Positions 1-47,034 of a stretch of DNA of 47,034 nucleotides are shown piece by piece (the stretch's first letter is position 1; the number at the start of each line of letters is the position of its first letter). The notes under the pieces were generated by a model. The model was given only the letters and a program-made list of their open reading frames with translations. It was not told the DNA's origin and made no database searches. The translations under genes and the position numbers were made by a program. Source of the stretch: a virus; IMG/VR virus record IMGVR_UViG_3300032053_000133, positions 1-47,034 of that record, one strand, 5' to 3'.

Positions 1-113
1 TTTGCAAAGAGGTCGGGAGGTTATTGGAACGGAATGACTATATTGACGACCCCGACATTGTAAGGGCTTACGAGTCGGCCCTTGCCTCCCTTCGTAAGGT
101 TGAAGGTGAATAA
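1..113 (+). CDS. HTPGPW-type small phage protein, 3' fragment
   Basis: This is the C-terminal part (about 36 residues, ending RKVEGE and TAA at 111-113) of a gene whose 5' end lies outside the window. The 113 bases are identical to the 3' ends of the full genes at 46019-46312 and 46698-47012, so this is the same family: phage proteins that begin MSETKHTPGPW and carry a NARLIAAAPE core. The molecular role of that family is unknown. The stop overlaps the next ATG (TAATG), so the next gene is translationally coupled. It may be the missing end of the copy at 46698 if the genome closes here. Confidence 0.7.
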   Translation, partial: CKEVGRLLERNDYIDDPDIVRAYESALASLRKVEGE

Positions 114-310
114 TGGATATGAAAGACTGCCACCGCTGTCCTATATGTAACACGACCTGGCCGGAGAGCAAATTGAACAGCCAGGGGATATGCCCCTATT
201 GCCGCGGGGAGGAGGACCGGCCGATGGAGGCCCAGCCTGCGCCTACGCCCAAGGTAGAGCCAGGGGCGAGAGTTATGCAATTAAATTTATTTGAGAAGGA
301 GCCAGAATGA
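113..310 (+). CDS. Small zinc-ribbon-like protein (65 aa)
   Basis: The start overlaps the preceding stop as TAATG. Two cysteine pairs, CPIC near residue 10 and CPYC near residue 29, form a classic four-cysteine zinc ribbon in the N-terminal half. The rest is a Pro-rich linker (residues about 39-52) and a short tail. Such mini zinc ribbons in phages often bind nucleic acid or a host protein, but no specific function can be assigned. The TGA stop overlaps the ATG of the next gene (ATGA), so it belongs to the rightward early operon. Confidence 0.7.
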   Translation: MDMKDCHRCPICNTTWPESKLNSQGICPYCRGEEDRPMEAQPAPTPKVEPGARVMQLNLFEKEPE

Positions 311-504
311 GCGGAGAACGATGCGCATACGCGCTATACACCGAGAACAGGCCGGACATGGGTCCAAGCGTCGTCGTCAGGCTAAATCTGCGAATGGCCC
401 AGCTTGTGGCGGATGCGCTGGAGATCATCAATCCCGAAGAAGAGATCAACGAGCGGGACGCGAGAGAGCTCGCCGGGGACATCAGAAAAGCGATGGGAGG
501 TTGA
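307..504 (+). CDS. Hypothetical protein (65 aa)
   Basis: A short soluble protein without recognised motifs. Its middle (MAQLVADALEIINP) and its end (ARELAGDIRKAMGG) look like two amphipathic helices. The start overlaps the previous stop as ATGA, with an AAGGAG site 5-10 bases upstream. It lies tightly between the zinc-ribbon gene and the next gene, consistent with one mRNA. Confidence 0.6.
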   Translation: MSGERCAYALYTENRPDMGPSVVVRLNLRMAQLVADALEIINPEEEINERDARELAGDIRKAMGG

Positions 505-506
505 CC

Positions 507-1154
507 ATGGACAAACGAATCAAAATCCGTTACGAAGGTAAGCGTGGGTGTGGATACCGGAAGAAGGAAGCGCTCTATATCGTCAATTTCGATGGAGCCA
601 TGGCCCCCTGCGGGAAGATGCCCGTGGCCCTGGACGTCTGCCCGGCCTGCGGCGAAGGGATCAAGCCTGCGCGAGCCGTCTGGACATGGGTTGACGGTGA
701 TGTGCTTCTCAAGGAAGCGATTATGAAGACCTGTAGCTTGAAGGTCTGCCCGTCCTCCTGTCCGCTGTCGGCCAAGGCATTGGTCGGCGGCGAGAAGTTC
801 GGCCAGGTGGGGCTGACCTGGATCGGAGAGAGGCATTATCCCACGCCGGCCGATTTCATGCGCGAAGCGGCGGCAATGGGAATCTCCAGGCGGATCAAGA
901 CGATCCCCAAAGGCTTCGCTCTTGGCAAGACCTGGGCGCTCCTGGCCCACAGGCTGACGATCCCGGCCACGGAGAAGGGCAAGGAGGCCACAGCGGGGAT
1001 ATTCTTCATGTACCAGCCGACCGCGATCGAGTACGTCTGCAAGGGCACCGAGACGAAGGAAGAGATCGACGCCCTGATCAAGCGGGGCCTGACGCCGATC
1101 CTGGTCGAGAATCCGCCGAAGGAAGCGCCGCCCGAGGAAAAGGAGTGGATTTGA
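507..1154 (+). CDS. Hypothetical protein with N-terminal Cys motif (215 aa)
   Basis: The ATG at 507 is chosen because GGGAGG sits 6 bases upstream; the frame stays open further upstream but that part overlaps the preceding gene. A CPAC motif near residue 49, with Cys residues near 15, 37, 76 and 83 (the last as CPSSC), suggests metal binding in the first half. The second half is mixed alpha/beta and ends in an acidic, Pro-rich tail (residues about 200-215). It is not recognised as a known family. The stop overlaps the TTG start of the next small gene. Confidence 0.65.
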   Translation: MDKRIKIRYEGKRGCGYRKKEALYIVNFDGAMAPCGKMPVALDVCPACGEGIKPARAVWTWVDGDVLLKEAIMKTCSLKVCPSSCPLSAKALVGGEKFGQVGLTWIGERHYPTPADFMREAAAMGISRRIKTIPKGFALGKTWALLAHRLTIPATEKGKEATAGIFFMYQPTAIEYVCKGTETKEEIDALIKRGLTPILVENPPKEAPPEEKEWI

Positions 1155-1291
1155 GCTACTTCATCATCCTGGCAATTATGGGGATTGCGCTGGCCCTACT
1201 CTCCCCCAAGAGGACCAGGCTCGCCAAGCGAAACGGTCATCATTTGGGAAAAACCGACGATCGTGCAATAATGGAGAAGAAAGATGCGTAA
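1151..1291 (+). CDS. Small single-pass membrane protein (46 aa, TTG start)
   Basis: The TTG at 1151 has AGGAG five bases upstream; a GTG at 1145 in the same frame is an alternative. The first 18 residues (SYFIILAIMGIALALL) form one hydrophobic helix, followed by a basic stretch (PKRTRLAKR), which predicts an N-out/C-in membrane peptide. The gene overlaps its upstream neighbour by 4 bases and its downstream neighbour by 8. Promoter copy 1 lies inside its 3' half. Function unknown. Confidence 0.5.
   Translation: MSYFIILAIMGIALALLSPKRTRLAKRNGHHLGKTDDRAIMEKKDA
1242..1276 (+). promoter_or_regulatory. Early promoter motif, copy 1
   Basis: ATTTGG (1242-1247), 17 bases, GCAAT (1265-1269), then AATGGAG. 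Read as a promoter: -35 TTGGGA at 1244-1249, 17-bp spacer, -10 AATAAT at 1267-1272 with a TGC extension. It lies just before the 34-aa gene at 1284 and the recT-like gene at 1397, and would give an internal start for the recombination genes. It is one of six matching copies in the window. Confidence 0.6.
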
Positions 1292-1388
1292 AGTAAATTG
1301 GGATGTTGCGATCAGGCTAGGCGGCTGGGGCGTCATGCTCCTGGCCGTCGGTTTCTTTTGGGCCTGGATCATAAGTCTAATTTTCTAG
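1284..1388 (+). CDS. Small membrane peptide (34 aa)
   Basis: ATG at 1284, with GGAG seven bases upstream. Residues about 10-33 (LGGWGVMLLAVGFFWAWIISL) form one Trp-rich transmembrane helix, and only two basic residues precede it. The gene overlaps the preceding one by 8 bases and ends 8 bases before the recT-like ATG; its stop region (TAGGAGG) supplies the ribosome binding site for that gene. Function unknown; holin-like size, but the wrong context for lysis. Confidence 0.5.
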   Translation: MRKVNWDVAIRLGGWGVMLLAVGFFWAWIISLIF

Positions 1389-1396
1389 GAGGATAA

Positions 1397-2380
1397 ATGG
1401 CAGAAGAAAAGACCGCACAATTGGTCAAAATGTCGTCCGGGGATGTCGTTGAGCTCTCGCGAAACGTGCCCGGAATGATGGAGCTCGCCAGGGCTCTTTT
1501 CAAGTCCGGGATGTTCCCCGAGATCCAAAACGAGTTCCAAGTCCTGGTCAAGATCGAGTATGGCCGGGAGCTCGGGATTCAGCCGCTCCAGGCGCTCCAG
1601 ACGATCGACGTCATCAAGGGGCACCTGGCAATCAGGTCACAGCTTATGCTCGCCCTTTTCCAGCAACGCGGGGGAAGGATCAAGATCACGCAGAAGGACA
1701 AACAGGGGAGCATCGTCGTCTTCTCAATAGGCGACCGCGAGCCCCTTACGGATCAATTCATGTGGGAAGACGTGGTCCGGGCCGGACTCGCCGGGAAGGA
1801 TACCTACAAAAACTATCCGACCGACATGATGTATGCTCGTTGCATATCCCGTGGTATCAAAGCATACGATCCGGCGTCTGTCCTGGGCCTGGTGTCCGTC
1901 GAAGAAGCGATCGACCTGGAGCCCGTCGCGGGGACGGCACCGGCCGCGATCGAAGTCAAGACCTACGCCCTGCCGACCGGTGAGCCCAAGCCCGAGAAGC
2001 CGGAGAAACCAAAGAAGGCCAAGAAGGAAGAGCCCCCGATCGAGCAGACGAAAGCCGAGCCTCCGGCCGCGGCGGGGCCCGAGAAGCCTGCCGAGAAAGC
2101 CCAGGCACCCAAGCCTGAGGACGTCGAGCCCGAGATCGTCAAACCCATGCTTTCGGCAGATGCCGAGCCCCACCCGATGATCGTTGAGCTCTTGGAAAAG
2201 ATCTCCAAGAAATTCAGCCGGCCGGATCTCCAGGCGAAGCTGATCGCCAAGACCGAAGGCAAGTACCAGGTCAAGATCAAGAATTTCCCCGCAGACCTGA
2301 CCGAAGATCAAGCATGGTGGGTCGTCGGGGTGCTTGACAACACCTGGCAGAGAGAAGAGGCGCTCCTGTGCCAACGGTAG
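1397..2380 (+). CDS. recT: RecT-family single-strand annealing protein
   Basis: 327 residues with a TAGGAGG ribosome binding site. The core at residues about 55-180 has RecT-family hallmarks: LGIQPLQALQ followed by TIDVIKGHLAIRSQLMLAL, then KNYPTDMMYARCISRGIK. This pattern is known from the RecT/Bet superfamily, which coats single-stranded DNA and anneals complementary strands. From about residue 190 a long Lys/Pro/Glu-rich linker leads to a C-terminal domain (residues about 255-327) of the kind that in other phages may contact SSB or the partner nuclease; that role is inference. The next gene encodes a nuclease and overlaps by 13 bases, the usual annealase/exonuclease pair. Confidence 0.85.
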   Translation: MAEEKTAQLVKMSSGDVVELSRNVPGMMELARALFKSGMFPEIQNEFQVLVKIEYGRELGIQPLQALQTIDVIKGHLAIRSQLMLALFQQRGGRIKITQKDKQGSIVVFSIGDREPLTDQFMWEDVVRAGLAGKDTYKNYPTDMMYARCISRGIKAYDPASVLGLVSVEEAIDLEPVAGTAPAAIEVKTYALPTGEPKPEKPEKPKKAKKEEPPIEQTKAEPPAAAGPEKPAEKAQAPKPEDVEPEIVKPMLSADAEPHPMIVELLEKISKKFSRPDLQAKLIAKTEGKYQVKIKNFPADLTEDQAWWVVGVLDNTWQREEALLCQR

Positions 2381-3384
2381 CTGACAATCTTCAATTGGCC
2401 CTGGATAAAGCGGACGAGGATTTCTCTCCGCCCAGGCAGATCGACAAATCCGTCAACCGGGCGTCCTCCGCTGGCTGGCTCTATGATTGCCAGAGGCACC
2501 TGGTCCTCATGCGGCTGGCACCGGAGAAGGAGATCGTCGGCAAGGATCAGCGGCGCAGGTTCGCCGAAGGCGCCAAACAAGAGATTCTCATGCGGGACGA
2601 TTTCAGGAGAGCCGGGGTGAATATTCTGCCCATGAAACCGAAGGGCAGGGTCATCCAGGGCCCAGAGATAAAGTTTGAGCCTGACGACCTTTTCGAGATC
2701 AACGGAGTGAGCCCGATCCCCGTCGATTACAAAAGCTGCTCGTCTGCCATCTTCCGCGAGATCAAGAGATACGAAGTCGGCTCAGACCTGAAACGCTCCC
2801 GGCTGACCTGGATCAGGCACTACCCAGTCCAGATGAACATTTATTGCGCCGGTTGGGGCGCGACCTACGGGCTCATGCCGTTCAAGGACAAGGAGAGCGG
2901 GGAAAAGAAGATCATCGAATGCCCGTACAACTCCGGCGACTATTCCTTCGTTGCCGATGGGTTCACGGAGATCAACCGGATGGTCGAGAAAGAGGACGTA
3001 CCGGCCGTCATCAACAACAATGCGGTTTGCTCGTTCTGCGGATTCCGCGACCATTGCTATCCAGAAGAGAAGCCGAAGGCCGCGGTATCGAAGATCCAGG
3101 ATCATGAGCTCGCCATGAAGGTTCTGTCTTTGCTTGAGCGGCGTCAGGCCATGCTCTCCTCGGGGATCAAGCAGGCGGCGAAGGAGCTCGAAGAGACCGA
3201 GGACGAGATCAAGGGCGAGATCCGGGCCCTAGGCGAAGTCGTCGAGATCGGAGACTACCGCGTGACCTGCCAGAAATCGACTAGGACCGAATACGAGATC
3301 CCGGACGACGTGAAGAAGCAGTACAAGAAGATCGTCGATTCCTGGAAGCCGATCAAAATAGAATTCTTTGGAGGTCCACTATGA
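2368..3384 (+). CDS. Cas4/RecB-like PD-(D/E)XK exonuclease with Fe-S cysteines
   Basis: 338 residues from a GTG start that overlaps the recT-like gene. Nuclease residues: FEPDD at about 103-107, PVDYK at 118-122 (the D-x-K part of the motif), and QMNIYC around 155-160. Four cysteines in Cas4/AddB-type spacing, one early (C41) and three late (C221, C224, C230 in CSFCGFRDHC), suggest an iron-sulfur cluster that staples the fold. The protein probably resects DNA ends to make tails for the RecT-like partner. The C-terminal 110 residues are helical and charged. The family is clear; polarity and exact activity are inferred. Confidence 0.82.
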   Translation: MPTVADNLQLALDKADEDFSPPRQIDKSVNRASSAGWLYDCQRHLVLMRLAPEKEIVGKDQRRRFAEGAKQEILMRDDFRRAGVNILPMKPKGRVIQGPEIKFEPDDLFEINGVSPIPVDYKSCSSAIFREIKRYEVGSDLKRSRLTWIRHYPVQMNIYCAGWGATYGLMPFKDKESGEKKIIECPYNSGDYSFVADGFTEINRMVEKEDVPAVINNNAVCSFCGFRDHCYPEEKPKAAVSKIQDHELAMKVLSLLERRQAMLSSGIKQAAKELEETEDEIKGEIRALGEVVEIGDYRVTCQKSTRTEYEIPDDVKKQYKKIVDSWKPIKIEFFGGPL

Positions 3385-3491
3385 TGCTATTTCTCATGAA
3401 CAGGCACCTTGTCTTTCTCAATTGGCGGTTCCCGTTTATCCACATCAGGTTCAGGCACTTGATCCAGAAGGGAAGGCCCCATGGCCTATGA
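3381..3491 (+). CDS. Small hydrophobic/basic peptide (36 aa)
   Basis: ATG at 3381, with GGAGG six bases upstream, overlapping the preceding stop (ATGATG). The peptide starts MMLFLMNRHLVFL and contains alternating aromatic and basic residues. It overlaps the next gene by 11 bases. The good ribosome binding site and tight packing support translation, but no function can be given. Confidence 0.4.
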   Translation: MMLFLMNRHLVFLNWRFPFIHIRFRHLIQKGRPHGL

Positions 3492-3789
3492 ACAGGATGC
3501 CGGGATCGATTATTCAAAGCTGATCTGTCCTCTCTCGATGGCGGCCCCCCAGCCCAGCTATTGCCAGACGACGGCCTGCGGCGCCTGGGTCCAGAAACCA
3601 AGCAAAAGGGGCGGCCAGATCCGCGTCTGCGTCATCATAACATTCTTCAATAGGGTCGGCCTTCATATCGGGAATATCGGAGAATACTTCAATGACTTGA
3701 ATTGGGCCAAAAAGAAAAAGGACGGGGACAGGCCCCGAAGGAGAGAGCCAGAAGATGACCAAAAAAGGGACGAGCCGGATTATCTTTAG
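3481..3789 (+). CDS. Hypothetical protein (102 aa)
   Basis: ATG with GAAGGG upstream. Three or four cysteines in the first half (C16, C28, C33 and C50) suggest metal binding or a small Cys cluster, and FFNRVGLHIGNI follows. The last third is highly charged (KKKKDGDRPRRREPEDDQ). It overlaps the RlpA-like gene by 35 bases. A distant resemblance in size and Cys pattern to the 76-aa protein at 39970 is visible but not convincing. Confidence 0.55.
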   Translation: MAYEQDAGIDYSKLICPLSMAAPQPSYCQTTACGAWVQKPSKRGGQIRVCVIITFFNRVGLHIGNIGEYFNDLNWAKKKKDGDRPRRREPEDDQKRDEPDYL

Positions 3790-4246
3790 CCTTTTTTTCG
3801 TCCTCGTCTTTTCTGCGATCGCAGGAGGACAAGATTACATCACGACATCCTATTACGGGCCGGGCTTCCATGGCCGGCAGACGGCCAACAGGGAAGTCTT
3901 CGATATGTATAGCCTCACCTGTGCCAGCAGGACGCTGGCCTTCGACACCTGGATCGAGATCCAATGCGACAAGACGATGCGGTCGATCATTGCGCGAGTT
4001 AACGATCGAGGCCCTTTTTGGCCCGGGCGGGATCTCGATGTCAGCTACGCGGTTGCTTACCACCTGGGAATTCTTGAGATTGGCGTCGCGGATGTCAGGA
4101 TCAGGGAGATCAAATTCTCGAAAGGAGCCATGCTATGCCTCGAACGCCTGATGGGAAATGGGTCGATAAAAACGGCCGACAGTTCACGATGCACGATTGC
4201 GTTCGTGCTCTTCATGCAGGGATTACTCGGCTCACCTGGGAAGTGA
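3755..4246 (+). CDS. RlpA-like double-psi beta-barrel protein, secreted
   Basis: 163 residues. Residues 1-25 form a signal peptide: KK, a hydrophobic core IIFSLFFVLVFSAIAGG, then QDY; there is no lipobox Cys. Residues about 31-118 carry RlpA/expansin-like hallmarks: SYYGPGFHGRQTANRE, SLTCASRTLAFDTWIEI, then IIARVNDRGPFWPGRDLDVS with the family aspartate (D84). RlpA proteins cleave denuded peptidoglycan glycan strands in some bacteria. The part after about residue 125 overlaps the next gene out of frame by 112 bases and looks unlike the family. It sits in the early region, far from the lysis cassette, so a role in envelope modification during infection is as likely as lysis. Confidence 0.78.
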   Translation: MTKKGTSRIIFSLFFVLVFSAIAGGQDYITTSYYGPGFHGRQTANREVFDMYSLTCASRTLAFDTWIEIQCDKTMRSIIARVNDRGPFWPGRDLDVSYAVAYHLGILEIGVADVRIREIKFSKGAMLCLERLMGNGSIKTADSSRCTIAFVLFMQGLLGSPGK

Positions 4247-4413
4247 ATTTCGGCGAGAAGACAAAAGACGATCCCCGCAAGAAGGCTAACTACCTTCGCG
4301 ACATCGAGATCCTGGAGGTCATCCAGGACAGCTTCAAATCTTCCGCCAAGAAATTCGTCGAGAGCCAGAAGCAGGCCGTCAAGTTAAAGATCCCGGGCGG
4401 TGGCGACAATTGA
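4135..4413 (+). CDS. Hypothetical protein (92 aa)
   Basis: ATG at 4135 with AAAGGAG seven bases upstream; an ATG at 4130 belongs to the RlpA-like frame. The 112-base out-of-frame overlap with rlpA-like is unusually long. The N-terminal part (TPDGKWVDKNGRQFTMHDCVRAL) is followed by a charged helical C-terminal half with many Lys and Glu. No family recognised. Confidence 0.6.
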   Translation: MPRTPDGKWVDKNGRQFTMHDCVRALHAGITRLTWEVNFGEKTKDDPRKKANYLRDIEILEVIQDSFKSSAKKFVESQKQAVKLKIPGGGDN

Positions 4414-4446
4414 CCGATCCCCCGGCGACCCGAACGAGGAGGAAAG

Positions 4447-4680
4447 ATGAATTTTCTGACGCCCTGTAAAGCTATGCGAGCGAAATGCCTGGATTGTAGT
4501 GCGGGATCATACAACGAAGTGAAGCTCTGCCCGATGGACGATTGCCCGTTATACCCATATCGTTTTGGGCACCGCCCTGCCCGGAGTACCCCCGGCCCCC
4601 CAAAAGTCAAAAACCCCCGTCCCACGACGGGACTTTTCGCCAAAAAGGGCCATTCTGCGATCGATCAGGGGCCCCGTTGA
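4447..4680 (+). CDS. Conserved phage Cys-cluster protein (77 aa)
   Basis: ATG with GAGGAGG upstream. Residues about 7-45 (CKAMRAKCLDCSAG, then VKLCPMDDCPLYPYRFG) match a widespread small phage family with five or six invariant cysteines and the LYPYR(F/M)G ending; it probably binds zinc, and its role is unknown. Family members usually end soon after this motif. Here the frame continues about 30 more residues through a terminator-like hairpin, so the tail may be incidental. Confidence 0.75.
   Translation: MNFLTPCKAMRAKCLDCSAGSYNEVKLCPMDDCPLYPYRFGHRPARSTPGPPKVKNPRPTTGLFAKKGHSAIDQGPR
4616..4637 (+). terminator. Possible intrinsic terminator or attenuator hairpin
   Basis: CCCGTC, a CCAC loop, GACGGG, then a short T-run (ACTTTTC); flanking AAAAGT/ACTTTT can extend the stem. 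It sits inside the 3' end of the Cys-cluster gene and before the RuvC-like gene. The T-run is short, so partial attenuation is more likely than full termination. Confidence 0.35.
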
Positions 4681-5168
4681 TCAACAGGAGCGTGATGGCC
4701 ATCGACCCCGGCGTCAGCACGGGCTGGGCCTTCAAGCCGGCGAATTCCGAAGAAGAGGTCATCATCGGGACGCAGCACTTCCCGATCGTCCGCGGTGAGA
4801 GCCGGGGGATGCGCTTCATCCGCTTCCAGGGCTGGCTCTCAACGTTCATTGTCGGCAACCAGCCGGGCCTGGTCCTTTATGAAAAGGCGCATTTCCGGGG
4901 CGGTGCCACGACCGAGATCCTGGTCGGCATGACGGCCCTGATCGAGACGGTCTGCTCGGTCAATCGGATCGAATACGGACACGCCCGATCCGACGAGATC
5001 AAAAAGATCATCTTGGGCAAGAGCGTTGCCACGAAGGAAGAAATGGGCCACGCGGCCCAAATGATGTTTGGTCCGATCGACATCGAAGACGAGCACCAGG
5101 CAGACGCGCTCTGTCTCCTGGGCTATGCGATCAGGAAAAATATGCTGACGATTGTGGAGTTCGTATAG
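4677..5168 (+). CDS. ruvC-like: RuvC-like Holliday junction resolvase
   Basis: 163 residues from a TTG at 4677, whose T overlaps the preceding TGA. An ATG at 4695 has AGGAG four bases upstream, but starting there would cut the first beta strand (SVMAIDPG), so the TTG is preferred. RuvC-type acidic residues are visible: D10 in AIDPGVSTGW, E69 in LVLYEK, and D143 in DEHQADALCL. RuvC-fold resolvases cut four-way junctions; in a phage this clears branched DNA before packaging and completes RecT-type recombination. It is the third member of the recombination set. Confidence 0.8.
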   Translation: MINRSVMAIDPGVSTGWAFKPANSEEEVIIGTQHFPIVRGESRGMRFIRFQGWLSTFIVGNQPGLVLYEKAHFRGGATTEILVGMTALIETVCSVNRIEYGHARSDEIKKIILGKSVATKEEMGHAAQMMFGPIDIEDEHQADALCLLGYAIRKNMLTIVEFV

Positions 5169-5217
5169 CCAGGAACAACGGGAGTACGAGGCCGAGGATT
5201 GACGAAGGAGTCCCCCC

Positions 5218-5496
5218 ATGCCGAATGAAGTGAAGGACTTGCTTGATTTGCTTAACGCTGTGACCCCCGACCCGCTGACGGGGTTGACTACGATTATTAT
5301 GCACTTTTCGACACTTGACCGCCTCCGCGCCCTTGTAAACCACGCCGAGGACTACGCGCGGCTGATCAAGGCGGCGAGAGATGTTGAGGAGAGCGGGATC
5401 AATTTTACGTATCCGCGTTTTTACGAAATTCAGGTAGATAAATCGGTATGGAATGAGTTGAAAAGCGCCCTTGCGCGGGTAGAGGAGGAAACATGA
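5218..5496 (+). CDS. Hypothetical protein (92 aa)
   Basis: ATG with GAAGGAG upstream. Largely alpha-helical by eye (VKDLLDLLNAV; ALVNHAEDYARLIKAARDVEE; ELKSALARVEE). It ends in EEET, encoded by the same GAGGAAACATGA cassette that ends the next genes, and the TGA overlaps the next ATG. No function recognised. Confidence 0.6.
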   Translation: MPNEVKDLLDLLNAVTPDPLTGLTTIIMHFSTLDRLRALVNHAEDYARLIKAARDVEESGINFTYPRFYEIQVDKSVWNELKSALARVEEET

Positions 5497-5684
5497 AAAC
5501 CGTCCGTGACATCCTGATAGCCGAGTTGAAAAGAATGGAGGCCGACGGGCTGATTGCCCCCAGGGAGTTGTGTGTATGTGGGATGAACCGTCCCGACGTG
5601 ATGCTTGGCGAGGGTGATGATTGCTTTAGTTGCGTCCCCGCGAAACTGAAGGACGGCATCTACGTCCCAATGGAGGAAACATGA
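5493..5684 (+). CDS. Small protein of a duplicated pair (63 aa)
   Basis: Begins MKTVRDILIAELKRM and ends with IYVPMEET, like the next gene. The middle differs and has four cysteines (two as CVC, then CFSC), suggesting a possible zinc site. GGAGGAAAC precedes the ATG. Start and end match the neighbour at DNA level while the centre does not, a sign of module exchange. Function unknown. Confidence 0.65.
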   Translation: MKTVRDILIAELKRMEADGLIAPRELCVCGMNRPDVMLGEGDDCFSCVPAKLKDGIYVPMEET

Positions 5685-5908
5685 AAACCGTCCGTGACAT
5701 CCTGATAGCCGAGTTGAAGCGCATGGGGGCCGACGGGCTGTGTGGCGAAAATTGCGGTTGTTCTATGGATGATCTGCCGTGCGCCTTTGAGAACGACATC
5801 ACCGAATGTGAACCGGCCAGAAGAAAAATCGCCACCGCCGAGGATGTTCGCGTGGACGCAGACTTTTCGATAGGCGATGAAATCTACGTCCCAATGGAGG
5901 AAACATGA
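5681..5908 (+). CDS. Small protein, paralogue of the preceding gene (75 aa)
   Basis: The first 15 residues nearly match the preceding gene (MKTVRDILIAELKRM) and the ending IYVPMEET is the same. The middle has Cys residues in CGENCGCSMDDLPC, again suggesting metal binding. The ATG at 5681 is used because the repeated GGAGGAAAC lies just upstream; upstream codons in this frame overlap the previous gene. ATGA overlap with the next gene. Confidence 0.65.
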   Translation: MKTVRDILIAELKRMGADGLCGENCGCSMDDLPCAFENDITECEPARRKIATAEDVRVDADFSIGDEIYVPMEET

Positions 5909-6366
5909 CACCCGAAAAGTTGGCTGAAAGGTTGACGGTTTGGAAAATGCTTATCCATGAGGGCGTCTGGACCGACGAGGACGCCGAAGCCCTGGACCAG
6001 TTGCGGGCGATGCTCAAGGAGCCGACGAGTCTCGTCGGGCATAACGAGCAGGTTGACCTAGACGGAAATATCTATCGACATGGAGGAAACATGACACCCG
6101 AAAAGTTGAGGGAATGGCTGGTTGGAATTGAGAAGGACTTCGCTTGGTCTATCGGGAAAAGGGACATGGAAGCCCTCGCCCAACTTCGCGCCATGCTGGA
6201 TGCGCGGGACATCAGGGACATAAAAGAAAAAATTGATGACGACGACATCGAAGACGCCCTTGAAGCCCTGTGGAAAATAACCGGTTATCTAATGGTCCTG
6301 GGTCGTCCCATCAAAGAGTGGCTTGTGGCCTTCCTCCGCTCCAAAGGAATCACGGTGACGCCATGA
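5905..6366 (+). CDS. Fused tandem duplicate of a small protein (153 aa)
   Basis: Two copies of one unit lie in a single frame: residues 1-36 (MTPEKLAERL to LDQLRAML) and 63-98 (MTPEKLREWL to LAQLRAML). The second copy still has GGAGGAAAC and an ATG at 6091, so a 91-aa product could also be made from it. Compared with the other junctions, the stretch before 6091 is 2 nt shorter, which moves the old TGA out of frame and joins the two genes. The C-terminal part after residue 98 is acidic, then hydrophobic. Function unknown. Confidence 0.65.
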   Translation: MTPEKLAERLTVWKMLIHEGVWTDEDAEALDQLRAMLKEPTSLVGHNEQVDLDGNIYRHGGNMTPEKLREWLVGIEKDFAWSIGKRDMEALAQLRAMLDARDIRDIKEKIDDDDIEDALEALWKITGYLMVLGRPIKEWLVAFLRSKGITVTP

Positions 6367-6632
6367 CCAAGGCAAGCAAGCCCAAGGGAGTCAAGGAAGG
6401 AAAGCCGGGGGTGTTTAATGTAGCCATTAATGCCCTGGCGGATTTTAGGATCGGCCTAGCCGATGACGGCCCGCAGAAAGGTTGGACCGCCGAGATCAAC
6501 AAGGCCATCGCCGTCCTCGAAGCGGCGGGGGAGGTACATCCTTGGGAAGACATGGACAGGACGTGCGACATGTCCGCATCGGATACGCGCCGTATCGCAA
6601 GGGCCATCTACGAGGCTCACCGTGACCGCTAG
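6363..6632 (+). CDS. Hypothetical protein (89 aa)
   Basis: The ATG at 6363 overlaps the preceding stop region. A basic N-terminus (TKASKPKGVKEGKP) precedes a mixed helical protein ending DTRRIARAIYEAHRDR. No known family. It probably stays in the same mRNA as the preceding array. Confidence 0.5.
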   Translation: MTKASKPKGVKEGKPGVFNVAINALADFRIGLADDGPQKGWTAEINKAIAVLEAAGEVHPWEDMDRTCDMSASDTRRIARAIYEAHRDR

Positions 6633-6684
6633 GCACTACCTTGCGCTGGCATGGGGCGTACTGGCCGCGAAGGGGATGGCGTGA
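6622..6684 (+). CDS. Possible 20-aa peptide (GTG start)
   Basis: GTG at 6622 with GAGG upstream, encoding a short hydrophobic segment (YLALAWGVLAAKGMA) that fills the gap between two genes and overlaps both. The reading frame is short enough to be chance; it is listed because the packing of this operon leaves few gaps. Confidence 0.2.
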   Translation: MTARHYLALAWGVLAAKGMA

Positions 6685-7301
6685 AACTCATCCTCGGCGA
6701 CTGTCTCGAAGTTATGAAAACGCTTCCCGACAAGTCCGTTGATGCCGTGATAACGGACCCGCCGTATCCAAAAGAATTTGAATATCTATACGGGGAGATG
6801 GCAAAAGAGGCTAAGCGTGTTTTGAGAATCGGGGGGAGCCTGTTGACGCTATGCGGTCATTCGCAACTGCCGCGAGTATTGAATGATATTAGCGAACATC
6901 TGAAATACCGCTGGATTATTCGCTATAACCACAAATCCTATGCGCGACTTTCAATGGGGATTTTGGCAACGTGGAAGCCCGCCCTATGGTTTGTAAATGA
7001 AAAGTTGTCTCCGCGTTATTGTATCGCAGATATGATAGACGGCTCACCGCGTAGCAAAAATTCGGGGCACCCCTGGGAGCAAGGATTAGATTATTCAGAA
7101 TGGGGGATAAAAAATCTCACCCGCGAGGGTCAAACGGCCCTCGACCCCTTCATGGGTTCGGGCACAACGGGCGTCGCTTGTGTCCAAACGGGCCGCGACT
7201 TCATCGGCATAGAGATTGACCCCGGATACTTCGCCATAGCAGAGAGACGGATAAAAGACGCGCAGGCCCAAGGGAAACTAATCATGGAGGCTTTAGCATG
7301 A
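6681..7301 (+). CDS. Site-specific DNA methyltransferase (N4-cytosine/N6-adenine type)
   Basis: 206 residues from the GTG at 6681 (GGGGAT upstream), giving KLILGDCLEVMKTLP at the start. Catalytic motif IV is DPPY (residues 26-29) and the AdoMet motif is DPFMGSGTTG (155-164), so motif order is IV then I, the beta-class arrangement; FIGIEID and AIAERRI follow as usual. These enzymes methylate exocyclic amino groups in DNA; in phages they commonly protect against host restriction. No cognate endonuclease is visible, so it is an orphan enzyme. Target sequence unknown. Confidence 0.88.
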   Translation: MKLILGDCLEVMKTLPDKSVDAVITDPPYPKEFEYLYGEMAKEAKRVLRIGGSLLTLCGHSQLPRVLNDISEHLKYRWIIRYNHKSYARLSMGILATWKPALWFVNEKLSPRYCIADMIDGSPRSKNSGHPWEQGLDYSEWGIKNLTREGQTALDPFMGSGTTGVACVQTGRDFIGIEIDPGYFAIAERRIKDAQAQGKLIMEALA

Positions 7302-7375
7302 CAGGCAAATCATCAATCATCCTGGCCTTCGCGGTACTGGCCGCGCTCACGGTCGGGCCAAGGAGAGAAGTGTGA
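7298..7375 (+). CDS. Small membrane peptide (25 aa)
   Basis: ATG at 7298 with GGAGG upstream, overlapping the methyltransferase stop by 4 bases and the next GTG start by 4. One hydrophobic segment (SIILAFAVLAALTV) is followed by PRREV. Tight coupling on both sides supports translation; function unknown. Confidence 0.4.
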   Translation: MTGKSSIILAFAVLAALTVGPRREV

Positions 7376-7725
7376 ATAAAAAAAGGTCTTTCATCCAAAA
7401 GGCTTTAGTAAGCCTCGCGGGCTGGTCGGGCCGGCGCCAGAACAGAAACTTCAAATGGCTACGGGACAAGGCCATTGCGTTTGACCTTCTGATGGGAATG
7501 ACGGAAGAGAGCCTCGCCCGGATCTATAAGGTCTCGATCGACACGGTCAGGCGTGCTAAGCGAAGGGCTCCCAAGAGCAACTACATTCGCGTCCAGCAAT
7601 ATCTCACGCAGGCTACTTTGAAAGCAGAAAAATGGCGCCAGCCACAGCTAAGCCTGCCAGACCCAGCTTCCCTACCGTTGCCTGGAAGCGAAGCAGACCA
7701 TTCTCCTTCTGGAGAGCCTTTATAA
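7372..7725 (+). CDS. Small HTH protein (117 aa, GTG start)
   Basis: GTG at 7372 with AGGAG upstream, overlapping the previous stop. A very basic N-terminus (KKRSF, GRRQNRNFKWLR) precedes a helix-turn-helix-like stretch at about residues 40-65 (MTEESLARIYKVSIDTVRRAKRRA), resembling resolvase/transposase-type HTH. The C-terminal 40 residues are Pro/Ser-rich. It is the last gene of the left rightward block and runs head-on into the lysis cassette, overlapping the opposite-strand gene by 113 bases. A DNA-binding regulator is plausible. Confidence 0.6.
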   Translation: MNKKRSFIQKALVSLAGWSGRRQNRNFKWLRDKAIAFDLLMGMTEESLARIYKVSIDTVRRAKRRAPKSNYIRVQQYLTQATLKAEKWRQPQLSLPDPASLPLPGSEADHSPSGEPL

Positions 7726-8284
7726 AATCCTTGGATGCTTGGTTGCCGTCCTTCTCTGCCTGCCATCCTCCGATCGCCTTATCGTAGTCCAGCTTGAGGG
7801 TCGCGTAGGCCCTGTCCTTGACCTCGATCACCTGGTTCAAAGAAACGATCTGTTTCCTATACTCGCCGATCTCGGTTTCCCTGAGCAGGTCCTTGGTCTT
7901 CATGACCGCTACCGCTTCGTGCAATAGGCCGTTCTCTTCCTCGACGGTCTTGGCGTCTTCGATCTTCTCTTCCAGGCCGGCGATGACCGTGTTCGTTGAA
8001 TCGATCTCGCCGTGGTAGCCCTCGATCACTCTGTCGCGGTTAGAGATTTCTTCCTGGAGCTCGGCAACCTGAGCTTTGGTTTTTGCCTCTGCGGCGGAAA
8101 GGCCCGTTTGAAGATCCTTGATAGTATAGCCGAGATCCTCGACCTTTTTCTGGGCGGCGTCATATTGACCATGCCAATACTCCGATCGACGACAGGACTT
8201 GAGGAAGAAAAAGAGGAAGACCAGGACCGCGGCTGCGGCCGTGATCTTAGCCCAAGGGGGAATGGACCTTAGGCTGATCGCCAT
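7613..8284 (-). CDS. Spanin-like membrane/coiled-coil protein (223 aa)
   Basis: The ATG at 8284 has AGGAG upstream; codons further upstream in this frame overlap the holin-like gene. Residues about 12-30 form a transmembrane helix (KITAAAAVLVFLFFFLKSC), followed by about 165 residues of heptad-rich coiled coil (VAELQEEISNRDRVIEGY and similar), and a second hydrophobic segment at the C-terminus (GLAGLAVAGAIFLLSK). An inner-membrane anchor with a long periplasmic coiled coil, next to holin-like and transglycosylase genes, fits an i-spanin; two membrane segments recall unimolecular spanins. Assignment rests on architecture and position only. Confidence 0.6.
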   Translation of the reverse strand: MAISLRSIPPWAKITAAAAVLVFLFFFLKSCRRSEYWHGQYDAAQKKVEDLGYTIKDLQTGLSAAEAKTKAQVAELQEEISNRDRVIEGYHGEIDSTNTVIAGLEEKIEDAKTVEEENGLLHEAVAVMKTKDLLRETEIGEYRKQIVSLNQVIEVKDRAYATLKLDYDKAIGGWQAEKDGNQASKDFIKALQKENGLLRFQATVGKLGLAGLAVAGAIFLLSK

Positions 8285-8570
8285 TTGAGTTCTCCTGTCC
8301 GTTTTTTTTGTTTGCGAAGATCCCCGTGATGCCCTGAACGCCGCGGACGGCAAGAAGGGCGATCGCGATGTCGCGGATCGCCTTGATGGCCGCGATGATG
8401 ACTTCGGGCGTGAGTTCCTTCGCCGTCCTGGCTAGGATGATGAGGATCAAAATCGCGCCGGCGGCGAAGACGAAAGAGATAAGTTTTTGCGAAGTCATCT
8501 TGTAAAGGAGCCGGATCGAGCAATCCTTCGGGCCCCATTTTATTTTCGCGGCACCAGGTTTCTTACTCAC
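8247..8570 (-). CDS. Holin-like small membrane protein (107 aa, GTG start)
   Basis: The GTG at 8570 overlaps the endolysin stop and has GAAGGA upstream. After a basic N-terminus (SKKPGAAKIKW) there is a strong transmembrane helix (LISFVFAAGAILILIILA), then a second moderately hydrophobic stretch (VIIAAIKAIRDIAIALLAV), and a charged hydrophilic tail. Two segments plus a charged tail fit a class II holin that permeabilises the inner membrane. Position between endolysin and spanin-like genes supports this. Confidence 0.55.
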   Translation of the reverse strand: MSKKPGAAKIKWGPKDCSIRLLYKMTSQKLISFVFAAGAILILIILARTAKELTPEVIIAAIKAIRDIAIALLAVRGVQGITGIFANKKNGQENSNGDQPKVHSPLG

Positions 8571-9072
8571 AATTCTTTTCCTTCGTCCAGAGATTGATAT
8601 ATTCACGTTTCACCCGTAAAACGTAATCCCAGTTCCGCAAAAGACCTTCTGGGCCGGGATTTCCAGCGCTCCCCCCATTATACCGGGCCAAGACGACTTC
8701 GTTCGGCCAGCAGCGCCAGAAAGGCTTGGGCACAAGCTGTTCGCGGAGTTGGACCAGGAGCTTGCCGGCGAGCTCGACGTTATAGACCGGATTGTAGAGA
8801 TCCACCCCGGGGCCGCGGAAGCCAAGGTTCCAAGCTGTGCTGAACATGACCTGCATTAAGCCGTAAGACGCGCTCACTTCTTTCGGGTCGCGGTCCTTCA
8901 GGTCTGGAAATTTGGAGCCATACTTTTCCCAAAATTCTTTTTCGTACCTATAGGCCATCGGGTCCATGGATGATTCGACCATTGCGATCGCTTTCAGTAA
9001 AAGTTTTTCTACCTGGAATTTCTTCGACACCATGCAGAAGACCTTGTCCAGGTCGATCGACCCGTTACTCAT
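8563..9072 (-). CDS. Lytic transglycosylase endolysin (SLT-like)
   Basis: 169 residues; GGAGG lies 9 bases before the ATG. Goose-lysozyme/SLT motifs are clear: AIAMVESSMDP with catalytic Glu33, ASYGLMQVMFSTA around 68-80, NVELAGKLLVQLREQL, then VVLARYNGGS. These enzymes cleave the MurNAc-GlcNAc bond to form 1,6-anhydro ends. There is no signal peptide, so export would depend on the holin. It could instead be a virion-associated muralytic enzyme, but its place before holin-like and spanin-like genes favours host lysis. Confidence 0.82.
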   Translation of the reverse strand: MSNGSIDLDKVFCMVSKKFQVEKLLLKAIAMVESSMDPMAYRYEKEFWEKYGSKFPDLKDRDPKEVSASYGLMQVMFSTAWNLGFRGPGVDLYNPVYNVELAGKLLVQLREQLVPKPFWRCWPNEVVLARYNGGSAGNPGPEGLLRNWDYVLRVKREYINLWTKEKNCE

Positions 9073-9090
9073 GTATAAGTTCCTCCTTTT

Positions 9091-12000
9091 TTATGGTGAC
9101 TTGTAACCTAGCCTCGTCTTTGCCTTTGCCGAGACCTGGTCCTTTATTTGCCTTGCTATATATTCCAACGTCTTTCTTTTATTTTCGTCATCCATACCGG
9201 CCCAGTTCGGCCTTGACATGGCCCTTCCAAAACCCGCCGAGATTTCGGACTTGGCTGTCGCCGAGAGTTTGTCGTATTCGCCTGGCGGGATCTTGTCTTT
9301 CCCGGCGGGTTTCGACAGGTAATCCATGGAAAGTCTGAGCCTATCGAGTTCCCGGCCAGTTGAATCCTTGGGATTATTCAGGCCGTAGGTTTGGATCCCG
9401 ACCCCCATTGCGCTTAGGGCGGTCATGCCCATTATTTTCAATACGCTCATAGGGACTAAATCGGGATTGTCCTTGGCGACATCCAGGAAGTCCTGCGTGA
9501 CCATGGGCACAAATCTCTTTGCTATCTCTGCATCTGCCTTAAATTCTTTCCCGCCGAACCCTTTTCCCCTCATCAGACCCAGGACGAAAGAAGGCCATGG
9601 CGCTAACTTGGATTCCGCCGCCCTTCCCACTATATCAAGACGATTCGTTGATCTGTATCCCTCGCCCAGGGTCGCAACTTTTCCCGTTGTTGAGCTTACC
9701 GTCTCGCCTGACCATAGCCGACCCACGAGCGTTGCCAACTGTTGAAGTCCTCCCCAAATATCTATTCTTGTATTCCCCAAAATTATCTTTCCAAAATCGG
9801 AGCTTCTTGGGTCAAGGCCAACTGATACTCCGGCTAATTTCGCCAATCCTAAAACGGTCAGCCCCTGTCCCGTGAAGGCCAGGAGGGTCGTGACGGCTTC
9901 TCGTCTTGCAAATGGATCGAGCTTTATATAATAAGCGGGGTTTATAAGGCTCAATCGGGCCGACCAGTTTCGGGGCGAAAAGAATACGGTATTTAGGGCG
10001 ACCGCCGCTCCCTCAAGTTTTCCGAGTCTTCCCCTAGCCGTATTAATATTCACGACCTTGGCTATGTCTTTTGCTAATTTTATATCGTCATATGGCTCAC
10101 GGCCCAGATCCTCCGCTCGTTTTACAAGATAATCAAAAGCGTCAGCCCTCAACCTATTGGCAAATCCGGTAAAGGCCCGATTCGATGCGTGAACTATTTT
10201 TCCGGGGATATAAACTTTATTTAGTGCGGCCGCGATTTTGCCTTTTCCCGGTATCTTTTCTGCTATTGAGGATTGGTACGGCTCTTCTCTGACCCGGACG
10301 TTCTCGCCGATGTCCGTTAAGGCAACCCCCGCCTTCTTCATCAAATCGAACGTCGGCCTTGAGGCTATTTCAGCCTGGGACGCTTGGAATGCTTTCTCAC
10401 TCGCAAGCCACTTAAATTGTTCGGGGAATGCTTTCCAGAATATTCCCGGATGCCTAGCCTCCATCAATATTCCTTGCCTTAATGAAAAGGAAACATCGCC
10501 AGCGGTCATATATGCCCTGGAAAGATTCAGCAAATCCAGCCCAACAGTCGTTATTCTCTTGAATAATGTCGGATCTTCCACCAGGGTCTTTGCGAATTCC
10601 GGGCCGAATACTTTTTCCAAAAGGATCGCCCTGCTTGGCGGGGGAATCTTCCCTTGCAATAAGTCCGAAAACGCCTCTCCGGCATTGATGGATTCAAACC
10701 CCTTAAGTTTCGGGCTGTCAATAATCATGTCGTGCAAATAGTCGAAGTCCCCCTGGGTTAATTTGCCCTTGAGCGGTTCCGTCCCGACTTCTGGATACTT
10801 CCCTTTCAATGCGCCTAACTGGGCATAAAACCCTTGCTCGCCGCCAACCCTTTTGCCGGCCGCAAGCGCCTCCCTTAATCTTCTGCCGGTTTCCTTTGAT
10901 CTCAATATCTGCTGTTCTCTTCTTTTGGGTCTGGCCTCTTTGATGGCGTCCATGACCTTTTGAACGACAGGATCGACAGACGGATCGACCCCGATCTCTA
11001 TGGGTGCGGTATCTGCTGGAGTGGCCCCGGCCGTTTCTTCCGGGACGGTTTCCGGGATTCCCGCCCTTTTAAGGGCTCGCTTTTCTTGAATGGCCTTAAT
11101 CGTTCTCCGCACTTCTCCGACAAAGTCATATCCGCCGTAGAATTGCCTTAAATCCTCGCCTTGGGGGGCATTCATGTTCTTTAGGTCCGTGAGCAATCTC
11201 TTCAATACAGGATCGTCCTTGAGCAATGTCCAATTCTCGCTGACAATTTGGCGGATTCGTTCCCCTGTCATGCCCCGCTCTCGGGCCATCTCTTCATTGG
11301 TCTTGTTTTCAAGAATGGATCCCTCAAGTATCTTGATGTCCCTTGCCTCGTTTGGCCCCTCTTCTACATTTAGGCGAATTCGCTTTTTGATCCCATCGAT
11401 CGTTGCCTGCCTCTCAAGATTAACCTCTGGCCCTTCGACCTTGCCTTGGAATTCGGCGGCCTCTAGCGGGATCGTTTCGTCGATCTGGATTTCTTTCTCG
11501 ACCATCGTCGGGCGCTTTTTGGTCCACGGCCGCTTATCCGTCCAATACGTCAAGGCGATCGTCTTCCTCAGGTAATTCTCCAGCGGAATACCAAGGGCAG
11601 GATCGTATTTGCGAAGGGCTCGTTCAGCGAGTTCGGGCCGGTTTTCCACCGGGACGTTGATTTTGTCAAGGGTCTTCACAAGCTCTTCGTTGAAGCTGGT
11701 CGGCAATGGCGCGGACGGGAGTGCTTCATCGATCGTCCCCTGGCTTGGCTCCGGCTCGACGATTTCCTTTTGGACCGGCTTCATCCCAAGAAATTCCTGC
11801 TTCTGATAGCGGGGGAGGGGGACGTATTCGGCCTTCCCTTCTCCCGGCGCTTTCTTCTCGACGAGTTGCGCCCAGGCTTGGCCGTCAGCTTGAGGGCCGA
11901 TCTTTATGTGCCATCCGTCATCGAAATATGGCTGCATCTTCGATCGAGCTTCATCGACATCGGCGAAATGCCTTACTTTGCGAACATCGAAGCCGGCTTG

Positions 12001-14985
12001 GGCATCGGTCTCCAACGGCACCTTCGTCTCAAAAAGCGTCGGCTGCTCCGTTCGATCCAGGACGGCCGCCTTTTTCGGCTGAACCTTCTCCGTTGCCGGA
12101 GCGAATTCCCCGCCGAAGAGAGGCTTCTGTTCCTTGACGGCCGAAGGAATTAGCTTTACCGCTCCCTTCTCCTCGAAGGCTTTGGCCTGTGCCTCTTCTT
12201 CTGCCTTGAGCTCGGCGGCGACCTTCGCCTCCGTGTCCGCCATGATCATCTCTTCCAATCCCGTCATCTCAGGGGTTATCCGCCTTGGTTGGGGTCTAGT
12301 TGGTTCGGCGGGAGCACCTGAGCCGGCCGGATCCCCGGGCGGGGCCGCTTTTGTCCGGTATCCCGGCTCCCTTCTTACTGCGGCCCTGGTCACAAAATCG
12401 ACAAACTTCTCCGCATTGTCCTTCTCCCAGGCATCGATCAGGGCCTTGGCCTTGATCCGCTCATCCAGGGAAAGATGGCGCGGGTCTTCCGTAAATTGTA
12501 TCATGAGGTAGTCTTGATATTGATCTTCGGTGTTCTCCCTCTCGCGCTGACCGGAGACCCTTTCCTGGTGAGCCATATCACGATCAACGTCGGCCCTAGT
12601 GATCGGATGCTTCCCTGTTCCATGGATCTCGTCCCTGGCCCATTCGATGAAGGTATTCAAGTCATCCATCGTGATGTCGGCGCCTTCTTGCTGTGCGAGT
12701 TCGGTCAATTGGCTGACCGTTCTACCTCTCTGGTTATTGACCAGCCCGGGGAATTTCCTGCCGAATTCCTTGATGTCCAGGAGCTCGCCGCCCATGCCGT
12801 GTTCGGTCTCCAGGGCAAGGTTGATCCCGCCCTGGTTGCGGATCCAATTTAAAAACGGATATTGGGGGGCCTTCCCGGTCGAGACCTTCTCGGCCGGCTT
12901 CCGGCCCTGCCAGATTCTAATTCGCTCAGGAAGGTCTTCTTTTGGGCCCAGCGGCCGAAACGACCCCTTGCCCGGATCGCTTTTCGATTCGAGCATAGCC
13001 CAGCCGCTCTTCCCAAAATCCTTGGAAAGATAGGTGACGTTCCAGCCTTCATCGATGACGGGCTTTATTTGGACCAAGAATTTGTTGATTTCCTTGATCG
13101 GGACAATGCCGCTCTTTGGAAACATGCCAGGGATCTTCTCCCCGGCCGGGAAGGCCCGGGGCGCCGGCAACTCCGCAGGCGCGGGGGGTCCGGCTGAAAG
13201 GGAAGGCGTATATTTGGCCGGTATTTCATCCTTCTCCGGCACCCGCCAGCCGCGAATCTTCTCGATCTGGTCTCTCTGTTCTGGGCCGTATTCCATGAAG
13301 CGAGCTATATCGAAGGCCCAGGGCGCCTTCCCAGCCTTGAGGGCAATGCTCTCCGGTGTCTCGCCCGTGATCGCGGCACCGGGCCTTTCGACTTCCCATG
13401 GATGTAATTCAACGACGGTAAAATTATCGGGCGGCGCGTCATAGCCTTTTACGATTATTGCGTCGTGGCCTTGGGACATCGCCCATTTGCTGAGGGCCCT
13501 GGCGCCTTCCATCCTCTGGCCGCCTTCTGTCGTTTTATATTTGGCTATCAAATTCAGCGCTTCTTCGCCATTTAGGACCAGGGGATTTTTGAATGTTTTT
13601 TGTTCCCTTTGGACAGGTGTCGCATATTGCTTCGCCGTAGGTTCATGGTCTGTCCAATATATCCCAGCGCCAAGGTCTCCGGCGTCCGTCCCATATCCTT
13701 CCGTTGTTTTTGGGCGAGCGCCGCGATAAAGATTCATTGTTATAGGCTTTCCGCTTTCCGACGCGGCGGCCGAAGCCGGATTATCGACCGCAAGCGGATG
13801 GAGTTCGTCCCATTGCGCCTGAGCCTTAACCATCCCCGCCGCTTTCTTTTCCGCCAATATTTCCGCTGGAGACTTCGGGAAAGCCATTTCAACTTCAGGT
13901 TTAGGTTGAAATTCGGTTGGTATTCCGCGAGCCTCGATCCCGATGTCAAATTGTGGCTGAAGCGGCGCTTCTTCTGGCATTCCAAAAAACTCTTTTCCTG
14001 TTATCTTGTTGATCTCTGATTGCGTGACCTTGTATATTTCCCTGTCCGGCAATTTCTCTATTTCCTGCCGTGCCACACTTGACATTTTGGGATTCGACCG
14101 TGCGATATTCTTGAGGTCACCGCCCGTAAAAGAAAGGGCCGCAAGCGTTGCCCCGCCGGACACCCTTTCCTCTATCCCGCCCGGAGTCGTAGCCGCACCC
14201 AGCCCGAACATGGCGGGGATTCTCTGAGACAAGCGAAGCCCGGATGTTAGCCCCAATCCGCCATGCATAATTTGCCCGGAAGTCGCGCCTTTCAAAGCGC
14301 CCGTCACCCCACCTTCCGCTCCACCCATAACTGCGCCATGGGCGGCAAGTTTGAACGGACCGGGAGTAGCCATTATCATCGGAATGTCGAACCCAGCAGA
14401 GCCTAGACCGGATATGACTTCTTTAAGAACGGGGACCTGAATTCCCTCTTGGGATAATTTGTTCCCGTAATAGTCCCAGTTGTCTTGAAGTTCCTTAAAA
14501 AGACCTCCCCTTAATTCGTCCTGAGGAATCCCGGTGACCTTAGAAAGTCCCTTGCCGATTAGGTTTGAATAGAAATCCAGAGCGCTCGCCGTCCTTGCCG
14601 CCGCCTTATAGAATCCTCCGCCTAAAGTCTTAATCTCGGCCCAGGCGTCTCTCGCAATTTGACCTATTAAGGAGTTCGGCGGATTTATCAGCGTCCTCGC
14701 AGTCTCCTCGTCTTTGGGAACCTGCTCGACCTTGAACCGCCCAATTTGCTTGAAGGGAAAGCCGGACGGGGATGTTTTAGGCGTTCCGTCAAGACGTAAA
14801 TCGGGCGGCGCAGTTATCGACTGACCCACAGGGCCGTCGAGAACAAACCCCGCTGGAGGCTTCGGCGTAGGGGAGTCCAGAACAAACCCCTTCGGCGGAG
14901 TTATTTCCTGCGCTACCGGGGTATCAAGGACAAACCCCGGCGGTAAGATTATCCTTTCCTGCCCAACCGTTTCGGCCCCATTCAT
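9091..14985 (-). CDS. Giant polyvalent protein: ART-like, sigma-70-like and LPD38-like parts (1964 aa)
   Basis: Start at 14985 overlaps the previous stop (ATGA). Parts in order: PPGFVLD-type repeats (12-67); Gly/Ala-rich hydrophobic region (190-290); ADP-ribosyltransferase-like stretch (415-535: NLYRGARP, GAGIYWTDHEPTAKQYA); a unit repeated at about 633-687 and 1004-1058; a linker of polyvalent type (709-770, FLNWIRNQGG); a long charged linker; a sigma-70-like part (about 1115-1265: ALRKYDPALG, then EEMARERGMTGERIRQI); and a C-terminal region (1480-1735, LSRAYMTAGDVSFSLRQG, then VFFSPRNWSARL) typical of the large polyvalent protein domain LPD38. Polyvalent proteins are known to be packaged and injected with DNA. 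Injection here is inferred from family and position among virion genes. Confidence 0.8.
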   Translation of the reverse strand: MNGAETVGQERIILPPGFVLDTPVAQEITPPKGFVLDSPTPKPPAGFVLDGPVGQSITAPPDLRLDGTPKTSPSGFPFKQIGRFKVEQVPKDEETARTLINPPNSLIGQIARDAWAEIKTLGGGFYKAAARTASALDFYSNLIGKGLSKVTGIPQDELRGGLFKELQDNWDYYGNKLSQEGIQVPVLKEVISGLGSAGFDIPMIMATPGPFKLAAHGAVMGGAEGGVTGALKGATSGQIMHGGLGLTSGLRLSQRIPAMFGLGAATTPGGIEERVSGGATLAALSFTGGDLKNIARSNPKMSSVARQEIEKLPDREIYKVTQSEINKITGKEFFGMPEEAPLQPQFDIGIEARGIPTEFQPKPEVEMAFPKSPAEILAEKKAAGMVKAQAQWDELHPLAVDNPASAAASESGKPITMNLYRGARPKTTEGYGTDAGDLGAGIYWTDHEPTAKQYATPVQREQKTFKNPLVLNGEEALNLIAKYKTTEGGQRMEGARALSKWAMSQGHDAIIVKGYDAPPDNFTVVELHPWEVERPGAAITGETPESIALKAGKAPWAFDIARFMEYGPEQRDQIEKIRGWRVPEKDEIPAKYTPSLSAGPPAPAELPAPRAFPAGEKIPGMFPKSGIVPIKEINKFLVQIKPVIDEGWNVTYLSKDFGKSGWAMLESKSDPGKGSFRPLGPKEDLPERIRIWQGRKPAEKVSTGKAPQYPFLNWIRNQGGINLALETEHGMGGELLDIKEFGRKFPGLVNNQRGRTVSQLTELAQQEGADITMDDLNTFIEWARDEIHGTGKHPITRADVDRDMAHQERVSGQRERENTEDQYQDYLMIQFTEDPRHLSLDERIKAKALIDAWEKDNAEKFVDFVTRAAVRREPGYRTKAAPPGDPAGSGAPAEPTRPQPRRITPEMTGLEEMIMADTEAKVAAELKAEEEAQAKAFEEKGAVKLIPSAVKEQKPLFGGEFAPATEKVQPKKAAVLDRTEQPTLFETKVPLETDAQAGFDVRKVRHFADVDEARSKMQPYFDDGWHIKIGPQADGQAWAQLVEKKAPGEGKAEYVPLPRYQKQEFLGMKPVQKEIVEPEPSQGTIDEALPSAPLPTSFNEELVKTLDKINVPVENRPELAERALRKYDPALGIPLENYLRKTIALTYWTDKRPWTKKRPTMVEKEIQIDETIPLEAAEFQGKVEGPEVNLERQATIDGIKKRIRLNVEEGPNEARDIKILEGSILENKTNEEMARERGMTGERIRQIVSENWTLLKDDPVLKRLLTDLKNMNAPQGEDLRQFYGGYDFVGEVRRTIKAIQEKRALKRAGIPETVPEETAGATPADTAPIEIGVDPSVDPVVQKVMDAIKEARPKRREQQILRSKETGRRLREALAAGKRVGGEQGFYAQLGALKGKYPEVGTEPLKGKLTQGDFDYLHDMIIDSPKLKGFESINAGEAFSDLLQGKIPPPSRAILLEKVFGPEFAKTLVEDPTLFKRITTVGLDLLNLSRAYMTAGDVSFSLRQGILMEARHPGIFWKAFPEQFKWLASEKAFQASQAEIASRPTFDLMKKAGVALTDIGENVRVREEPYQSSIAEKIPGKGKIAAALNKVYIPGKIVHASNRAFTGFANRLRADAFDYLVKRAEDLGREPYDDIKLAKDIAKVVNINTARGRLGKLEGAAVALNTVFFSPRNWSARLSLINPAYYIKLDPFARREAVTTLLAFTGQGLTVLGLAKLAGVSVGLDPRSSDFGKIILGNTRIDIWGGLQQLATLVGRLWSGETVSSTTGKVATLGEGYRSTNRLDIVGRAAESKLAPWPSFVLGLMRGKGFGGKEFKADAEIAKRFVPMVTQDFLDVAKDNPDLVPMSVLKIMGMTALSAMGVGIQTYGLNNPKDSTGRELDRLRLSMDYLSKPAGKDKIPPGEYDKLSATAKSEISAGFGRAMSRPNWAGMDDENKRKTLEYIARQIKDQVSAKAKTRLGYKSP

Positions 14986-16235
14986 TTAACGACCTGGCCC
15001 GTCCTTATGTCATACCAATTTATCCCATCGTCCGACCCGATGACTTGTCCCGTGCTTGCGTTCGTTGCCGTCTTTTTATAGGCCGGCCTCGCCAGCATCA
15101 TCGCCAGAATCGGATTGACCGAATTCGATTTCGGGACAGGCGTCGTGCCCAGCCAATTACCGTTGCCGAGAGGGGTCGGGAGATTCCCCGTCCCAACTGT
15201 TTGGACGGGGGCGGGTAGCGTCGGCGCTGTGGTTGCGCCTATTGTTTTAGCGGGGAGGCCCAATGCTGGGGTTCTAGGAAGAAACTCCTCGGAAGGGGGG
15301 TAATTGAGGGTCTTCGTTGCGTTAATTCTGTCAACATCCCTAGAGCTATTTATGAAAATCTTGTCATCAGCGGTCAACCCCTTCCCCTCTAATATTTTGT
15401 TCCTGATACGGCCCAAGAGATATATGGCCTGGCTAGCCAACCCTGAATCGTCGATCCCACCTACCTTAATATTTCCAGAATTTCCCGCCTGCCATTGGCC
15501 GGTGACGAAGGCTTGGGATTTGTCTATCTCTGAAATCCAGGTCTTTTCGATGTCGGTCAGTTTCCTTCCGATCGTTCCGCCCTCGGCTGCGAATGTCCTT
15601 TCGGCAAGGTCCTGCTTTGCCTGGCTTACTCCCAATTCTCCGGCTCGCAATCCCATCTCTGGCTTCTTGACCTCTTCGATGTCCTGTGTTTGCCTCATGC
15701 TTTGGAAGATCTGGTTGACAATTCCCCGGCTGGTTTCATCCGACAATTTCATGATGTCGGATATATCCTTGGTCGAGGCCGCGCCCTTGAGGGAATTCAT
15801 GATGCTCATGGCGTGTTTCTGCTGGATGTCCGTCATCTGGTCCTGGAGCGGCTTGAGGCTGGCGGGGTCTTCCCCGTCCAGGATCCTTTTGCTGATGATG
15901 GCCTGGAGACTTTGGATCTCCGGCAACTTCGAGACATCGATCTTCCAGGCCTCGCGGAGCCGCGTCATCATGTCCTCATGCTCGGCGGATTTCTCGCCGC
16001 GCGTCAGGGCCCCAGCCCCCACCCTCTCGATCATGGTGTTCTTTGATCGAAGGTTCTCGAGCCCGGTGTAGCCCTCCTGCGACCTTTCGAGATATTTCAT
16101 CCGGTTCTCGGATTCCTGTTCGTTCAAGGTGCGTTGATTCTGGAATTCCCGGCCCATGATTCCCGTTCTCATCAAGTAGTTCATGAGAAATTCGAGGTTC
16201 TTGTTGATCTGCGCGTTTCGATCGACGTATGCCAT
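14982..16235 (-). CDS. Putative internal virion protein (417 aa)
   Basis: The first 330 residues are polar and helical, with coiled-coil character (NEQESENRMKYLERSQEGY; LQAIISKRILDGEDPASLKPLQDQM). The C-terminal 90 residues are Pro/Thr/Asn-rich and contain a stretch (VGTGNLPTPLGNGNWLG and following) identical to one in the next protein upstream in the operon, due to a perfect 99-bp repeat. It ends with a small hydrophobic/aromatic motif (DDGINWYDIRTGQVV). No family recognised; position before the polyvalent gene suggests an ejection or internal protein. Confidence 0.6.
   Translation of the reverse strand: MAYVDRNAQINKNLEFLMNYLMRTGIMGREFQNQRTLNEQESENRMKYLERSQEGYTGLENLRSKNTMIERVGAGALTRGEKSAEHEDMMTRLREAWKIDVSKLPEIQSLQAIISKRILDGEDPASLKPLQDQMTDIQQKHAMSIMNSLKGAASTKDISDIMKLSDETSRGIVNQIFQSMRQTQDIEEVKKPEMGLRAGELGVSQAKQDLAERTFAAEGGTIGRKLTDIEKTWISEIDKSQAFVTGQWQAGNSGNIKVGGIDDSGLASQAIYLLGRIRNKILEGKGLTADDKIFINSSRDVDRINATKTLNYPPSEEFLPRTPALGLPAKTIGATTAPTLPAPVQTVGTGNLPTPLGNGNWLGTTPVPKSNSVNPILAMMLARPAYKKTATNASTGQVIGSDDGINWYDIRTGQVVK
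15099..15197. repeat. 99-bp perfect direct repeat, copy A
   Basis: Identical base for base to 16359-16457. The offset is 1260 bp, a multiple of three, and both copies are read in the same frame in two different minus-strand genes, so both proteins share about 33 identical residues. Perfect identity in otherwise unrelated genes indicates recent copying or selection for recombination. Confidence 0.95.
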
Positions 16236-16244
16236 GACGGCCCC

Positions 16245-16835
16245 CTATTGTTTGATCCCGCCGAGCAATGCTTCCAGAAGTTCCATCGGGGTCATCTGGT
16301 CGATCGTCTTCTGCGGCGCGGCCGCCTGCATCTGGCCCTTGAAGAGATCCGGCATAAGCATCGCCAGAATCGGATTGACCGAATTCGATTTCGGGACAGG
16401 CGTCGTGCCCAGCCAATTACCGTTGCCGAGAGGGGTCGGGAGATTCCCCGTCCCAACGAGACCGGTATTTATGGCCGGTGGCGGAGCGATGTTCCCGATC
16501 ATGGGGGCGTTCAATGTGGCGTCCGCGGCCGCTCCCTGGCCCCAGGGCGAATCATAAAGGGACCCGCCAGGGTAGTAGGCGCTCATGTCCGGTGAGACCT
16601 GTTGACCCGCCGCGGCACCGGCGCCGGCCTTGTTGCCCAGGAGAAGCGTCAGGATCATCCCTACGCTGCCCCAATCGATGTCCGATTCCGGCTGTTCGGT
16701 CGTGACCGTTTCCGTTGTCGTCCTGGGCCGCCCGGCCATCCTCATCTGGTCCATGATCCGGTCCGAAATGCTGTTTCCCCTGAGCCCGCTGGCGCTCGTG
16801 TCCGGGGTCTTAGATCTTTTCCAAGTTTCGGCCAT
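16245..16835 (-). CDS. Putative virion-associated protein (196 aa)
   Basis: ATG with AGGAGG upstream. The N-terminal third is Arg/Thr/Ser-rich (MAGRPRTTTETVTTEQ); a hydrophobic helix follows (WGSVGMILTLLLGNKAGAGAAAG), and the rest is Pro/Gly/Asn-rich, including the shared 99-bp-repeat segment. It ends with helical LMPDLFKGQMQAAAP and MELLEALLGGIK. Similar composition and short hydrophobic helices also occur in the proteins at 16845 and 18138, so these may be related virion proteins. No known family. Confidence 0.55.
   Translation of the reverse strand: MAETWKRSKTPDTSASGLRGNSISDRIMDQMRMAGRPRTTTETVTTEQPESDIDWGSVGMILTLLLGNKAGAGAAAGQQVSPDMSAYYPGGSLYDSPWGQGAAADATLNAPMIGNIAPPPAINTGLVGTGNLPTPLGNGNWLGTTPVPKSNSVNPILAMLMPDLFKGQMQAAAPQKTIDQMTPMELLEALLGGIKQ
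16359..16457. repeat. 99-bp perfect direct repeat, copy B
   Basis: Second copy of the repeat at 15099-15197, lying within the 3' half of the 196-aa gene. Recombination between the copies would fuse the two genes in frame and delete 1260 bp. Confidence 0.95.
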
Positions 16836-16844
16836 GGTATCCTC

Positions 16845-18128
16845 CTACTTCCAGCCGCTCATGAGGCTGAGAAGATATTGCATAAGCATCGCCATCGATT
16901 GGTTGCCTTCGCCTCTCCTGGCCGCGTTGATCGCTTCCTTGAGTTGCTCAAAGGTCATCCCGGATCCGAACATTTGATTCGCCAGGCCACCCCTTTGAAG
17001 GTTGATGCTCTGGAGTCCCTGCTCCGCTCCGATCCTCTGCCCGGCAAGGCCGGAAGCCAAGCCTGTGTAGCTCTCAATATCGCTGCGTTTCTGGGCTTCA
17101 TTGGCGAGAGCCAGGTCGCGGAGAGTGTTGGAGACATTGCCTTCCGTGTTCCAGGAACCCTTGTTGATCAATCCCATTCCGGCTCCCGTTCCGAGCATCC
17201 CTTCGCTCTGAAGGGTTGAAAGAAGATCTTGGCGAGAGGCGTTCCCGGCGCCCCGAATTTTGTCCAGGTTGCTGCCGAGAATGTTGGTCAGCATCGTGTC
17301 CGAAAATCCCGGCTTCCGGCCAAGAAATTCCTGCCCCCTGGCCGTCAGGCCCGTCAAAAGGGTTTTGAGATCTTCGGGGTATTCGTAGTCCGTCAGAAGG
17401 CCCTTCCCCTTCCCCATGAGCATCTTCCAGAAATCCGTCAGGTCGCCGCTCCAATCGAATTCCCCGCCGCCGTCTCCCCCCTGCTTCAACTTGCTGCATT
17501 TACAGACGATTCCGTCAGCCCAATATCCGCTAGGACATTTCGTGCTGTCGCTGCCAACGTTCCCCCCCGGCATGAGGATCTTTTGACCGCAGGGGCAATC
17601 CGCGTCCACCGCGCCGGAATAGATCTTTGATCCCTTGCAATCAATCGGTGGGGTAATCGGCGTGATACCTTTGCAACGCCCCGCGACGCATTTCTCTCCG
17701 GCAGGACAATCGGTGTCCTTCGTGCATGCGTCTCCGCCGCCGCCGCCGCCGCCGCCGGTTCCACAATCGCATTTCCCCGGCTTGATCGCACTCGTGTCAA
17801 TACATTTCCCGGACCCGCAAGTGGCGTCGTTCCAGCAAGATTTATCCTGATAGCAGGGCCCGCAGGCGGGGTCCGCAGAAGTGCATGGGACCGCTGGGGC
17901 CGCGCAAGGGGTCGGAGCCGTATATCGCTTGACCGCCTTGGTTGCCTCATCACATTTTTTGCAGCAATAGAGTTTCCCGCCGGCCGGGGCCGCCGCGGCG
18001 CCCGGAGCGGTCTGAGCCGTGACGCCCAGGGTCTTGGTAGCCGTGCTCTTCGTGCCGGCAGAGGCCTGGGTGAGGATCCCCATCAGATCGCTTGGAATCC
18101 CCTCTCTCTTTCCAGCATAATATCCCAT
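16845..18128 (-). CDS. Cys-rich virion-associated protein with poly-Gly (427 aa)
   Basis: AGGAGG precedes the ATG. Residues about 54-225 contain 22 cysteines, including a DACTKDTDCPAGEKC pattern like the EGF/Dickkopf-type repeats seen in secreted proteins of some bacteria and eukaryotes, and a run of eight glycines encoded by a GCC/GCG-type triplet repeat near 17730-17758. The C-terminal half is cysteine-free and helical (LLTGLTARGQEFLGR; LQSEGMLGTGAGMGLIN; MAMLMQYLLSLMSG). So many cysteines in a protein made in the cytoplasm is odd; disulfides or metal binding after release are possible. Location suggests a virion or host-interaction protein. Confidence 0.6.
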   Translation of the reverse strand: MGYYAGKREGIPSDLMGILTQASAGTKSTATKTLGVTAQTAPGAAAAPAGGKLYCCKKCDEATKAVKRYTAPTPCAAPAVPCTSADPACGPCYQDKSCWNDATCGSGKCIDTSAIKPGKCDCGTGGGGGGGGDACTKDTDCPAGEKCVAGRCKGITPITPPIDCKGSKIYSGAVDADCPCGQKILMPGGNVGSDSTKCPSGYWADGIVCKCSKLKQGGDGGGEFDWSGDLTDFWKMLMGKGKGLLTDYEYPEDLKTLLTGLTARGQEFLGRKPGFSDTMLTNILGSNLDKIRGAGNASRQDLLSTLQSEGMLGTGAGMGLINKGSWNTEGNVSNTLRDLALANEAQKRSDIESYTGLASGLAGQRIGAEQGLQSINLQRGGLANQMFGSGMTFEQLKEAINAARRGEGNQSMAMLMQYLLSLMSGWK

Positions 18129-18137
18129 GGCTCCCTC

Positions 18138-18509
18138 CTAACCCAGCAATCTCGACAGGTCGGCTTTCCCCTTGACGATCTTCCCACCGCCCATGTTGCC
18201 GGATTTATAGCCTTCGAGGAGTTTGGGCCATTCGCCGCCAAGTAGGGCGAGCATCTGGTCGATCCAAGACGTGTCGATCTCTTGGCCGGCCGGCCAGCCC
18301 CAATTCGCTCCTCTCTTCATGTTCTGGGAGAGCATCTGCGTCATCAGCGGGTCGAGGAGCCCCACCAGCGGGGATTGGTAGCCGCTCGCCGGGGTCGTGA
18401 CGGTCCTCGTCTGGCGCCCTGACGTCGTCATGTCTTGGCTACCACTTTTGTTCCCGCCAAAGAGCATCGGCCCGAGAATAGAAATTAAGAAGGGAAGTAT
18501 GGCTCCCAT
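18138..18509 (-). CDS. Hypothetical virion-cluster protein (123 aa)
   Basis: ATG with GGAGGTGAT upstream. The N-terminus is a hydrophobic helix (ILPFLISILGPMLFGG), followed by a Ser/Thr-rich linker, then PLVGLLDPLMTQMLSQNMKRG and WIDQMLALLGGEWPKLLEG. The layout recalls the 196-aa protein at 16245 (TTT/VTT segment near a hydrophobic helix, ALLGG motif), suggesting distant paralogy. Function unknown. Confidence 0.5.
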   Translation of the reverse strand: MGAILPFLISILGPMLFGGNKSGSQDMTTSGRQTRTVTTPASGYQSPLVGLLDPLMTQMLSQNMKRGANWGWPAGQEIDTSWIDQMLALLGGEWPKLLEGYKSGNMGGGKIVKGKADLSRLLG

Positions 18510-18513
18510 TTCA

Positions 18514-18795
18514 TCACCTCCGGTCCTTTAGCAAGTCAACGACTTGCTCTTGGATAAATGTCAATTTCTCAAGGCATTTTGCCATATCGTCCGTCCTTCC
18601 GTCTATGCGGTGGATGGCCTCCCGGGCAAGAATCTCGTCCTTACATGTTTTTGGGGACCCGGATCCATTGTCCTTCGGACGAAGTTTATTTACAAGGACG
18701 ACGACCTGATTAGCAATGAAGAGGCCAAGCCCAATAGTCACCCCTCCGGACCCTACGTCAACCAGCCACTTCGGGAATTCGGATGGTATTTGCAT
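18514..18795 (-). CDS. Small single-pass membrane protein (93 aa)
   Basis: The ATG at 18795 is chosen because GGAGGG lies 8 bases upstream; a start further upstream would run into the fibre gene. One transmembrane helix (residues about 15-32, GGVTIGLGLFIANQVVVLV) is followed by a polar C-terminal region with a helical end (DDMAKCLEKLTFIQEQVVDLL). Size and topology resemble phage membrane proteins next to tail fibres that are sometimes annotated as holins, but a better holin candidate lies at 8247. Confidence 0.5.
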   Translation of the reverse strand: MQIPSEFPKWLVDVGSGGVTIGLGLFIANQVVVLVNKLRPKDNGSGSPKTCKDEILAREAIHRIDGRTDDMAKCLEKLTFIQEQVVDLLKDRR

Positions 18796-18796
18796 G

Positions 18797-21700
18797 TTAA
18801 TTTCCCTCCAATTTCCGCAGTCTTGCCTCAAGTTCTTTTACGGAGTTAATCAGTATATAATGCACATGGTCTCCCACGGACAGCCCTAATGTTTCGGTGT
18901 CCTCCGTGTCATATTTATTCAATTTCTTCATTTCTTTTGTCACGGCTTCGGGGATGATTTTCTGAACATCCTGAGCGACCAGGCCGAATCCCTTGCGTCC
19001 GTCCTCCGTCCCCATCTTGCCGTTAAACTCAAAGGATTTTGGCTGGAGTCGGAGCAGTTCCTTCAAACCGAGAGCGTAGGGCATGATATTCTCCTTGGCC
19101 CGTTCGTCGGATGTTTGGTCGAAGTGGAGTCCGTTGTCTCCCCGATAAACTCCGTGGTCGAAGTAGGACGTTCCACCGTCCACTCTAAATATCTCACTCC
19201 CTACCAACGCCGTCGCTCCGATGATGACGGAGCCACCGCTTGGTTGGAGCAAAAGATTATAGGCCGTGGCCGTCGCGTCAAATCGTTGAACCTGAAACCA
19301 AACGTTTCCGGTATTTATGATACCCGCGCAAAGGCCATACGCGCCAGAGAGCGAAAGGCCGAAAAGTCCTGAGCCTACCCCGAGCGTAGGGGCTGGCTGT
19401 GAAAGGACCGTCACCAATTCAAGTTTTGTAAGAGCAAGATTTGACGTTGAGCCGAGGACGGCAGAGCCGCTTGCGCCTGTCGCAAATATCGGCCCGTTCG
19501 CCAACCCCGCCGCGTCCGAAACGTGGTAGGGCATGTAGCCGTCGGTCAGGCCCGAGCATTTCACGGTGACGAATTCGGGGGACGAGGCGGTTGTCAGGCC
19601 CGCAACCGCCGCTTGGTTCAGCGTGGCCCAGGATGGGATCGCGCCTGTGTTGCCTTTGAGATATTCTCCGGTTGCGCCAACGGCGGCTAATTCAGTCATG
19701 GTATTTGCCGCAGAGAAAACGGGCAATCTATAAATCGTGCCTGCGTTAGGCAGGATCAGCGTTGACCAGAGCGGTTCAAGTCCGACCCCGCCGCTTCTGA
19801 AATATGCCCCCGCCGCTACGTCGGCCAATCTCTCCCATTTGGGCGTAGCTCCGACCCCAACGATCATGTCCCCGCGCACGACAGATGCCGCCGTGGTATC
19901 ACCGTGGGTCGCCGAGAGGATATTATGCGGAGTGACCGAAGTAAGGTATCCGGCACCGGCATGATTACCCCATCCGTAAGCCGTGTCCCAATTCGCGCTA
20001 TTATTCGTGATTGCCGACACTACGCCAGCCGTGCCGATCAAAATCCCGGCGAGAGCTCCTACGGTCAGCCCCGCGAAAGTCGGGCTGCTCGCCGTTGTCA
20101 AGCCTGCAACGGCGGCCTGGTTGAGCGTGGCCCAGGCCGGGTCCGTTCCGCTTGCCCAATACGACCCAGCCGCCACCGCAGGAACCCGCGTCCATTTGGG
20201 CGTAGCTCCGACCCCGACGATCATGTCCCCGCGCACGACAGCGGCGGCAGTCGTGTCGTCATGCGTAGAAGAAAGAATTGCATGAGCGGCGCCGGCCGCG
20301 GAAGAGGCAATCGTAACGCTTCCGGCAGCATGAGTGATCGTGACGTTCGTGCCTGCTATGAGGTTCTTATATTCCCAAGAGTTCCCGGCCGCGTTGACGC
20401 CGACGGTGTAATTCGCCGTTCCGATCGAGCTCAGGCCGCCGATCGAAGCCGTGTTCGACGAAAGGGCCAGGGGGCTGGTCCAGGTATCGACCCTGTTCGC
20501 ATAGGCCGTGTCCCAATTCGCATGGCTGTCCGTGATCACTGTGACGGCGCCGGCGGTCGCGATGAGGATCCCGGACAGGGCGGCGATCGTCAGCGAGACC
20601 GTGCAGGTCACGACGCCCGTTGGTGCAATCCTCAAATAAGCCGGGCTCGCCCAGGACGTGCCGTCATGATGCCAGCATTCAAAGGCGTAGGGCGTCGGGC
20701 TGGCCCCGCTCGCGCGCAATGACCAAATCCAGGTTTTGTCTCCGCCGGCGTTCCGCACGGCAATGTCGGCGTAATAGGCCGCCGTATCCTGGCAGACGCC
20801 TATGACGACATTCGAACTCGCCGGGTTCCAGACGGTGAAATGCCAGGTCGCCGGGTCCGTCACGCCGGCCGGCCCACCGATGGAATAAACGGAAGCGCTC
20901 ACCCTGTAAAACGCGCTGTTGGCCAAGGATCCGGCGCCGCTTGCATACGGGAAGGTCGGCGCCGTGAGGGCCGCATTGACGTTGAGGTATCCCGACGCGT
21001 CAACGACGGCGATCCGGCTTGCGGTCAGGGATGCAGCATGAACGCCATCGACCATGTCGGCATTAAGATTCGTACATTTCGTCGTCGAGGTCACGTTGAC
21101 TGGCATGGTCCCGGTTGGCATCCAGGAGATATATTGACCGCTGACCCTCGCATTTCCGACCAGGTCGAGTCTCTCGGTGGCCAGGTATTGCCCCAGGGCT
21201 AAATATCCGTCGGACGTGAACCGCCCGACTTCCTTGACGATCCCCTTTTTGGCGACATTGAAGCCCATGTAGGAGTTGAATTCCAGGAAATAGGTCGAGA
21301 GGGTTTCAGCGATCACGCGGACCATAATCCGCTGATTGCCGGTATCAGCTATGTAGATCAGGTTCTCTTCGATAAGAATTGACTGGGGGTCGTTGAGGTT
21401 ATCATCCCCGCTTCCCGAAGTCCCGTATTTGGATTGATAGGAGTAGTCCGTTTTCAAGAATTTTTGGATACGATAATTGCTCGTATCGGCGACGTAAATA
21501 TATTTGTCGAAAACTGACACGTCTTGGGGCGAAGCGAATTGTCCGATCCCGGTGCCATAACTCCCGAACTTCCCGACGTAGGACAGATCTGAGCATTTTC
21601 GGATATGGATCCGGTTGTTGCCATAATCTACCACCCAGAGATAAGTCCCGTCCGTAAAAAGGCCGCAGGGGTAGTAGAATTGATCGTTGCCGCTGCCATA

Positions 21701-22645
21701 GGATCCTACTTGGCTGACGTAAGTCAGGTCAGAGGCAAGGCGTTTTACGATCCGCATGTTGAGCCCACCATCTGAGACATAAACATAAGTCCCGTCGCAG
21801 GCTATTCCAAGAGCCCCATCGAGGTTATCGTTGCCGCTGCCATAGGTCCCGTATTTGGTGACGTAGGAAAGGTCGCTTGCCTTTCTCTTCACGACCCGAT
21901 CGTTACCTCCCCCACCGATGCTGTCGAGGCAATAGATATACCCCCCAGCGTAGGCAATATCTATCAGCCTGATAAATTGGTCATTTCCGGTGCCCCATGA
22001 CCCGATCGAGGTGACTAATGTCAAGTCAGAACGGAGGATCTTCTTGACCCGGTTGTTTGCCAGATCCGCGACATAGATGAAGGTGCCGTCCGAGCAGATC
22101 CCAAATGGGTTCCAATAATTTTCCGGGCCCGTGCCAAAGCTTCCGGCTTTTTGAAAATATTGAAATTCGTTATAAGCGGTCAGCGACCAGTTGGCCTCCA
22201 TCCCGATCGTGACGCCACCGGCGGCCGCCTGACCCTCAACTTCCGGGTGTTTGAACGTCCAGAAGAGCATCGACCCCGTGCCGGTCATGTCGATCGCGCT
22301 GGCCGTATTTCGGATCTCCGAGACCTTGGAGACAGATCCGGGGTTCGCGCCCCGAGAGGCGGTGAACGTGGCCCCGAGAACGGAAGGTTCTTTCGTATTG
22401 ACAAGGACCCGGCCGCCTTGGTTTTTATTGAAGATCGCGTCTCCGGCCTTTTCCCAGAGGCAATCCTTGGCATCGCCCACCTGGGTCCCCACCTGCTGCG
22501 CCTCCTCGGTCACCGCCGCGTCCAGCATGTCGTCGATCTGCGGCGTGGGATCCAGAATGCAGGTATTGAAAGACGGATCGAGCCAGGGGCTCAGGGGATA
22601 GGTATTGTCCGCCTTCCGGGCCAAGAGAGTTTGGACATCAGCCAT
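18797..22645 (-). CDS. Tail fibre with NHL beta-propeller and S74 self-cleaving chaperone (1282 aa)
   Basis: The N-terminal 155 residues probably attach to the tail. Residues about 165-450 contain six NHL-type repeats of about 47 residues (YVADLANNRVKKI, YVADTSNYRIQKF, YIADTGNQRIMVR), expected to form a six-bladed propeller. A long Ala/Gly/Thr-rich shaft with repeated units follows (GDMIVGVGATPKW occurs twice; LNQAAVAGLTTASSP twice). The last 115 residues are a Peptidase S74 intramolecular chaperone: SDERAKENI with the Ser/Lys dyad, then GFGLVAQDVQKIIPEAV. S74 domains aid trimerisation and cut themselves off. The propeller is a likely receptor-binding module. Confidence 0.85.
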   Translation of the reverse strand: MADVQTLLARKADNTYPLSPWLDPSFNTCILDPTPQIDDMLDAAVTEEAQQVGTQVGDAKDCLWEKAGDAIFNKNQGGRVLVNTKEPSVLGATFTASRGANPGSVSKVSEIRNTASAIDMTGTGSMLFWTFKHPEVEGQAAAGGVTIGMEANWSLTAYNEFQYFQKAGSFGTGPENYWNPFGICSDGTFIYVADLANNRVKKILRSDLTLVTSIGSWGTGNDQFIRLIDIAYAGGYIYCLDSIGGGGNDRVVKRKASDLSYVTKYGTYGSGNDNLDGALGIACDGTYVYVSDGGLNMRIVKRLASDLTYVSQVGSYGSGNDQFYYPCGLFTDGTYLWVVDYGNNRIHIRKCSDLSYVGKFGSYGTGIGQFASPQDVSVFDKYIYVADTSNYRIQKFLKTDYSYQSKYGTSGSGDDNLNDPQSILIEENLIYIADTGNQRIMVRVIAETLSTYFLEFNSYMGFNVAKKGIVKEVGRFTSDGYLALGQYLATERLDLVGNARVSGQYISWMPTGTMPVNVTSTTKCTNLNADMVDGVHAASLTASRIAVVDASGYLNVNAALTAPTFPYASGAGSLANSAFYRVSASVYSIGGPAGVTDPATWHFTVWNPASSNVVIGVCQDTAAYYADIAVRNAGGDKTWIWSLRASGASPTPYAFECWHHDGTSWASPAYLRIAPTGVVTCTVSLTIAALSGILIATAGAVTVITDSHANWDTAYANRVDTWTSPLALSSNTASIGGLSSIGTANYTVGVNAAGNSWEYKNLIAGTNVTITHAAGSVTIASSAAGAAHAILSSTHDDTTAAAVVRGDMIVGVGATPKWTRVPAVAAGSYWASGTDPAWATLNQAAVAGLTTASSPTFAGLTVGALAGILIGTAGVVSAITNNSANWDTAYGWGNHAGAGYLTSVTPHNILSATHGDTTAASVVRGDMIVGVGATPKWERLADVAAGAYFRSGGVGLEPLWSTLILPNAGTIYRLPVFSAANTMTELAAVGATGEYLKGNTGAIPSWATLNQAAVAGLTTASSPEFVTVKCSGLTDGYMPYHVSDAAGLANGPIFATGASGSAVLGSTSNLALTKLELVTVLSQPAPTLGVGSGLFGLSLSGAYGLCAGIINTGNVWFQVQRFDATATAYNLLLQPSGGSVIIGATALVGSEIFRVDGGTSYFDHGVYRGDNGLHFDQTSDERAKENIMPYALGLKELLRLQPKSFEFNGKMGTEDGRKGFGLVAQDVQKIIPEAVTKEMKKLNKYDTEDTETLGLSVGDHVHYILINSVKELEARLRKLEGN
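19836..20241. repeat. Near-identical repeat units in the fibre shaft gene
   Basis: About 49 bases starting at 19836 recur at 20193 with one mismatch (offset 357 bp, 119 codons). They encode the repeated RGDMIVGVGATPKW segment of the fibre shaft. The in-frame offset marks an internal duplication that can lengthen or shorten the fibre. Confidence 0.8.
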
Positions 22646-25292
22646 TGATCTTTCCCTCTCTCCATTTCTTCTGCTCGAAGAGAGTGCAGGAATTCAGCTT
22701 GAGCGCGCTGCCGACAGCTTCGGCATTGGTGAATTTGCAGGCGATATATTGAGCGTTGCCGAACATTTCGGCCTGGTCCTTGATCGGGACCCGAATATCG
22801 AGATCCACCGATCCGCTTGGCGTCGCCCCGGCATGGACAGATTGGCGGAAGGCCGTCTCTGCCTGGTCGATGTAAAAATCGACGGTCAGGTTGTAGGTTG
22901 ACGGGAGTTCATATTCGAGTTCGAAATGATCGAAGATGAATTTGACCGGCATCTTGATCCACGGCGTCCTGGCCGTAGCTGTGATGTTATTCCCCACCCC
23001 ATCGACATCCGCGCCTTCGCAGAGATAGATAAACCCGTCCTGCGTTCCCATGTAGAGTTGCAGGACGCCGTTGGAGTCCCGGGCCTCTCCGATCCAGGAC
23101 GGCGCCTTCTTGAATTGGAAGAGGAAGAAGCATTGCCCTTTCAGGTAATTGCAGACGACAACCTGCTCCGTGCCGGCCGATCGGTCGGCAATCGTCAGCC
23201 AGATCTCGTTGAATTGCTTGTTGTGGGCGCTGATATTCAGGGCGTACTTGGTTTTATCCAGAGTCGCCAGAGTCTTCGAGATCGGCAGCGAGAACAAGGT
23301 CGAGAATCCTTCGCAGCCGTTAAAAACCTCCCATCCACGGAAAGATAGGAAGGTGAGTAAGCCGTAAGTCTCCTGAAGAGACGCCGGGGCGACACATCCG
23401 AAATCCTTGCAGACCTCGTATCTTCCGTAATTGCCGGAAGACTTTTTCCGAATGACATAAATGGAGTTTCTCTTGAAGACATAAAGATCCCCCTTATAAA
23501 CGATCAGGCCGGTCCCGGTGTCGCTCTGCTCGCCCATGCGGACGGAGACGAATCTGTCGGTGATCGAAAAATGCTCCGGCCGGTTCGTGTCGGAATAATA
23601 AACGATGTTTTCGTCTTCATCAAGGACCCACAGGCGATCGTCCCACCAGGCCGAGTATTTTCCCTTGGGAACGATGTCGCAATCCCAGCGCATGGCTTCG
23701 CCGAGCGCGGATTGGGAACTGTTATCAACGAAGGTCGTCGTGGCGTTCGGGATAGTGGCGGCAAGGTAAAAATCGGTCCCGCCGGCCGTCGTCCGATAGA
23801 TGTTTTTGTAATCCACCTGGCCGGGTCCGGTATCGCTGGAGACCGGGATCGAAGAAAGGGTCACTTTCTGATGATTCGTCGAGACGGCCATAGCCGTGCA
23901 GGTGAAGGTCCAGGTATTGGTAGCGGTGTGCCCGGTCGTGGCCGCCCAATTGAGAATGATCCCGTAAGGGAGATAGCATTTCGCGAAAAGGATGTTCGCC
24001 GTTGAATTCCAGGTGACCCCGCCGTCTTCGGACCATTTGAAGGTGTCGGGCGTCCCCGTACCGTCTATATTTATGACGAAGGTTCTCGTTTTATCTCCCG
24101 TATAGACGCCCGTGACCGTCATATCATTCAGCCCGGGCGCTACGCTGAAAGCAACGGTCCCGATCTTTGAGATTATCGGATTCGAATATCCGCCGTAGTT
24201 GCCCGAGCGAATGTAGCAGACGGCATAGCGAACCTGCCCCAGGATGTTCCCGCCGGCGGTCGTGCCGACCGTGAAATTGTCGATCTTGACGTCGGTCGCG
24301 TAGGTGTACCCCTTGGCGAGAAGCTGGATCTTGCCCGTGTAGGCCTCGGTCTTATAATTGCAAAAGTAGTCGCCATACCCGTAATCGTCCATGTAGATTG
24401 AGACGTACTCTTCCCCGGGGTCTTTGGTGTTGATGTAGAATTTGAAGCGGTGCCACTTGTCCAGGTCGATCTTCATGCCGGCGGCGACCCAGCCGGTCCC
24501 GGAATACACATAGAGATCGTTCTTATCGACCCGGATCTGGCAGCAGATTCTCCCGTTATAGGCGTTCATCTGGAAGTAGTTGGCTCCCTGGTAGCAATCC
24601 ATGGCGTCAAAATAGATGTCGAGCTCGATGCCGAGTTCGGGGCCGAATCCGGCGATCGTCCTGGTCCTCTGGGCTAGGTCTCCGTTGACGCCCGTGCAGA
24701 GAAGCTTCATGCAAGATTTGCTGTCGAAAGTCTCCTGGTTCGAAACCCCCAGGCCGAGGTCTTCGCTGGCCCAATCCGTGATGACGGCCATGTCGTCGGT
24801 GCAAAGAGAGGCGTCATAGCTCGCCGCAATGGTGGGCAAGGTCGTCGGCGCGGTGATCCCGGCCTGGACCTTGGTCCCATCCGAAAGGATCATCACGTTC
24901 TCAATTTCCGAAAGGACGTAGATCCGATTTTGGAGCTCTATGATTTTGACCGGGTGAGCGAGCGTCGAGGCCCAGGTGTGGATGGCCGTCCAGGACCCGC
25001 TGCCGACCTTCCGCCAGATCTTCGCTTCTGTGACGGCGATGTAGCAGAAATTCGCCGATGCGTCATAGTAGGTCCCAAAGGCGAAGACATCGACGTTGTC
25101 CGTGCTGGCGAAATGCGTGACCTCCAGGAGGCCGCCGCGCTTCTCGATTCTCTCTCCATCCTTCGCAATCCGCCAATTGACCATCTTGAGAAGGTTCTTG
25201 ATCGACATCCCCGTCGTGGCGGACATTTCGTTGATCCCGCCGGCGATGACGAAATCGATCTGGCTAAGGTCTCTCGCGGTTTCAAATTGCAT
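22638..25292 (-). CDS. Tail protein with propeller-like repeats, nozzle/stabilisation type (884 aa)
   Basis: The C-terminal half (residues about 500-800) has propeller-type blades: YSAWWDDRLWVLDEDENIVYYSD, GLIVYKGDLYVFKRNSIYVI, NEIWLTIADRS, GVLQLYMGTQDGFIYLCEG. The N-terminal part begins with a DFVIAGGINEMSA segment and further blade-like repeats (IIELQNRIYVLSEIENVMILSDG). The middle (about 175-340) looks like a lectin-type beta sandwich. This resembles podoviral tail nozzle or stabilisation proteins such as P22 gp10, which seal the portal channel; assignment is by pattern and gene order (after adaptor genes, before the fibre). It overlaps the fibre gene by 8 bases. Confidence 0.6.
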   Translation of the reverse strand: MQFETARDLSQIDFVIAGGINEMSATTGMSIKNLLKMVNWRIAKDGERIEKRGGLLEVTHFASTDNVDVFAFGTYYDASANFCYIAVTEAKIWRKVGSGSWTAIHTWASTLAHPVKIIELQNRIYVLSEIENVMILSDGTKVQAGITAPTTLPTIAASYDASLCTDDMAVITDWASEDLGLGVSNQETFDSKSCMKLLCTGVNGDLAQRTRTIAGFGPELGIELDIYFDAMDCYQGANYFQMNAYNGRICCQIRVDKNDLYVYSGTGWVAAGMKIDLDKWHRFKFYINTKDPGEEYVSIYMDDYGYGDYFCNYKTEAYTGKIQLLAKGYTYATDVKIDNFTVGTTAGGNILGQVRYAVCYIRSGNYGGYSNPIISKIGTVAFSVAPGLNDMTVTGVYTGDKTRTFVINIDGTGTPDTFKWSEDGGVTWNSTANILFAKCYLPYGIILNWAATTGHTATNTWTFTCTAMAVSTNHQKVTLSSIPVSSDTGPGQVDYKNIYRTTAGGTDFYLAATIPNATTTFVDNSSQSALGEAMRWDCDIVPKGKYSAWWDDRLWVLDEDENIVYYSDTNRPEHFSITDRFVSVRMGEQSDTGTGLIVYKGDLYVFKRNSIYVIRKKSSGNYGRYEVCKDFGCVAPASLQETYGLLTFLSFRGWEVFNGCEGFSTLFSLPISKTLATLDKTKYALNISAHNKQFNEIWLTIADRSAGTEQVVVCNYLKGQCFFLFQFKKAPSWIGEARDSNGVLQLYMGTQDGFIYLCEGADVDGVGNNITATARTPWIKMPVKFIFDHFELEYELPSTYNLTVDFYIDQAETAFRQSVHAGATPSGSVDLDIRVPIKDQAEMFGNAQYIACKFTNAEAVGSALKLNSCTLFEQKKWREGKING

Positions 25293-25300
25293 GGTGGGCC

Positions 25301-26017
25301 CTAATCGAAAAACCCGTACTTGTCGAAGAATGCCGGATCCTGGCTGTCATACCGCATCTTGTCCACAGCCGACCCCTTGACGAATTTCGGCTGTTGCTGG
25401 ATGACGCCGCCCAGGATGTCGGTCACCCGCTTCATCGTGTAGGCGTACATGTCTTCCCAGCCGGCCCCCTTCTTTACGCCGAAGGTCTTGGAGATCAGGA
25501 CGCAGGCCATCATTGGGATGAGCCTCTGGGCCATCCGCGGGATATAGGTCGGCCCTGCGCTCGGAATCGAAGCTGCCTCGGGCACGATCAGGTAGGCGAT
25601 CGCGTAGTTCGTTCTGTTGGCCGAAGCCTTGGGAAAGAAGACGATGGAGTTTCCCTTGAGGGTCCAAGCGTCCGGGTCGCTCTTGGTCTCGCCGGTGGTT
25701 TGAAGGAAAGCCTCGTCGTTGTAATCAACGTAAGGGATAAGGGTCGGGTTCTCGCCCGAGACGTTTCGCCGGACCCCCCAGATCCTCAGAAATTCCGTGG
25801 TCAGGGCGTACTCGGTCTTGGTCGTGTCGAGAGAGATATTCTCGGTCTTCATGAATTGGTGGGGGATCGATTCGCACAGATCCAGGACGACGAGTTCGGC
25901 CGCGTTGTTGATGAAGAAATCCAGCAGGTAATTGGAAGCGTCGAGCCTGGCCGTGGCCTCGCTCGAATAATCGTGCAGAAGATTTCGGACAGAAAGCCTT
26001 AGTTCGTCTAGGGTCAT
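25301..26017 (-). CDS. Head-tail adaptor-like protein, copy 1 (238 aa)
   Basis: AGGAGG precedes the ATG. N-terminal LDELRLSVRNLLHDYSS, then NYLLDFFINNAAELVVLDLCESIP; middle EFLRIWGVRRN; C-terminal ARNs of helices around RMAQRLIPMMACVLISK. The neighbouring gene at 26033 has the same layout (AVRNLVKSQSS, VLLDFFINAAAKIVVLDLAKN), so the two are paralogues. Helical proteins at this place, between capsid and tail nozzle genes, usually form the ring joining portal and tail. Exact family not recognised. Confidence 0.55.
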   Translation of the reverse strand: MTLDELRLSVRNLLHDYSSEATARLDASNYLLDFFINNAAELVVLDLCESIPHQFMKTENISLDTTKTEYALTTEFLRIWGVRRNVSGENPTLIPYVDYNDEAFLQTTGETKSDPDAWTLKGNSIVFFPKASANRTNYAIAYLIVPEAASIPSAGPTYIPRMAQRLIPMMACVLISKTFGVKKGAGWEDMYAYTMKRVTDILGGVIQQQPKFVKGSAVDKMRYDSQDPAFFDKYGFFD

Positions 26018-26032
26018 GGAGACCTCCTACCG

Positions 26033-26956
26033 TCAAACCTCGCCTTTTTGGGTCGGGACATCGGCCTCCGAGACCTGGGTTAAATTCTTCGGTTGGCCGA
26101 GGACCGGAATCGAGAGGATGGCCACGGTCTTCGTGATCTGCAAAGCGTAGAGCTCAAGATACTTCGAGTTGTCCACCTCGAGCATGGCGCCGATCTCGAT
26201 CGCAGCCATGAGAGCGATCAGGGGTTGGGCCACGGCCGGAATAAGCGTTGGGCCATCCGTTCCGATCGGATCCGTCTCGGTCGCGATGTAATAGACCGAA
26301 GCGTAGGTCGAGAGGGCCGCCGAGACGGTCGGGAAGAAATAGAGGATCTTCCCGAGCAGGGTCCAATAGGCCGGCGCGGCTGCGGCCGCCGTTGCCAAGG
26401 CCCGGGCCATGACTTCGGGCGACCAGGGGACATAAGGGATCGGTGTCATATCGCTCTTCTTGAAGATCTGCCAGATCTGGAGCCAGGCCGCCGAGAGTGC
26501 GACCGCCGGTGAAGCATTGCAGAGTACGGTGACGTTGACCTTGGCCCCCGTCCCGCCGCCCTGCGTTGTGGCTACCCCGGTCGCGACCGCATAGCCGGAT
26601 CCGACCGCAATGACAGAATTGATTGCGGTTAGGGCGTTGCCAGAGATTGTGACGTGCAGCTTCCCGCCGGTCCCGGCGCCGCCGACGGCCAAAACCTGGT
26701 CGCCGTTGGTGTAGCCGGTTCCCGCCGCATTGATCGTGCAGGTCTTCAAGCCTCCCGCCGAAAGAGGAAGGCTCACATCTTCGGACGCGATGAAGCTCTC
26801 CGGCGTGTTCTTCGCGAGATCTAGGACAACGATCTTGGCCGCCGCGTTGATGAAGAAATCGAGGAGGACGTTGTCGGAAGGGAAGAGGGTGCCGACATCG
26901 CTCGATTGAGACTTGACCAGGTTTCGGACCGCCGCCCGGATTGCCGCTAGGTTCAT
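26033..26956 (-). CDS. Head-tail adaptor-like protein, copy 2 with inserted domain (307 aa)
   Basis: Paralogue of the 238-aa protein at 25301 with an insertion of about 80 residues (about 67-147) that is Gly/Thr-rich: GTGYTNGDQVLAV, then AVGSGYAVATGV. Segments of this GTGYTxGD type are known from many phage structural proteins as surface beta modules. TAGGAG precedes the ATG. The copy keeps the N- and C-terminal helices of its partner, so both may sit in the same connector ring or in two stacked rings. Confidence 0.55.
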   Translation of the reverse strand: MNLAAIRAAVRNLVKSQSSDVGTLFPSDNVLLDFFINAAAKIVVLDLAKNTPESFIASEDVSLPLSAGGLKTCTINAAGTGYTNGDQVLAVGGAGTGGKLHVTISGNALTAINSVIAVGSGYAVATGVATTQGGGTGAKVNVTVLCNASPAVALSAAWLQIWQIFKKSDMTPIPYVPWSPEVMARALATAAAAAPAYWTLLGKILYFFPTVSAALSTYASVYYIATETDPIGTDGPTLIPAVAQPLIALMAAIEIGAMLEVDNSKYLELYALQITKTVAILSIPVLGQPKNLTQVSEADVPTQKGEV

Positions 26957-26965
26957 CGTGTTCTC

Positions 26966-27391
26966 CTACGATATGGTGTGCCTTCGATTGTATTTGTAGT
27001 CTTCAATGAATCCTTCCGCCATCTGCTCCTGCCCGAGCTCGATTTTCTTCTTCTTGGCTTTCTTGTTCCGGGCGATGATCTCCCGGAGCTCCGCGTCTTC
27101 TCCGCCAGGACGGTTGGCCGCGATTCGTCTCCTTCGCCGGAGATCGTCGAGAATGCTGTCGATCGGGTGATCGAAAACCGCCACGGTCGGATCCTTGATG
27201 CGCATTTTAAGAGATACGCCTTTCATGATGACGCGGTTCCTGCCGTCACTCGTCACGGATCCCGGAATTTCGACTTTCCTCGAAAAATTCATTCGCACCT
27301 TGACCTCATAATAGCGGTACTCTTCGTTGAAAACGACAAAGTACCGCGGGTCGATGAAGGAGAGCTCCCGTTCAAACCACCTCGGGACCAT
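26966..27391 (-). CDS. Hypothetical structural-operon protein (141 aa)
   Basis: Contains a beta-rich N-terminal half (YFVVFNEEYRYYEVKVRM; NRVIMKGVSLKMRIKDP) and a strongly basic C-terminal half (DDLRRRRRIAANRPG; NKKAKKKKIELG). The phrase KGVSLKMRIKDPTVAVFD resembles TGVTLKLRMKDRLTIVEL in the next protein, suggesting a shared small domain. Start at 27391 overlaps the upstream gene by 20 bases. Confidence 0.5.
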   Translation of the reverse strand: MVPRWFERELSFIDPRYFVVFNEEYRYYEVKVRMNFSRKVEIPGSVTSDGRNRVIMKGVSLKMRIKDPTVAVFDHPIDSILDDLRRRRRIAANRPGGEDAELREIIARNKKAKKKKIELGQEQMAEGFIEDYKYNRRHTIS

Positions 27392-27866
27392 CTGCCTTCT
27401 CGGCGGGAGCCGGAGTCTCTTCGTGAGGCTGGCCGTACTTGATCATCTTGTAGGTCCCCAGGTCTTCCCGGGAAATCTTCTCTTCCTTGTCCAGCTTATC
27501 GACTAGACCCTTGAGGAAGGAAATCTCCGATTCGGTGAAATGGAACGGTCTCGGCCGATCATTCTTGTCGTCCCAGCGCCATCCGAGTTGCGGGAGCGGG
27601 TCCCCCTTCGAATCCTTTGGGACTTCCCAATCCCCGTTTTTGTCTTTTTTCGCCTCGATTCCGCCCTGATAATTCGGGCGCCAATTGAGGTGCGTGATGT
27701 CTCCCTGGGTGACTTTCACCTTTTCCTGGATGTCTGCGGAAAGGATCTGGGCCACCAATCCGGCATGTTGCGGGAGAAGCTCGACGATCGTCAGGCGGTC
27801 CTTCATCCTCAATTTGAGGGTGACCCCCGTGATCGTTGCCGGCACTCCGGGTTTTCCTTTTGGCAT
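27372..27866 (-). CDS. Hypothetical structural-operon protein (164 aa)
   Basis: GAAGGAGG precedes the ATG. TITGVTLKLRMKDRLTIVELLPQ near the N-terminus is similar to part of the 141-aa protein downstream. The middle is Trp/Lys/Asp-rich (WRPNYQGGIEAKKDKNGDW; GWRWDDKNDRPRPFHF). The C-terminal part is helical (FLKGLVDKLDKEEKISREDL) with a Pro/Ala/Glu tail. No family assigned. Confidence 0.5.
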   Translation of the reverse strand: MPKGKPGVPATITGVTLKLRMKDRLTIVELLPQHAGLVAQILSADIQEKVKVTQGDITHLNWRPNYQGGIEAKKDKNGDWEVPKDSKGDPLPQLGWRWDDKNDRPRPFHFTESEISFLKGLVDKLDKEEKISREDLGTYKMIKYGQPHEETPAPAEKADGPEVV

Positions 27867-27893
27867 ATCTGCCTCCTTCGTAAAATTTATAAC

Positions 27894-27907
27894 CGGGGCT
27901 TGCCCCG
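27894..27907 (-). terminator. Possible weak hairpin terminator/attenuator
   Basis: CGGGGC-AA-GCCCCG-type stem immediately after the TAA of the 178-aa gene, followed on the minus strand by GTTATAAATTTTA. The stem is six pairs and the T-run is broken, so only partial termination or mRNA end protection is likely. Confidence 0.3.
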
Positions 27908-27908
27908 T

Positions 27909-28445
27909 TTATTTCAAATAGACGTACACGACCACACTCGACGAAGTGATGGCCGCCAGGACCAGGTTCCTGAATTCGAACCCGTTCGGCCCGAAATCGA
28001 CCTCTTCCATCTTCGCGCTCGTCGCCTGGGAGAGAAGTTGGATCGCTTTCTGCGGGGTGATGACGTCGAAGGTGTAGGCCGCCGCCGCCTCGTTCGTCAA
28101 GGTGTCTCCGGCGCAGATGATCGCGTCATCGCTTGTCCGGGTCGTGACCCGGAATAGGCCGATGTTGTTTCCGGTCGATGTGTTGCGGATGACGATGAAG
28201 TCTCCGACCGCGACATTGCCGGTCGTGAATGCCCCGACGCTCGTGATCGTCGTTGTGAGCGTCACGGCGCACGTTGCTTTTGCTCCCTGGGACTTCGGCG
28301 TAGCGCCCAGGTTGACGACATCGAAGCGGCAGGCATCGGCGGCCGCGTTCGGGATGAGGATGATTTTCCTGACGGTGACGGGGACCTTGAAGAGGGTCGC
28401 CGCCGTGTCCAGGACAAGCGGATTTACTCCGGTGAGATTCGCCAT
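27909..28445 (-). CDS. Putative virion decoration/structural protein (178 aa)
   Basis: AAGGAGG precedes the ATG. Beta-rich and Thr/Ala-rich throughout (ATCAVTLTTTITSVGAFTTGNVAVGDF; SSSVVVYVYL at the end), with VRKIILIPNAAAD near the N-terminus. This composition fits a capsid or tail decoration protein of jelly-roll or Ig type. It is bracketed by two hairpins, suggesting independent expression or mRNA processing. Confidence 0.5.
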   Translation of the reverse strand: MANLTGVNPLVLDTAATLFKVPVTVRKIILIPNAAADACRFDVVNLGATPKSQGAKATCAVTLTTTITSVGAFTTGNVAVGDFIVIRNTSTGNNIGLFRVTTRTSDDAIICAGDTLTNEAAAAYTFDVITPQKAIQLLSQATSAKMEEVDFGPNGFEFRNLVLAAITSSSVVVYVYLK

Positions 28446-28454
28446 ATTCCCTCC

Positions 28455-28640
28455 TTATGCGGGGACTTCTGGGATTTGATAGGTAGCGACTGTGCAGTAG
28501 CCGACCAACTTGATCTTTTCCCCTAAACAGACAGGGCAGGGAACTTCCGTCATGGTTGGCCCAGCCCCGACTGGGGCTAGAATCGTCCCGTCTCCTCCGC
28601 AAGTCAAGCAGATGTTGTAGAGCTTATAGGCTTCTGCCAT
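28455..28640 (-). CDS. Small double-CxxC zinc-ribbon protein (61 aa)
   Basis: AAGGAGG precedes the ATG. CLTCGGDG at residues about 11-18 and CPVCLGE at 35-41 form a DnaJ-like zinc-ribbon pattern (CxxCxG and CxxC); one further Cys lies near residue 49. It could act in virion assembly or as a small metal-binding structural piece. Its ribosome binding site lies just below the hairpin at 28659. Confidence 0.6.
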   Translation of the reverse strand: MAEAYKLYNICLTCGGDGTILAPVGAGPTMTEVPCPVCLGEKIKLVGYCTVATYQIPEVPA

Positions 28641-28658
28641 CTTGACCTCCTTTTGAAA

Positions 28659-28684
28659 GGAAGGGAGCCTTTCGGCTCCCTTCC
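28659..28684 (-). terminator. Hairpin terminator after the beta-helix gene
   Basis: An 11-bp stem (GGAAGGGAGCC on the minus strand) closes a GAAA-type tetraloop and is followed by TTTC. It lies 10 bases after the stop of the 310-aa gene. The T-run is short, so it may be a partial terminator or a 3'-end stabiliser within the late operon. Confidence 0.5.
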
Positions 28685-28694
28685 CAAAAGATCA

Positions 28695-29627
28695 TTAGGT
28701 GATTGCGATGGCGGTTATCCCGAGATAATTCCGTCCCGCGTACCCCGTTCTCTTGCTGATGCAGGCGGCATCGTTGGCGAAGTAGTTGAACTGATTTCCG
28801 TCGATGAAAAGATACCCCGCCGTGGGCGTATTCGTAACCTTGATTCCAATGGCCGCCGAATTGTCGGGAGTGGTGAACCGGTTGTCCAGCAACCAACCGT
28901 ACGGCCGGCTGGTGCCGTTCGGGATATACTCGATCCCGATCGCGGAAGCGTTGACCTGAAAGTGGCATCTTCGGATCGTGCTTCCATACCCGCAATTCGC
29001 ATAGATGTTGCAAGTCACGTAGCCTTGGAAGTAGCAGTCCTCGATGACCGTACAGGGCGCGTCCGTCCCGACCCCTCCAACCGTGATGGCCTTCAAGGCA
29101 TCCCCATTTCCGCCGAAGTAACAGTCGTGGATGTGCGTCCTCCAGCCGTGGAAATTCGCAGAGTCCGGGGCGATCTCGATGCTCGTCCCCGCACCTTGGT
29201 GATGGATGCCGAGATGAGCGATCTCAACCATGTGGGCCTTGATGACGAACAGCGAAGTCGTTGCGTGTGTGTGGATGGACGGAGATCCCCATTGGAATTG
29301 GGACGTCATCCCGCCGATGATTTTCAGCCCGTTCTGGGTAATGGTGATCGGAAGGTCCGTCTCCAGCATCGCCGGCATCGTGGTGCCGGATGCGGGAAGG
29401 ACGACAATTACGTCCCAAGCCGCGGCCTTCGAATGCACGGCATAGGCGAGCGTAAGGAACGGTTGGCTTGGAGACAGCCCGTCGTTGGAGTTGGACCCTG
29501 TGTTTCTCACGTAATACGTCTTCCCGACCGGATTCGAGGTGTCAAACAGAACGTCCTTCCCAAACCTGACGTTCCTGGGAATACGAAAATAGCCATCTGC
29601 TTCTGTAAATCCTCTTAGATTCGGCAT
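28695..29627 (-). CDS. Right-handed beta-helix protein (310 aa)
   Basis: TAGGAGG precedes the ATG. After a short N-terminal part (YYVRNTGSNSNDGLSPSQPFLTLAYAV), typical of pectate-lyase-like folds, come repeated short strands (ITQNGLKIIGG; MVEIAHLGIHHQ; THIHDCYFGGNG; TVIEDCYFQGY; STIRRCHFQVN; WLLDNRF; LFIDGNQFNYF), the coils of a parallel beta-helix. No catalytic acids are obvious. Such proteins act as phage tailspikes or capsid fibres; here the gene lies between the capsid gene set and the adaptor genes, so a head fibre or decoration is as likely as a tailspike. It sits between two terminators. Confidence 0.65.
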   Translation of the reverse strand: MPNLRGFTEADGYFRIPRNVRFGKDVLFDTSNPVGKTYYVRNTGSNSNDGLSPSQPFLTLAYAVHSKAAAWDVIVVLPASGTTMPAMLETDLPITITQNGLKIIGGMTSQFQWGSPSIHTHATTSLFVIKAHMVEIAHLGIHHQGAGTSIEIAPDSANFHGWRTHIHDCYFGGNGDALKAITVGGVGTDAPCTVIEDCYFQGYVTCNIYANCGYGSTIRRCHFQVNASAIGIEYIPNGTSRPYGWLLDNRFTTPDNSAAIGIKVTNTPTAGYLFIDGNQFNYFANDAACISKRTGYAGRNYLGITAIAIT

Positions 29628-29653
29628 TTTAGCGCCCTCCTAAGGCGCGTTTG

Positions 29654-29697
29654 AAAAAAGCGGGGCCTGCCGCTCTAGGGGGACGGTCAGGCCCCGC
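29654..29697 (-). terminator. Strong intrinsic terminator after the capsid genes
   Basis: Perfect 10-bp stem GCGGGGCCTG / CAGGCCCCGC with an 18-nt loop, followed on the minus strand by six Ts. It starts 10 bases after the stop of the 122-aa gene and ends the scaffold/capsid segment, letting capsid genes be made in excess over the tail genes further downstream. Confidence 0.8.
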
Positions 29698-29706
29698 AGA
29701 TCGGCC

Positions 29707-30075
29707 TTACGCGACCGCGCAGACCTGCGCGTCTCCGAGAAGGGTATTCCACTCGCCGAAGAGGAATATCCCATGCCATCCTTCATTGACGTCCGTGAAG
29801 GTGATGGTGTTCCCGTTGCGAAGGTTCGCAGGCGTTACGGCGACCGTACCTCCCCCGTCCGTCATGAAGAAGAGCCACTTGAGTTGACCCTCGTATCCGT
29901 TTGCCAGGGTTCTGGTTTCGGCCGCGGCGGCGCATTTCAGCGCCGTCACGGGGGTCGTGAGAGAGATCGCGCTCGCATTCGTCTCGTTGAGGTCGCCTCC
30001 GACCTGGACCTTCTGGGTGAAAATCGCCCGGAGCGCCTTGATCTTGTTGAGAAGTGGATTTGCTCCTTGGTACAT
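29707..30075 (-). CDS. Putative capsid-associated/decoration protein (122 aa)
   Basis: TAGGAG precedes the ATG. N-terminal PLLNKIKALRAIFTQKVQVGGD, then a beta-rich body (AISLTTPVTALKC; ETRTLANGYEGQLKWLFFMTDGGGTVAVTP; GNTITFTDVNEGWHGIFLF). Its place immediately after the major capsid gene and before a strong terminator is typical of a capsid decoration or head-completion protein. Confidence 0.55.
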   Translation of the reverse strand: MYQGANPLLNKIKALRAIFTQKVQVGGDLNETNASAISLTTPVTALKCAAAAETRTLANGYEGQLKWLFFMTDGGGTVAVTPANLRNGNTITFTDVNEGWHGIFLFGEWNTLLGDAQVCAVA

Positions 30076-30085
30076 AGCGTTTCTC

Positions 30086-31369
30086 CTATGTGCTGGAATG
30101 CTTCACGGCGGTAAGAACGCCGAGAGCTCTGGGTTTGGTCGTCCCGAAATTGTCGTACTTGACCAGGGACGCCACCCATTCGTCCTTGCCGTGGACGCGG
30201 GTCAGGATCCCGGAGTCTCCGGGGATCCAAGTCAGGCCGCCCTCCATCGGGGAATAGACCTGGAGAACGTCGTCATCGACGGCGAAGACCTTGTTGTCCG
30301 GGCAATCCGTGTCGTAGATGATCGGAATCTTGCCCTTGCGCGCGCCGTAGAAGACGAGCCCTTCCATGCCGCCCCAGAGGACGGTTTCCTTGGCGAGCCC
30401 CATGCTGTCGGCCGCCAGTTTCTGGTACCAGGCCCTCCAGATGACGTCGTTCGTCAAGAGAACCTTGATCCGGCCCCACTTGTCGCAGGCCATGATGAGC
30501 TCGAGCAACTTGTCGTCGGTGATCGGCAGGGAGCCTGCGGAAATGCTCTGCGCCTGGGCCCAGACATTCGCGGATCTCTGGACGCCCTGGAAATAGACCG
30601 GCGTGATGCCGATGTAGGGATCGCTGGCCGAAATGATGCCGTTGATGCCCATCGGGACGCCGATGCCGGCCGCGTGCGCGGCCCCGTAGGTGTCATGGTC
30701 GAAGATGTAGGCGTCGTTGGACGCCGTGACGGCCTCAGCCATGACCAGCGTCGCGGTTCCGTTGAGGTTGTCGGTGATGGTCGTGATCTCGACTTCCTCC
30801 GCCTCTAAGACACCCGCGGAGCTGTAAATATCGACGTCCATGCCTTCATCGAGGTAGTTCGCCGGGTTGGTGTACTTGGCCGAGTCCTGGCCGAAATAGG
30901 GGCCGTCGATCGTGACGATCGGCGAGTTGGACGAAGCGGCCGAAAGCTGGGCCAACCGCCCGGATCCGTCACCCCAATACATTCTGTTGAATTTGTTGGA
31001 GATCTGGATCAGAATTCCGTTGACTTCCGACTTGACGATTTCCATGACCGCGCCCTTGCCCTTCGCGCAGGCGTTGGTCAGGCCGTCGAATTGAAGCTGG
31101 GCGTACATCGACCTTTTCATGTAGAGGTTGAATTCGTCGTATTTGCCCTGCTTGGCGGTCGGCAAGCCGCTGGTGGACGAAGACCTGGCGCTTTTGGGGC
31201 TTCCCGTCTGGCACTTGAACGTCGCGTACTTGCCGACGACGTGTTCGGTATCCGTCTGGAAGCGATCGGCCAGGGTCGTGTTTTCCCGGATCTGGACGTT
31301 CATCCCGGGCAAAACAAATTCGAGAAAGATCTTGTCGGTAGCTCCTGTACCGAGCTGGAAAACAGACAT
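30086..31369 (-). CDS. Major capsid protein (427 aa)
   Basis: GGAGG precedes the ATG. Size, position after the scaffold-like gene, and content fit an HK97-fold capsid protein: N-terminal FLEFVLPGMNVQIRENTTLADR, a long helix-like region around 95-125 (GAVMEIVKSEVNGILIQISNKFNRMYWG), and a C-terminal domain with LLELIMACDKWGRIKVLLTNDVIWRAWYQKL and IPIIYDTDCPDNKVFAVD before strands at the end. I recognise the pattern of capsid proteins from P22-like portal phages with no N-terminal delta domain; identity is inferred from synteny as much as sequence. Confidence 0.75.
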   Translation of the reverse strand: MSVFQLGTGATDKIFLEFVLPGMNVQIRENTTLADRFQTDTEHVVGKYATFKCQTGSPKSARSSSTSGLPTAKQGKYDEFNLYMKRSMYAQLQFDGLTNACAKGKGAVMEIVKSEVNGILIQISNKFNRMYWGDGSGRLAQLSAASSNSPIVTIDGPYFGQDSAKYTNPANYLDEGMDVDIYSSAGVLEAEEVEITTITDNLNGTATLVMAEAVTASNDAYIFDHDTYGAAHAAGIGVPMGINGIISASDPYIGITPVYFQGVQRSANVWAQAQSISAGSLPITDDKLLELIMACDKWGRIKVLLTNDVIWRAWYQKLAADSMGLAKETVLWGGMEGLVFYGARKGKIPIIYDTDCPDNKVFAVDDDVLQVYSPMEGGLTWIPGDSGILTRVHGKDEWVASLVKYDNFGTTKPRALGVLTAVKHSST

Positions 31370-31388
31370 GTTAGCCTCCGCTAGAAAA

Positions 31389-32519
31389 TTATGCGGAAGC
31401 CCGGGCTCTCCTCCCTACTTTGCTGATTTCTTCTGAGATCTCCGGGTCTTTCTCGCACGCCTTCATATAAGCATCGAAGGTCTTGAGGGTCTTCTTGTCT
31501 CCCGGAGTATCCGCCTGTCTCGCTTCGGAATTCGATGCCTGGATCGTAGGCGGTAGCCCTTCCTGGCCTCTCAAGTAATTGGCGATCGCCGATTGCTCGA
31601 TGGCCTTGATCACGTCTGGGTGAGACTTCCTGAGGGATTCCACATCTATCGGTCCGCCGTTCCCGCCCGTAGAGCGAATATGCTCGACCCATTTGTTGAT
31701 CCGCCTGGCAGAATCCTCCAGGACTCCTCGCATATTCTTCTTTTGATAGGTAGGATCGACTTGTTGGCCTAATTCGTCTCGATTCGCGAGAACAGACACA
31801 TACCCGGCCATGATGTCCAGGGGCACGTTAGCCTGTGACTCTGGATCTATAAAATCTTCGAAGGGATACTTGGTCCTTGCTTCCGTGGCGAGATTTTCGA
31901 TGATGGATTTGGCCTGGGTGAATCTTTCCTCACCTTCCCTGAGTTCAATCTTCTTGGCGACTTGCCGCAATTGTTCGTTCTCTTTCTCGATCGTCTCGAG
32001 TTTTTTGCGGATGCCAGGGTGAACGTCCTCCATATCGATCTCTTCATCTTTTTCGACCGGCACCGGCTTCGCGGCGGCCGCCAAATCTGGCAACTTCCCC
32101 TGTTCGATCAAGGTGACGAGCTTTTGAAGCGGAGCGGACATCGCCGCAAACTTCGTCTCGCGTTCGGATTGGTCCCGGTTCCAAGAGAGGGCAGCGTCGT
32201 ACTCCTCCTTGGTGTTGAAGACAAACTTCTTCCCTTCGACCTCCAGGACCTTAAAGGGTTTGTCGGATTGGGCCGCTCTCTCCGCAGCCAACTTCGTGGC
32301 GGCGGCTTTATCGGCCTTGTCCTTATCGCATCCGGGACAGGGCGCTTCGGCCTTTTTCTCGGGCGCGGGAGCGGCTACCGGCTCAGATCCTTTATCAACG
32401 ACCCCGCTTTGTTCCGCCCACTTGAGCATGTTGTTCCCTTTGAAGGCATCGCTTTTCAGGGAAGCGTGAACAGGTGTCTCGACCGCAGGCTTCGCTTCGG
32501 CCGGTTTCACGTTATCCAT
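31389..32519 (-). CDS. Scaffold-like protein (376 aa)
   Basis: AAGGAG lies 10 bases before the ATG. The protein is highly charged and helical, low in aromatic residues, with Ala/Lys/Pro-rich N-terminal linker (AEAKPAVETPVH; PAPEKKAEAPCPGC), an acidic middle (KDEEIDMEDVHPGIRKKLETIEKENEQLRQVAKKIELRE-type coiled coil) and a basic C-terminus (ISKVGRRARASA). This is the usual make-up of a capsid scaffold, between portal and capsid genes; scaffolds bind capsid protein through basic C-termini. A canonical promoter lies just upstream. Confidence 0.65.
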   Translation of the reverse strand: MDNVKPAEAKPAVETPVHASLKSDAFKGNNMLKWAEQSGVVDKGSEPVAAPAPEKKAEAPCPGCDKDKADKAAATKLAAERAAQSDKPFKVLEVEGKKFVFNTKEEYDAALSWNRDQSERETKFAAMSAPLQKLVTLIEQGKLPDLAAAAKPVPVEKDEEIDMEDVHPGIRKKLETIEKENEQLRQVAKKIELREGEERFTQAKSIIENLATEARTKYPFEDFIDPESQANVPLDIMAGYVSVLANRDELGQQVDPTYQKKNMRGVLEDSARRINKWVEHIRSTGGNGGPIDVESLRKSHPDVIKAIEQSAIANYLRGQEGLPPTIQASNSEARQADTPGDKKTLKTFDAYMKACEKDPEISEEISKVGRRARASA

Positions 32520-32542
32520 TGCATTTGGCTCCTTCTATAGGA

Positions 32543-32569
32543 AATATACGCTGCGCACGATTTTGTCAA
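32543..32569 (-). promoter_or_regulatory. Sigma-70-type promoter before scaffold/capsid genes
   Basis: On the minus strand: a perfect TTGACA at 32564-32569, 15 bases, then TATATT at 32543-32548. It lies in the only gap in this part of the late operon (portal stop to scaffold start). The spacer is short, so strength is uncertain. It differs clearly from the six-copy early motif. Confidence 0.5.
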
Positions 32570-32572
32570 GGA

Positions 32573-34633
32573 CTATTGTATTAGGGGCTGCATCGACCCT
32601 CCGCCCGGAGCGGGGATTTGCTGCGCGCCCGGCGCTCCCGGCATCGGCCCCGGAGTCTGGGCGACCCCTGCTTCTTCGGCCGGCGTTGCGGCCGGGATGG
32701 CGGTATTCGACACCCCGGCCATGGCTTCTTCGGGTGTCTTCCCCGCCTGGAGGAAAGACAAGACCATGAAGTGGTCGTTGATGTGTTCGTCCAGGCCGTT
32801 ATAGGTCTTCTCCTCCCATTGCGTCGCCTCTTCGGACTTGATAAGGCTCGTATGCTCGTCCAGGTGCAAGGCATGATCGTCGTGGATATAAATCCTTACG
32901 CCGCCATCCTTCACAGACTTGTCCCATTTGCCGTCGATGAAAGCCTGATTTTCCCGCATGGCCTTTTCGTAGTCGGCCATGTCTTCCCGGAGTTCGTTTT
33001 CGGCCGTGCCGAGATTGAGGATTCGAAGGATCTTCGGCTTGTCCTTCTGGTCGAGAATTCCTTGGGCGTAAAGCTCCGTGATCATGCGGACCTGGATGGT
33101 CGGGCTCTGGCTCAGGCTGACGCCCTGCTCCAGGCGGACATCGAAGTTCTGGCTGAGGTCTGCGGATTCGAAATAGCCGATCGTGGCCGACTTGTTCTTG
33201 CCCATGATTTTGACCAGCCTGGGCATTTTGTAATGCTTGTCCATGAGTTGGAGCCGGAATTGATCCATGTCCAGGAAGGTTGCGTTCATGGCCGCGACCA
33301 GGGGATCGAGCTTGGTGCTTTCCTGCTCGAGCATCATCTGGTAGAGGCTCGCGGGAGCGCGCGAAGCGTATTGCGGCAGCCTGGCGTAGGAGACCTCGTG
33401 GACGTTGGAGACGCGGTCGATCGAGCCGATGATGAAGTCTCGCATGGCTGCGACTTGGGGGGAGAGTTCGGGCATCGGAATGGGGCGCGGTTCGCCCTTG
33501 GTGAAATCGACCTCGACCATTTCGAAGGGGTCGATCGTGAAGGCCGCGGCCGTCTTGATCGCGCCTTTGCCGACCGCCATTTTGGGCTTCCAGGCTTCGA
33601 TGTGCTCGAGTTCCATGGAGACCAGGCGGTTCGTCTGGCGCTGGAGATCCTGGATGTAGTAGAGGGGGCCGTGGCTCCAGAAGGAATAGGGGTTTTTCTT
33701 GTAGAAGAAGAAGAAATAGGGCAGGCGAGCCTTCGGAGAGGGGTTTGCGTCCTTAAAGAGGACCCGATTCTGGCAGCAGACGATATACCGCCCCTTGGGA
33801 TAATTGGCGCTTGCCCTCTCCCAGAATTCCTTGACGATGTAGGTCTTCATGGCCTTGTCTTTTTCGTCTTCTTTTTCGTTGGTCCCGACGTACATGTCTT
33901 TCGCGCCCGGCTGGAGCTCCTCGATCAGCGCCTTCGCCTTCGGATAGGCTTTCAGGAGATCCTCTTCCGTGACCTCCATTATTTCGATCACCCAGCGAAG
34001 GTCGGCCTGCTCCTTGGCGGTCGGGTCCGGCCTGACGTTGAAGATCGGGACGACCTTGGCGACTACGTCACCCTTCTCTGTCGTTTTCTTCTCCATGTCG
34101 ATGGTGCCGTCTTCTTTCTTGGGGGCAACCGCCGCGGATCCATATTCCTTGTCCCAAATCCATTTGATGCAGGCGTTCCCGGGCCGCAGCAGGTCGTATT
34201 TCATCCTCTCAAGGACGGTGTCGATTTTAACCGTGTAGTCATTGAAATTCACCAGCCTGGTCGCGACCTGGGACCCGAAGATGTCCTTATTTTCGCCGGA
34301 GTTCGGCGTCCCGACGACCTGGTGCTGGACCTGGATCTTCGCATCGATCGTCTCGATCAGGGGTTTCATCATATTGACGACACACTTGACCTTCCGAGTG
34401 ACAAGATCGACCGGGCTCATCCGGCGCTTGGTGTCGTTCCAAAGGGAGAATTGGTCCCCCTCTTCCCAGGCGATCAACTCTTTCCAGCTTCCGTGGTGCT
34501 GGGTGACGACCGGGTGTTTCGTGACCTGGTCCTGGGCCCATTGGGCGAATTCAAGTTCGCCAAGGACCTTCCCTTCGATGATGAACCAGGATTTTGTGGG
34601 GGCCTGGGTTTCCCCGTTCTTTTCTTCTGGCAT
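32573..34633 (-). CDS. Portal protein, P22-like (686 aa)
   Basis: AAGGAC precedes the ATG. N-terminal ELIAWEEGDQFSLWNDTKRR and VVNMMKPLIETIDAKIQVQHQV; middle VERMKYDLLRPGNACIKWIWD, then VPIFNVRPDPTAKEQADLRWVIE; later PYFFFFYKKNPYSFWSHGPLYYIQDLQRQTNRLVSMELEHIEAW, the conserved portal stretch; and a long acidic helical C-terminus ending Pro/Ala-rich. These features fit the P22-type podoviral portal family, the dodecameric channel for DNA packaging and exit. Length is also usual for that family. Confidence 0.78.
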   Translation of the reverse strand: MPEEKNGETQAPTKSWFIIEGKVLGELEFAQWAQDQVTKHPVVTQHHGSWKELIAWEEGDQFSLWNDTKRRMSPVDLVTRKVKCVVNMMKPLIETIDAKIQVQHQVVGTPNSGENKDIFGSQVATRLVNFNDYTVKIDTVLERMKYDLLRPGNACIKWIWDKEYGSAAVAPKKEDGTIDMEKKTTEKGDVVAKVVPIFNVRPDPTAKEQADLRWVIEIMEVTEEDLLKAYPKAKALIEELQPGAKDMYVGTNEKEDEKDKAMKTYIVKEFWERASANYPKGRYIVCCQNRVLFKDANPSPKARLPYFFFFYKKNPYSFWSHGPLYYIQDLQRQTNRLVSMELEHIEAWKPKMAVGKGAIKTAAAFTIDPFEMVEVDFTKGEPRPIPMPELSPQVAAMRDFIIGSIDRVSNVHEVSYARLPQYASRAPASLYQMMLEQESTKLDPLVAAMNATFLDMDQFRLQLMDKHYKMPRLVKIMGKNKSATIGYFESADLSQNFDVRLEQGVSLSQSPTIQVRMITELYAQGILDQKDKPKILRILNLGTAENELREDMADYEKAMRENQAFIDGKWDKSVKDGGVRIYIHDDHALHLDEHTSLIKSEEATQWEEKTYNGLDEHINDHFMVLSFLQAGKTPEEAMAGVSNTAIPAATPAEEAGVAQTPGPMPGAPGAQQIPAPGGGSMQPLIQ

Positions 34634-34641
34634 TTTCGTCC

Positions 34642-34974
34642 TTAAAATCTTTTATCGTCCTCTGACGGTTCGAGGGCCGGCGTTGCCGCTCTCTTCTCCA
34701 TTTCCTTGATCTCAAGATCGAAATACTTGGTCATGCTTTTGACAAAGAGTTCGTTGAGACGAAGGAATTGGGAGAGGGCCGCCGTGTTCTCTTTTGTGGC
34801 CGCAATCAGCATGGCGTTCCGACCGTTGGCGCTGGTCTCGAATATGACTTGTTGTGCTCGGGCCTCATCCATTTCGTGGACAATCTCTTCCTTGCTGCCG
34901 ACGACAATGTTGGAGACCAGGACCGCATTTTTTCTCATCGCCTCGACCAGAGACTTAAAAATTTTCACGTTCAT
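34642..34974 (-). CDS. Hypothetical packaging-region protein (110 aa)
   Basis: Helical and charged throughout: FKSLVEAMRKNAVLVSN, EIVHEMDEARAQQVIFETSANGRNAMLIAATKENT, LNELFVKSMTKYFDLEIKEMEKRA. AAGGGG precedes the ATG at a short distance. It sits between large terminase and portal genes; small helical proteins here can be packaging accessory factors, but no family is recognised. Confidence 0.5.
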   Translation of the reverse strand: MNVKIFKSLVEAMRKNAVLVSNIVVGSKEEIVHEMDEARAQQVIFETSANGRNAMLIAATKENTAALSQFLRLNELFVKSMTKYFDLEIKEMEKRAATPALEPSEDDKRF

Positions 34975-34985
34975 TTCCCCTTTCT

Positions 34986-36485
34986 TCAGAAGAAGGCGTC
35001 CATATTCTCCCTTTTTTCGATGTTGTTTAGACGGTCCCGGACTCCGTTGATCTCGGCCAGGAAGTCTTTATCTTGCACCGTGTCGCGGTCTCGCTCGATC
35101 TTCTTCGGAATGATCATAACCCGCGGGACATAAGACAGGCAAATGATCAGATCGTCGTGGACGCAGGCGGGATAATTGAGGACCTCTGAGATCAGGTCTT
35201 CCTGGCCCGGGCCAAAGAGGATCCGGCCGGTCTCGAAGAATTGTTTAAGGCGGTGGACGCGCTCTTTCGGGTCTTGATTGCGGTGCTCGACGAATGTGAA
35301 GTTGAATTGAGGGGCCAGATGCTCGACCGTGTCGGCGATCGTGATCGAGTATTTTTCCTTCTCGATGTAGGTCTCGTCCGGTTGGAAGGCTTGCTGGAGC
35401 GCTTCGGCGTGTTTGAGCATCCGATAAGGCGCCAGCCAAAGGTGCTCGGAGTAGATGACGTAAATGTAGCCAAGGTGGTCGATGTCCACGATCAAATATC
35501 CGGTCGGGTCGTTCTTTTTGTTGTCCGTGCCGGCGGGGTCAATTATCAGGATCCGGTAGTAGTATTCGGGGAGATAAACCCATTTTCTGATCCATTTCTC
35601 GGTCGCAATCCGGTCGGCATCGTCCAAGACCCGGAGCTCATATTGCGTAGCGAAGAGACTCTCCCCCTGGTCCGATCGTATTTCTTCGAAGTCTTCCCAG
35701 GTGAACATCTCCGGGAAGGTCAGGATCTCCGATCCGTCATCCAGGCGGAGCTTATAGGGCATGATAAATTTATCGTAGTTCTTGACGTTCTTGATGATGT
35801 GGGCGATCAGGTCGGAATGATGGAAGGGCGTCCCAACGTCGATCTCCATCCCGATTTTCCGCTTTTTATACTTGGTCAAAATCGACTTTTGCAGGCGCCA
35901 TTTGCGGAGAACATTTTCCCTCTCTACCTCAGAAAATGCGTTATCGTCATTGACCAAATCGTCGTTGATGTAGATTTTGAAATGCCGGCTGACCTGTCTT
36001 GTCTCGAGAGACGAGACCTGGAAGCGAGCGCCCTTGTAATGGACCTTCCATTTCGTCCACTTGTCGTACCCCTGGGAAGTCTGGGGAATCTTGAAGAGCC
36101 AATGCAGGACTTGGCAACGGAGAAGAGTCTGGCGAAAATCGTCCATGAAGCCTTCGGCGTTCTCGCGGGTTGCCGTGTTATAGACGATGCTGATCGATTC
36201 CCCCTTAACTAGGGCCCAGCAAAAAGTATAGAGGCAATAGGCCAAGAGGATCGTCGTCTTGTAGGATCCGCGGAAGATCGATATGAATTTCCTCTGGCTC
36301 GGGTTGACGGTGGGATCCAAGTAGCGACACAGGTGGTAATGAAGGCGGCCAAGGTCGTGGAATTTCTCTTCCCAGGCGCTTTTCAGAAGATGGGTGAAAA
36401 ACCAGAGACCCGCCGCCCAGGACAGCCATTTCTCGCGCTGGAGACCCGGCGGAAGGGAGTCAGACCTGATCAGCCTGGTCTTCAT
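34986..36485 (-). CDS. terL: Terminase large subunit (499 aa)
   Basis: Walker A-like FRGSYKTT at residues 71-78 (ATP binding), Walker B at about 170-182 (IYINDDLVNDDN), and C-terminal RNase H-like nuclease residues D316 in ILIIDPAGTDNKKND and D444/D445 in VHDDLIICLSYV. It cuts concatemers and pumps DNA into the prohead through the portal. Start at 36485 overlaps the upstream gene by 26 bases. The last 30 residues are charged (REKRENMDAFF-like end). Confidence 0.88.
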   Translation of the reverse strand: MKTRLIRSDSLPPGLQREKWLSWAAGLWFFTHLLKSAWEEKFHDLGRLHYHLCRYLDPTVNPSQRKFISIFRGSYKTTILLAYCLYTFCWALVKGESISIVYNTATRENAEGFMDDFRQTLLRCQVLHWLFKIPQTSQGYDKWTKWKVHYKGARFQVSSLETRQVSRHFKIYINDDLVNDDNAFSEVERENVLRKWRLQKSILTKYKKRKIGMEIDVGTPFHHSDLIAHIIKNVKNYDKFIMPYKLRLDDGSEILTFPEMFTWEDFEEIRSDQGESLFATQYELRVLDDADRIATEKWIRKWVYLPEYYYRILIIDPAGTDNKKNDPTGYLIVDIDHLGYIYVIYSEHLWLAPYRMLKHAEALQQAFQPDETYIEKEKYSITIADTVEHLAPQFNFTFVEHRNQDPKERVHRLKQFFETGRILFGPGQEDLISEVLNYPACVHDDLIICLSYVPRVMIIPKKIERDRDTVQDKDFLAEINGVRDRLNNIEKRENMDAFF

Positions 36486-36978
36486 CTGGCTCTGGCTCCA
36501 CGTCTATCACATCGTCAAGGTCGGTCTCTATAAAAGCGTCTTCCGGGAGCAGGCCGACAATGTCTTCCCCGGTGATGGTCTCAGCATCCTTGAGGGTCCC
36601 CATGGACAAGTGGACGACCAACTCCCTTTTCTCGATCTCAAGTTTCGGATTCGGAAAGGCCCCCATGAGTTCATAGGCCGTTTTAAGGGCGGCGTTCCTC
36701 TGGGCGTTGTCCGGCATTTCGGGGTGAGCCGGGCTCATGCATTCAAGGAGCTCTTTATTTTTCCCAACGAGATAAGGGACAGGCATCGACCGGGCCATTT
36801 CCTTGACGATCAAGAAATTGACCGATTTGGCGATCGCCGCCCCCCGGGCCTTGATCTGGGGTTCGGCATAGCCGGCGGCCCGAAGACTATCGTTCCTTCG
36901 GACCGGGTCGAATCCGGTCTTCGCCCATAAGCGGTAAAAGTACCGCTGCATGGGCGAGATCGTATGGAGGCCGGGCAT
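36460..36978 (-). CDS. terS: Putative terminase small subunit (172 aa)
   Basis: Start overlaps the preceding stop as TAATG. The N-terminal half has an HTH-like stretch (MQRYFYRLWAKTGFDPVRRNDSLRAAGYAEPQIKARGAAIAKSV, key part SLRAAGYAEP), as in small terminase subunits that recognise packaging sites. A helical middle follows, and the C-terminus is very acidic (DLDDVIDVEPEPDEDQAD). Its place directly before the large subunit supports the call; no direct motif proves it. Confidence 0.6.
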   Translation of the reverse strand: MPGLHTISPMQRYFYRLWAKTGFDPVRRNDSLRAAGYAEPQIKARGAAIAKSVNFLIVKEMARSMPVPYLVGKNKELLECMSPAHPEMPDNAQRNAALKTAYELMGAFPNPKLEIEKRELVVHLSMGTLKDAETITGEDIVGLLPEDAFIETDLDDVIDVEPEPDEDQADQV

Positions 36979-37508
36979 TAGACCGTGTCAACGACGGGGG
37001 AGCGCGGCTTGTTGGCCGGGCTGATCTTCCTGAAGGATTGGCCTTTCTTCTGGTCCAGGTCCCTGGCGAGCTCGCGTTGGATCTGCTCGGGCGTCATCCG
37101 GTCCGCTTCCCCGCCGATGTTCGGATCCGGCTTGAAGTTGACCGGCGTTTCCTCGTAGGGGGTCGATTCGACCTCGATCACGGGGACGGAGATCGGAAGC
37201 TTGGCCCTTTCGGAAGCCTTGCCGGCGGACCCGATCTGCTTCTCGAGATCTTCGATCCGCTTGAGGGCCGCGGTCAATTGCTGCTCGAGGGACATCGGCG
37301 TCCTGGGCTTCTCGTGGGCCTCGAAATAGAGGGCGATGTCTTCCTTGGTGATAATGAAACCCCGATCCCGGTGGATGATTTTGTAATCTTCCTTGAGGTC
37401 GAGAGAGGCTGACATTTGGATCAGAAGATCCTCCAGGCTGAACCGGCTCCCTGAGCCGATATCTGCCCAGAGTCTTTCGATGTTGACAGGCTTGAATTCG
37501 ATAAGCAT
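36978..37508 (-). CDS. Hypothetical protein (176 aa)
   Basis: AAGGAG precedes the ATG. N-terminal IERLWADIGSGSRFSLEDLLIQ, middle IIHRDRGFIITKEDIALYFEAHE, then a coiled-coil segment (LEQQLTAALKRIEDLEKQIGSA) and a Pro/Arg-rich C-terminus. It could be a coiled-coil oligomer linked to packaging or replication; no family recognised. Confidence 0.5.
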   Translation of the reverse strand: MLIEFKPVNIERLWADIGSGSRFSLEDLLIQMSASLDLKEDYKIIHRDRGFIITKEDIALYFEAHEKPRTPMSLEQQLTAALKRIEDLEKQIGSAGKASERAKLPISVPVIEVESTPYEETPVNFKPDPNIGGEADRMTPEQIQRELARDLDQKKGQSFRKISPANKPRSPVVDTV

Positions 37509-37762
37509 TACTTCTCCTTTTTTTCTTTTTTTGGATTGGCGTGAACGTACATGGCTTTTTGTTGCTGCCTGGCGTCCGCTTTGGTCGGATGGCAGCCGTG
37601 CGTCTTCCCGCTATCGGTCGAGATAACACAGAATTTGCTTCCGCGTTTAACGATGTTATATGGCGTGGGATGCCTCCTTATGCGAGCGGCGCGGCCCTTT
37701 CGAGCCGCCTTGAAGGTGGCCGCCTTGCGACCCCGCCCAACTAAGGGCGCCCTACCGCTCAC
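37508..37762 (-). CDS. Small basic conserved phage protein (84 aa, GTG start)
   Basis: GTG overlaps the upstream stop (GTGA). Extremely basic N-terminus (GRGRKAATFKAARKGRAARIRRH), then the core FCVISTDSGKTHGCHPTKADARQQQKAMYV, which matches a small family found in phages and some archaea with the pattern (F/W)CV...TGK...CHPTK..A..Q..A(L/M)Y. Role unknown; DNA or RNA binding is plausible from charge. The C-terminus is Lys-rich. Confidence 0.6.
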   Translation of the reverse strand: MSGRAPLVGRGRKAATFKAARKGRAARIRRHPTPYNIVKRGSKFCVISTDSGKTHGCHPTKADARQQQKAMYVHANPKKEKKEK

Positions 37763-38043
37763 AAGTAATCTTCAGTTTTTCCGGGGCCTTTGTCAAGCCC
37801 CAGTTTTTCCCTGGCCTCTTCGGCCTTCTTCTTGAAGGCGGCCTCGTCAAACCCCGCGGGGCGGACCCTGATGTTGGCGGGTATTTCTTCCGGCCGCACC
37901 GGGACCCGGCGGTCCGGCGAGCTTCCGATGAGGATTGTCCTGATGTCGGACAGGATCTCGAAAATGATGAGTTGGTTTTGGATAATACATTCAGGCTTTG
38001 GCGAGAAATTCAACGAGGCTCGGAGCGTTTCGATTGATCTCAT
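37759..38043 (-). CDS. Hypothetical protein (94 aa)
   Basis: ATG with AAGGTGG upstream, overlapping the previous gene by 53 bases. Contains IIQNQLIIFEILSDIRTILIGS, a long hydrophobic-patterned helix, then a Pro/Arg-rich segment and a Lys/Glu helix (EAAFKKKAEEAREKLGL). No family assigned. Confidence 0.5.
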   Translation of the reverse strand: MRSIETLRASLNFSPKPECIIQNQLIIFEILSDIRTILIGSSPDRRVPVRPEEIPANIRVRPAGFDEAAFKKKAEEAREKLGLDKGPGKTEDYL

Positions 38044-38236
38044 TGTGGACCACCTTCATTCCATGGCTCGGGATAAATCTAGTGACGAAGTCCTCGATGA
38101 TCAGGGCTTGCCAGGGTCTAATTGACTTTGAGGTCCCGATTGTTCGGGAGTATGTCGCGTAGAGCCTCAGAAGGTCCCGGATGTCCACGAGTCCATCCTT
38201 GCTCTCCCCTGGGGCGGATAGCGTCGTTTTTAACAT
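37991..38236 (-). CDS. Hypothetical protein (81 aa)
   Basis: ATG with AAGGAAAA upstream. Residues include GLVDIRDLLRLYATYSRTIGTSKSI and LIIEDFVTRFIPSHGMKVV. It overlaps the 59-aa membrane protein gene (38118-38297) out of frame by 119 bases and the gene at 37759 by 53. Both have fair ribosome binding sites, so one or both may be made. Confidence 0.45.
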   Translation of the reverse strand: MLKTTLSAPGESKDGLVDIRDLLRLYATYSRTIGTSKSIRPWQALIIEDFVTRFIPSHGMKVVHNEINRNAPSLVEFLAKA

Positions 38237-38297
38237 GGATTTTCCTTAAAAAACTCAAGATTATCACGGCAAAAAAGATCTCAATGGCTGTCATCAT
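38118..38297 (-). CDS. Small membrane protein (59 aa)
   Basis: The ATG at 38297 has GGAGGG upstream and overlaps the stop of the helicase-loader-like gene (ATGATG). Residues 2-17 (MTAIEIFFAVIILSFL) form a transmembrane helix, followed by a polar, basic tail. The 3' two thirds overlap the 81-aa gene in another frame. The clean start context makes the N-terminal helix credible. Confidence 0.4.
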   Translation of the reverse strand: MMTAIEIFFAVIILSFLRKIHVKNDAIRPRGEQGWTRGHPGPSEALRDILPNNRDLKVN

Positions 38298-38827
38298 TTG
38301 GCACCCTCCAACCGTTTTGGCTTTAAAGCCTCAAGCATCTTTCTGTTTTCTTCCAATTCCTTCATCATTTCCCTCTCGCCGACCATCCTGGCGGCTGCGA
38401 TCTTATAGGCTTCGATGAACCTGGCCCTGTCCCTGGCCTCGTATGTCGTTTCCGTCTCCCCAAAGGCTTTCCAGCCTCCAAAGGCGATCCTAACGGCCTC
38501 TGCCGCGACGAGGTCTTTCGGCTTTCCCCCGCCCTGAACCGTATCAAGGTCCTTACACGCCCTGGGCCAAGCCTCAAGGGCCTCAACCTCAACGTCTTCC
38601 TCGAGAAGATCGAAGGCGGCCTGCCGGATCTCGGCGATCGTCGGCATGGACTGATAACGCCTAGAGAGGATGATCTTGTCCACGGCTCTTTTAAGTTGTC
38701 CTTCCGTAAGGTCTTGTAAATAATGAAAATAAACTTCTACTTTCCCTTTGGACAACCCTCCTTTTTCGAAAGCCGTCCCGAGAACGGCGATAAACCTGGC
38801 AAATTTCTCCTCTTTGTCAGACGACAT
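38294..38827 (-). CDS. Helicase-loader-like replication protein (177 aa)
   Basis: GGAGGGAG precedes the ATG. The N-terminal 75 residues (FARFIAVLGTAFEKGGLSKGKVEVYFHYLQDLTEGQLKRAVDKIILSRRYQSMPTIAEIRQAA-type; key part MPTIAEIRQAA) resemble the replicative helicase inhibitor/loader family (G39P-like) of phages and plasmids, which shows a (F/M)PT(I/V)xEIR ending. The C-terminal half is helical and basic. It lies directly after the replication initiator, as expected for a loader that recruits the host DnaB-type helicase. Confidence 0.65.
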   Translation of the reverse strand: MSSDKEEKFARFIAVLGTAFEKGGLSKGKVEVYFHYLQDLTEGQLKRAVDKIILSRRYQSMPTIAEIRQAAFDLLEEDVEVEALEAWPRACKDLDTVQGGGKPKDLVAAEAVRIAFGGWKAFGETETTYEARDRARFIEAYKIAAARMVGEREMMKELEENRKMLEALKPKRLEGAK

Positions 38828-39983
38828 CTTCTCCCTCCCTTTCTTTCAACCATTGCCTTACACCGTCCGTAGCGTCCGGTTTTTGGGCTTTTAACCAAAG
38901 TTGGTCCCATTTTTCCCTAAGTTTCGACATGGACAGGATGTTGACCTTCCAAAATTGATCTGACTGCGAGAATCTTATGATTAGCTCTATGTCCCGCTCT
39001 GTCTTCCCGTCGGACTCACGGAGTAGCCTGCATTCGTCGATCCACCTCTTCTGCCGATCAGGGGTGAGTTTTTTTATGATTGTGGATTCCGGGTTGTTCT
39101 TCTGCATCAGGTCGATTAATAGCTGGGTTAGTCTTATGTCTACGTCTTTGAAAGAAGATTTAATACTAAGAGAAGAATCCCCTCTTAAATCTTCATTATC
39201 ATGTTTTGCCATCGACGTTTTCATTTCTGATGCTAAGGGTTTGCCAGAAGGATTTGCTATGTCGTTGCTAAGATCTTGCCTTGATGCTTTCTCTATTCCT
39301 TTTGCAGAATTACAGGGCTGGCACAATGGTTGTATGTTGTTTATAAGATCACTACCACCAAGGAATATAGGTTTGATGTGGTCTTTTGTTAATGTAATAT
39401 TTGGCTCTGTTTTGCCACAAATTACGCACGAGTAGTTTTTCAGTTTTTTGAGATTTTGCCATTGTTCTTCGGTGTGCTTCCCCTTTCGCCTGGATGTTTG
39501 CAGTCTTTCTTGCCGGACCGCAGAATGCGATTTCATGGCAAAAATACCAAGTTCTTCGTTTGTCTTTTTAAGTCTTTCCCGGCCCTCAACCTCTTTCTTG
39601 TCCAAGTCCCACCGTTTTATCGCTCCGAGCCTTCCGGCTTCGGCCCTCTTTTCGCTCAGATCGGTTTCTCCGAGCATCCGGCGATTGTAGATCGTACCAT
39701 CTGGAAGGCGGGAAAAGACCCGATGTTTCTCTAGCTCTACCAATAGGGCGACGACTTCAATCGAATCTGCCCCAATCAGCCTGGCAAGCTCATCGCTTGG
39801 GATCTGGCAATTATTGATCGTCAAGGTCCCCCTGTGGCTTGATCGAGACATTATCCCAAGCATATTGATCCAAAGGCCCTGGGCGGCCAGGCTACATGCG
39901 TGAACGTCGAAAGAAGAAAACCAATCATTCCAGAACCATAGATCTGCCGGCCGCTGTTCTTCTTTAAGGCTATACTTGCCCAT
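38817..39983 (-). CDS. Replication initiator (O-like) with embedded HNH domain (388 aa)
   Basis: Residues 1-115 have the winged-helix of phage replisome organisers (DLWFWNDWFSSFDVHACSLAAQGLWINML; NNCQIPSDELARLIGA; FSRLPDGTIYNRRM). Residues about 165-232 are an HNH endonuclease: CVIC (186-189), KDHIKPIFLGGSD (200-212), CQPCNSAKG (221-229). The C-terminal part (about 275-370) is again like initiator C-terminal regions (RWIDECRLLRESD; FWKVNILSMSKLREKW). The HNH stretch (about 39288-39491) and the linkers around it are visibly more AT-rich than the flanks, suggesting later insertion. It would open the origin and recruit the loader encoded next. Confidence 0.7.
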   Translation of the reverse strand: MGKYSLKEEQRPADLWFWNDWFSSFDVHACSLAAQGLWINMLGIMSRSSHRGTLTINNCQIPSDELARLIGADSIEVVALLVELEKHRVFSRLPDGTIYNRRMLGETDLSEKRAEAGRLGAIKRWDLDKKEVEGRERLKKTNEELGIFAMKSHSAVRQERLQTSRRKGKHTEEQWQNLKKLKNYSCVICGKTEPNITLTKDHIKPIFLGGSDLINNIQPLCQPCNSAKGIEKASRQDLSNDIANPSGKPLASEMKTSMAKHDNEDLRGDSSLSIKSSFKDVDIRLTQLLIDLMQKNNPESTIIKKLTPDRQKRWIDECRLLRESDGKTERDIELIIRFSQSDQFWKVNILSMSKLREKWDQLWLKAQKPDATDGVRQWLKEREGEDVV

Positions 39984-40200
39984 GCCGTATTGCCTTCCTG
40001 CCTTTATCTACATGCTTCCGTGTAGGGCAATCTCGATATGTCTTTAGGCCTGCCGGCACGGGACAGGCGATCAGCATCGAGGAAAAGACATTACAATAGC
40101 CGCTCTTCTCCTTGAACAAGCAATAGTACCTGGCTCTTTTTTTCTTTCCTTCTTTTGGCACGAAGGAGCTTCCTCTTTTTTTCTTTTCTTTTTTCTGCAT
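39970..40200 (-). CDS. Lys-rich small protein with Cys cluster (76 aa)
   Basis: GGAGG lies 8 bases before the ATG, a strong start. The first 25 residues are almost all Lys/Arg (MQKKEKKKRG; GKKKRARYY), followed by Cys at about 27, 36, 46 and 58. Could bind nucleic acid through its basic arm. It overlaps the end of the 132-aa gene by 110 bases and the initiator gene start by 14. Confidence 0.55.
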   Translation of the reverse strand: MQKKEKKKRGSSFVPKEGKKKRARYYCLFKEKSGYCNVFSSMLIACPVPAGLKTYRDCPTRKHVDKGRKAIRHGQV

Positions 40201-40489
40201 TGCAAATCCTCCTTTTCTTGATCATTTCCCTGCGGAGCGCCTTAATTGCCGCCCTGGATTTTTTGACATCTATGCCGAAATATTTACAGATGAAGATAAA
40301 CCCGAACGGGTGTTCGACGGATTCTTTTGAATCATCGAAGATATATTCGCCGGCCGAAATGAACCCGCTGGATCCGCCCTTCTGCATGGACTTCGAATAT
40401 ATCTCGACCTCCTGAGCTGCGACATTAGCCATGAGCTTCTCGTATCCGCCCATGTCGGCCGTCCCGGAGCCCGTGAAGGGGGTGATCAT
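40091..40489 (-). CDS. Hypothetical protein (132 aa)
   Basis: The ATG at 40489 overlaps the glycosidase-like stop (ATGA); codons upstream in this frame are a shadow of that gene. Residues 10-90 (MGGYEKLMANVAAQEVEIYSKSM; HPFGFIFICKYFGIDVKKSRAAIKALRREM) include an HTH-like ending seen in some small phage proteins (FxFxxxCxxxGID). The C-terminal 35 residues are Lys/Arg repeats overlapping the next gene. Function unknown. Confidence 0.5.
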   Translation of the reverse strand: MITPFTGSGTADMGGYEKLMANVAAQEVEIYSKSMQKGGSSGFISAGEYIFDDSKESVEHPFGFIFICKYFGIDVKKSRAAIKALRREMIKKRRICNAEKRKEKKRKLLRAKRRKEKKSQVLLLVQGEERLL

Positions 40490-41958
40490 AGTTGGTCCAT
40501 CCCTCTCTTCATGGCCCGGAAGATCGCTACCAGGCTGGGTACGTCTTCCGTTTCGCCACAATGCTCCAGGTTGATGCAACGGCGGACCGGCTTCCCTTCC
40601 CAAGATCCTTCCGATCGGTAGGAAAAGGCATGTTTCGAGATCTCGTACCAGGCGGCAGCATCCGGCCGCGGGTTTTGCCCATCGTCCGACAGGCTGAGCC
40701 GGATCGGGTGATTGCCCCAGGCTTCCAGGAAGGCGTCAACGTAGCCCGGCCGGAGCGTATCCTTGGTCCCGTGGACCTCTCGGAGCCAGCAGAGGACGTT
40801 GTATTCGCCAAAGATCTTCTCGGCCCAAAATCTGACCCAATGCTGGGTGTCCATCGTCCAGGAGTACTTGTCGGTTGCCGCGTCGTAGTCCGGCATCTTG
40901 GCGCTCGAACCATTGCGGAGCCTGCTGAAGTCCAGGTTTCTCTCTTGGATGACCGGGAAATAGACGTTCCTGGCGAATCCAACGAAGGCGTCCCAATCCG
41001 TTTCGTTGAAGCCCCAGATCACGTTCAGGCCGGCGAATTCATCGACGCAGCGGAGCATGAAGCGTTTGGCCTGCGACCAGATCTTCGAATCGTAGAAATC
41101 ATACCCTCCCTGGATATTGTGACACCAGGGAGAAAGGTAGCGCTCGGAGCCGCCCTGGATCTGGCATTGATCGATCCAATCAAAGAGGAAGGCCGCCCCG
41201 AGAGAATTGGTGATCTCGATCGCTCGGCGGCAGATCGGGAAGTAGTAGTCGTTGAAGGCGTCAAGATCCCAGACCAATTCATCCGGCATGAGCTTAAAAG
41301 CCTGGAATTGCCTGTCCCGGGGGATCCCCGGCCATAGCCCATAGACGCTCCAGCCGAAGGCCCGGACCGAATCCGCGCCGGCGCCGACGATTGGGGCCAG
41401 GTGGGCCCGGAAGGCTTTTTCGTCGAGATACCAGCTTCCGTCGTCTTTCTGTCTGACAAATTTCAGGTCCCCGAAGAGATCGAGCATCCCATAGGTCAGG
41501 GATCCGCGATATTGAATGTCCGGGAAGCAGGTCGAGCAGACAGTCTCCACTTTCTCTTTGCAAAACATCTTCTCGACGCCGAGCCTGCAATTCAGGTCCC
41601 AGAGATTCCCCGAGACAGAGCACGTGAGCCGGTTCTCCTCGGGGCATTTACAGGCGATACAGGTCGCGGTCGGCAACTTGTCTTGCCGGAAGGTTCGCTC
41701 GGCCGTGACGCAATACTTCCCGGGCAGCCAGCCGGTCTTCTCGCAGACGTCGATCGTGACGCCTGGACAGGACCAGCACTTGACGGTCGGGACCGGCTCG
41801 AAGTAGAAGATGCGGTCTTCCGTAAAGCAATAATCGGCCGGCAAAAGGCCGGTCTTCTTGCAGACAGTATCCGTCGTCTCGTACCTCTGGCAATCGCAGG
41901 CTTTGAAGAGCCAGGACCCGCGCTTCTGGCCGCGGCAGATGGACTTTCGGACGTTCAT
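40486..41958 (-). CDS. Glycosidase-like TIM-barrel protein with Cys-rich N-terminus (490 aa)
   Basis: GGAGAG precedes the ATG. Residues about 30-145 hold three repeats of a C-x-x-(S/T)-G-x-L-type unit (VCKKTGLLPADYC, VCEKTGWLPGKYC, TCSVSGNLWDLNC), a pattern I know from C-terminal tails of class A penicillin-binding proteins. Residues about 150-490 look like a (beta/alpha)8 glycoside hydrolase: SVRAFGWSVYGLW, AAFLFDWIDQC, then LNVIWGFNETDW with N318-E319 in the place of the acid/base of clan GH-A, and MDTQHWVRFWAEKIF. No signal peptide. It lies among early/replication genes, not virion genes, so its role is unclear: a cell-wall-directed enzyme or a modified structural protein are options. Confidence 0.55.
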   Translation of the reverse strand: MNVRKSICRGQKRGSWLFKACDCQRYETTDTVCKKTGLLPADYCFTEDRIFYFEPVPTVKCWSCPGVTIDVCEKTGWLPGKYCVTAERTFRQDKLPTATCIACKCPEENRLTCSVSGNLWDLNCRLGVEKMFCKEKVETVCSTCFPDIQYRGSLTYGMLDLFGDLKFVRQKDDGSWYLDEKAFRAHLAPIVGAGADSVRAFGWSVYGLWPGIPRDRQFQAFKLMPDELVWDLDAFNDYYFPICRRAIEITNSLGAAFLFDWIDQCQIQGGSERYLSPWCHNIQGGYDFYDSKIWSQAKRFMLRCVDEFAGLNVIWGFNETDWDAFVGFARNVYFPVIQERNLDFSRLRNGSSAKMPDYDAATDKYSWTMDTQHWVRFWAEKIFGEYNVLCWLREVHGTKDTLRPGYVDAFLEAWGNHPIRLSLSDDGQNPRPDAAAWYEISKHAFSYRSEGSWEGKPVRRCINLEHCGETEDVPSLVAIFRAMKRGMDQL

Positions 41959-41961
41959 AGG

Positions 41962-42033
41962 TCACTCTCCTTTGATCAGATCTTCGGCCGCGGCAACGAC
42001 GGCAGCGATCGCGATCAGGGTCGTTTTGTTCAT
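41962..42033 (-). CDS. Very small hydrophobic peptide (23 aa)
   Basis: The ATG overlaps the preceding stop region; GGGGTGGTG upstream is a weak ribosome binding site. The peptide is mainly one hydrophobic helix (TTLIAIAAVVAAAEDLI). Gene-to-gene packing (3 bases before the next ATG region) supports it, but the length makes it uncertain. Confidence 0.3.
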   Translation of the reverse strand: MNKTTLIAIAAVVAAAEDLIKGE

Positions 42034-42215
42034 CACCACCCCAGCTTCTTCGAGATCTCGGGCGTCATTCCGCCCTTCTCCCGAAGGGACGTTTTGAAAT
42101 AGTCCCCGACTTCGCCAACGAAGAACCGGGATCCGGGGATCGCGAATCGCCAGAGGCGGCACATGTCCTCCTGGCTCATTTTGTCGATCAGGTCCTTCGT
42201 CTCCTGGTCGATCAT
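42033..42215 (-). CDS. Hypothetical protein (60 aa)
   Basis: The ATG at 42215 overlaps the radical SAM gene stop (ATGA). Sequence: DQETKDLIDKMSQEDMCRLWRFAIPGSRFFVGEVGDY-type, short key part RLWRFAIPGSRFF. This segment resembles small phage proteins that follow radical SAM or recombination genes, but I cannot name a family. Upstream codons in this frame shadow the radical SAM gene. Confidence 0.5.
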   Translation of the reverse strand: MIDQETKDLIDKMSQEDMCRLWRFAIPGSRFFVGEVGDYFKTSLREKGGMTPEISKKLGW

Positions 42216-42907
42216 TTCCCGACCAGCCTCTCGAGATTCGTCTTTTTGCGGATCTTCACGCCAGCCTCGTTGAGAAGATCGATGAATTTCAAGACCTTCT
42301 CGCCTTTCGGTTCCGTCAGGCCACAGCCCTTCGAATCCGCCCCGATCGTCACGAATTCCGGCAGGATCCCGACGATCCATCCGGCTAATATCTCTGGGTC
42401 AAAGTCCATGATCGGCTCGATCGTCACGAAACGGCGAATTCCATGCCGGCGCAGGCCCATCAGAGCCTCTTTTCGCTCCGCCGTTGAAGGCGCGTCCGAG
42501 CAAGAGACGGGGGCGTTTGTCTCTATTGTCGTCCCGACGATATAGTCCCGGGGGAATTTCATCCAAACCAAAAGTTTCAGAAGGCGTCCTGGATTTTTCG
42601 TCTGGAAAACATAGGAGTTTTCGGGGAATTGATTACAATGGTCTAGGATCCTGCCGATCATGCGGTCAGAGACACCATGGGAGAACATGTCGTTCATATG
42701 CTCGATAAAGATTGTCTTCCCGCTGCCGTACTTTACGTGCAATTCGGCTTCGATCAGCCGGATCGGACCGGTATATTTCTGAGGCCGGCCCTGGCGGGAT
42801 CTCCCGACGTAGCAATAAGAGCATTTGTAGGGGCATTCCCCGCCCAGGTGAGAATGAACGTGCGTCACCCAATCGTACATGTTTCCGTGAGACATTTTAA
42901 GGGGCAT
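42212..42907 (-). CDS. Radical SAM protein, phage Gp37/Gp68-like (DUF5131)
   Basis: 231 residues, AAGGAG before the ATG. The iron-sulfur motif CPYKCSYC (C25, C29, C32) marks a radical SAM enzyme, followed by IFIEHMNDMFSHGVSD and GTTIETNAPVSC-type elements, and FVTIEPIMDFD and VTIGADSKGCGL, the pattern of the phage Gp37/Gp68 family (DUF5131). These are found next to DNA repair or modification genes in many phages and integrons; substrates are unknown. Here it lies close to a C5 methyltransferase, so DNA base modification is an attractive guess only. Confidence 0.82.
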   Translation of the reverse strand: MPLKMSHGNMYDWVTHVHSHLGGECPYKCSYCYVGRSRQGRPQKYTGPIRLIEAELHVKYGSGKTIFIEHMNDMFSHGVSDRMIGRILDHCNQFPENSYVFQTKNPGRLLKLLVWMKFPRDYIVGTTIETNAPVSCSDAPSTAERKEALMGLRRHGIRRFVTIEPIMDFDPEILAGWIVGILPEFVTIGADSKGCGLTEPKGEKVLKFIDLLNEAGVKIRKKTNLERLVGK

Positions 42908-42920
42908 TTCGTTCTCCTTG

Positions 42921-42955
42921 CCCCATTATTGCACGAGCCGGGGGTTTTGCCAAAT
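42921..42955 (-). promoter_or_regulatory. Early promoter motif, copy 2
   Basis: Minus strand: ATTTGG (42950-42955), 17 bases, GCAATAATGGGG. -35 TTGGCA at 42948-42953, -10 AATAAT at 42925-42930, spacer 17. The predicted start lies just before the AAGGAG ribosome binding site of the radical SAM gene, giving a leader of about 15 nt. Confidence 0.65.
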
Positions 42956-43200
42956 CAGGGCTTTTCTACGGGATGGCCGATGCCGTTTGCGTCGATAGAG
43001 AACTTCTTGCCTGTCTTGTAGTCTTCAACGATGATCTCCGGGTCGCAGGAGCACTCGCCAAGGCCCCGTAAAAGAGGGCACGAATTGTCATGAAAAACGC
43101 TTGTGATATAAAGCCCAGGGTGAAGGGCCCCGTTCAGCGCCCTGAAAAGGCTGAGCCTGCGCATGTATTCCTTGCCGGGCGCGTCTTCTCTTTTGCTCAT
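42955..43200 (-). CDS. Hypothetical protein (81 aa)
   Basis: TAGGAGG precedes the ATG. Basic N-terminus (SKREDAPGKEYMRRLSLFRAL), then FHDNSCPLLRGLGECSCDPEIIVED with three Cys, a possible metal site. Its stop lies over the promoter of the radical SAM gene. No family recognised. Confidence 0.55.
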   Translation of the reverse strand: MSKREDAPGKEYMRRLSLFRALNGALHPGLYITSVFHDNSCPLLRGLGECSCDPEIIVEDYKTGKKFSIDANGIGHPVEKP

Positions 43201-43210
43201 GTGTCCCCTC

Positions 43211-43441
43211 CTATGTTCGTGCTTTTTTAAGTGGCGGAGCCTTCACGGCCCTGTGCTCGCCCTCTTTATCATACCTAACGATCTGTCCAGCTAATTCGTC
43301 AGGCCAATACCAAACCCTCCCCCGCTTGACGAAGGGGACCATTTGACCGTTAAGCCAAACGTAAGGAATAATTTTAAACCCGCCGCGCCTAGCTGGGATG
43401 CGCCTAGCCTTCATCAGGTATCTCATTCTAAGGAGTCTCAT
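43211..43441 (-). CDS. Small basic protein, probably from a leaderless mRNA (76 aa)
   Basis: The ATG at 43441 has no AGGAGG-type site; it follows GCAATAGTGGGGC directly, six bases after the predicted -10. Two other ATG codons lie at codons 6 and 10 (RLLRMRYLMKAR). The protein is basic and aromatic (FKIIPYVWLNGQMVPFVKRGRVWYWPDEL), like a small SH3-type fold. Function unknown. Confidence 0.5.
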   Translation of the reverse strand: MRLLRMRYLMKARRIPARRGGFKIIPYVWLNGQMVPFVKRGRVWYWPDELAGQIVRYDKEGEHRAVKAPPLKKART

Positions 43442-43442
43442 G

Positions 43443-43477
43443 CCCCACTATTGCCCAACCCCTCCCCTTTTCCAAAT
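43443..43477 (-). promoter_or_regulatory. Early promoter motif, copy 3
   Basis: Minus strand: ATTTGG (43472-43477), 17 bases, GCAATAGTGGGG. -35 TTGGAA at 43470-43475, -10 AATAGT at 43447-43452. The A of the following ATG is the sixth base after the -10, so the transcript should start at or next to the start codon. Confidence 0.65.
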
Positions 43478-43552
43478 CCGGTCGGGGCCGCCGTAAAAAG
43501 CCAAATCCTAGTGCAATGATAAGCCCTGCCCCTGCCCTGCCAACCATTGCAA

Positions 43553-44455
43553 TTAGGGGATCAACCTGATAATTTCGTATGCGACTTGGGCGACGATGGC
43601 ATTTCCAAGTGCTTTAAGTCTGTCCACCCGTCGGGATACCCCATCATCCACTCGACAAAGGCGGGCTGCAACTTCAGGCCAGGGCGTGTCCCAACTGTCG
43701 TCTGTAAGTCCTTCCCGCCCTGACCGCGTTCGCTGGCTCCGGTACAATTCTGTTTTTTCGGCGTCGGGAGCATGGCGATCTGCGTTGGTAGATGTGTTGA
43801 CTTTTCCCTTGCCCGATCGCTTGTGCTGGGGGTGGCGAATTCCGCGTCTCCCGCCTTCGGGGTCATCAGTATCCTTCCGCCTTCCCAATATCCAGACCCT
43901 ATCCCTTCTGTGCGGGGCGTTGACGGCGCAAGCTGGAATAATAACCGGCTTGACTTCATAGTCTTCGCCTTCCAAGTCAGCACACACTTCGTCGAGTTCC
44001 ATATTGACGATTCCAGCAACATTCTCACCAATGACCCAAGTGGGCTTTGCTTCGTGAATAACTCTGAGCATTTCCGGCCAGAGGTGACGGTCATCTGCCT
44101 TGCCCTTTCGCTTCCCGGCGACAGAGAACGGCTGGCAGGGGAATCCCCCGGTAAGCAGAGTTGCTCCTCGAAATCGGGCGCCGTCGAGGGCGCGGATGTC
44201 GGGGATGAGGATTGGATAATCCCCCGCAAAAGCAATTCGTTCTTCCGCTTCCCGCCACGGCTGATATGTCCGCCCATCGCTTCTGCCACACTCGGCGTCG
44301 GCAACAGCCCCGAGCCTTGCCTTGAGGACTTCCTGGCAGAAGGGGTCGATCTCGCAGAAACAGACGGTGCGGAATCCGGCCCATCCTGCGGCAATAGCGA
44401 AGCCGCCGATGCCAGAGAAAAGGTCGATGTGCGTTTTCTCATGCAAGTTCTCCAT
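43553..44455 (-). CDS. C5-cytosine DNA methyltransferase (300 aa)
   Basis: Ten-motif C5 family signature: HIDLFSGIGGFAIAAGWAG (motif I, 9-27), catalytic GGFPCQPFSVAG with Cys107, GENVAGIV (motif VI, 143-150), APHRRDRVWILG (motif VIII) and LKALGNAIVAQVAYEI (motif X) at the end. It methylates cytosine C5, probably to evade host restriction; the target is unknown. The variable region between motifs VIII and IX (about 195-260) is charged. The start follows a TGCAATAGTGGGGC element, with no normal ribosome binding site. A 316-aa reading frame on the same strand over this gene is a shadow. Confidence 0.9.
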   Translation of the reverse strand: MENLHEKTHIDLFSGIGGFAIAAGWAGFRTVCFCEIDPFCQEVLKARLGAVADAECGRSDGRTYQPWREAEERIAFAGDYPILIPDIRALDGARFRGATLLTGGFPCQPFSVAGKRKGKADDRHLWPEMLRVIHEAKPTWVIGENVAGIVNMELDEVCADLEGEDYEVKPVIIPACAVNAPHRRDRVWILGRRKDTDDPEGGRRGIRHPQHKRSGKGKVNTSTNADRHAPDAEKTELYRSQRTRSGREGLTDDSWDTPWPEVAARLCRVDDGVSRRVDRLKALGNAIVAQVAYEIIRLIP

Positions 44456-44456
44456 G

Positions 44457-44491
44457 CCCCACTATTGCATGGCAATGCCTCTTTCCCAAAT
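44457..44491 (-). promoter_or_regulatory. Early promoter motif, copy 4
   Basis: Minus strand: ATTTGG (44486-44491), 17 bases, GCAATAGTGGGG. -35 TTGGGA at 44484-44489, -10 AATAGT at 44461-44466. As for copy 3, the likely transcript start falls on the methyltransferase ATG. It faces away from copy 5 across the repeat-filled gap. Confidence 0.65.
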
Positions 44492-45108
44492 GCTCCACAA
44501 GCCCCAACCATTGCAATAGGATTCAGAGCCGAATTCCCCAGAAATGTTGGGGAAAGTTCGGACTATGGTGTATGCGCTGATCGCCCGAATTCCCGCATGC
44601 CCTTGCCCATTGCAGGGCCGTAATGCAATGGAGGGCAGGGGGGCGGGGCTCGCACAATGGCTCCGGGCTCTGCAATGGCAAGGCCAAGTGCAATGGCTCC
44701 CAAGGCCCAAGGCATTGCAAGAGCATAGAGCAATGGTGCCAAGCACTAGGCCCATGGCAATGGTGCCCGAGGCCCAGCCCCAGTCCCGGCCATGGTGCCC
44801 AAGGCCCAGAGCGTGGTAGGCTGAGCCATTGCAAGAGCGGAGCGGGGACTGGGGCCTAGCTCCCAGGGGCGGCGCTTCGCTTGGGCGCAGGCGCAGGAGG
44901 CTGGGGCAATGGCGCAGGCGAGGCTTGGGCAATGGCTGGGGGCAGATAACAAGGCCCTGCATAGCATAGCTCTTAAAGAGCCTAGCTCTTCGCGCGCGCG
45001 AGGGCACCTGGGGCGAGGGCTACGGCTGGACGGCCGGTGCAATGGTTGACCGATTTGGGTTTTGGCTGAGCTGGTGCAATAGTGAGTCGAAAGGAAACAA
45101 ATGCAATG
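44472..45108. repeat. Non-coding divergent region rich in GCAATGG words
   Basis: This gap between leftward and rightward transcription has no credible gene; open frames in it are low-complexity Pro/Gly/Trp-rich by-products. Between 44460 and 45110 GCAAT occurs 12 times on the plus strand (44472, 44513, 44625, 44672, 44690, 44730, 44757, 44906, 44929, 45039, 45076, 45103) and 5 times on the minus strand, most followed by GG. Also seen: repeated GGTGCC(C)-AAGGCCCA words near 44730-44810, a GCTCTT-A-AAGAGC palindrome at 44969-44981 and alternating CG at 44991-45000. An origin, a regulator-binding array, or degenerate copies of the promoter -10 are options. Confidence 0.6.
45053..45086 (+). promoter_or_regulatory. 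Early promoter motif, copy 5
   Basis: ATTTGG (45053-45058), 17 bases, GCAATAGTGAG. -35 TTGGGT at 45055-45060, -10 AATAGT at 45078-45083. The likely start at about 45089-45091 gives a 15-17-nt leader containing AAGGAA before the ATG at 45106, the first gene of the right rightward block. Confidence 0.65.
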
Positions 45109-45303
45109 ACAAACGGAAGGCGGCAAGTTCTCGATCGCAGAAAAGACGAGGACAAGAATTCTATCCCCTGTTCGTGGTGCCGGAGATGTGCCAACTATGG
45201 TTTCGGCTGCATCGACTACATCTACATCACGAAGGAAGATGAGAGAATCGAGTTAGCGTTCTACGGCCAACTCTCAAGGCCGGATTGCTTTGAGAGGGAT
45301 TAA
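45106..45303 (+). CDS. Cys-cluster small protein (65 aa)
   Basis: The ATG at 45106 lies 10 bases after AAGGA; a GTG at 45082 overlaps the promoter -10 and is unlikely. A basic N-terminus (NGRRQVLDRRKDEDK) precedes CSWCRRC and a further Cys eight residues on (GFGC), then CFERD at the end: a probable four-cysteine zinc site. First gene after promoter copy 5. Function unknown; small zinc proteins in this place are often early host-directed factors. Confidence 0.6.
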   Translation: MTNGRRQVLDRRKDEDKNSIPCSWCRRCANYGFGCIDYIYITKEDERIELAFYGQLSRPDCFERD

Positions 45304-45307
45304 CTCA

Positions 45308-45799
45308 ATGGAGAACACGATGAGCTTGCCGTTTTCAAAACGGCCGATTAAGATGAAGGCCTTCGAGCGGCCGGATTATCCTGACGGGGCGGTCCTGTCA
45401 AGCTCGCTGGCCGTCTTCGAAGCGTTCAGGAGCTACGCGAAGGCGGGGAATGAGCTCTTCGTCGTCGTGTACCTGGACGCGAAAAACCGGGCGATTGAAG
45501 TTATCGAGGCGAGCGAGGGGACGATTGACCAAGCGGCCGTCTATCCTCGGGAAATCATCCGGGGGGCGCTTATCCTGGGGGCCGTGTCCATCGTGTGCTT
45601 TCATAATCATCCGAGCGGGGACCCGGAGCCTAGCCTATGCGACAAGGAAATCACCAAGGAAATCGCGTTCGCTTGTAAGATCATGCAGATCAGGTTCCTC
45701 GATCATATCGTCCTGGGGAAGGACTGTTTCTATTCTTTCGCAGACAAGGGATTAATGCAGGACTACGAACTGCAATTCCAATCTTTAGCTAGGAGGTGA
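45308..45799 (+). CDS. radC-like: RadC-like JAB-domain protein (163 aa)
   Basis: ATG at 45308 (AGAGGGA upstream); an ATG at 45320 with GGAG six bases upstream is an equally good start. The second half has the RadC/JAB metal motif HNHPSGDPEPSLCDKEI with conserved His-x-His and a downstream Asp, then IAFACKIMQIRFLDHIVLG, as in the RadC family. It lacks the N-terminal helix-hairpin-helix of cellular RadC. Such short RadC-like proteins are common in phages and plasmids, near antirestriction or repair genes; their activity is unsettled. Confidence 0.82.
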   Translation: MENTMSLPFSKRPIKMKAFERPDYPDGAVLSSSLAVFEAFRSYAKAGNELFVVVYLDAKNRAIEVIEASEGTIDQAAVYPREIIRGALILGAVSIVCFHNHPSGDPEPSLCDKEITKEIAFACKIMQIRFLDHIVLGKDCFYSFADKGLMQDYELQFQSLARR

Positions 45800-45803
45800 T
45801 TTT

Positions 45804-45983
45804 ATGATTATCCTGGGTAAGATCAAGCGGGGCGTCAAGTGGCTGGTTGTTTCTGAGTACGACGGAGCGGGCCATAAGCGGGGCGAGATCGTCAGTCAAC
45901 ATGCCTCTTATGCTGCGGCCAACAAGCGGGCGCGGCAGTCCACGTTTTGGGCCGTGATATCCGTCGAAGATGCAAGGAGCTAA
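45804..45983 (+). CDS. Hypothetical protein (59 aa)
   Basis: A perfect AGGAGGTGAT site five bases before the ATG at 45804. The sequence is basic with mixed strands (KIKRGVKWLVVSEYDG; RGEIVSQHASYAAANKRARQSTFWAVI). The alternation suggests a small alpha/beta fold. It starts 4 bases after the RadC-like stop, so it is cotranscribed. Confidence 0.6.
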   Translation: MIILGKIKRGVKWLVVSEYDGAGHKRGEIVSQHASYAAANKRARQSTFWAVISVEDARS

Positions 45984-45986
45984 AGA

Positions 45987-46022
45987 ATGTCCAAATTTCT
46001 GTCAGGAGGTAAAAACATATGA
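45987..46022 (+). CDS. Possible 11-aa leader peptide
   Basis: ATG with AAGGAG upstream, encoding MSKFLSGGKNI and ending in TGA that overlaps the next ATG (ATGA). It contains the ribosome binding site of the HTPGPW-type gene, so its translation could affect that gene. Too short for certainty. Confidence 0.2.
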   Translation: MSKFLSGGKNI

Positions 46023-46312
46023 GCGAAACAAAGCATACGCCGGGGCCGTGGTCCGTGGAACAGGGAGCAACGGGCTCCCTTGTTTTTGGCCCTCCTCATC
46101 ATAGAGTTGGGAAGGTTTTTTCTGGTGGGGGTCTGCCGGCCATAGCAAACGCCCGCCTGATCGCCGCCGCGCCTGAAACACGAAAAGCCTTGATCGACCT
46201 TTGCAAAGAGGTCGGGAGGTTATTGGAACGGAATGACTATATTGACGACCCCGACATTGTAAGGGCTTACGAGTCGGCCCTTGCCTCCCTTCGTAAGGTT
46301 GAAGGTGAATAA
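46019..46312 (+). CDS. HTPGPW-type small phage protein, copy A (97 aa)
   Basis: AGGAGG lies 7 bases upstream. Begins SETKHTPGPW and has ANARLIAAAPETRKAL in the second half, the hallmark of a widespread phage family of unknown role. The middle (residues about 13-40) differs from copy B at 46698, whereas the last 50 codons are identical at DNA level. Such variable centre and fixed ends suggest swapping between copies. Confidence 0.75.
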   Translation: MSETKHTPGPWSVEQGATGSLVFGPPHHRVGKVFSGGGLPAIANARLIAAAPETRKALIDLCKEVGRLLERNDYIDDPDIVRAYESALASLRKVEGE

Positions 46313-46334
46313 CGTGCCAACGTCAAAGGGATGG
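46160..46334. repeat. 175-bp perfect repeat, copy A
   Basis: Identical to 46860-47034; its portion 46200-46312 is also identical to 1-113. It covers the 3' end of the HTPGPW-type gene and the start of the next gene. The contig begins and ends inside copies of this repeat, which suggests that assembly broke here. Confidence 0.95.
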
Positions 46335-46499
46335 ACTGACAAACGCGGCTATCATTGGATTTACGTGAGCCAGGTCGGGGTGACGGCGCTGGGCGAAATG
46401 GTGAGGCAAGCATGGGAGAAAAATTCGCTGAGGGCCATGATGCGGCAGGCTCGGCTCGATGATTTGGAAAAGCGCCGGGCTCATGCAATGGTGGAGTGA
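46314..46499 (+). CDS. Hypothetical protein (61 aa, GTG start)
   Basis: GTG at 46314 with GAAGGTG upstream, two bases after the preceding stop. Contains GWTDKRGYHWIYVSQVGVTALGEMVRQAW, then a basic helix (SLRAMMRQARLDDLEKRRAHAM). Promoter copy 6 lies inside its 3' end. The same start (first 21 bases) appears again at the end of the window. Confidence 0.55.
   Translation: MPTSKGWTDKRGYHWIYVSQVGVTALGEMVRQAWEKNSLRAMMRQARLDDLEKRRAHAMVE
46462..46496 (+). promoter_or_regulatory. Early promoter motif, copy 6
   Basis: ATTTGG (46462-46467), 17 bases, GCAATGGTGGAG. -35 TTGGAA at 46464-46469, -10 AATGGT at 46487-46492; it is the least TATAAT-like of the six. It sits at the 3' end of the 61-aa gene, 11 bases before the ATG of the next gene. 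Confidence 0.5.
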
Positions 46500-46506
46500 G
46501 GCAAAC

Positions 46507-46698
46507 ATGAGCGAAAAATTCAAAGTCGAAATCAACCTGGATGGAGCGGCGTTTCATCCCAGGAATTATGTTGAGGTCGCGAGAATTCTCCGGGACCTTG
46601 CCATGCGCGTTGAGGGCTACATGGCGGACGCCTTCATCCTTCAGGACATCAACGGAAACTCCGTCGGTGTCGCCAGCTTCAAGGGCGGTGGGCGCTGA
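46507..46698 (+). CDS. Hypothetical protein (63 aa)
   Basis: ATG with GAGTGAGG upstream, following promoter copy 6. Short alpha/beta protein: KFKVEINLDGAAF, YVEVARILRDLAMRVEGYM, AFILQDINGNSVGVASF. It shares a resemblance with small phage proteins with a single strand-helix-strand unit; no function recognised. Its TGA overlaps the next ATG. Confidence 0.6.
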   Translation: MSEKFKVEINLDGAAFHPRNYVEVARILRDLAMRVEGYMADAFILQDINGNSVGVASFKGGGR

Positions 46699-47012
46699 TG
46701 AGCGAAACAAAGCATACGCCGGGACCGTGGAAGCCTTCCACGGATTACAGGCTCAGGTCAATCGACATCGTTGCGTGGAACGCGCAAGGGGAATCGATAG
46801 CCAAGATAAAGACGGGGATGCCATTGGGAGACGGCGAAGCCATAGCAAACGCTCGCCTAATCGCCGCCGCGCCTGAAACACGAAAAGCCTTGATCGACCT
46901 TTGCAAAGAGGTCGGGAGGTTATTGGAACGGAATGACTATATTGACGACCCCGACATTGTAAGGGCTTACGAGTCGGCCCTTGCCTCCCTTCGTAAGGTT
47001 GAAGGTGAATAA
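46698..47012 (+). CDS. HTPGPW-type small phage protein, copy B (104 aa)
   Basis: Start overlaps the previous stop (ATGA). Begins SETKHTPGPW like copy A; residues about 12-45 differ, then EAIANARLIAAAPE and an identical C-terminal half. If the genome is circular, this gene may continue directly into position 1 through the shared 113 bases, making the fragment at 1-113 its own 3' end. Confidence 0.75.
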   Translation: MSETKHTPGPWKPSTDYRLRSIDIVAWNAQGESIAKIKTGMPLGDGEAIANARLIAAAPETRKALIDLCKEVGRLLERNDYIDDPDIVRAYESALASLRKVEGE

Positions 47013-47034
47013 CGTGCCAACGTCAAAGGGATGG
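46860..47034. repeat. 175-bp perfect repeat, copy B (contig end)
   Basis: Second copy of the sequence at 46160-46334. The window ends exactly where the match with copy A could continue, so the last 22 bases cannot be told apart from copy A and may be an assembly extension into the wrong copy. Confidence 0.95.
47014..47034 (+). CDS. Start of a second 61-aa-type gene (truncated)
   Basis: GTG with GAAGGTG upstream, encoding the same first seven codons as the gene at 46314 (after GTG: PTSKGW). Cut by the window end. Either a real second copy or an assembly artefact of the repeat. Confidence 0.3.

Follow-up and report, generated by a model that had tools for sequence, protein, structure and literature searches.

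The window analysed here, the whole 47,034-nucleotide stretch of the viral record IMGVR_UViG_3300032053_000133, carries a giant gene within a minus-strand block of structural-type genes. The features that matter for this analysis, with the evidence by which each was placed, are the following.

14982..16235, minus strand: gene for a 417-aa protein, immediately upstream of the giant gene, its end overlapping the start of the giant gene by four bases
9091..14985, minus strand: giant polyvalent-type protein, 1964 aa, an intact open reading frame
13408..13755, minus strand: ART-PolyVal-like domain, residues 411-526 (blastp to the relative L118; Pfam PF18760 in relatives)
11701..11775, minus strand: Pro/Ala/Glu-rich linker, residues 1071-1095, N-terminal to the sigma-like segment (composition scan)
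11479..11715, minus strand: proposed sigma region 2 with the motif ALRKYDPALG, residues 1091-1169, unsupported (no sigma match; controls)
11170..11430, minus strand: sigma4-like helix-turn-helix (HTH) domain, residues 1186-1272, five predicted helices (NCBIfam, hhalign, AF2, Foldseek)
11245..11298, minus strand: HTH core NEEMARERGMTGERIRQI, residues 1230-1247 (profile matches, alignment)
10981..11055, minus strand: Pro/Ala/Glu-rich linker, residues 1311-1335, C-terminal to the segment (composition scan)
9367..11064, minus strand: conserved C-terminal domain of about 566 aa, residues 1308-1873, unnamed (viral alignments)
8563..9072, minus strand: lytic transglycosylase (SLT) gene, immediately downstream of the giant gene (Pfam SLT, E 7.8e-13)

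The minus-strand block around the giant gene encodes TerL, the portal and the major capsid protein, together with a tail fibre with NHL repeats and an S74 chaperone, a protein that matches the internal virion protein family phrog_511 (E 1.2e-16), and weak baseplate/tail matches. A position of this sort, in a structural block and beside a lytic transglycosylase, is typical for ejected internal proteins. The giant protein ends in a conserved C-terminal domain, and its gene has a lysozyme gene as neighbour within a set of structural-type genes; packaging and ejection with the genome are therefore probable, and the gene position is compatible with both. The same phage record also holds two DNA methyltransferase genes (6651-7301, plus strand; 43553-44455, minus strand) and a replication protein (38817-39983, minus strand) with an apparent HNH endonuclease domain between an N-terminal replisome-organizer-like and a C-terminal DnaD-like part.

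Within its 1964 residues the protein combines unlike domains: an ART-like part, an HTH and the conserved C-terminal domain. The ART-like part that the first-pass annotation had described is real, as its relatives reveal. Residues 411-526 align with the giant proteins of L118 (blastp E 1e-6), L125 and L123, and the corresponding pieces of all three lie above the Pfam cut-off for ART-PolyVal (PF18760), an ADP-ribosyltransferase known from polyvalent proteins; the piece in the window scores 17.0 bits (E 0.011), under that cut-off. The C-terminal domain was found at 59 viral loci with a first alignment and in 336 tblastn-confirmed viral stretches with a better one, the best 80 of which were kept. 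A first scan of genome contigs gave no match to it, and a second scan placed it in one contig titled Elusimicrobia. Its earlier description as an LPD38-like end did not hold up: Pfam LPD38 has no match at E<=10 in the window, control genomes likewise giving none, and none at E<=0.1 among 21 C-terminal domains, so that by Pfam the domain differs from the LPD38 catalogued in polyvalent proteins.

Upstream of this common domain, the N-terminal parts of 41 relatives carry differing domains with one to three members each (SLT, His_Phos_1, KptA-type), and a sigma family is absent from the 25 families listed for them. The unnamed domain looks like a frequent carrier of variable N-terminal cargo. The unlike domains, the ART-PolyVal relatives and the variable N-termini before a common C-terminal domain together support the initial description of a giant polyvalent-type protein in a structural-type gene block. 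By eye, two features stand ahead of the common C-terminal domain in one relative giant protein (L006:8003-12721, plus strand, 1573 aa): a ParB-like stretch and a zincin-like HELGHH motif.

The sigma-70-like segment itself had been located at 11191-11643 on the minus strand, and these coordinates proved exact: they correspond to residues 1115-1265, and all three motifs quoted for the segment are in place. On residues 1171-1274, seven of eight NCBIfam matches are sigma factors, with RpoS best (E 0.006), followed by TIGR02937 (E 0.022) and RpoH (E 0.033), whereas Pfam puts KORA first on the segment (E 0.008; 16.7 bits against a cut-off of 26.7) and gives Sigma70_r4 an E-value of 0.02 (13.6 to 14.8 bits against a cut-off of 24.1). 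The TIGR02937 score, 17.6 to 18.3 bits, compares with a curated cut-off of 42.9. In a six-frame search of the window this profile has a single match, at the segment (E 5.7e-5, 17.6 bits), an E-value that overstates the case because open frames of related phage contigs give HTH-only matches of 1e-6 to 1e-3 that are under the family cut-off. With the segment as query, six-frame translations of 341 genomes gave three matches at E<=0.01, about the chance expectation, two of which are sigma-70 factors aligned in register at region 4. A 117-aa open reading frame of the window (7372-7725, plus strand) contains an HTH that outscores that of the giant protein with a local sigma region 4 profile (12.2 versus 8.8 bits), and its Pfam matches are weak and mixed (GntR, HTH_23, Sigma70_r4).

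Profile alignment by hhalign against eight sigma factors, with L171 left out, brought regions 4.1 and 4.2 into register with a score of 29.6, which was reached by none of 300 free shuffles and by 16 of 300 shuffles in which the HTH was fixed. In the pairwise control, the 18-19-residue HTH core was held fixed and the remainder shuffled; similarity was at chance level for 12 of the 14 sigma factors, the exceptions being L167 (z 2.6) and L171 (z 6.0). By these sequence comparisons, the sigma4 similarity beyond the HTH is marginal. L171, a stand-alone sigma-70-like protein in a phage contig (5443-6246, plus strand), is the best of 600 motif-preselected candidates, and its match to the segment (34% over 74 aa) was rejected as proof of sigma homology, given this preselection and the lack of similarity beyond the HTH in most other sigma factors. 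Home-made ECF profiles were uninformative.

At the residues of the sigma70 recognition helix that contact the -35 element, which include R584, E585, R586, R588 and Q589, the segment has G, E, R, R and Q. The Gly at the R584 equivalent distinguishes the giant-protein HTH from sigma70, and it also occurs in some phage sigma-like proteins. A minimal 175-aa stand-alone sigma-70-like protein in a bacterial genome (L174) has GERIRQI with Gly, as in the segment. Exact matching of G[LIVMF]TGER[IV]RQ across viral contigs gave 25 stretches, six of which encode proteins like E. coli sigma factors (L175, L184, L190, L193, L194 and L197); others are HTH-like frames without sigma similarity, such as L176, L180, L185 and L196. 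The presence of TGER[IV]RQ in these non-sigma phage frames makes the motif alone undiagnostic for sigma.

The AF2 single-sequence model of residues 1186-1272 has five helices (pLDDT 70.6, pTM 0.52). With this model, Foldseek ranks sigmaA region 4 first and ArdK, FixJ and KorA close behind, with high probabilities yet E-values of 0.1 or worse, none reaching E 0.001. A first AF2 model, of 200 aa (pLDDT 52), was left out of the fold search. The best reading of the segment is a discrete HTH domain at about residues 1186-1272, with a predicted sigma4-like fold, in the variable part of a polyvalent protein. Thus, of the region 4.2-like HTH described initially, the HTH is real and its matches are dominated by sigma factors, but they stay under the curated cut-offs and do not separate it from KorA.

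These data bear directly on an alternative in which the domain is a KorA/ArdK-type or general HTH of non-sigma descent, delivered with the genome as a DNA anchor or repressor, its sigma4.2 likeness reflecting a common HTH fold and a widespread recognition-helix motif. The first place of KORA in Pfam, the presence of KorA and ArdK among the top PDB matches by both sequence and fold, the non-sigma frames with TGER[IV]RQ and the rare HTH domains already known in polyvalent proteins (PMC5512222) all speak for it. However, sigma factors make up most of the NCBIfam matches and two of the three genome matches, and the helix preceding the HTH aligns with region 4.1. We consider this alternative a nearly equal contender to the sigma4 reading, at less than even odds.

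Among the relatives searched, the sigma-like segment is limited to a near-identical twin contig, IMGVR_UViG_3300031885_000028, which has an intact 1943-aa counterpart of the giant protein. When 59 giant proteins were scanned by motif and by phmmer, the segment turned up in the twin only. In a six-frame search of 100 relative records, TIGR02937 gave matches above the cut-off in frames of 164-202 aa, and the twin provided the only match in a giant frame. Neither tblastn of the segment in phages nor tblastn of the whole giant protein in phages and plasmids recovered a relative of the segment. Together with the conserved C-terminal domain and the differing N-termini, this restriction to the twin identifies the sigma-like piece as one variable cargo.

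The 200-aa segment differs from the twin by one nonsynonymous and no synonymous change, and since there is no synonymous change, the comparison is uninformative on selection there. Residues 1650-1850 (9436-10038, minus strand), in contrast to the rest of the gene, which is nearly identical, show 0.61 synonymous and 0.20 nonsynonymous differences per site; this divergence suggests a recombination event inside the conserved C-terminal domain. A smaller divergent patch lies at residues 531-640. The narrow distribution and the lack of a synonymous change by which to gauge selection would suit a decayed or neutral insert, a former DNA-binding or sigma piece that is now a passenger in an insert-tolerant protein, but the reading frame is intact in two contigs and the HTH is well formed with flanking helices, and we judge this explanation unlikely.

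Profile searches against the sigma-70 families divided the segment: NCBIfam and hhalign aligned region 4, and the piece proposed as region 2 gave no match. For residues 1091-1169, NCBIfam contained no sigma family match and hhalign gave a probability of 0.3% against sigma region 2; with a local region 2 model, the score was equalled by 81 of 20000 shuffles and by 77 of about 11,400 open reading frames. The segment is also gapped across the region 2.2 helix in the alignment with sigma factors. The assignment of ALRKYDPALG to sigma region 2 was therefore not borne out, and a full sigma module was dropped, region 2 failing when tested alone. A complete divergent sigma module, with regions 2 and 4 joined by a linker and injected so as to send host RNAP to early promoters, accordingly seems highly improbable, even though the TIGR02937 match covers profile positions 41-155 at about 4 bits above region 4 alone (18.3 versus 14.4 bits) and helices are predicted, at low confidence, in the right part, because the region 2 piece matches no sigma and scores at chance level in controls, and because of the gap at the region 2.2 helix.

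The explanation we favour, with a probability of roughly 0.4, is that a variable polyvalent protein, probably packaged in the virion and ejected together with the genome, carries a sigma4-like domain as DNA-binding cargo. From the computed features, namely the HTH, its ART-type neighbour, the architecture and the gene order, we infer a possible course of packaging, ejection, DNA binding and RNAP contact. The giant protein would enter the bacterium with the viral DNA; the HTH would then most likely bind double-stranded DNA, with a -35-like element or the incoming phage DNA as possible targets, and, in the manner of sigma4, it may contact the RNAP beta flap as well. Early in infection, this would bring to the phage DNA either host RNAP or the ART domain of the protein itself. 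Because region 2 is undetectable, the domain is not expected to melt promoters on its own, and its role would be that of a sigma4 mimic or a DNA tether. A more specific version, in which the virion delivers a sigma4 mimic that is joined to an ADP-ribosyltransferase in one protein and captures or redirects host RNAP at phage early promoters ahead of all phage gene expression, strikes us as rather improbable.

This sigma4-like cargo domain can be set against several known systems. Like the sigma-70 region 4 of RpoS, RpoD and minimal phage sigma factors, it is an HTH with an ERIRQI recognition helix, and the profiles and the fold align; unlike sigma-70 factors, the giant protein has no detectable region 2 and carries its HTH fused inside a much larger chain. 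The KorA/ArdK plasmid regulators share an HTH of the same fold, with similar sequence and Foldseek E-values, but they are stand-alone plasmid repressors, whereas the HTH described here is part of a giant phage protein. Phages known to deliver transcription machinery to the cell do so in the form of whole RNA polymerases, as N4 does with its vRNAP; T4 gp33 is a late transcription factor and is not known to be injected. The N4 virion RNA polymerase provides a precedent for transcription machinery delivered with phage DNA (PMC12633501), and T4 gp33, an HTH protein, provides one for sigma-like recruitment of RNAP via the beta subunit (PMC7824862). With the polyvalent proteins of phages and conjugative elements (Iyer et al. 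2017, PMC5512222), the giant protein has in common its large size, multiple and variable domains, an ART-PolyVal-type domain in the family and likely co-delivery with DNA. Rare HTH domains are on record for those proteins, and the word "sigma" is absent from the text of that study. Polyvalent proteins with rare HTH domains (PMC5512222) and injected N4-type RNAP (PMC12633501) are thus already known, and in the open-access papers searched we found no report of a virion-delivered sigma factor or sigma4-like cargo.

With this domain, the polyvalent repertoire gains an HTH/sigma4-like cargo, and an unnamed family of large C-terminal domains, whose viral relatives number in the hundreds, is marked as a carrier of variable cargo. 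If the protein is indeed an injected sigma4-only mimic, it would steer host RNAP from time zero at far lower cost, and what polyvalent cargo does in early transcription could then be tested directly.
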